Shown piece by piece: positions 1-32,555 of a stretch of 32,555 nt of DNA. The notes below the pieces were generated by a model. That model saw nothing but the letters and a program-made list of their open reading frames with translations. It did not search any database and was not told the origin of the DNA. The first letter of the stretch is position 1, and each line of letters opens with the position of its first letter. Position numbers and translations under genes: made by a program. Location: the NCBI GenBank assembly GCA_902560065.1, contig CACEKG010000014.1, forward strand, positions 1-32,555, given 5' to 3'. Source of the DNA: an uncultured Bacteroidota bacterium. Lineage in GTDB: Bacteria; Bacteroidota; Bacteroidia; Flavobacteriales; Flavobacteriaceae.

Positions 1-1
1 A

Positions 2-225
2 GTTTCATATTTATCAGAACTCAATGCAACATCAACAGCCTCGTCTGTTGCTCAAGAAATATCAACTTTAATTAATAATGATGTGAATGCAACAGTCACA
101 GCTTCTTCAACTGTTGCTGGGCAAATAATTATAACTGCTAAAGTTGCAGGAGTTCCATTTATAACCTCTTCTATTGCTGAAAATCTATCTGGTGGAGGAG
201 CGCCAACAGCTGCCAAAACTGCACC
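2..225 (+). repeat. Inserted domain copy A (partial, in PKD-like module 1)
   Basis: The frame from base 2 reads LNATSTASSVAQEISTLINN, followed by VTASSTVAG and GVPFITSS. This matches copy C in the same protein both in protein and in recognisable DNA. The beginning of the copy lies outside the window. After it the host PKD-like module resumes with NNVVIGGTP. Confidence 0.8.
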
Positions 226-3200
226 ATCCCCTCAACCTAACATAAATAATGTAGTAATCGGTGGAACTCCTGATAATACAGCAATTATAGACAAACCTTA
301 TGCATATACTATAGAAACTCCAGGAACAACCTGTTCTCCAACAATTCAAGGTGGCGTAATAACCGTTTCTAGTGGACCAATAATTGAATTAACTTCATTG
401 GCATCAACCATTAATCAAGAAGTTTGTAATACCTTGAATATAGTTGATATAACATATAAAGTAATTGGTGCTGGTGGAGCTCAAATTCCAGCAAAAAATG
501 CGTTAACATTTACAGGGTTACCAAATAGTTTATCACAACAGTTTAATTCAACAACTCAACAGGAAAGTGTTACAATTTCAGGAATTACTGGGGCCGTTGA
601 TGAGGTAAAGGTTTATGTAAATGGAGTTGAGTTTTCGTCAGGAGATGTAGCTGATAATAATGCTGCGGCATTAGCATTAACAAATTCAATTACAGCATCA
701 ATTAATCCTCTGGTAAATGGAAAGGTAACAGCAACTAATGTTGGAGGAGGAGTAATGACTTTAACAGCAACAACACCTGGAACTGCTTTTACTTTATCAG
801 TAGCTGCAACTGGAGGTACCGCTGCTGTAACAAAAGCCAATCAGGTTGGAACAGGTCTGTTTACTATTAAAGGTCAGTTAACTGAGTCACATTCCTCTGA
901 AATCACTTACAATTATACAATTAATACAACTTTAAATGGCTCATGTAATTCAGCGTCTACTTCTGGAACAATAAAAATAATACCTGAAGAAGTAATTGCT
1001 CATGATCCACTATCAGATCCAGTAAATTTTGGAGGACCAGCAAATCAAGATGTTTGTGAGAACGAAAATATTTTAGGAATAAGATTTAATCTTACAGGTG
1101 GTGCAAATTCTGTTAGTGGACCAACTGCAGTTCCTCCGGCTATTAATGGATTGCCTCCTGGATTATCACTTAATCATGTTAGAGAAAATCAAGTTGAAGA
1201 ATATACTATTGCTGGTATTGCAGATACAAATATAATTACTGTTATAGTAAATGGTATTTCTTACACCAAAACAGCTAACGCTGCTGATACTAATGCAACA
1301 ATGGCTCAAGGAATTGTTAATTCAATTGAAAATAATGTTAATTCTACAGTTACGGCTTCATCAACGGCTGCTGGAAAAATATTATTAACGGCAGATAGTG
1401 AAGGAGTACCATTTACTACTTCAGGAATAGCAACTGGAGGAGGTGCTTCAATTACAAAGACAGCTGTTGGTGTAGCTCCTCAAAATAATAATGAAAATTA
1501 TGTGACATTATCTGGTAGTCCCTCAGAAAATGTTTCTTCTACTAAAACATATAATTATACTTTAACTACAACTGGAACTGTTTGTGCAGATGCAGTTTAC
1601 AATGGATCAATAACAATTAACCCAATTTCTGAAATTTCTCTTTTTTCAGCAGCCACAACAGCTAATCAAATAGCTTGTAATGGTGCAGTAATTGATGATA
1701 TTGTTTATAGCATTGGAGGAGGAGGTACCGGAGCAACAGTTTCAGGGTTACCAGGAGGTTTATCATCTGGATACGATCCAATTTTAAGACGATTTACAAT
1801 TCAAGGAACAATTAATTCAGTTGTTTCATCAAAAACTACTTTCACTTATACTGTATCTACTACAAATGGTAATTGTGATCCAGAAACATCAATGTCAGGC
1901 ACAATTATAGTTTCACCTGATATTACTATTAACACTGGAAGTTTTGTAGTTTCTCAAGTTACTTGTGCTGGAAACACTGATGGTGCGATTACAGTTCCTG
2001 ACGCTGCAATTACTGGTGGAGTTTTAAGTATTGCACAAGTTGATAGGATAAATATAACCAGACCTGGAGGATCTCCAGTTGAGGGAGATTTAACAGGGGT
2101 AATAATTGATGGTACAATTATTAATTTAACAGTTTTGGATCAAAATGGAAGTTTTGGTAAAGGCGATCCTGTAGAAAGTGATTCTTCAATAGCTACTCGT
2201 CTTGCAAATAAAATTAATACTACAGCTGGTATTAGTGTAACAGCTTTAGCAAATGGTTTTGGCGCTGGAACTATTAAATTAACGGCAAATTCACCAGGTG
2301 TCCCCTTTACAGCTTCAGCAACTAGTACTTTAACAGGATCATCAAGCCATACAATTGCCAGAGTGGCTAACGTTGCTAATAGTACTTTAACTTATACTTA
2401 TAATTGGAGTAAGGACGGAGCTTCTGGATATTCATATTCAAAAAGTATAACTGGTTTAGGTGCCGGAGTTTACACCCTAACAGTAGGAACATCATTAAGT
2501 GGCAGTTGTTCAACTACTAGTGATCCAATTACAATAACAGAGCCTACAGCTTTAAGTGTTTCCGTTGCTGGTAATTGTGCAGGAGCTTTCACTGCTACAA
2601 CTGTTGGTGGAACTGCTCCATATGTTTATACATTAGTTAATGAAGATGGATCTGATGACGGAGGAGGAGCAGCTACAAATGCACTGACTAAGGCTTATAC
2701 CGGAAAAACAATTGGTGCTACTTATGTTGTTAAAGTTACTGATATTAATGGTTGTATTGCTTTAAGCCCACCTCACTCAAATTTTGAAGGATTAACTATA
2801 GATGTTACAAAATATGATGTTCAAAATCAAAGATGTTTTGGAAGAGATGAAGGTGCTATAACTAAATCAGCAACAGCTACATCAACAGTTACTGGAGGAT
2901 CAGGGTTTTATAGTTATTCCTGGACAGGACCTAGTGGAACATTTAATACAGAGAATGTTACTGGCTTAGCTGCAGGAAGTTATCAGTTAACAGTCACTGA
3001 CTTGAATTATCCGTCATGTACTGAGAATGCTACTGTAGTTATTCAAGCAGCTACTGCAATTACAATAACTCCTGACGCTGGTAATTCAACTCAAATGTAT
3101 TGTCCAGTTGCTAGTGAAACAGTAGTTGGAGCTGATTGGGGAACATTAGCTGTTAGTGTTTCTGGCGGAACAGTATCTCCAACTTATCAGTATCAGTGGG

Positions 3201-6200
3201 TAAAAATGCCAAGTGGTGTTAATATTTCTAATTCTTTTGGTGGAAATACAAATTCAATTAGAATTAATTCAGGTGGAGATTATATGGTGATTGTTTCAGA
3301 CGCTAATGCTCTTGTTTCCACCGGAAATGTTTCTGCATCTACAGCATCATGTTCAGTTTCACAGTTATTTAGCGTTTCAGGACCATCAGAGTCATTGAGT
3401 GCAGAAATTGTTCTTGGAAGTAATGATAAAGTTACTGGAGGTAATGTAGAAATTTTATTTGATACTTCAAGTACCACAATTAGCTGTAATGGAGATTCTA
3501 ATGGTAGTTTTACTTTTGTAATTAAAGGTGGATCACCTCCATATGAATACAAAAATGGAGGAGGAGGATGGACTTCAGCTTCTGGCGCTACAGTTCAATT
3601 AACAGGATTAAGTGCAGATACTTATAACATAAGAGTAAGAGATGCTGGAAAGTGTGTTTCAGGTGGAGAAGAAGGTGTTTCTCTATCACTTACTCAATCA
3701 GGTACTACCACTAATAATGTAGGGGTTATAATTTCTGAACCTTCTGATGAATTATCAGCCTCATTAAGTGGTGCTGCTAATCAGCAAGATATAGATTGCG
3801 CAACGGGTATAGATGGAAAAATTGAAATTTCAGTTACAGGAGGTCAACCACCTTATCAATTAATATGGACAGGGCCTGCTGGATCTAATTTTAAATCATT
3901 AACAAGTATTGATAATAGCGGAGATTCTTCCAGTATAAGTTTTCTGAAAAATGCAGGAGATTATAGTGTAACAATAACTGATGCAGCGAAATGTATTTTG
4001 ACAGAAGAATACACATTGAAAGAAGCATCTGGAACGGAAGATAAACTTGGCAAGCCGACAATAACAGTAACTCCAGGGGCTTGTGGTACTGATGAAAAAC
4101 CTACCATGGAGGTAGTTTTAAATGGAGGAACTCCAACTAGTATTGAATGGAGAAAGAAAGATAAAGCAATCGTGCAAAATAATATGATTATTGAGTCTAC
4201 AATTTTAGTTCCTCAAAATGGTGATGAATTTACTATAACAATAAATGGAACTGATTTTAAAGAGACATTAACAGTTACTCCAACTAAAAGTTCAATTTCT
4301 AGTCTTACATCAGCTTTAGCAGTAAAAGTTAATTCAGCAGATGGAATTACTGCTACTGTTGTTAATGAAAAAATACAAATTAAAGGAGATGTCATTGGTT
4401 TAGCATTTGAATATTCTGATAGTGTATCCAGAGTTACAGGTTCTTTTTCAGATGTTAAAGATGAACTTAAACAATCTGCTCAAGAAATAGTTGATGGTTG
4501 GATAACTCAAGGTGGTGGAGAATTTGCTTCAGGAGATGGAAAAGGGGATGGTAATCTAATAGTTAATAATGTGCCTGCCGGTTTATATCTTGTTTATTTG
4601 AATGATGATAGTGGGTGTAGTCCTCAGACAAGTGATCCAGTCTATGTAAGTGGAACAAACAGTTCTCTTGGAATTACTGTAGATTCTTCTACAGGTGGTT
4701 TAGAGTATTTTAATACATGTAGTTATTCTGCAACCCCAATCACTGCAAACTTTAAGTTTACTTTATTGGGAGCTACATCTTTAGTGTCAATTACTTTAAA
4801 TGGTACTGTTATAACTCAAGCAAGCGGCAAATTAGCCGTTGCTTCCGGTGGAAGATACACTATTTTAGATTTAGCACCTGGAGATTATGAGATTGCAGCT
4901 ACTGATCCTAATAACCCAGGTTGTCCAGCTTCTCAATCGTTTACAGTTAATGAATCTACAGAAATAAAATATATAGGAGAAACTGAGCTTTCAATTGAAA
5001 AGTGTCAAGATAAGATAGCATTAAATTTTGAGCCTTTGACAGATTTTATTGAAGCTGATAATCTTGATGCTTTTTATACTGGAAATAGTGATCCTTACTA
5101 TGCTCTAGAATTGTCAACTCCAGCAGGACTTGTAATTAAAAGATCTAGTTTTAGAACCGCTGAGGAAATAGCGACTAATATAAATACATTTGAACTTGAA
5201 GAAGGATTATATACGCTAAAAATAACAAATAATAAAGGATGTACAAATGATCCTTCAAAACCAATACTTATAAATGTAACTCAAGAAATTTCTAATATTG
5301 TAGTTTCAGAGGGATTAGTTGATGCAAGTGGTAACCCAACTTTCTCTAATCCAGTAAGCTGTCTATTAAATGCAAAAGATGGAAAAATTGGTATTAATAT
5401 TGCAGGTGGCCCTGCTAATGCTGAAATAAATTGGGAATATTTAGATTCAAATGATCCAAGTTCAACTGGTTGGACTTCTTTACCTGAATATAAAGGTTAT
5501 TTATCTATGAATGATTTAGAAAAAGGTAAATATAGATATAAAATCACTGACCCTGATCCACTTATAACAGGTAATTGCGCCTCAAAACCTTATGCATTTA
5601 AACAAGGGGTTATAGAAGTAGAAGATGATAAGTCTTTAGTTATTTCTGATGGACCATATGTGGATAATAATTTATGTAATAATAAACCAGGTATTTTAAG
5701 AATTGATGTTATTGATGCTCAGCAAGCTCCTGTAACTTTTTATTATGGTACAGATTTCACATCATCTAAGATTGTAACTCATGTAAAAGACGATATTGAT
5801 TCTTATATAGTTACTATAGATGAACCTAAGAATTTAGGTTATTTATATGTTGTTAATGATAGGGGTTGTACTAAATCAGCTAAGTTAGAGTTTGATTTAG
5901 GCACTCCTGGGTTTGAGTATTCTACTCCAACTTATAATAATTCTATAAGTGAAGATGATAGAGTAATTAATGCAAGACAAGAAATAACTTTTAATAATCA
6001 ATCAACATCTCCATACACTAAGGTTAGATGGGATTGGGGTGATAACGTTTTTGAAGAGATAGTTATAGCAGACTCTTCTATACAAACAGACCCTGCATTA
6101 CAAGGAGATAGTGATGGTGATGGCTGGCTTGATTGGGTTGAATTTTTAGCTGGAACTTCTATTGACCCGACAACTGGTGGTGTAAGCAATACAACTCCAA

Positions 6201-6799
6201 AAGATGATGATGGTGATGGTGTTTGGGATAATCAGACAGGTGTAACAAAAGGAGATGCAAAACATTCTTATGGCTTACAGGGGACATATTTAGTCACTCT
6301 CCAAATAGAAAATGAATTAGGATGTTTTGATCAGGTAACTAAGCCTGTAAAAGTAGGAAAAGGTTACTTTGTATTACCTCCAAATGTATTCACTCCAAAT
6401 GGTGATAAGAAAAATGATTATTTTGGAGTTCTGTTTTCTGGATTTTGTTATGTAGAATTTACAATATATGATAATACAGGTAATGTTGTTTATCCTATGA
6501 AATCAAGTGGAGAAAATCCAAAAACATCATCTTCTACAAGTACAAGCACAACAAATACTCTTGGATATGCTCCGAATTTCAAAAGAGATGAAGGAGGTAA
6601 TTTCCTTGGTGGACCAAATGAATTTGGACCCGATGGTTATCCTGATTTTAAACCTTGGGATGGAAAACCAGATGGAAGTGATGAATTAGGAACTGCTCCT
6701 TATTACATATGGACATTAAAAGCTTGGAATAAAGAGAGTTGTACAGGTGAAGAATTTGATGCCGTTGTAAGAGAAGGTGCATTTATAATACTTAGATAA
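2..6799 (+). CDS. Giant modular type IX-secreted surface protein (3' part; start is outside the window)
   Basis: This is the C-terminal 2265 or so residues of a cell-surface protein. The frame is open to the left edge, and the residues before the first possible start (GTG at 83) continue a recognisable repeat, so the true start lies upstream. Order: four PKD-like modules (2-375, 376-990, 991-1632, 1633-1920); about eleven SprB-like or related modules (1921-5870, typical motifs SCNGDSNG, GGSPPYEY, GLSADTY); a PKD domain (5911-6360, core WDWGD) interrupted by an Asp-rich calcium-type loop; and a gliding-motility-associated C-terminal sorting domain (6365-6799, core NVFTPNGDKKND). Modules 2-15 each carry exactly two cysteines. 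Five modules contain an inserted domain annotated separately. The C-terminal domain implies export by the type IX system and surface attachment. Adhesion or gliding is the likely role, but the ligand cannot be read from sequence. PorP/SprF follows after 2 bases. Confidence 0.9.
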   Translation, partial: VSYLSELNATSTASSVAQEISTLINNDVNATVTASSTVAGQIIITAKVAGVPFITSSIAENLSGGGAPTAAKTAPSPQPNINNVVIGGTPDNTAIIDKPYAYTIETPGTTCSPTIQGGVITVSSGPIIELTSLASTINQEVCNTLNIVDITYKVIGAGGAQIPAKNALTFTGLPNSLSQQFNSTTQQESVTISGITGAVDEVKVYVNGVEFSSGDVADNNAAALALTNSITASINPLVNGKVTATNVGGGVMTLTATTPGTAFTLSVAATGGTAAVTKANQVGTGLFTIKGQLTESHSSEITYNYTINTTLNGSCNSASTSGTIKIIPEEVIAHDPLSDPVNFGGPANQDVCENENILGIRFNLTGGANSVSGPTAVPPAINGLPPGLSLNHVRENQVEEYTIAGIADTNIITVIVNGISYTKTANAADTNATMAQGIVNSIENNVNSTVTASSTAAGKILLTADSEGVPFTTSGIATGGGASITKTAVGVAPQNNNENYVTLSGSPSENVSSTKTYNYTLTTTGTVCADAVYNGSITINPISEISLFSAATTANQIACNGAVIDDIVYSIGGGGTGATVSGLPGGLSSGYDPILRRFTIQGTINSVVSSKTTFTYTVSTTNGNCDPETSMSGTIIVSPDITINTGSFVVSQVTCAGNTDGAITVPDAAITGGVLSIAQVDRINITRPGGSPVEGDLTGVIIDGTIINLTVLDQNGSFGKGDPVESDSSIATRLANKINTTAGISVTALANGFGAGTIKLTANSPGVPFTASATSTLTGSSSHTIARVANVANSTLTYTYNWSKDGASGYSYSKSITGLGAGVYTLTVGTSLSGSCSTTSDPITITEPTALSVSVAGNCAGAFTATTVGGTAPYVYTLVNEDGSDDGGGAATNALTKAYTGKTIGATYVVKVTDINGCIALSPPHSNFEGLTIDVTKYDVQNQRCFGRDEGAITKSATATSTVTGGSGFYSYSWTGPSGTFNTENVTGLAAGSYQLTVTDLNYPSCTENATVVIQAATAITITPDAGNSTQMYCPVASETVVGADWGTLAVSVSGGTVSPTYQYQWVKMPSGVNISNSFGGNTNSIRINSGGDYMVIVSDANALVSTGNVSASTASCSVSQLFSVSGPSESLSAEIVLGSNDKVTGGNVEILFDTSSTTISCNGDSNGSFTFVIKGGSPPYEYKNGGGGWTSASGATVQLTGLSADTYNIRVRDAGKCVSGGEEGVSLSLTQSGTTTNNVGVIISEPSDELSASLSGAANQQDIDCATGIDGKIEISVTGGQPPYQLIWTGPAGSNFKSLTSIDNSGDSSSISFLKNAGDYSVTITDAAKCILTEEYTLKEASGTEDKLGKPTITVTPGACGTDEKPTMEVVLNGGTPTSIEWRKKDKAIVQNNMIIESTILVPQNGDEFTITINGTDFKETLTVTPTKSSISSLTSALAVKVNSADGITATVVNEKIQIKGDVIGLAFEYSDSVSRVTGSFSDVKDELKQSAQEIVDGWITQGGGEFASGDGKGDGNLIVNNVPAGLYLVYLNDDSGCSPQTSDPVYVSGTNSSLGITVDSSTGGLEYFNTCSYSATPITANFKFTLLGATSLVSITLNGTVITQASGKLAVASGGRYTILDLAPGDYEIAATDPNNPGCPASQSFTVNESTEIKYIGETELSIEKCQDKIALNFEPLTDFIEADNLDAFYTGNSDPYYALELSTPAGLVIKRSSFRTAEEIATNINTFELEEGLYTLKITNNKGCTNDPSKPILINVTQEISNIVVSEGLVDASGNPTFSNPVSCLLNAKDGKIGINIAGGPANAEINWEYLDSNDPSSTGWTSLPEYKGYLSMNDLEKGKYRYKITDPDPLITGNCASKPYAFKQGVIEVEDDKSLVISDGPYVDNNLCNNKPGILRIDVIDAQQAPVTFYYGTDFTSSKIVTHVKDDIDSYIVTIDEPKNLGYLYVVNDRGCTKSAKLEFDLGTPGFEYSTPTYNNSISEDDRVINARQEITFNNQSTSPYTKVRWDWGDNVFEEIVIADSSIQTDPALQGDSDGDGWLDWVEFLAGTSIDPTTGGVSNTTPKDDDGDGVWDNQTGVTKGDAKHSYGLQGTYLVTLQIENELGCFDQVTKPVKVGKGYFVLPPNVFTPNGDKKNDYFGVLFSGFCYVEFTIYDNTGNVVYPMKSSGENPKTSSSTSTSTTNTLGYAPNFKRDEGGNFLGGPNEFGPDGYPDFKPWDGKPDGSDELGTAPYYIWTLKAWNKESCTGEEFDAVVREGAFIILR
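590..856 (+). repeat. Inserted domain copy B (in PKD-like module 2)
   Basis: The segment runs from GAVDEVKVYVNGVEF through AAALALTNSITASIN, VTATNVGGGVMTLTA and GTAFTLSV to VTKANQVG. It separates VTISG from FTIKG, two strands that are nearly contiguous in the uninterrupted module at 1633-1920. It contains no cysteine. Confidence 0.8.
1216..1490 (+). repeat. Inserted domain copy C (in PKD-like module 3)
   Basis: The segment has the same order of signatures: ITVIVNGISYTKTA, MAQGIVNSIENN, VTASSTAAGKILLTA, GVPFTTSG. It sits after YTIAG and before YVTLSG, the same point in the host module as copy B. It is closest in sequence to copy A and contains no cysteine. Confidence 0.8.
2027..2380 (+). repeat. 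Inserted domain copy D (inside an SprB-like module)
   Basis: A longer copy: VDRINITRPGGSP, GVIIDGTIINLTV, SIATRLANKINTTAGISVTA, GTIKLTANSPGVPFTASA, ending near ARVANVANS. It interrupts an SprB-like repeat whose first half (VTCAGNTDGAITV) is upstream and second half (TYTYNWSKDGA, GLGAGVYTLTV) is downstream. The host module therefore differs from that of copies A-C. Confidence 0.8.
4213..4446 (+). repeat. Inserted domain copy E (most diverged, inside an SprB-like module)
   Basis: The signatures are recognisable but worn: DEFTITINGTDFKETLTV, SSLTSALAVKVNSADGITAT, EKIQIKGD, GLAFEYSD. It interrupts a module that starts at ACGTDEKPTMEVVLNGGTP and resumes later with NVPAGLYLVYL and DDSGC. Membership rests on motif order more than on identity. 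Confidence 0.6.
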
Positions 6800-6801
6800 A
6801 A

Positions 6802-7815
6802 ATGAAAAGAATTATTTTGTTTTACTTTTTATTTTTGCTGATATTTTTTCAGCTAGGGTCTTTGTATTCTCAAGAAGAATACTTAGTCAATAATTCTCGG
6901 TTTCTTCAAAAATCAAATCCTAGTTACTTTGGATATAATAGCTTATTAAAGGTAGGAGTTTTATATAACTCACTTACTTTAAATGCTTTTGAAAGAATGA
7001 ATAACAAATATATATTTGGAACAATTAGTTTTGATAATCAAAATTTTTCATTAGGAGTTGATGTTAATTCATTTAAAATGGAAAAGAGTGGATATGGTCA
7101 AACTATAGCAAATTTGACCTACGTATATAAATTACAATTAGACAATTATTTGTTTTTTCTTCCTGCTATTACAGGAGGTTTAGCAAGTAAGCAATTTAAT
7201 CCAGATAATTTAACATTTGGTGATCAATTAAGTATCGGAACAGGTCAACTCCTAGAATCAAATGATCCTCTTGCATCAATAATTACAAATGCTAATTATT
7301 TTGATTTAGGAGCCTCTTTTTTATTACATAGTGAAGATTTTATGGCAGGACTAACTATTAAGCATATTAATAAACCAAATGATTCTTTTAATAAAGAAGA
7401 TGACACAACAGAGAAACCCATTCAAATAGGAATTCAAGGAGCGTATGAATTTGATATTAACCCCTATGAAAGGAGGTATCTTCCCAGGTATTCTTATTTA
7501 ATGGTTTATTTGAATGCTATAAAAGTTCAAAATTCGATTCATATGTATCTTTCTCAAGAGTTGCAACTTGGTGAATTCTCAGTAGGATTAAGTCAACAAG
7601 CTGGAAGTAGTGGACTTAATAATTTAGGAGTTTCTTTTGGTTTGTCTGCAGAAAATTTTGATTTTGGAGCTTCATATAATTTTAATTTTTTCAATAAACC
7701 AGGAACGGTATTTGCTCCATCAATATTTGAACTTTATGTAACTTTTGACTTTAGTATTTATAGGAGAAATCAAAGGGGATTATTTAAAAGAATTCAAATA
7801 GATAATTATTATTAG
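6802..7815 (+). CDS. PorP/SprF family type IX secretion-associated outer-membrane protein
   Basis: A 337-residue protein with a clear signal peptide (KR, then a long hydrophobic stretch, cleavage probably after LGSLYSQ near residue 24). The mature N-terminus carries the family's NPSYFGYNS motif. The rest alternates hydrophobic and polar residues with many aromatics, as expected for an outer-membrane beta barrel, and length and ending (TFDFSIYRRN) fit the family. Such proteins are commonly encoded beside secreted proteins with a gliding-motility-type C-terminal domain and are thought to help export or anchor that partner. That matches here: the start is only 2 bases after the giant surface-protein gene, so the two are almost surely cotranscribed and probably translationally coupled. 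The specific pairing is inferred from position. Confidence 0.88.
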   Translation: MKRIILFYFLFLLIFFQLGSLYSQEEYLVNNSRFLQKSNPSYFGYNSLLKVGVLYNSLTLNAFERMNNKYIFGTISFDNQNFSLGVDVNSFKMEKSGYGQTIANLTYVYKLQLDNYLFFLPAITGGLASKQFNPDNLTFGDQLSIGTGQLLESNDPLASIITNANYFDLGASFLLHSEDFMAGLTIKHINKPNDSFNKEDDTTEKPIQIGIQGAYEFDINPYERRYLPRYSYLMVYLNAIKVQNSIHMYLSQELQLGEFSVGLSQQAGSSGLNNLGVSFGLSAENFDFGASYNFNFFNKPGTVFAPSIFELYVTFDFSIYRRNQRGLFKRIQIDNYY

Positions 7816-7827
7816 AATTAATTTTTT

Positions 7828-9627
7828 CTAAAAACAATATTTATTTTCACTAATTATCTTATTTGCAATTTCAGTTTTTAAAACAAAAATATTAGGACAA
7901 GTTTTATAGTCACAGGTTTTTTTAATTAGGTCTAATAGTTCTGATTTTTCATCACCTTCTGAAATACTATAAATAATATCCTTTGACTTTTTAAGTATTA
8001 TTTCATTAGCCTCATATAAATACAATTGAGTCATTTTTATTTGAGAAGATTGGGATTCTTTGTCTGACCTATTAATGTTTTTAATTGTTCTTTTTAGACC
8101 AGAATCAATTAAATAAATTTCAATTAATATATCAGACAATGACATTAGAATTTGTTGTTTTTTTTCAAGGTCTTGACCATATTTTTCTACTGCTTTTCCA
8201 ATTAAGATCAAAAATATTTTTTTTAGATTAATTAATAATTCAGTTTCGTTTGATAGTGTATTGGGCGAAGTTTCTTTTTTGTCTAAACTTTTTAATAAAT
8301 CACTTTTTGCATTCATTACGGCTTCCATCAAGTTTATTTGTCCTTTGATTCCTTTTTTTAAAAGCATGCCAATAGAAAGCATTCTATTTATTTCATTAGT
8401 TCCTTCGTATATTCTTCCAATACGAGCATCTCTCCAAGCAGATTCCATTGGTGCTTCTGCAGAAAATCCCATTCCACCAAAAATTTGAATTCCTTCATCA
8501 GTACAGTTCATTATATCTTCAGAAATTCCAATTTTAATTAAAGAACACTCAATAGCAAAATCTTCAACCCCTTTTAGTTCTGATTCTTGATGTGACATAC
8601 CCTCACTTAAAAAAAATTCAGTTCTATTTTCTATATCCTTAGCCGCTCTATAACAGGCAGATTCGCCTATATAGCAGGATGTTGCCATTTGACTAATTTT
8701 TTCTTTTATAGCTCCAAAGCTTGAAATTGGTGATTTAAATTGAATACGTTCATTAGAATATTTAACTGCTTCAGTAATGACTCTTCTTTGAGCTTCTAAA
8801 CATGCAACACCTAATTTCACTCTTCCAACATTTAAAGCATTCATAGCAATTTTAAAACCTTGTTGTCTTTCTCCCAACATATTCTCAATTGGAACTTTAG
8901 TTTCATTAAAAAATACTTGGCGAGTAGATGATGAGTGAATACCTAGCTTATTTTCTTCATCTCCTAATGTTATTCCATTTGAAGGTTCATTTGGAATTAG
9001 AAAACCAGTAATATTTTTATCATCTTCGATTCTAGCAAAAACAATAAATAAACTTGCAAAACCAGCATTAGAAATCCACATTTTTTGTCCTGATATTTTG
9101 TAGAAAGATCCGTCATCTGATAATACAGCTTTGGTTTTTCCAGAGTTTGCATCTGATCCAGATCCAGGCTCAGTTAAACAATATGATCCAATCCATTTTC
9201 CAGAGGCTAGATTTGGAAGATATTTTTGTTTTTGATCTTCTGTTCCATAAAGAACTATTGGAAGTATTCCTATACCAGTATGAGCTCCAAAAGCTGTTGA
9301 GATAGATCCGCTTGCTCCTGATATATAGTCGCATACAAGCATTGTTGAGACAAAACCCATTCCTAGACCTCCATATTTTTCAGGAACAGATACTCCAAGA
9401 AAACCTAATTCACCTATTTTACTCATCATTTCTTCAGTGAGTTTATAATCTTTTTGTTCAAAACGTTGTTTTTTGGGAACAATTTCTCTATCAACAAACT
9501 CTATAACTGAATCCTTCATCATTTTATGTTCTTCTGTAAAGTCTTCAGGGGTAAAAATATCGTAAGGATTAGACTCTTTAATTATAAAAGATCCACCAAT
9601 AGTGACTGATTTCTGATTTGTTTCCAT
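7828..9627 (-). CDS. Acyl-CoA dehydrogenase, long (VLCAD/ACAD9-like) type
   Basis: A 599-residue flavoenzyme that oxidises acyl-CoA to trans-2-enoyl-CoA, the first step of beta-oxidation. N-terminal helical domain at about residues 30-145; FAD/substrate signature YCLTEPGSGSDA at 150-160; middle beta domain to about 260; C-terminal catalytic helices with QIFGGMGFSAE (381-391) and RIYEGTNEINR (405-415), where Glu408 matches the catalytic base of the family. About 180 extra C-terminal residues fit the long VLCAD/ACAD9 subgroup rather than the roughly 390-residue short form. The ATG lies 2 bases after the marR stop, so the two form an operon, presumably under the palindrome upstream of marR. Chain-length preference cannot be read. 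It converges on porP/sprF with 12 bases between stops. Confidence 0.93.
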   Translation of the reverse strand: METNQKSVTIGGSFIIKESNPYDIFTPEDFTEEHKMMKDSVIEFVDREIVPKKQRFEQKDYKLTEEMMSKIGELGFLGVSVPEKYGGLGMGFVSTMLVCDYISGASGSISTAFGAHTGIGILPIVLYGTEDQKQKYLPNLASGKWIGSYCLTEPGSGSDANSGKTKAVLSDDGSFYKISGQKMWISNAGFASLFIVFARIEDDKNITGFLIPNEPSNGITLGDEENKLGIHSSSTRQVFFNETKVPIENMLGERQQGFKIAMNALNVGRVKLGVACLEAQRRVITEAVKYSNERIQFKSPISSFGAIKEKISQMATSCYIGESACYRAAKDIENRTEFFLSEGMSHQESELKGVEDFAIECSLIKIGISEDIMNCTDEGIQIFGGMGFSAEAPMESAWRDARIGRIYEGTNEINRMLSIGMLLKKGIKGQINLMEAVMNAKSDLLKSLDKKETSPNTLSNETELLINLKKIFLILIGKAVEKYGQDLEKKQQILMSLSDILIEIYLIDSGLKRTIKNINRSDKESQSSQIKMTQLYLYEANEIILKKSKDIIYSISEGDEKSELLDLIKKTCDYKTCPNIFVLKTEIANKIISENKYCF

Positions 9628-9629
9628 AT

Positions 9630-10097
9630 TTATTTGATTTTTTTTGTTGTCATTATTACTGCACCTTTTTTGAAGAATTCATATTTTTTAGCTACTTCTG
9701 AAATTCTATTTATTACTTTATGAAAGTTTTTAATTTCTTTATTATTTAATTTTTTATCAATTTCTTTATTAAAACCAACAACAACGTTCTTAGAATCTTC
9801 TCTTTTTAATTTTCCAAATTTTGTAAGTTTTATGATGACACCTCTTCCATCTTTCGGATTCTTATTTCTTTTAATAAGTTTTCTTTCTTCCATTGTGTTT
9901 ATAAGCCTTGACAAACTGGTTGACTCCATACCCATTTTAGGTCCTAAATCAGTTACAGATGAACCTTTTTGTTCAATACTTAGTAATGCAAAACCTATAA
10001 CCATAGTTGATTCAAATTTTAAGGCCTCCCTATTGTACATATTTGAAACTAATTGCCAAGTTGATTTTAAGGCATAGTCGTAAGTTTCTTTTTTCAT
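9630..10097 (-). CDS. MarR family transcriptional regulator
   Basis: A 155-residue winged-helix regulator. Helical start (DYALKSTWQLVSNMYN), recognition-helix region MGMESTSLSRLINTMEERKL (about residues 76-95) and the wing NPKDGRGVIIKLT are all visible and typical of MarR proteins next to fatty-acid genes in Bacteroidetes. Chosen start: ATG at 10097, because the conserved N-terminal helix begins within the next few residues. It precedes the acyl-CoA dehydrogenase by 2 bases and follows the acyl-CoA ligase gene at 64 bases. A perfect 28-bp palindrome 16 bases upstream of the start is the obvious candidate autoregulatory operator. The ligand is probably an acyl-CoA or related compound, inferred only from the neighbours. 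Confidence 0.92.
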   Translation of the reverse strand: MKKETYDYALKSTWQLVSNMYNREALKFESTMVIGFALLSIEQKGSSVTDLGPKMGMESTSLSRLINTMEERKLIKRNKNPKDGRGVIIKLTKFGKLKREDSKNVVVGFNKEIDKKLNNKEIKNFHKVINRISEVAKKYEFFKKGAVIMTTKKIK

Positions 10098-10102
10098 TAA
10101 AG

Positions 10103-10110
10103 CAAATATA
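10103..10110 (-). promoter_or_regulatory. Candidate -7 box for marR (TATATTTG)
   Basis: Read on the - strand this is TATATTTG, an exact fit to the Bacteroidetes -7 consensus TAnnTTTG. Its last base is only 5 bases from the marR ATG, so the transcript would start at or almost at the start codon. No good -33 TTTG is visible; that region is occupied by the palindrome. Confidence 0.5.
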
Positions 10111-10113
10111 AAA

Positions 10114-10141
10114 AAAAATACTATGCATGCATAGTATTTTT
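10114..10141. promoter_or_regulatory. Perfect 28-bp palindrome, likely MarR operator (or terminator of fadD)
   Basis: The core TACTATGCATGCATAGTA is flanked by five A on one side and five T on the other, and every base pairs with its mirror. It overlaps the expected promoter region of marR on the - strand, a typical autoregulation layout. The - strand transcript coming from the acyl-CoA ligase gene would also fold into a 12-bp stem with a 4-base loop whose 3' arm runs into a T tract, so a terminator role, alone or in addition, is possible. Confidence 0.75.
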
Positions 10142-10161
10142 ATAAGAGTTAAATATTTGAT

Positions 10162-11931
10162 TTAATTGTATATTTCATTTACTAATTCTTTGAATTTTTC
10201 TTTTATAACTTTTCTTTTGACTTTCATAGTAGGTGTAAGATGCTCTTTTTCTATTGACCAAACTTCAGGGGTTAATTTAAATTTTTTAATTTTTTCCCAT
10301 TGAGCAAAGGATTTATTATAAAAATCAATTTCTTCTTCAAATTGGTTTAATAGTTCTTCTTGTTTACATATTTTTTCAAGATTATTTTCGCACGATATTC
10401 CTTTTTCTTTTAACCATTGTAGGCAAAACTCGAAATTAGGTTGAATAATAGCTGAAGGCATCTTTTGATTCTCTCCAATTACAGCAATTTGTTCAACAAA
10501 AGAAGATTGTTTTATTAAACTTTCTAGAACTTGAGGGGCAATATATTTTCCTCCAGAGGTTTTAAACATTTCTTTTTTCCTATCAGTAATTGTTAGAAAA
10601 CCATTATTATCAATTTCACCAATATCTCCAGTATGAAAATATTCTCCCGTCATACATTGCTTTGTTAATTCTTTGTTTTTAAAATATCCTAGCATAATGT
10701 TGGGTCCTTTACATAATATTTCACCATCGCTCGCAATTTTAACTTTTACCCCATCAATAACTTTACCAACACTTCCAATTTTAAAACCTTCGATTGATTT
10801 TTCATTAATTGTTATTGCAGGAGAAGTTTCAGTTAAGCCATAACCTTCTACAATTGTCATTTTTGCAGCACTAAAGACTTTTATTAATCTTGGTTGCAAA
10901 GCAGCACTTCCGGATTGAATATGAACTAGATTACCTCCTAAAGCATCTTTCCATTTAGACAAAATTAATTTATAGGCAATTTTTAGTTTAATTTGATAAA
11001 GAAAACTCTGACTTTTAAAAGGAGTGTAGTTTAATCCTATTTTTATAGCCCAGTAAAACAAGTTTTTTTTCAATCCTTTTAACTCATCACCTTTTTCATA
11101 AAACTTGTCAAAAACTTTTTCTAATAATCTTGGTACAGCAGTTATTACATGCGGTTTAACCTCTTTTAAATTATCTCCAATTGTTTCAAGGGATTCAGCA
11201 AAATAAACTTCAAAACTATTAAAGATATATCCATATAGTTGAGTTCTTTCATATATATGACAAAGAGGTAAAAAACTTAAAGCTCTATGTCCCTTATTTG
11301 GTTGTAATCCTAATCTTTTTGATGCTGAAATTACATTTGAAACTAAATTTCCATGACTAAGCATAACTCCTTTGGGAATTCCCGTTGTTCCAGATGTGTA
11401 TATTATTGTTGCTAAACTTTCAGAGTTAACTTTATTTTTAATAATATTAATTTCATCTAGATCATAATTTTCACCTAAATCAAGAAGTTCTTTCCAGTTT
11501 TTACAATTTTTAATTTGGTCAAAACTAAAAATTTCTTTTAAGGATTTTACCTTACTTTTTATGGGGTTAATTTTATTTAACACCTCTGTATCAGAAACGA
11601 AACAATACTTGCATTCAGAATGATTTAGGATATATTCATAATCTTTTGAGGTAATTGTAGGATACAAAGGAACATTTATTGCTCCTATTTGAAGTATACC
11701 CATATCAATGATACTCCATTCAAATCTATTTGTTGATGAAATTAAAGCTATTTTATCATCAGGTTTAATTCCAAGTTTTAAAAGAGCTTGAGAAATTTTA
11801 TGAGATTTATCAAAAAACTCTTTAGAAGAAATTGAAACCCATTTTGAATTTGATTTTGAACTTAGTGATTTATCAAGTGGTCCATTATTCACTTGATGTT
11901 CTAAAAATTGAAAAATTTTTGAGAATTCCAT
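10162..11931 (-). CDS. Long-chain fatty acid--CoA ligase (AMP-forming)
   Basis: A 589-residue ANL-superfamily enzyme that activates fatty acids with ATP and CoA. Seen: the P-loop-like motif YTSGTTGIPKG at residues 178-188, HGN shortly after, the GYGLTETSP motif, YFHTGDIG, and the hinge plus C-terminal core DRKKEMFKTSGGKYIAP. Length and motifs fit bacterial long-chain acyl-CoA synthetases of the kind common in Flavobacteria. It lies directly upstream of marR and the acyl-CoA dehydrogenase on the same strand, which fits fatty-acid uptake and breakdown. The 64-base gap with a hairpin-capable palindrome suggests it may be transcribed separately from marR. Substrate length is inferred. Confidence 0.9.
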   Translation of the reverse strand: MEFSKIFQFLEHQVNNGPLDKSLSSKSNSKWVSISSKEFFDKSHKISQALLKLGIKPDDKIALISSTNRFEWSIIDMGILQIGAINVPLYPTITSKDYEYILNHSECKYCFVSDTEVLNKINPIKSKVKSLKEIFSFDQIKNCKNWKELLDLGENYDLDEINIIKNKVNSESLATIIYTSGTTGIPKGVMLSHGNLVSNVISASKRLGLQPNKGHRALSFLPLCHIYERTQLYGYIFNSFEVYFAESLETIGDNLKEVKPHVITAVPRLLEKVFDKFYEKGDELKGLKKNLFYWAIKIGLNYTPFKSQSFLYQIKLKIAYKLILSKWKDALGGNLVHIQSGSAALQPRLIKVFSAAKMTIVEGYGLTETSPAITINEKSIEGFKIGSVGKVIDGVKVKIASDGEILCKGPNIMLGYFKNKELTKQCMTGEYFHTGDIGEIDNNGFLTITDRKKEMFKTSGGKYIAPQVLESLIKQSSFVEQIAVIGENQKMPSAIIQPNFEFCLQWLKEKGISCENNLEKICKQEELLNQFEEEIDFYNKSFAQWEKIKKFKLTPEVWSIEKEHLTPTMKVKRKVIKEKFKELVNEIYN

Positions 11932-11979
11932 ATTATCTTTTGTCGCAAATTATGAATTTTTGACTAATTCTATATTAAA

Positions 11980-14900
11980 TTACTTTGAAAGCCAATTATA
12001 AGCATTTACAAAAGCTTCATGCCAAGGAGAAATTTCATGTTTAGATTTATTTGGATAATATCCCCAATTCCATGGAAAAAGAGATCTTTCAAGGTGAGGC
12101 ATCATTACTAAATGTCTTCCATCTTCACTACATAGCATAGCTGTATTGTAATCTGAACCATTTGGATTAGCAGGATAACCAGAATAATGATATTTTGCAG
12201 GTATTTGGTAATGATCTTCATTTAATGGTAATAAAAATTTACCTTCTCCATGAGCTGCCCATATTCCTAAGGTGCTTCCTTCTAAACTTTTCATCATTAT
12301 TGAGCTGGACGGTTGAATTTTTACAGCAGTAAATATACATTCAAATTTTCCAGAATTATTGTGAGTCATTTTAGGTTTATCTTTATCTAAAGGATTTATT
12401 AAATTTAGTTCAATAAAAAGTTGACAACCATTACAAACCCCTATTGACATTGTATCATTTCTTTTAAAAAAATTAGTTAAACTTTCTTTTGCCTTTGTAT
12501 TATAAAGAAAAGAACCAGCCCACCCTTTTGCCGAGCCTAAAACATCCGAGTTTGAGAATCCTCCAACTCCAGCAATAAATTTTATTGATTCTAAGTTTTC
12601 TCTTCCTTTTATTAGATCAGTCATATGTATATCAATTACATCAAATCCTGCAATATGAAGAGCATATGCCATTTCTCTTTCAGAATTACTTCCTTGATCC
12701 CTAATTATAGCTGCCTTAATTCTTTTTTTATTTTTAAAGTTATTTATTAGCCCCTTAAACTCTTTTGGAAAAGTATAATTTAAAGGTTGAACTTTATAGT
12801 TTTTTTCTCTTTCCAATGATAATTTATTCCTTGTTTGATAGCTATCTAATATTTTTGAAGTTGAATACCAATTATCTCTAAAATGATTTATATTAAAATT
12901 GAAATTATTATTAAAATTTTTAACAATTAATTTTCCATTTGAAATTACTTTTCCAACATGAATACATTTAATTTTTTCATTTTTAAAATAATCACTTAAA
13001 TTAATAACAGATTGCATTAGAATTCCAGAGTTTTCAGAAAAAAAGACTTTTACACAATCCTTTTCATTTAGTTCAGTTAAATCAATATCTAATCCTATAT
13101 TATTACTTGGAAAACACATTTCTAAAAGACTAGTAATCAAACCACCAGAAGAAATATCATGACCAGAACTTATTTTTTCATCACGAATTAAATTTTGTAC
13201 AGAATTAAAAGCTTTTTTAAAATATTCAGGATTACTTATTGTAGGGGCATTATTACCAATTTTATTTAAAATTTGACCAAAAGAACTACCTCCAAGAGAA
13301 TATTCTTCATCTGATAGATTTATGTAATATAAATCACCTCCATTTTTTTTAAGATTAGGGGTGACAACTTTTTTAATATTTTCACACTCACCAGTAGCTG
13401 ATATAATTACAGTCCCTGGAGCCCTGACAATAGAGTTTTTGTATTCTTGTTGCATTGACAGAGAATCTTTTCCAGTCGGGATGTTTATACCTAGTGAAAT
13501 TGCAAAATCCGAACAAGCTTTTACTGCATCATAAAGTCTAGAGTCTTCACCTGGGTTTTTACAAGGCCACATCCAATTTGCAGATAAACTTATAGATTTC
13601 ATTTTTTTAGACAATGGAGCCCAAATAATGTTTGTGAGACTTTCCGCTATAGAGTTTATACTTCCTTTTTTTGGATTTATAATTCCACTAACAGGGGAAT
13701 GGCCAATTGAAGTAGCAATTCCTTTTTTTCCTGAAAAATCGAGAGCAACAACACCGCAATTACTTAAGGGTAATTGTAATTTTCCAACAGTTTGTTGTTG
13801 AGCAACTTTTCCTGTAACACATCTATCAACTTTATTTGTAAGCCAATCTTTACATGCTACTGATTCTAATTTTAGAACATCATTAATATAATCTTCTATT
13901 TTTTTTTGGGAATATTCTATTTCTATAAATGATCTATTTAAGGTTTTGTCTTTCATTAAAGTTTTTGGAGGATTTCCAAATAATGAGTCAAGATTCAGAT
14001 CAATGGGTTTTTTTTGAGTAGCATCATCAATAAAAGTAAATTGTTTATCATTTTTGACTTCTCCAGCAACGTAAATTGGTGCTCTTTCTCTTTTAGCAAT
14101 GGATTTGATTAAATTTAAATCAGAAGGATCGATAATTAAACCCATCCTTTCTTGTGACTCATTACCAATAATCTCTTTAAAAGATAAAGTTGGATCTCCT
14201 AAAGGAAGTTTATTAATATGAATAAGTCCTCCATTTTCTTCCACTAACTCTGAAAGACAATTTAAATGACCTCCAGCTCCATGATCATGAATTGAAATAA
14301 TGGGATTTTTTCCTAACTCAATTAGACTTCTTATAGTATTTGCAACTCTTTTTTGCATCTCAGGATTTGATCTTTGTACTGCATTTAATTCAATTTTATT
14401 TTCAAAAGATCCAGTATTAGATGAAGAAACAGCTGCTCCACCCATTCCAATCCTGTAATTATCTCCACCTAATATAATTATTAAATCATTTTTTTTTGGT
14501 AATTTTTTTTGAGCTTGATTTAAGTTTCCATATCCAATTCCACCAGCAAGCATAATTACTTTATCATAAGCCCATAGAAGATCTTTTTCTTTATGTTCAA
14601 ATGTTAAGACAGATCCTAAAATTAGTGGTTGGCCAAATTTATTTCCAAAATCTGATGCTCCATTTGAAGCTTTTATTAATATTTCAAGGGGTGTTTGATA
14701 AAGCCATTTTCTTTCAGAAATATTTTCTTCCCAACGTTTAACTTTTCCTGTTCTAGAATATGGTGTCATGTAAACAGCCGTACCTGCTATAGGAATTGAA
14801 CCTTGACCTCCAGCCATACGATCTCTAATTTCTCCACCTGATCCAGTTGCTGCTCCATTAAATGGTTCAACTGTAGTAGGAAAATTATGTGTTTCCGCTT

Positions 14901-15627
14901 TTAATGAAATTACACTTTTAATTTTTTTAGTTAAATATTTACTCGGGATTTCGCCTTTAGAAGGAGAAAACTGAATAATTTCAGGCCCTTTTATAAAGGC
15001 TACATTATCCTTGTAGGCAGATACGATTTCGTTTGGATTAATTTTTGATGTTTTTTTAATTAACTCAAATAGGCTGTTTTTTTGTTTATTTCCATTAATA
15101 ATAAAATTGCCATTAAATATTTTGTGTCTACAATGTTCAGAGTTTACTTGAGAAAAACCAAAGACTTCAGAATCAGTAAGAGGTCTATTCAATTTTTTTG
15201 ATAAGTTATTTAAATAATCAATTTCTTCAGAATTAAGAGATAGTCCCTCATTTATATTATAGAGATTAATGTTTTCAATTTTTTTTATTTTTTCAGGAGT
15301 TACATTTACTTCGAATATGTTATGATCAATTACTTTATATTTATTAAAAAGCATTGGATCGTATTTTTCTTCATCTAATATTTTTTTATACTTTTCAATT
15401 CGACTAATTCCATTTATGCCCATGTTTTGAGCAATTTCTACAGCATTTGTGCTCCATGGTGAGATCATATTAGGATATGGCCCAATAAATGGTCCTTTTA
15501 TTATTTTTTGAATATTAATTTTCTGATTAAATAACCACTGAAATTTTTTTAGATCTTCAGAAGATATTTTATTTTCGGATTTTATGACATATATAGCATC
15601 TTTTATATTGCCGAAGAAAGAAATCAT
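11980..15627 (-). CDS. purL: Phosphoribosylformylglycinamidine synthase, single-chain PurL
   Basis: A 1215-residue FGAM synthase for the fourth step of purine synthesis: FGAR, glutamine and ATP give FGAM. The N-terminal region carries QVNSEHCRHKIFNG; the AIRS-like halves show LKAETHNFPTTVEPFNGAAT and GGQGSIPIAGTA in the first and PTGKDSLSM in the second. The C-terminal class I glutamine amidotransferase domain has the nucleophile in GVCNGCQ (Cys1065) and the AAHGEG and MPHLERS motifs. The large fused form is slightly shorter than the proteobacterial enzyme of about 1295 residues; no separate PurQ or PurS is needed. The ATG at 15627 is followed directly by in-frame conserved sequence. It stands alone among envelope and lipid genes, 48 bases before the ligase. 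Confidence 0.96.
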   Translation of the reverse strand: MISFFGNIKDAIYVIKSENKISSEDLKKFQWLFNQKINIQKIIKGPFIGPYPNMISPWSTNAVEIAQNMGINGISRIEKYKKILDEEKYDPMLFNKYKVIDHNIFEVNVTPEKIKKIENINLYNINEGLSLNSEEIDYLNNLSKKLNRPLTDSEVFGFSQVNSEHCRHKIFNGNFIINGNKQKNSLFELIKKTSKINPNEIVSAYKDNVAFIKGPEIIQFSPSKGEIPSKYLTKKIKSVISLKAETHNFPTTVEPFNGAATGSGGEIRDRMAGGQGSIPIAGTAVYMTPYSRTGKVKRWEENISERKWLYQTPLEILIKASNGASDFGNKFGQPLILGSVLTFEHKEKDLLWAYDKVIMLAGGIGYGNLNQAQKKLPKKNDLIIILGGDNYRIGMGGAAVSSSNTGSFENKIELNAVQRSNPEMQKRVANTIRSLIELGKNPIISIHDHGAGGHLNCLSELVEENGGLIHINKLPLGDPTLSFKEIIGNESQERMGLIIDPSDLNLIKSIAKRERAPIYVAGEVKNDKQFTFIDDATQKKPIDLNLDSLFGNPPKTLMKDKTLNRSFIEIEYSQKKIEDYINDVLKLESVACKDWLTNKVDRCVTGKVAQQQTVGKLQLPLSNCGVVALDFSGKKGIATSIGHSPVSGIINPKKGSINSIAESLTNIIWAPLSKKMKSISLSANWMWPCKNPGEDSRLYDAVKACSDFAISLGINIPTGKDSLSMQQEYKNSIVRAPGTVIISATGECENIKKVVTPNLKKNGGDLYYINLSDEEYSLGGSSFGQILNKIGNNAPTISNPEYFKKAFNSVQNLIRDEKISSGHDISSGGLITSLLEMCFPSNNIGLDIDLTELNEKDCVKVFFSENSGILMQSVINLSDYFKNEKIKCIHVGKVISNGKLIVKNFNNNFNFNINHFRDNWYSTSKILDSYQTRNKLSLEREKNYKVQPLNYTFPKEFKGLINNFKNKKRIKAAIIRDQGSNSEREMAYALHIAGFDVIDIHMTDLIKGRENLESIKFIAGVGGFSNSDVLGSAKGWAGSFLYNTKAKESLTNFFKRNDTMSIGVCNGCQLFIELNLINPLDKDKPKMTHNNSGKFECIFTAVKIQPSSSIMMKSLEGSTLGIWAAHGEGKFLLPLNEDHYQIPAKYHYSGYPANPNGSDYNTAMLCSEDGRHLVMMPHLERSLFPWNWGYYPNKSKHEISPWHEAFVNAYNWLSK

Positions 15628-15853
15628 ATAGTTAAAAAAATGATTATGTAAAATTAAATTATTTGATAGATTTAATTTAAAGTAAAGACTTTACATTTTA
15701 ATTATTTTTCATTTATTTATTCACATTATTAAGTTTAAACAAAAAAATGATTATAAATTCTAATGGAATGAAAATTTAAAGATCTAACCTAATTTTTTAA
15801 TTTCGCTTTTATTTTTTGGAAAGTTCAAGTAACTAAAAGTTTAATTTTTTTGA
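15628..15853. other. Longest non-coding gap; small dyad, no gene seen
   Basis: This 226-base, very AT-rich stretch lies between the end of the ABC exporter operon and the purL start, both on the - strand. It must hold the purL promoter. I find no exact TAnnTTTG box on the - strand and no convincing terminator for the exporter. The one ordered element is the dyad GTAAAGACTTTAC at 15682-15694, 55-67 bases upstream of the purL ATG. Confidence 0.5.
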
Positions 15854-17680
15854 TTACTTAAAGCTTTGAAGTTTTACTAAATTTTTATATATCATACTCG
15901 AATTCATTAAAGATTTATGTGTTCCAAATTCAATAATTTTTCCGTTATCAATTACAATTATTTTATCTGCTTTTTGAATAGTTGATAGTCTATGTGCAAT
16001 TACTATAGAGGTCCTCCCAATCATTAGTTTATTTAGAGCCTCTTGAACAAGATTTTCAGAGACAGTGTCTAAAGATGATGTAGCCTCATCAAGAATAAGT
16101 ATTTCAGGGTTTTTTAAAAGAGCTCTAGCAATAGAGAGCCTTTGTTTTTGACCTCCTGAAAGGTTATTACCTGAATTTCCAATTATAGTCGAATATTTGT
16201 GTTCAAGTTTTTCAATAAACTCATCTGCATTTGCTGATTTTACTGCATTATAAATTTCTTTTTTTTCTGCTTTTGGATTTCCTATTAATAAATTGTTTAA
16301 AATAGTATCGTTAAATAAAATAGACTCTTGTGTAACTATTCCAATTAATTTATATAATGAGGATTTTTTTATACTTTTAATAGATATATTGTCAATTTTA
16401 ATTTTACCAGAATCTATATCATAAAATCTATTTAACAAGTTTGCAATTGTTGTTTTACCTCCTCCCGATGGACCAACTAAGGCTACAGTTTCTCCCTTTT
16501 TTATATTAAATGAAACATTATTTAATGTAATTTTCTTTAAATATGAAAAATTTACATTTTCAAATGAAATAGATTCTTTAAATTTTTTTAATTCTATAGC
16601 ATTATCTGATTCTTTTATATTATTTCTTGCTTTAAGAACTTCTAATATTCTTTCAGCCGCTGCATTCCCCTTTTGAATACTATAACTTGCCTTACTGATA
16701 TCTTTTGCAGGGGTTAAAATATTATATGCTAAACCCATATATACAATAAAAGCAGCTCCTGTTAGACTTTGATCTATAAGAACCATTTTTCCACCAAACC
16801 ATAAAAGTATACCAATCGTACAAATACCTAGAAACTCACTAATAGGAGAAGATAAATTGACTTTGTGTAAAAGCTTATTTGAAAAGAGATAGAACCTTAA
16901 AGTTGCATTTTGAAATAATGATTTAAAATGTTGACCAGCACTAAATGTTTTTATTATTTTTTGTCCATTTAATGTTTCATCTAATATTGAGAGAAAAGAT
17001 CCTTGTTCTTTCTGAACTAAATTGGATTGTTTTTTTAATTGTTTGCCAATAATAGAAATAATAATTCCAGATATAGGAATGAAAATAATCACTATAATGG
17101 TTAATTCAAAACTAAAGATAAACATAGCAATTATTGAAAAGATTATAGTTAAAGGGGCTTTGATTATTAATTCCAAAATAGAAAGATAAGATGTTTGTAT
17201 TTCATTAACATCATTTGTCATTCGTGACATCACGTCTCCTTTTTTCTTTTCATTGAAATAGGCTATTGGCAAACTAATTATTTTATCATATAAAATGTTT
17301 CTTAAATCTCTTAAAATTCCATTCCTTAAAAAAGTAATGAAATATAACGCTAAATAGTTTGATAAATTTTTTAGAAAAAATAAAAATAAAACAATGCAAA
17401 TAACAAATATTAAAGTTGTTTCTATATTTATTTCTAGCTGTTTTGTAATATAATAGTTTAAATAGTCTTTTATATAATCGTCGATTTTAAAAATACCATT
17501 ATATAATGGTTTTACATCTTGTTTTTCGGTTGTTTTAAACAAAACATTTAACATAGGCATCAAAGACACAAAGGCCATCGCGCTAAAAAAAGCATAGAGA
17601 ATATTAAAAAAAATATTTAGAAAAGCATATCCTTTGTAAGGGATACCATATTTTAGAATATTTTTAAAAGAAATCATCAT
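15854..17680 (-). CDS. ABC exporter, fused membrane and ATPase domains (MsbA-like)
   Basis: A 608-residue half-transporter that would work as a homodimer in the inner membrane. The N-terminal half has the six-helix exporter fold (hydrophobic segments near residues 20-45, 88-117, 170-215 and 283-325). The ATPase half has Walker A GPSGGGKT at 403-410, the signature LSGGQ at 507-511, Walker B ILILDE at 527-532 and the switch His563 in IAHRLS. Family members flip lipid A precursors, other lipids or drugs. The operon with a glycosyltransferase and a phosphosugar mutase favours a lipid or glycolipid cargo, but that is inference. Its start overlaps the mutase stop by 4 bases (ATGA), so translation is probably coupled. 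The second codon is also ATG, so the exact start is uncertain by one residue. Confidence 0.93.
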   Translation of the reverse strand: MMISFKNILKYGIPYKGYAFLNIFFNILYAFFSAMAFVSLMPMLNVLFKTTEKQDVKPLYNGIFKIDDYIKDYLNYYITKQLEINIETTLIFVICIVLFLFFLKNLSNYLALYFITFLRNGILRDLRNILYDKIISLPIAYFNEKKKGDVMSRMTNDVNEIQTSYLSILELIIKAPLTIIFSIIAMFIFSFELTIIVIIFIPISGIIISIIGKQLKKQSNLVQKEQGSFLSILDETLNGQKIIKTFSAGQHFKSLFQNATLRFYLFSNKLLHKVNLSSPISEFLGICTIGILLWFGGKMVLIDQSLTGAAFIVYMGLAYNILTPAKDISKASYSIQKGNAAAERILEVLKARNNIKESDNAIELKKFKESISFENVNFSYLKKITLNNVSFNIKKGETVALVGPSGGGKTTIANLLNRFYDIDSGKIKIDNISIKSIKKSSLYKLIGIVTQESILFNDTILNNLLIGNPKAEKKEIYNAVKSANADEFIEKLEHKYSTIIGNSGNNLSGGQKQRLSIARALLKNPEILILDEATSSLDTVSENLVQEALNKLMIGRTSIVIAHRLSTIQKADKIIVIDNGKIIEFGTHKSLMNSSMIYKNLVKLQSFK

Positions 17681-19374
17681 ATTTCTATAAATTCATTTTT
17701 AATAATCTCAATTTTTTTTTCAAGAACTTTTTTTTGGCTTAACCATGATTTATTCGAATCAAATTTTTTATTTACACTTATATAAAATTTAATTTTTGGT
17801 TCAGTGCCACTGGGTCTGATCGCAATCATTGAGTCATCTTCTAGCCTAAATATAATGACATTAGATTTAGGTAGTTTAATTTTTTCAGTTTTATCAGAAA
17901 TCATGTTGTGGTTAATAGATTTAAGATAATCCTCAAAAAAATTAACCTTGATTCCAGCTATGCGATTTGGAGGATTATTTCTATATTTTTTAATTGTATT
18001 ATTGATGATTTCTAAACCACTTTCACCTTCTTTATTATAAGAAATTAATTCTTCTAAAAAAAACCCATATTTTTTGTAACAATCAATTAAAAGATCAAAA
18101 ACACTTTTATTATTTTTCTTTGCTATATATCCTATTTCACAGATTAATAGGGAACTTAAAACAGCGTCTTTATCTCTAATTTTATCTCCTATTAAAAAAC
18201 CTAAACTTTCTTCTCCTCCAGCTATAAAATTATGATCAGGATTATCTTTTATTAATTTCCCTATCCATTTAAATCCAGTTAGTGTTTCTTTATATTCAAA
18301 TTTATAATGATTTGCAATTAATTTTATTATTGGAGATGAAACAATTGTACTTGCAATAAATTCGTTTCCGATTGGAGTTTTTTTATTGATATATTCCCTT
18401 AATAAAAAATCAATCATAATTGTCATAATTTGATTGCCATTTAAAATTTCCCATTCGTCTTCATCAGATAAAACAGCAATTCCTAACCTATCTGAATCGG
18501 GATCAGTACCAATCACAATATCAGCCTTAATTTTTTTTGCTTTTTCTATTGCCATCGATAAAGCTTCTTTTTCTTCAGGATTTGGAGATTTTACAGTTGG
18601 AAAATTACCATCCGGTTTAGATTGTTCATTAACAATATTAATTTTTTTATATCCTGCTAATTTTAAAACTTCTGGTATAGCCATAATTGAAGCACCATGT
18701 AGAGGGGTGAAAACAATCTTATAGTTTTTTGTTTTATCATAATTGAATTTTCCAAGGGATATGATTACTTTAAAATATTCTCTATCTATTTCGGAATTAA
18801 TTTGCTTAATTTTTATGGGATTGGATTTAAAAAGAATATCGCTAAAATTAACTTTGTTTATTTCTTTAATAATTATTTTATCTTCTGGAGGTACTAATTG
18901 ACTTCCATCTTCTAGATAAACTTTATATCCATTATATTTTGGAGGATTGTGTGATGCTGTTATTACAATTCCACATTGAGCTTTATAATAACGAACTGCG
19001 AATGATAATTCTGGTGTAGGCCTTAGTTCACTAAAAAATAAACATTCAATATTATTTGCTGAAAAAATGTTTGCAACTATTTCTGCGAATTTTTTACTAT
19101 TTTTTCTACTATCATATGCTACAATAGTTTTTATATTAGCACTATTATATTTTTTGTTTAGATAATTTGATATTCCTTGAGTATTCCTTCCAATTGTATA
19201 TTTATTTATTCTATTTGTCCCAACTCCCATGATTCCTCTCATACCTCCAGTTCCAAATTCTATATTCTTATTAAATGCATCTTTTAGTTCAGAAGGATTT
19301 TTTCTTAGTTCTTTAACTTTGAACTGAGTCTTTTCATCAAAAGGTTTATTTAACCAAGAATGAAAGTCTAACAT
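17677..19374 (-). CDS. Phospho-sugar mutase (phosphoglucomutase/phosphomannomutase family)
   Basis: A 565-residue alpha-D-phosphohexomutase that moves phosphate between C1 and C6 of glucose or mannose phosphate. All four domain signatures are present: the phosphoserine loop ITASHNPPKYNG (Ser141), the metal loop DPDSDRLG (Asp291, 293, 295), the sugar-binding GGEESLGF and the phosphate-binding RPSGTEPKIKFY. Length near 565 and the N-terminal FGTGGMRGIMG fit the PGM2-like branch common in Bacteroidetes. It sits 5 bases after the glycosyltransferase and overlaps the exporter by 4, so it is in the middle of a tight operon. It probably supplies activated sugar precursors for the envelope or handles stored glucose. 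Glucose versus mannose specificity cannot be told. Confidence 0.93.
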   Translation of the reverse strand: MLDFHSWLNKPFDEKTQFKVKELRKNPSELKDAFNKNIEFGTGGMRGIMGVGTNRINKYTIGRNTQGISNYLNKKYNSANIKTIVAYDSRKNSKKFAEIVANIFSANNIECLFFSELRPTPELSFAVRYYKAQCGIVITASHNPPKYNGYKVYLEDGSQLVPPEDKIIIKEINKVNFSDILFKSNPIKIKQINSEIDREYFKVIISLGKFNYDKTKNYKIVFTPLHGASIMAIPEVLKLAGYKKINIVNEQSKPDGNFPTVKSPNPEEKEALSMAIEKAKKIKADIVIGTDPDSDRLGIAVLSDEDEWEILNGNQIMTIMIDFLLREYINKKTPIGNEFIASTIVSSPIIKLIANHYKFEYKETLTGFKWIGKLIKDNPDHNFIAGGEESLGFLIGDKIRDKDAVLSSLLICEIGYIAKKNNKSVFDLLIDCYKKYGFFLEELISYNKEGESGLEIINNTIKKYRNNPPNRIAGIKVNFFEDYLKSINHNMISDKTEKIKLPKSNVIIFRLEDDSMIAIRPSGTEPKIKFYISVNKKFDSNKSWLSQKKVLEKKIEIIKNEFIEI

Positions 19375-19379
19375 AACAA

Positions 19380-20333
19380 TTAAATTGTTTCAGCTATTGA
19401 ATAGTTTTTTGTTCTTTTTTGAGTTTTCAGAATAATTTCTCCTAAAAAACCTGCAATAAAAAATTGACTTCCCAATAACATTAGAGTTAAGGCAATAAAA
19501 AATTGGGGTCTTTCAGTAATTAATCTTCCAGAAGTGTCTAAATAAAGCTTGTCAAATCCTGTATATACTGTAAAACCAAATCCTAAAATCAACATTATCG
19601 TTCCCCAAACTCCAAAAAAATACATTGGTCTTTTTCCAAATTTTTGTATGAACCATAGGGTTATTAAGTCAAGAAATCCTTTGTAAAACCTATCGTTTCC
19701 AAATTTTGTTTTTCCATATTTTCTTGCTTGATGTTTAACTACTTTTTCACTAATTTTTGTAAAACCTTGTTGAGCTGCTAGGACTGGAATATATCTATGC
19801 ATTTCACCATATACATAAATATTTTTAACAACGTTTTTTCTATATCCTTTAATACCACAATTGAAATCATGAATTTTAATACCTGAGACTTTTCTTGCTG
19901 CCCAATTAAATAATTTTGAAGGCATATTTTTGAAAAAAAAGGAATCAAATCTTTTCTTTTTCCATCCGGAAATTAAATCAAGATTTTCATGTAATAAAAT
20001 TTTATGCATTAATGGGATTTCATGAGGAGAGTCCTGTAAATCTCCATCTAGGGTAAAAATGAAATTGCCTTTAGCTTTTTCAAAACCAGCATGTAAAGCT
20101 TGAGATTTTCCATAATTTTTTGAAAAGGATACACCAAATATATTTTTATATTTTTTTGATATTTCTTTAATTGATATCCATGATTTGTCAGTACTTCCAT
20201 CATCAATAAAAATGATTTCATAATCATATTTATGAATATCCATAACATTTTGAGTGATTTCAATTAATTCCTTTAATGATTCATTTTCATTAAATAATGG
20301 TATAACAATAGAAATTTCAGGGTTTTTCTCCAT
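19380..20333 (-). CDS. Glycosyltransferase family 2, membrane-anchored (DPMS/GtrB type)
   Basis: A 317-residue enzyme with an N-terminal GT-A domain: VIPLFNENESL at 10-20, the nucleotide-sugar Asp pair in FIDDGST (44-45) and the metal-binding DGD at 96-98 in TLDGDLQDSP. Two C-terminal transmembrane helices (about 233-257 and 275-300) anchor it to the inner membrane. This layout is that of polyprenyl-phosphate glycosyltransferases, which load a sugar onto a lipid carrier on the cytoplasmic face. It follows the DUF4199 gene by 26 bases and precedes the mutase by 5. The mutase could feed its sugar donor and the exporter could move a lipid product, but both links are inferred from the operon. The sugar is unknown. 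Confidence 0.92.
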   Translation of the reverse strand: MEKNPEISIVIPLFNENESLKELIEITQNVMDIHKYDYEIIFIDDGSTDKSWISIKEISKKYKNIFGVSFSKNYGKSQALHAGFEKAKGNFIFTLDGDLQDSPHEIPLMHKILLHENLDLISGWKKKRFDSFFFKNMPSKLFNWAARKVSGIKIHDFNCGIKGYRKNVVKNIYVYGEMHRYIPVLAAQQGFTKISEKVVKHQARKYGKTKFGNDRFYKGFLDLITLWFIQKFGKRPMYFFGVWGTIMLILGFGFTVYTGFDKLYLDTSGRLITERPQFFIALTLMLLGSQFFIAGFLGEIILKTQKRTKNYSIAETI

Positions 20334-20359
20334 TTAAATCAAAATTACAAACTTTTGAT

Positions 20360-20884
20360 TTATTCTGGTCTAGATTTTTTTACAATAAGGCCACCAATTA
20401 ATGATATAATAAAACCAATAAAAAGTTGAAAAATCATAACAAAAACGAAAATAATTCCTGGCGTTGAAAAGTTTCTTTGCATTTCAATAGCACTTTCAAT
20501 CATTTCTTGAGAAAGTTCTGGATTATTCATTCTCATTATTTCAGATTGATATTTAAAACCTTTCTCCAATACTTCTGGATCAAGAAAGTTAATTAAAATA
20601 ATAAAATATAAAAAACCTATAAGACCTCCTAAAAGACTTATTCCTAAACCTAATTTAAAACACTCAGATAGATTAATAAAACCTTCATTATCCTTTTTAA
20701 ATGCAATGAAGGCAACAATTATTGAAGCAGATAAAATAATAAATGATACAACTTGTTGAAATGGACTATTTTGATAGTGCATATCAAGAAAAAAAAGCAT
20801 TAGGCTGAAAATAATAGAAACTATACCTAATAGTGAGCCATAATTTATTATATATTGACGAATACTTACTCTACTTTCTTCCAT
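20360..20884 (-). CDS. DUF4199 family membrane protein
   Basis: A 174-residue protein with four strongly hydrophobic segments (about residues 14-34, 41-61, 77-100 and 143-167) and a long polar loop between the third and fourth (DPEVLEKGFKYQSEIMRMNN). Pattern, length and position match the DUF4199 family of Bacteroidetes, which has no known function. It is the first gene of the envelope operon, ahead of the glycosyltransferase. The ATG at 20884 lies 17 bases from a TACATTTG box on the same strand. A role in the inner membrane linked to the downstream sugar enzymes is a guess from context. Confidence 0.82.
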   Translation of the reverse strand: MEESRVSIRQYIINYGSLLGIVSIIFSLMLFFLDMHYQNSPFQQVVSFIILSASIIVAFIAFKKDNEGFINLSECFKLGLGISLLGGLIGFLYFIILINFLDPEVLEKGFKYQSEIMRMNNPELSQEMIESAIEMQRNFSTPGIIFVFVMIFQLFIGFIISLIGGLIVKKSRPE

Positions 20885-20901
20885 GCTATAAAATTTTGAT
20901 T

Positions 20902-20909
20902 CAAATGTA
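20902..20909 (-). promoter_or_regulatory. Candidate -7 box for the DUF4199-glycosyltransferase-mutase-exporter operon
   Basis: Read on the - strand this is TACATTTG, matching TAnnTTTG, 17 bases before the DUF4199 ATG. A clear -33 TTTG at the right spacing is not visible, so this rests on the -7 box and position. Confidence 0.5.
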
Positions 20910-20930
20910 TACTAATTTTAAAAAAAAAAC

Positions 20931-20938
20931 TAAATTTG
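20931..20938 (+). promoter_or_regulatory. Candidate -7 box for rpmE2
   Basis: TAAATTTG matches TAnnTTTG and ends 23 bases before the rpmE2 ATG. It is back to back with the TACATTTG box for the opposite strand, giving a compact divergent promoter. The nearest TTTG upstream is about 32 bases away, too far for a standard -33 element. Confidence 0.5.
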
Positions 20939-20961
20939 CTTGCTTTAAAAATAATAAATAA

Positions 20962-21213
20962 ATGAAACCTAATATTCATCCTGAAAATTATCGATTAGTT
21001 GCTTTTAAAGATATGTCAAATGAAGATGTTTTTATTACTAAGTCAACCGCACCTTCAAAGGAAAAGATTAAAGTCGATGGAGTTGAATATCCACTAATTA
21101 AATTAGAGGTTTCTAGAACTTCACATCCTTATTATACTGGTAAAACTAACTTGGTTGATACTGCTGGAAGAATTGATAAATTTAAAACTAAGTATTCTAA
21201 ATTTAAAAAATAG
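20962..21213 (+). CDS. rpmE2: 50S ribosomal protein L31, type B (zinc-independent)
   Basis: An 83-residue basic protein of the large ribosomal subunit. MKPNIHPENYRLVAFKDMSN, the SHPYYTG motif and the basic end GRIDKFKTKYSKFKK are diagnostic for type B L31. There is no cysteine at all, so the zinc-binding site of type A L31 is absent, as expected for type B. It is transcribed divergently from the DUF4199 operon. Its stop is only 3 bases from the stop of the converging solute-binding protein gene. Confidence 0.96.
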   Translation: MKPNIHPENYRLVAFKDMSNEDVFITKSTAPSKEKIKVDGVEYPLIKLEVSRTSHPYYTGKTNLVDTAGRIDKFKTKYSKFKK

Positions 21214-21216
21214 ATT

Positions 21217-22827
21217 TTAATTCAATTTTCTAACTTTTTTCAAATTAAGCAGGTTTAAAGGATTAATATTAAAATTTTCAATATTTTTTTGCGAAAATCT
21301 TATAACTTGATCAAAGTAAAGGGGCACTATTGGGTAGTCATTCATCATTAAACTGTCCATTTTTTTATATAATTTAATTCTTTCTTCAGATGATTTTATT
21401 TTAAATGTTTTTTCATATAAAGAATCATAAGTTAGATTTTTATAATGTGTATAGTTTGGACCATTTGGAGAAAAGTTTTTACTGTAGAAAAGTGATAGGT
21501 AATTTTCTGCATCAGGATAATCCGCTATCCAACTCGCTCGAAAAAGTTCTAAATTACCAGAAGATTTTGCTTTTCTAAGTATTGATGTTGGCATTATTTC
21601 AATTTTAACATTTATACCTATTTTTTCCAATTCTTTTTGAAGGAATTCACACAAATCCACATAATTTGAATCGGTAGCAATTCTAATTTGAGGATTATCA
21701 ATTCCGCTTTCTTCAATAAATTCATTAACTAAGATTTTTGCTTTTATTGGATTGTATTCAAAATCGTATTGAGAAACCCCTTTTAGTCCTTTTGGAATTA
21801 TTCCTTTTTTTGCAGAACTTCCAATATTATTTCTTAAATATCCTATCATTAAATCTCTATCAAAACCTATATTAATAGCATTTCTAATTTTTTTTGAATT
21901 TATTACAGCAGATTCTGTTTTTAAGTAAATTCCTATATACTCTGTATTTAAATATGGCCCTTTATACATTTTTATCTTATTTAGGTATTTAGGTTGAAGA
22001 TTTCCTTGAGATGTCAACAATTCATCTTTATAAGAAGAATCAATTGAATTAATAAAATCTAATTTTCCTTGAATAAATAACATAAATTCACTTTGTATAT
22101 CTGAAATAAACCTAATTGCAATTGATTCCAAATAAGGTAATCTAATTCCATTTATATCATTTTCAAAGTAGTTTTTATTTTTTCTCAAAACTAATTTTTC
22201 ATTTTCATTCCATTTTTTAAAATAAAAAGGACCAGTTCCTATAGGATTTCTTGAAAAACTTTCTCCTAGGGCTTCAACAACTTCATATGGCACGACTGAA
22301 CAGTATTTCATTGACAATAGCCCAAGAAAAGCAGGAAAAGGGTTTTTAAGTTTAATTTTAAATATACTATCATTTAAAGATTTATAATTTTTAATATTTT
22401 GAAGGACCCAACCTCCTGGAGATCCGAGATTTTTATCCTTTAATCTATTTAAACTAAAAGTGAAATCGGATGCAATTACTTTTCTAGTTTTATTTTTTCC
22501 AAAATAATCTGATTCATGAAAAAAAACATTATCTCTTAAAATAAATGTATATTCTAAACCATCATCACTTATTATCCAAGATTTAGCAATTTCAGGTATG
22601 ATATTAAGACTATCATCTAATTGCACTAAACCATTAAAAATTTGATTTACTGGCCATATATTTTGAGGGTTTCTTGAAAAAGCTGGATCTAAAGAGGTTA
22701 TGTTTCTATATTCATTATATCTAAAAACATTTGTATTGGTTTCAATTTTTTTGGAACAAAAAGAAAAAAATAAGATGAAGCTTAGATAAAGACAATAAAA
22801 AAAAATTTTTTTAATTAATTTTGACAT
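21217..22827 (-). CDS. Extracellular solute-binding protein, peptide/nickel (family 5) type
   Basis: A periplasmic-type binding protein of about 536 residues. The family signatures are clear: the ligand lobe start ITSLDPAFSRNP, WIISDDGLEYTFILRDNVFFHE, the GTGPFYFKKW motif and WIADYPDAENYLSLFYS. The N-terminus is a signal with a Cys in FFSFC followed by SKK, suggesting a lipoprotein, though the residue before Cys is Phe, which is not canonical. I choose ATG at 22827. An in-frame TTG at 22851 would add 8 residues, but that TTG is the end of a TAATTTTG promoter box. No permease or ATPase genes are nearby, so it is an orphan here. Oligopeptides are the usual cargo; its actual ligand is unknown. 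Confidence 0.88.
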   Translation of the reverse strand: MSKLIKKIFFYCLYLSFILFFSFCSKKIETNTNVFRYNEYRNITSLDPAFSRNPQNIWPVNQIFNGLVQLDDSLNIIPEIAKSWIISDDGLEYTFILRDNVFFHESDYFGKNKTRKVIASDFTFSLNRLKDKNLGSPGGWVLQNIKNYKSLNDSIFKIKLKNPFPAFLGLLSMKYCSVVPYEVVEALGESFSRNPIGTGPFYFKKWNENEKLVLRKNKNYFENDINGIRLPYLESIAIRFISDIQSEFMLFIQGKLDFINSIDSSYKDELLTSQGNLQPKYLNKIKMYKGPYLNTEYIGIYLKTESAVINSKKIRNAINIGFDRDLMIGYLRNNIGSSAKKGIIPKGLKGVSQYDFEYNPIKAKILVNEFIEESGIDNPQIRIATDSNYVDLCEFLQKELEKIGINVKIEIMPTSILRKAKSSGNLELFRASWIADYPDAENYLSLFYSKNFSPNGPNYTHYKNLTYDSLYEKTFKIKSSEERIKLYKKMDSLMMNDYPIVPLYFDQVIRFSQKNIENFNINPLNLLNLKKVRKLN

Positions 22828-22848
22828 TTTAAAAATTTCAAAGCTTTT

Positions 22849-22856
22849 CAAAATTA
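22849..22856 (-). promoter_or_regulatory. Candidate -7 box for the solute-binding protein gene
   Basis: Read on the - strand this is TAATTTTG (TAnnTTTG), 21 bases before the ATG at 22827. It contains the TTG that would otherwise be an alternative start codon, which argues for the ATG. No -33 TTTG at normal spacing was seen. Confidence 0.45.
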
Positions 22857-22876
22857 AAATAATATATATTGTTTAA

Positions 22877-24208
22877 GTGAATACAAAAAAAGAATTTATA
22901 ATTGATAAAAAAAGAAAAATTAAAATTGCTTTTCATACATTAGGATGTAAATTAAATTTTTCAGAAACTTCTTCAATTTCACGAACTTTTAGTAAAGATA
23001 AATACACTATTGTTTCATTTAACTCTAAAGCAGATGTTTATGTAATAAATACTTGTTCTGTAACTGAAAACGCAGACAAAAAAACTAAGTCCTTGATTAA
23101 ATTAATTTTAAAAAAAAATATTAATGGATTTATTGCTATTATTGGTTGTTATGCGCAGCTTAAAACAAAAGAAATTTCTCAAATTCAAGGAGTAGATCTT
23201 GTAATTGGAGCAAAAGAAAAATTTAGATTAGCAAAATATGTAAAAGATGCCTTTATAGATAATTTGGACAAGATTAATTCTTGCGATATTTCAAAGGTTA
23301 ATTTTTTTAATGAAGCTTATTCTCTTGGTGAAAATAGAACCAGAGCATTTTTGAAGGTACAAGATGGTTGTGATTACAAGTGTTCATATTGTACAATTCC
23401 TCTGGCAAGGGGTGTTTCAAGAAGTGATAGTATTGAAAATATAATTTTAAATACTCATAAAATTGCAAAAGAGGGAATTAAAGAGGTTGTTATAACAGGA
23501 GTTAATACTGGCGATTATGGAAAAAGAATAGATTCAAATAAAAATAATTTCTTGCAATTAATCTGTGAATTGGATAAAATAGAACCCATTAGTAGATTCA
23601 GAATTTCATCAATTGAACCTAATTTGTTAGATGATAAGATAATTGAATTTGTGTCTAAAAGTAAAAAATTTGTTCCTCACTTTCATATTCCGCTTCAAAG
23701 TGGAAGTGATAAAATTTTAAAAAAAATGAAAAGAAGATATTTAACAAATTTATTTTTAAACAAAATTAATACTATTAAAAATTATATGCCTGATTCTTCT
23801 ATAGGAGTTGATGTTATTGTTGGTTTTCCTGGTGAGAGTGAAGATGAATTCAGAAAAACCTATAATTTTTTATCTGAATTAGATATTTCATATTTACATG
23901 TTTTTAAATATTCTGAAAGATCTAATACTGAAGCTTTAAATTATTCTAATGTAATTCCTGAGCTTATAAGAAAAAAAAGAAGTAATATTTTGAGGGAATT
24001 ATCTTTGAAAAAAAGAAAATATTTTTATCAATCTCAAATAGGAAAAAAATTAAATATTCTTTTTGAAAGTGAAAATAAAAATGGATTTATTGAAGGTTAT
24101 ACTGAAAATTATATTAAGGTTAGAGATTATTGGAATCCAAATAAAACGAATACTATTCAAAATAGAGCTTTATTATCTATAGATGAAATGGGATATTGTA
24201 GAATTTAA
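22877..24208 (+). CDS. mtaB: tRNA (N6-threonylcarbamoyladenosine(37)-C2)-methylthiotransferase MtaB
   Basis: A 443-residue radical SAM methylthiotransferase that turns t6A37 into ms2t6A37 in ANN-decoding tRNAs. The N-terminal domain holds the first iron-sulfur cluster ligands Cys24 (TLGCKLNFSE), Cys60 (NTCSVTENADKK) and Cys91 (IGCYAQ). The radical SAM triad is Cys165, 169 and 172 in DGCDYKCSYC, followed by TIPLARG. The TLGCK and NTCSVTENADKK motifs point to MtaB rather than MiaB or RimO. The last 65 or so residues fit a TRAM-like RNA-binding domain. Start: GTG at 22877; an in-frame TAA sits at 22874 and no ATG precedes the conserved core. Its stop abuts the stop of the converging GNAT-like gene with no base between. 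Confidence 0.92.
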   Translation: MNTKKEFIIDKKRKIKIAFHTLGCKLNFSETSSISRTFSKDKYTIVSFNSKADVYVINTCSVTENADKKTKSLIKLILKKNINGFIAIIGCYAQLKTKEISQIQGVDLVIGAKEKFRLAKYVKDAFIDNLDKINSCDISKVNFFNEAYSLGENRTRAFLKVQDGCDYKCSYCTIPLARGVSRSDSIENIILNTHKIAKEGIKEVVITGVNTGDYGKRIDSNKNNFLQLICELDKIEPISRFRISSIEPNLLDDKIIEFVSKSKKFVPHFHIPLQSGSDKILKKMKRRYLTNLFLNKINTIKNYMPDSSIGVDVIVGFPGESEDEFRKTYNFLSELDISYLHVFKYSERSNTEALNYSNVIPELIRKKRSNILRELSLKKRKYFYQSQIGKKLNILFESENKNGFIEGYTENYIKVRDYWNPNKTNTIQNRALLSIDEMGYCRI

Positions 24209-24502
24209 TTATAATTTAATACCAACAGGAAGTAACGACTTATAAGATTTATTTCTCCTGACGAAACTTGCTATTTTTGGAGAGGTGGGGACAACTCTTA
24301 AATTTTTATTTGAGATAAATTCGAAAGTTTTCTTGATAAAAGATTCTTCAAATTCTTTGGAATAAATCTCTCTTGGGATAATAATTTTGGTTAGAAAAAT
24401 TTTTCTTTCCTGTTCTGCATATTCAATTCTAGCTAGGGAACCATTTACTATTACTTCAAATTGTCTTAGAAATTCATTATTATCAAGTTTTATTTCAATC
24501 AT
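24209..24502 (-). CDS. Small GNAT-like protein (YidJ/GCN5-related acetyltransferase domain family)
   Basis: A 97-residue protein. FEVIVNGSLARIEYAEQE is the typical opening of the small GNAT-related family (PF14542-like), and the end VVPTSPKIASFVRRNKSYKSLLP matches its conserved last part (usually VxPxCPFVAxYxxRHPEY). The central acetyl-CoA loop, normally RGxGxA, is not recognisable: the segment reads REIYSKEFEESFIKK. The usual Cys-Pro-Phe of the third motif is Ser-Pro-Lys. Enzymatic activity is therefore doubtful even though the fold is likely kept. It is divergent from the alpha/beta hydrolase and convergent with mtaB. Confidence 0.72.
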   Translation of the reverse strand: MIEIKLDNNEFLRQFEVIVNGSLARIEYAEQERKIFLTKIIIPREIYSKEFEESFIKKTFEFISNKNLRVVPTSPKIASFVRRNKSYKSLLPVGIKL

Positions 24503-24543
24503 AGATATTTGATTATTTTAGATAACTTAAAATTAATGGAACA

Positions 24544-24551
24544 CAAAAATA
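24544..24551 (-). promoter_or_regulatory. Candidate -7 box for the GNAT-like gene
   Basis: Read on the - strand this is TATTTTTG (TAnnTTTG), with a TTG 18 bases upstream of it (24570-24572) as a possible -33 element. It lies 41 bases before the ATG at 24502. AT-rich sequence makes chance matches likely. Confidence 0.35.
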
Positions 24552-24590
24552 CAATTATTTTGTTAAATACAATTACGTTTTATTAAATAG

Positions 24591-25244
24591 ATGAAAAAAA
24601 TTAATGTTTATTTAATGCCTGGAATGGCTGCTAACTCTAGTATTTTTGAGTATATAAAGTTACCAGAGATGTTTAAAATTCACAAGTTAGATTGGATGAT
24701 TCCAAAAAAAAAAGAGACATTGAAACATTACGCTAAGAGAATTTGTAAAAAAATAAACGAACCAGATCCCATTTTAATTGGAGTATCATTTGGAGGTATT
24801 TTAATTCAAGAAATTTCTAAACATTTGAATTACAGAAAAATTGTCATAATATCTAGCATAAAGACTAGCAAAGAGTTGCCAATAAGCATGAAAATGGCAA
24901 AAAAAACAAAAATTCATAAAATTTTGCCTTTTCAATGGATTAATAACTTAGACAAACTTGCTCTTTTTGCATTTGGTGACGGAATAAAGAAAAAAATAAA
25001 GCTTTATATGAAATATTTATCATTTAAAGATCCTAATTACTTAAAATGGGCCTTGGATTGTATTGTTAATTGGGATCAAAAAGAAACTATAAAAGGATTA
25101 ATTCATATTCATGGAAAAAAAGATAATGTTTTTCCAGTTAAAAATTTATCTGGTAAAGTTTATCTTATTGAGGGTAATCATGCTATAATAATTACAAGAG
25201 CATATCAAATAAATAAATTATTAATAGAATTATTAAAAAATTAG
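24591..25244 (+). CDS. Alpha/beta hydrolase fold protein
   Basis: A 217-residue cytoplasmic protein with no signal peptide. It opens with KINVYLMPGMAANSSIFEYI, an oxyanion-loop start, and has a complete catalytic triad by motif: Ser66 in GVSFGG, Asp178 in HGKKDNVFP and His197 in GNHAII. The family is very broad (esterases, thioesterases, lipases) and the substrate cannot be told. The start ATG at 24591 is preceded by an in-frame TAG. It is 45 bases upstream of the lytic transglycosylase gene on the same strand, so the two may be cotranscribed. I see no functional tie between them. Confidence 0.8.
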   Translation: MKKINVYLMPGMAANSSIFEYIKLPEMFKIHKLDWMIPKKKETLKHYAKRICKKINEPDPILIGVSFGGILIQEISKHLNYRKIVIISSIKTSKELPISMKMAKKTKIHKILPFQWINNLDKLALFAFGDGIKKKIKLYMKYLSFKDPNYLKWALDCIVNWDQKETIKGLIHIHGKKDNVFPVKNLSGKVYLIEGNHAIIITRAYQINKLLIELLKN

Positions 25245-25289
25245 ATTTTCTATTATTAATATTGTACGTTAGTAATAAATTAAATTTTT

Positions 25290-26189
25290 TTGAAAAAAAA
25301 TAAATTCTTTTTTTTACTTACAATACTATCATTATTTATTAGCGCAACTTATTTCAAAGATAACTTGAAATCAGCATTTAAATCTTATGGTAATGATAAT
25401 CTGTATAGAGTATATGCTCTTAAAACACCAGAAAATATCAATTTTTGCGATGAAGAGGTTCCTCTTGAATTTTTAGATATTAGAGAAAGGTTGGACAGAG
25501 AATTGCTTGTAAATACTTATTGGCAATCAAATATGCTTTTACTAATTAAAAGGTCATATAGATTTTTTCCGCTAATTGAAAAAATATTAAAAGAAGAAGA
25601 TGTTCCCCAAGATTTCAAATATTTAGCTGTTATTGAAAGTGGATTAGAAAATGTAAGATCACCGAAAGGCGCTAAAGGCATTTGGCAAATAATGTCTGGT
25701 ACAGCAAGAGAATATGGATTAGAAGTTAATAATAATGTTGATGAACGTTATAATTTAGAACTTTCCACAAGAGCTGCCTGCAAATATTTAAAAAAAGCAA
25801 AGGACAAATTTGGTTCTTGGACCTTAGCAGCTGCAGCCTATAATAGAGGTATAATGGGGATTTCTAGAAATCTTTCAAGGCAAAAAGTTGAGAACTATTA
25901 TGATTTATTGTTAGGTAGAGAAACCAGTAGGTATATTTTTAGAATTTTAGCTGTTAAGGAAATAATGGAGAATGCCAATAATTATGGATTTATATTTCAA
26001 GAAAAAGATCTTTATAAGCCATATGAAATTAGAAAAATTGTTTTAGATACTGCAATTTCAAATATTACAGATTTCTCAAAAAAAATGGGGATAAATTATA
26101 AAACCATAAAACTTCATAACCCTTGGTTATTAGAAAACCATTTAAATAATAAATCAAGAAAAAAATATATTATTAAAATCCCAAAGTAA
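25290..26189 (+). CDS. Lytic murein transglycosylase (SLT domain, MltD-like)
   Basis: A 299-residue exported enzyme that cleaves the MurNAc-GlcNAc bond of peptidoglycan. The N-terminus (KKNKFFFLLTILSLFISATYF) is a signal peptide or anchor. The SLT domain spans about residues 95-215: catalytic Glu116 in AVIESGL, then SPKGAKGIWQIM, DERYNLELSTRAACKYL and LAAAAYNRG. The last 60 residues (KIVLDTAISNITDFSKKMG, IKLHNPWLL) look like one worn LysM-like repeat. MltD proteins of other bacteria often carry clear LysM repeats. Start: TTG at 25290. An in-frame TAA lies at 25281 and the next ATG is inside the folded domain, so TTG is the only sensible choice. It converges with the TPR gene, 3 bases between stops. 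Confidence 0.88.
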   Translation: MKKNKFFFLLTILSLFISATYFKDNLKSAFKSYGNDNLYRVYALKTPENINFCDEEVPLEFLDIRERLDRELLVNTYWQSNMLLLIKRSYRFFPLIEKILKEEDVPQDFKYLAVIESGLENVRSPKGAKGIWQIMSGTAREYGLEVNNNVDERYNLELSTRAACKYLKKAKDKFGSWTLAAAAYNRGIMGISRNLSRQKVENYYDLLLGRETSRYIFRILAVKEIMENANNYGFIFQEKDLYKPYEIRKIVLDTAISNITDFSKKMGINYKTIKLHNPWLLENHLNNKSRKKYIIKIPK

Positions 26190-26192
26190 ATA

Positions 26193-26708
26193 TCATATTC
26201 TTTTCATTTGTTGTTGAATCATTTTTATTTGCTCATTTAGCATATTGTGTTTATCTAATTTTTTTGCCTCTGTTAATAACTGTTGAGCTTCTCTTTTTCT
26301 TCTTTTTTGCATTAATATTCCTGCTAAGCTCATTTTTGCCATAGCAAGATCATGATTCATTGACATACCTAATTGAATTGCTTTTTTAAAATACTTTTCT
26401 GCTTGGGTTAAATTTTTTTGAGAATAAATAATACCATTTAAATAATTGTAATAACCTTGTTGTTTTTTTACAAGGGCTTTTTCTGGATTATATATTTTTG
26501 ATAATAATCTTTCAGTACCTAGGAAATCTTGTTTTCTTAACTTTAAAAATGCAAGAAAAATAATTTCATTTTTAAAATAGATCAATATGAAAAATAATGA
26601 AATTAAAATTAGAAAAATACCATTTCCAATATAATTTTCATAGAATTGATATATAGAGTATAATAGTGTTATGGAAGCTAGTAGTAATTTTATATTTTTA
26701 TTAAACAT
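26193..26708 (-). CDS. Small membrane protein with TPR-like repeats
   Basis: A protein of about 171 residues. Two adjacent hydrophobic segments near the N-terminus (IKLLLASITLLYSIYQF and GIFLILISLFFILIYF) form a membrane hairpin. The rest is soluble helical repeats: YNYLNGIIYSQKNLTQAEKYFKKAIQLG and AMAKMSLAGILMQKRRKREAQQLLTEAKKLD have TPR spacing. The family is not named by me, and a scaffolding role is only a guess from the fold. Start: ATG at 26708. An in-frame TTG at 26720 would add four residues, but that TTG is the end of a TATTTTTG promoter-like box. It is divergent from rpmH. Confidence 0.72.
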   Translation of the reverse strand: MFNKNIKLLLASITLLYSIYQFYENYIGNGIFLILISLFFILIYFKNEIIFLAFLKLRKQDFLGTERLLSKIYNPEKALVKKQQGYYNYLNGIIYSQKNLTQAEKYFKKAIQLGMSMNHDLAMAKMSLAGILMQKRRKREAQQLLTEAKKLDKHNMLNEQIKMIQQQMKRI

Positions 26709-26717
26709 TTTTTTATT

Positions 26718-26725
26718 CAAAAATA
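26718..26725 (-). promoter_or_regulatory. Candidate -7 box for the TPR protein gene
   Basis: Read on the - strand this is TATTTTTG (TAnnTTTG), 9 bases before the ATG at 26708, implying a very short leader. The nearest upstream TTG on that strand is about 25 bases away, longer than usual. Confidence 0.4.
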
Positions 26726-26753
26726 ATCAAATTTTGAAATGTTTTTGATTCAA

Positions 26754-26784
26754 TTTGTTAGAGAAAAAAGTTATTGTATATTTG
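26754..26784 (+). promoter_or_regulatory. rpmH promoter, near-ideal Bacteroidetes type
   Basis: TTTG at 26754-26757, then 19 bases, then TATATTTG at 26777-26784. Both boxes and the spacing match the -33 TTTG / -7 TAnnTTTG promoter of Bacteroidetes. The rpmH ATG begins 33 bases after the -7 box. This is the clearest promoter in the window and helps to assign the phylum. Confidence 0.8.
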
Positions 26785-26817
26785 CTCGAATTCCTAAATT
26801 TATCAAAGAAATATTAA

Positions 26818-26976
26818 ATGAAAAGAACATTTCAGCCTTCTAGAAGAAAAAGAAGAAACAAGCATGGTTTTAGGGAAAGGATGTCAACCTCTGCTGGCAG
26901 AAAAATTCTTTCATCTAGGAGAGCAAAAGGAAGGAAAAAACTATCTGTTTCATCAGAGTTAAGTTATAATAAATGA
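26818..26976 (+). CDS. rpmH: 50S ribosomal protein L34
   Basis: A 52-residue, very basic protein of the large subunit. It begins [20 protein letters not shown] and continues [11 protein letters not shown], then [14 protein letters not shown], the complete L34 signature; the tail ELSYNK is a common Bacteroidetes-type extension. The strong promoter upstream and the terminator at 26994-27032 frame it as a single-gene unit. In many bacteria rnpA (RNase P protein) follows rpmH directly; here only 71 bases separate it from carB, so rnpA is not adjacent. Confidence 0.97.
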
Positions 26977-26993
26977 TAAAAAACAAAATATTT

Positions 26994-27032
26994 AAAAGGT
27001 GTTATCTGTTTTCTAGTTAACACTTTTTTTTT
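26994..27032 (+). terminator. Intrinsic terminator after rpmH
   Basis: AAAAGGTGTTA at 26994-27004 pairs with TAACACTTTT at 27018-27028 (11 pairs including one G-T), with a 13-base loop, and runs into a tract of nine T ending at 27032. It begins 18 bases after the rpmH stop and ends 15 bases before the carB start. Confidence 0.75.
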
Positions 27033-27047
27033 ATATTAATTTCGATA

Positions 27048-29897
27048 ATGCCAAAGTCATCTTCAATTAAGTCTATACTTGTTATTGGATCTGGACCAAT
27101 AATTATTGGTCAAGCTTGTGAATTTGATTATTCAGGATCTCAAGCACTAAGATCATTGAGGGAGGATGGAATTAAAACAATTTTAATTAATTCAAACCCA
27201 GCTACTATAATGACTGATCCATCTATGGCAGATCATATTTATTTGAAACCATTAAATACAAAGTCTATTATTGAAATTTTGAAATTACATTCTATTGATG
27301 CTGTTTTGCCAACTATGGGGGGGCAAACAGCTTTAAACCTTTGCATTGAAGCTGACGAAAAAGGTATTTGGAAAGATTTTGATGTTAAAATAATTGGAGT
27401 TGATATAGATGCTATCAATATAACTGAGGATAGAGAAAAATTCAAGAAATTATTAAAGAAAATTAATATTCCTGTTGCACCTGCATTAATAGCAAATTCT
27501 TTTTTAAAAGGTAAAGAAATTGCTCAAGAATTAGGTTTTCCTCTTGTTATAAGACCTTCTTTTACACTTGGAGGATCAGGTGCTTCATTTGTAAATGACG
27601 AATCTGAATTTGAAAAATTATTAACTCGTGGACTTGAAGCTTCTCCTATTCATGAAGTTTTAATAGATAAAGCTCTTCTTGGTTGGAAGGAATATGAATT
27701 AGAATTATTAAGGGATAAAAACGATAATGTGGTAATAATTTGTACAATTGAAAATATGGATCCAATGGGTATTCATACTGGAGATTCCATAACTGTTGCT
27801 CCTGCAATGACTCTTTCTGATAAAACTTACCAGAAAATGAGAGATATGGCGATTAAAATGATGAGAAGTATTGGTGATTTTGCTGGAGGATGTAATGTTC
27901 AATTTGCAGTTAGTCCTGATGAAAAAGAGGATATTATTGGTATTGAAATTAATCCTCGAGTTTCTAGGTCTTCTGCCTTAGCATCCAAAGCATCAGGATA
28001 CCCCATAGCTAAAATAGCTGCTAAACTTGCAATAGGCTATACTCTTGATGAATTAAATAATCAAATAACTAAGTCTACATCTGCTTTATTTGAGCCAACC
28101 TTGGACTATGTAATTGTTAAAATCCCAAGATGGAATTTCGATAAATTTGAAGGTTCAGATAGAACTTTAGGACTTCAGATGAAATCTGTAGGGGAAGTTA
28201 TGGGTATTGGTAGATCATTTCAAGAGGCCCTTCATAAAGCAACTCAATCATTGGAAATTAAAAGAAATGGATTAGGTGCTGATGGAAAGGGAATTAAAGA
28301 TTATGAATTAATAATAAAAAAATTAAGTAATCCTAGTTGGGATAGAGTATTTATAATTTACGATGCTATTCAAATGGGAATTTCTCTAGAAAGAATTTTT
28401 GAAATTACAAAAATTGATATGTGGTTTTTATTACAATTCTATGAGTTAGCTGAACTAGAAAAAGAAATTTCAACTTTTTCAATTGAATCAATTTCATCCG
28501 AAATTTTGTTAGAAGCCAAACAAAAGGGTTTTGCCGATAGACAAATTGCGCATATGCTTAAATGTTTAGAGAGTGAAGTATATAATAAAAGAAATAAATT
28601 AGGTATTAATAGAGTTTATAAACTTGTTGATACTTGTGCTGCAGAATTTTCTGCAAAAACCCCTTATTATTATTCAACATTTGAGGAAAAGTTTCATGTT
28701 GAAAACGAAAAAACAAAAAGTGAAAATGAAAGTATAGTAACTAATAAGAAAAAAATAATTGTTTTGGGATCTGGTCCTAATAGAATTGGTCAGGGAATAG
28801 AATTTGATTATTGTTGTGTTCATGGAGTAATGGCAGCTAGCGAGTGTGGTTATGAAACAATTATGATAAATTGTAATCCAGAAACTGTTTCAACAGATTT
28901 TGATATTGCTGATAAGTTATATTTTGAACCAGTTTTTTGGGAACACATATATGACATAATTTGTTTAGAAAAACCTTACGGTGTTATTGTTCAATTAGGA
29001 GGGCAAACTGCTTTAAAGTTAGCTGAAAAGCTTGATAGATATGGTATAAAAATAATTGGCACAAATTTTAAATCATTAGATCTTGCAGAAGATCGTGGTA
29101 GTTTTTCTAATTTATTAAAAAAGAATAAAATTCCTTACCCAGAATTTGGAGTAGCTACAACTCCAGATGAAGCTGTTAAATTGTCAAAGAAATTAGATTT
29201 TCCAATTTTAGTAAGACCATCATATGTTTTGGGTGGTCAAGGAATGAAAATAGTTATAAATGAAGAAGAATTGGAATCTCATGTAAGTGACTTGTTACAA
29301 AAAATTCCAAATAATAAATTATTATTAGATCATTATCTCGACGGTGCTATTGAGGCTGAGGCAGATGCAATTTGTGATGGTGAAAATGTATATATTATTG
29401 GTATAATGGAACATATTGAGCCTTGTGGTATTCATTCTGGAGATTCTAATGCTACTCTTCCTGTATTTAATTTAGGAGAATATGTTGTCCAGCAAATCCA
29501 AGATCATACTCATAAAATTGCTATAGCTTTAAAAACAGTCGGTTTAATTAATATTCAGTATGCCATTAAAGATGATGTAGTATATGTAATAGAGGCAAAT
29601 CCAAGAGCGTCAAGAACCGTTCCATTTATTGCTAAAGCATACAATGAACCTTATGTTAATTATGCTACAAAAGTTATGTTAAAACATAATAAGGTCAAAG
29701 ATTTTAAATTTAAACCAAGTTTAAAGGGATATGCAATTAAACAACCAGTATTTTCATTTAATAAATTTCCTGATGTAAATAAACAATTAGGGCCAGAAAT
29801 GAAAAGTACGGGAGAAAGTATTCTTTTCATAGAAAATCTAAAAGATGACGATTTTTATAACCTTTATTCAAGAAGAAAAATGTATTTAACAAAATAA
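27048..29897 (+). CDS. carB: Carbamoyl-phosphate synthase large subunit
   Basis: A 949-residue enzyme that makes carbamoyl phosphate for pyrimidine and arginine synthesis from ammonia (delivered by CarA), bicarbonate and two ATP. It shows the internal duplication: GSGPIIIGQACEFDYSGSQA at the start and GSGPNRIGQGIEFDYCC at about residue 574, each followed by an ATP-grasp domain (GGQTALNL and GGQTALKL, later INPRVSRSSALASKA and ANPRASRTVPFIAKA). It ends soon after GPEMKSTGE, about where the C-terminal MGS-like allosteric domain begins in the E. coli enzyme (1073 residues), so that domain is absent. It begins 15 bases after the rpmH terminator; carA is not in the window. The stop lies 6 bases from the converging S41 peptidase gene. 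Confidence 0.96.
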   Translation: MPKSSSIKSILVIGSGPIIIGQACEFDYSGSQALRSLREDGIKTILINSNPATIMTDPSMADHIYLKPLNTKSIIEILKLHSIDAVLPTMGGQTALNLCIEADEKGIWKDFDVKIIGVDIDAINITEDREKFKKLLKKINIPVAPALIANSFLKGKEIAQELGFPLVIRPSFTLGGSGASFVNDESEFEKLLTRGLEASPIHEVLIDKALLGWKEYELELLRDKNDNVVIICTIENMDPMGIHTGDSITVAPAMTLSDKTYQKMRDMAIKMMRSIGDFAGGCNVQFAVSPDEKEDIIGIEINPRVSRSSALASKASGYPIAKIAAKLAIGYTLDELNNQITKSTSALFEPTLDYVIVKIPRWNFDKFEGSDRTLGLQMKSVGEVMGIGRSFQEALHKATQSLEIKRNGLGADGKGIKDYELIIKKLSNPSWDRVFIIYDAIQMGISLERIFEITKIDMWFLLQFYELAELEKEISTFSIESISSEILLEAKQKGFADRQIAHMLKCLESEVYNKRNKLGINRVYKLVDTCAAEFSAKTPYYYSTFEEKFHVENEKTKSENESIVTNKKKIIVLGSGPNRIGQGIEFDYCCVHGVMAASECGYETIMINCNPETVSTDFDIADKLYFEPVFWEHIYDIICLEKPYGVIVQLGGQTALKLAEKLDRYGIKIIGTNFKSLDLAEDRGSFSNLLKKNKIPYPEFGVATTPDEAVKLSKKLDFPILVRPSYVLGGQGMKIVINEEELESHVSDLLQKIPNNKLLLDHYLDGAIEAEADAICDGENVYIIGIMEHIEPCGIHSGDSNATLPVFNLGEYVVQQIQDHTHKIAIALKTVGLINIQYAIKDDVVYVIEANPRASRTVPFIAKAYNEPYVNYATKVMLKHNKVKDFKFKPSLKGYAIKQPVFSFNKFPDVNKQLGPEMKSTGESILFIENLKDDDFYNLYSRRKMYLTK

Positions 29898-29903
29898 TTT
29901 TTT

Positions 29904-31376
29904 TTAATTTTCAGTTAAATCAAAATAATCAAAATCTAAATGCATAATTTGTCTTTTTTTCAAATTAGGGTCTAACAATTTCGTTTGATTAAATTTAATT
30001 TTTTCAGGATTAGATTTTGAACTACCTGTTATTATGTTTATTGCAAATGAAATTAAATTTTCTTTTTTATCACCTAAAGTTCCTAAATTAAAAAGATCTT
30101 CTTCTATTTCTAAATCCGGAATTAAACCATCAGTGTAGTCGTCAAAACCATCACTATTTGCCATTTTTAAAACTATTGGTTGCATTGCATATTTGTGATA
30201 TGAATTTTTTGTTCCATCGTTATCAACATAATCATAGACAGTTATTGATCCAACGTTTTTACCACTTGTTATTTCACCGATATGAATAACATCTATATAA
30301 GGTTTTAAACCATTAATCAAAAGTTCACTTGAAGAAGCTGATTCAGAAGTTGTAATTATATAAACTTTTTCTAGATTTAAGGAATTTATTTGTTCACTTC
30401 CATCATATTTATCAGAAAATTTATTTATTAAACTTTCAGGGTTTTTTTCATTCCAATATTTTGTGAGTTTGGAATTCCAGTTTTGTTTAACAAAAGTTTT
30501 CCCTTTAAACTGACCAGTTATCATGCTAGCAATAGCAGTACAGGTTGCAACAGATCCTCCACCATTATATCTTAAATCAATAATTAAGTCAGTAACACCT
30601 TCATTTTTAAATTTACCAAAAGCTTCATTAACTAATGATGTTTTATTTCCTACAAATTGATTATACATTAAATAACCTATTTTATTAGAATTTATAGTAA
30701 TAATTTTTTCAATTTGAATTGGATTTGATTCAAAATTCTCCTCTTTAGTTAGTTCAATATTTATACCATTTGCTGTTAATTTTCCATTATCATCAAAAGA
30801 TGCCATGTTAAGAGTATAAGTCAAATTATCTCCATTTAGTAGTTCCTGGTAATTTTTAGTTGTAATATTTATACCGTCAACTCCGTAAAAAATATCTCCT
30901 CTTTTAATATTTTTTTCAGAAGCATTGGAGTCTTTAAGAATATATTTTACAATCCCAATAACTTGATCGCAACTAGGATAACATATTAATTGAAACTCTA
31001 GTCCATTTGAAGAAAAAACTCCTTTAAGAAGATTATCAAGTTCTTCATAATCCTCCTGAATCCAGCTAAATCTATCATCAGGATGTTTTAAAGATTCAAA
31101 GAATTCTTTTGGATTAGGGTTCTCGTTTATAAAATCAATGTATTTTTCACTATCATTTAATATTGAATCAGATAATTTCACTACACTTTCTTGCCAATAG
31201 TAAAAGTAATTTAATCCTTGCCAAACAAAATCACTAATTTGAAGTTCACCATCAAGACTTACTACGTTATCATCAGAATCAATTTTTAAAACAGAACCAT
31301 TATCCTTTTTGCATCCGTTGAATAGAAGGAATGATATTAAGAAAAATAGAATTTTTATTTGAAGTATTGATTTCAT
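29904..31376 (-). CDS. S41 family (C-terminal processing-type) peptidase, lipoprotein
   Basis: A 490-residue exported serine peptidase. The N-terminus MKSILQIKILFFLISFLLF runs into a lipobox (FNGC, followed by KKD), so it should be a lipid-anchored envelope protein. After an N-terminal helical region comes a PDZ-like part (IKRGDIFYGVDGINITTKNYQ), then the S41 core: NKIGYLMYNQF, DLIIDLRYNGGG, the serine motif TSESASSSELLING and the lysine region GEITSGKNVGSI. Ser/Lys catalysis is the family mechanism. The substrate is unknown; relatives trim or degrade envelope proteins. Its ATG overlaps the purB stop by 4 bases (ATGA), so it is translated from the purB transcript although the functions are unrelated. 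Confidence 0.9.
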   Translation of the reverse strand: MKSILQIKILFFLISFLLFNGCKKDNGSVLKIDSDDNVVSLDGELQISDFVWQGLNYFYYWQESVVKLSDSILNDSEKYIDFINENPNPKEFFESLKHPDDRFSWIQEDYEELDNLLKGVFSSNGLEFQLICYPSCDQVIGIVKYILKDSNASEKNIKRGDIFYGVDGINITTKNYQELLNGDNLTYTLNMASFDDNGKLTANGINIELTKEENFESNPIQIEKIITINSNKIGYLMYNQFVGNKTSLVNEAFGKFKNEGVTDLIIDLRYNGGGSVATCTAIASMITGQFKGKTFVKQNWNSKLTKYWNEKNPESLINKFSDKYDGSEQINSLNLEKVYIITTSESASSSELLINGLKPYIDVIHIGEITSGKNVGSITVYDYVDNDGTKNSYHKYAMQPIVLKMANSDGFDDYTDGLIPDLEIEEDLFNLGTLGDKKENLISFAINIITGSSKSNPEKIKFNQTKLLDPNLKKRQIMHLDFDYFDLTEN

Positions 31377-32555
31377 GATTTTAAAATTCCAATATAATTA
31401 TGAGGCGAAACTTTTTTTAGTTTGTTTTTTAAATCTTTGGATATGTCAAGTGTGTTTATGAAATCATGTAATTTTTCTTTATCAATAATTTTCTGATTTC
31501 TGGTTAAATCTTTTAATATTTCGTAAGGATTTTTAAACCCTTCTTTTCTAAGAACTGTTTGGATTGCTTCAGAAACAACAACCCAATTTTGATCTAAATC
31601 ATTTTTAATTATTTCCTGATTTATAACAATTTTTTTCAAACCATTTAAAATTGAAGTAAAAGCAATGAGAGTATGACCAATAGGGACTCCAACATTTCTT
31701 AAAACAGTACTATCAGTCAAGTCTCTTTGAAGTCTAGAAACAGGAAGTTTAGTAGAAAAGAAATTAAATATTGAGTTTGCAATTCCAAGATTTCCTTCAG
31801 CATTTTCAAAATCAATTGGATTAACTTTATGAGGCATAGCGGATGATCCAACCTCATTTAGGTTTATTTTTTGTTTAAAATAATCTTGTGATATATATAA
31901 CCAAATATCTTGACAAAAATCAATAAGTATTGAATTTATTCTTTTTAAATTATCAGATAATGAAGCAAAAGAATCATAATGTTCAATTTGAGTTGTAGGA
32001 AATGAAAATTTTAAACCTAAGTTTTTTGTAACAAAATTTTTCGCAAATTTTTTCCAATTAATATCTGGATATGCAACATAATGAGCATTAAAATTTCCTG
32101 TAGCACCAGAAAATTTCGCTGAGTTTGGAATTTTTATAAGATGATCTCTTTGAATAATTAATCTTTGACAAAAAACATTTAACTCTTTTCCCATAGTTGT
32201 TGGAGAAGCTGGTTGACCATGGGTTCTTGAAAGGATAGTAACATTTCGAAATTTATTAACTAATTTTTTTAAACTATCAATTATATTATTTAATTCAATT
32301 AAATACACATTTTTTAAAGCTTCTTTCAAAGATAGAGGTATAGCTGTGTTGTTTATGTCCTGGGATGTTAAACCAAAATGAATAAATTCATTATGATTTT
32401 TTATACCTAACTCATTAAATTTTTCCTTTAAAAAATATTCAACTGCCTTAACATCATGATTTGTTTTTTTTTCAATTTTTTTAATTTTTAAAGCATCATT
32501 TTCTGAAAAATTTAAGTATATATCCCTTAAATTTTTAAAAAATTTTTCATTAAAA
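31373..32555 (-). CDS. purB: Adenylosuccinate lyase (5' end outside the window)
   Basis: About 393 residues of the enzyme that makes AICAR and AMP by releasing fumarate in purine synthesis. The frame is open to the right edge of the window. Past a TTG at 32329 it continues upstream with HFGLTSQDINNTAIPLSL and TNHDVKAVEYFLKEKF, both conserved PurB motifs, so the real start lies beyond 32555. Further along are TILSRTHGQPASPTTMGKE and the fumarase/lyase signature GSSAMPHKVNPIDFENAEGN. Family proteins of this type are about 450 residues, so roughly 55 are missing. Together with purL it is the second purine gene of the window, but the two are not neighbours. Confidence 0.95.
   Translation of the reverse strand, partial: FNEKFFKNLRDIYLNFSENDALKIKKIEKKTNHDVKAVEYFLKEKFNELGIKNHNEFIHFGLTSQDINNTAIPLSLKEALKNVYLIELNNIIDSLKKLVNKFRNVTILSRTHGQPASPTTMGKELNVFCQRLIIQRDHLIKIPNSAKFSGATGNFNAHYVAYPDINWKKFAKNFVTKNLGLKFSFPTTQIEHYDSFASLSDNLKRINSILIDFCQDIWLYISQDYFKQKINLNEVGSSAMPHKVNPIDFENAEGNLGIANSIFNFFSTKLPVSRLQRDLTDSTVLRNVGVPIGHTLIAFTSILNGLKKIVINQEIIKNDLDQNWVVVSEAIQTVLRKEGFKNPYEILKDLTRNQKIIDKEKLHDFINTLDISKDLKNKLKKVSPHNYIGILKS

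Follow-up and report, generated by a model that had tools for sequence, protein, structure and literature searches.

The window analysed here is a stretch of 32,555 nucleotides from an uncultured member of the Flavobacteriaceae. It opens inside an open reading frame, which is followed directly by a gene for an outer-membrane protein. The rest (7828-32555) carries housekeeping genes: acyl-CoA dehydrogenase, MarR regulator, AMP-binding enzyme, FGAR amidotransferase, ABC transporter, phosphomannomutase, glycosyltransferase and carbamoyl-phosphate synthase. The features of the first 7815 nucleotides were as follows.

2 to 6799, forward strand: ORF open at the contig start; its 2265 aa are the predicted C-terminal part of a giant, SprB-like protein secreted by the type IX system
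2 to 220, forward strand: insert w1, aa 1-73, truncated at its 5' end by the contig start; 33.1 bits when held out against the other four copies
359 to 991, forward strand: PKD-like host module split by w2; host profile positions 5-68 before the insert and 36-101 after it
560 to 850, forward strand: insert w2, aa 187-283; 21.0 bits held out
983 to 1630, forward strand: PKD-like host module split by w3; host profile halves 15-93 and 45-101; AF2 pLDDT 82
1196 to 1468, forward strand: insert w3, aa 399-489; 50.6 bits held out; match to phrog_165 (tail sheath) at 7.5e-5; own fold in the model
1622 to 1924, forward strand: empty PKD-like module, aa 541-641, a natural empty site; 94.6 bits in an unbroken match at profile positions 2-102, the profile being seeded partly with this same module
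1925 to 2494, forward strand: SprB-type module hosting w4, which splits it between TGG and YxYxW; SprB profile 1-24 upstream and 19-59 downstream
2039 to 2377, forward strand: insert w4, aa 680-792; 21.8 bits held out; orthologous inserts in relatives
4076 to 4618, forward strand: SprB-type module hosting w5, which splits it behind the repeat's W; orthologous module filled or empty by genus
4193 to 4468, forward strand: insert w5, aa 1398-1489, more diverged than any other copy; 10.3 bits with four copies, 25.1 bits with ten other copies
6365 to 6796, forward strand: candidate CHU_C / T9SS type B C-terminal signal; PF13585 24.8 bits (cut-off 27), TIGR04131 16.8 bits (cut-off 35)
6802 to 7815, forward strand: PorP/SprF-family outer-membrane protein; PF11751 8.3e-18, TIGR03519 2.6e-24

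SprB repeats (PF13573) were detected in six stretches of the ORF (2.3e-16). The E-value of PF13585 (CHU_C) was 2.5e-5, just under the curated cut-off, and the low scores of this domain may be due to a lineage-specific insertion of ~45 aa that interrupts it (6500-6664). Upstream of CHU_C, a PKD-like domain contains a DxDxDG-rich, thrombospondin-type-3-like stretch (6086-6268), a further type of insertion within this giant protein, which was present in this genus and missing from the other aligned orthologues. The SprB repeats and the adjoining PorP/SprF gene are common to this locus and to SprB and SprF of Flavobacterium johnsoniae, and the candidate type B C-terminal signal would be a further likeness; in that species SprB, a protein with a type B CTD, was found with SprF bound to it (PMC9143113). 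The genome also encodes the T9SS component GldM (1.2e-110). We regard the ORF, with a moderate confidence that applies jointly to the whole explanation put forward below, as part of a surface adhesin of SprB-like type, secreted by the type IX system, with a stalk that would be a chain of small beta-sandwich modules. In the same-genus genome G001 the orthologue has 6781 aa and 16 inserts. The gene of the window is probably split over three contigs (C19, C34 and C14), since their inserts match up with those of G001 in the same order. Contig C34, from the same genome, has an ORF that runs off both its ends and carries related modules and six further insert copies, and it is probably the upstream part of this gene. 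One copy of the domain also occurs in a different giant protein of this genus (L060/L061 in G001:C5, 9046-aa ORF; L059 in G000:C24, 1375-aa ORF).

The original prediction, made from the sequence, was that five segments of this protein share one domain. The ORF holds five copies (w1-w5) of a single domain of ~90 aa, their limits slightly shifted from those first proposed. The homology was evaluated by building a profile from the remaining four copies and scoring the left-out copy, with 1000 shuffles each; the best shuffle scores were 10.5, 11.0, 9.8, 10.9 and 14.9 bits for w1 to w5, respectively. The first four copies thus recognised each other, at 21-51 bits against no more than 11 bits in their shuffles, and chance resemblance among the segments was rejected. 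The 10.3 bits of w5 were within the reach of shuffles, and this copy was recovered only when the six copies from C34 were added: with the resulting ten-copy profile w5 rose to 25.1 bits, while the non-insert stretches of the protein gave 3.5 bits at most. Depending on the cut-off, 64-69 copies were counted in Flavobacteriaceae proteins, with a median identity of 21% among them and with conserved positions of structural kind (G, A, G, F, G). No family in Pfam covers the domain.

It had also been proposed that each segment splits a host module. Both halves of the host were visible around four of the inserts; for w1 only the downstream half was present (PKD-like profile 58-100), the upstream half lying beyond the contig start. 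The hosts were not five different modules, as first thought: w1, w2 and w3 occupy the same place in three copies of one PKD-like type, and w4 and w5 occupy two different places in SprB-type modules. About 26 PKD-like hosts in six genomes were split at profile position 55-58 or close to it. One insertion place is used in PKD-like modules and two in SprB-type modules. The empty PKD-like module of the window was also free of insert in G001. Two pairs of inserts arranged back to back were seen in a 5175-aa ORF (L052, G077:C11; aa 3480-3655 and 2837-3041), one pair within one SprB site and the other within one PKD-like module.

The w3 host with its insert was modelled with AF2 from an alignment of 16 rows, empty hosts included. 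The model had a pLDDT of 82, about 92 in the core of the insert, and a pTM of 0.64, which leaves the relative placement of insert and host loose. The insert appeared as a separate strand-strand-strand-helix-strand-strand-strand unit (residues 71-160) in a loop of the host, whose strands resume at residue 172; the empty-host rows bias this model towards nesting. A fold in which the segments are integral strands of the host, which had been named as the result that would speak against the proposal, was not obtained for w3. The model of the w4 SprB module, from a 4-row alignment, reached a pLDDT of 37 and was set aside, so the nesting in SprB modules rests on sequence. Altogether the host matches in two halves, the empty sites and the w3 model support the nesting of one domain family inside host modules of a predicted type IX-secreted surface protein, as originally suggested.

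A likeness to phage tail proteins had been suggested in the first reading of the sequence, and it was borne out by profile searches, profile-profile comparison and fold search. Among 34 diverse members, 12 matched phrog_165 (tail sheath) of PHROGs at E≤0.01, the best at 7.8e-9, in the region 105-201 of its profile; host modules without inserts, used as control, gave no match to phrog_165. The best PDB sequence matches of the insert profile were also tail sheath proteins (0.0017 and 0.0043), and matches to collagen adhesins in the same search were set aside because they cover only part of the profile. Two members matched Phage_nozzle of Pfam (0.0014). The top Foldseek match was the tail sheath of A-1(L) (8kee), at 3.2 Å over 94 columns with a probability of 1.00, the output being without the position of this match inside the query model; the next matches included phiTE and Mu tail proteins, a baseplate unit and FliD, and a fold search of viral models gave sheath, baseplate and nozzle proteins. 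The profile-profile comparison placed the likeness in the add-on domain of the sheath (1.1e-5) and not in the sheath core (0.54). Neither tblastn of one insert against phages nor a scan of viral contigs with the A-1(L) sheath as query found anything. Considering the empty tblastn search, the link with phages is one of profiles and folds, and judged from these the insert domain is homologous to the sheath add-on domain, yet the giant protein is not a sheath protein.

By comparison with the phage system (PHROG 165; A-1(L) gp9, PDB 8kee; phiTE 9cba), the domain appears to be the same by profile, profile-profile and fold criteria, and there it is likewise an insertion with a natural empty site: it spans residues ~91-184 of A-1(L) gp9, and the related sheath of Lbo402-yong5 (386 residues) is without exactly that part. 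The host is different, being in the phage a virion sheath core with one copy per subunit and here a series of PKD-like and SprB-type modules with many copies. The fold search also retrieved D2-D3 of the flagellar cap FliD and add-on domains from phage nozzle and baseplate proteins, with matches weaker than those of the sheath.

A second point of comparison is given by the RTX adhesins AhLap and FrhA, in which ligand-binding domains are held out from the stalk by Ig-like split domains (PMC12077191). In both systems a beta-sandwich stalk module is interrupted and its fold is then completed. The RTX adhesins use type I secretion and have RTX repeats, with few split domains, near the tip, and known lectin, RTX or vWFA inserts; the protein described here ends in a CHU_C-like domain, as a type IX-type protein, and has up to ~16 copies along its length. 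Taking into account that the layout is the same and that the protein is SprB-like, it is natural to suppose that each insert is a displayed side domain, with a role that may be in adhesion. The explanation that we favour, with moderate confidence, is that a sheath-like domain has been plugged in many modules of an adhesin stalk as an outward side domain. The host module would close around the insert plugged into its loop, the insert should then stand sideways off the stalk, and it would act at the cell surface as a displayed side domain, probably for ligand binding or for spacing. The copies would have been passed down as part of the gene and have grown in number as host and insert were duplicated together, with slow gain and loss at individual sites.

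The serious rival to a binding role is that the insert is a passive spacer or stiffener, which would broaden the stalk, shield it from proteases or fix the distance between modules and bind nothing; we consider it possible, though the less probable of the two. The copies are so diverged that conserved binding residues cannot be named, only structural positions being kept, and this would also suit a mere spacer, as would the many copies per protein. Also in line with a spacer, additional domains on the common sheath core of phages have been suggested to serve in virion stability or in adsorption (PMC9230969). Against the spacer, the occupancy of the w5 site varies between genera, which implies that this host can persist without the domain, and the split-out domains of solved RTX adhesins bind ligands (PMC12077191). 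An extension of the binding role, which we put forward as rather speculative, is that the domain is a shared "side-branch" part of phage tails and flavobacterial adhesins, passed between phages and bacteria, and that its varied copies along the stalk form a multi-specific binding array.

The domain was also described at first as mobile, and the distribution of the copies was consistent with this only on a long time scale. It was found in 10 of the 251 genomes sampled within the family, where the insert is thus rare, and in 11 of 396 genomes of a phylum sample, mostly of another family and there in very large proteins with tandem copies. In another family of the phylum, proteins of 10,000-15,000 aa (L144, L145, L155 and L156) have tandem arrays of the domain, apparently not nested. 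Comparison of orthologues, as had been advised, revealed inserts at the w4 site in about ten genera, Kriegella, Arenibacter and Maribacter among them; at the w5 site G000, G001 and G077 carry the insert, and in three genera (G021, G090 and G123) a short linker rich in Ser/Thr stands in its place. In the insert tree, which was poorly resolved, host type was clustered, with 17 changes compared with 31 in shuffles and a minimum of 5, and hence at least five host-type changes.

The several host folds and sites, the presence or absence at w5 and the changes of host type could be taken as traces of a selfish domain that inserts into host modules at the DNA level. We find this very improbable, because occupancy agrees site by site between the two species of the genus (G000 and G001) and host and insert duplicate together in tandem, as in G001, where a unit of two modules was triplicated together with the inserts it carries. 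Boundary repeats were looked for at the inserts and none was seen, nor any insertion footprint or recent site-to-site move that would mark a mobile element, and there was no difference in base composition (GC 36.1 vs 34.9%). Inserts and hosts paired between G000 and G001 had similar divergence. Recent transposition at the DNA level was rejected, and "mobile" was an overstatement: the domain has moved between hosts and sites over a long time, and its recent growth is ordinary tandem duplication. That the segments are ordinary host strands, alike only by the composition of beta sheets, agrees with their Thr/Val/Ala-rich sequence and is hardly credible in view of the shuffled controls, the host profile in two halves, the separate fold in the model and above all the natural empty sites, by which it is refuted.

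Domain nesting, SprB-like proteins and the add-on domains of sheaths are already known, each by itself. In the open-access literature searched we found no description of their combination, which may be described elsewhere. The proteins that carry the insert are at present annotated only through their SprB repeats, the domain having no Pfam model of its own. The sheath-like side domain proposed here would extend the split-domain logic of the RTX adhesins to SprB-like type IX-secreted proteins and would link a surface protein of the Bacteroidota with the add-on domains of phage tail sheaths. It also provides a concrete candidate for the adhesive part of the giant gliding-type adhesins.
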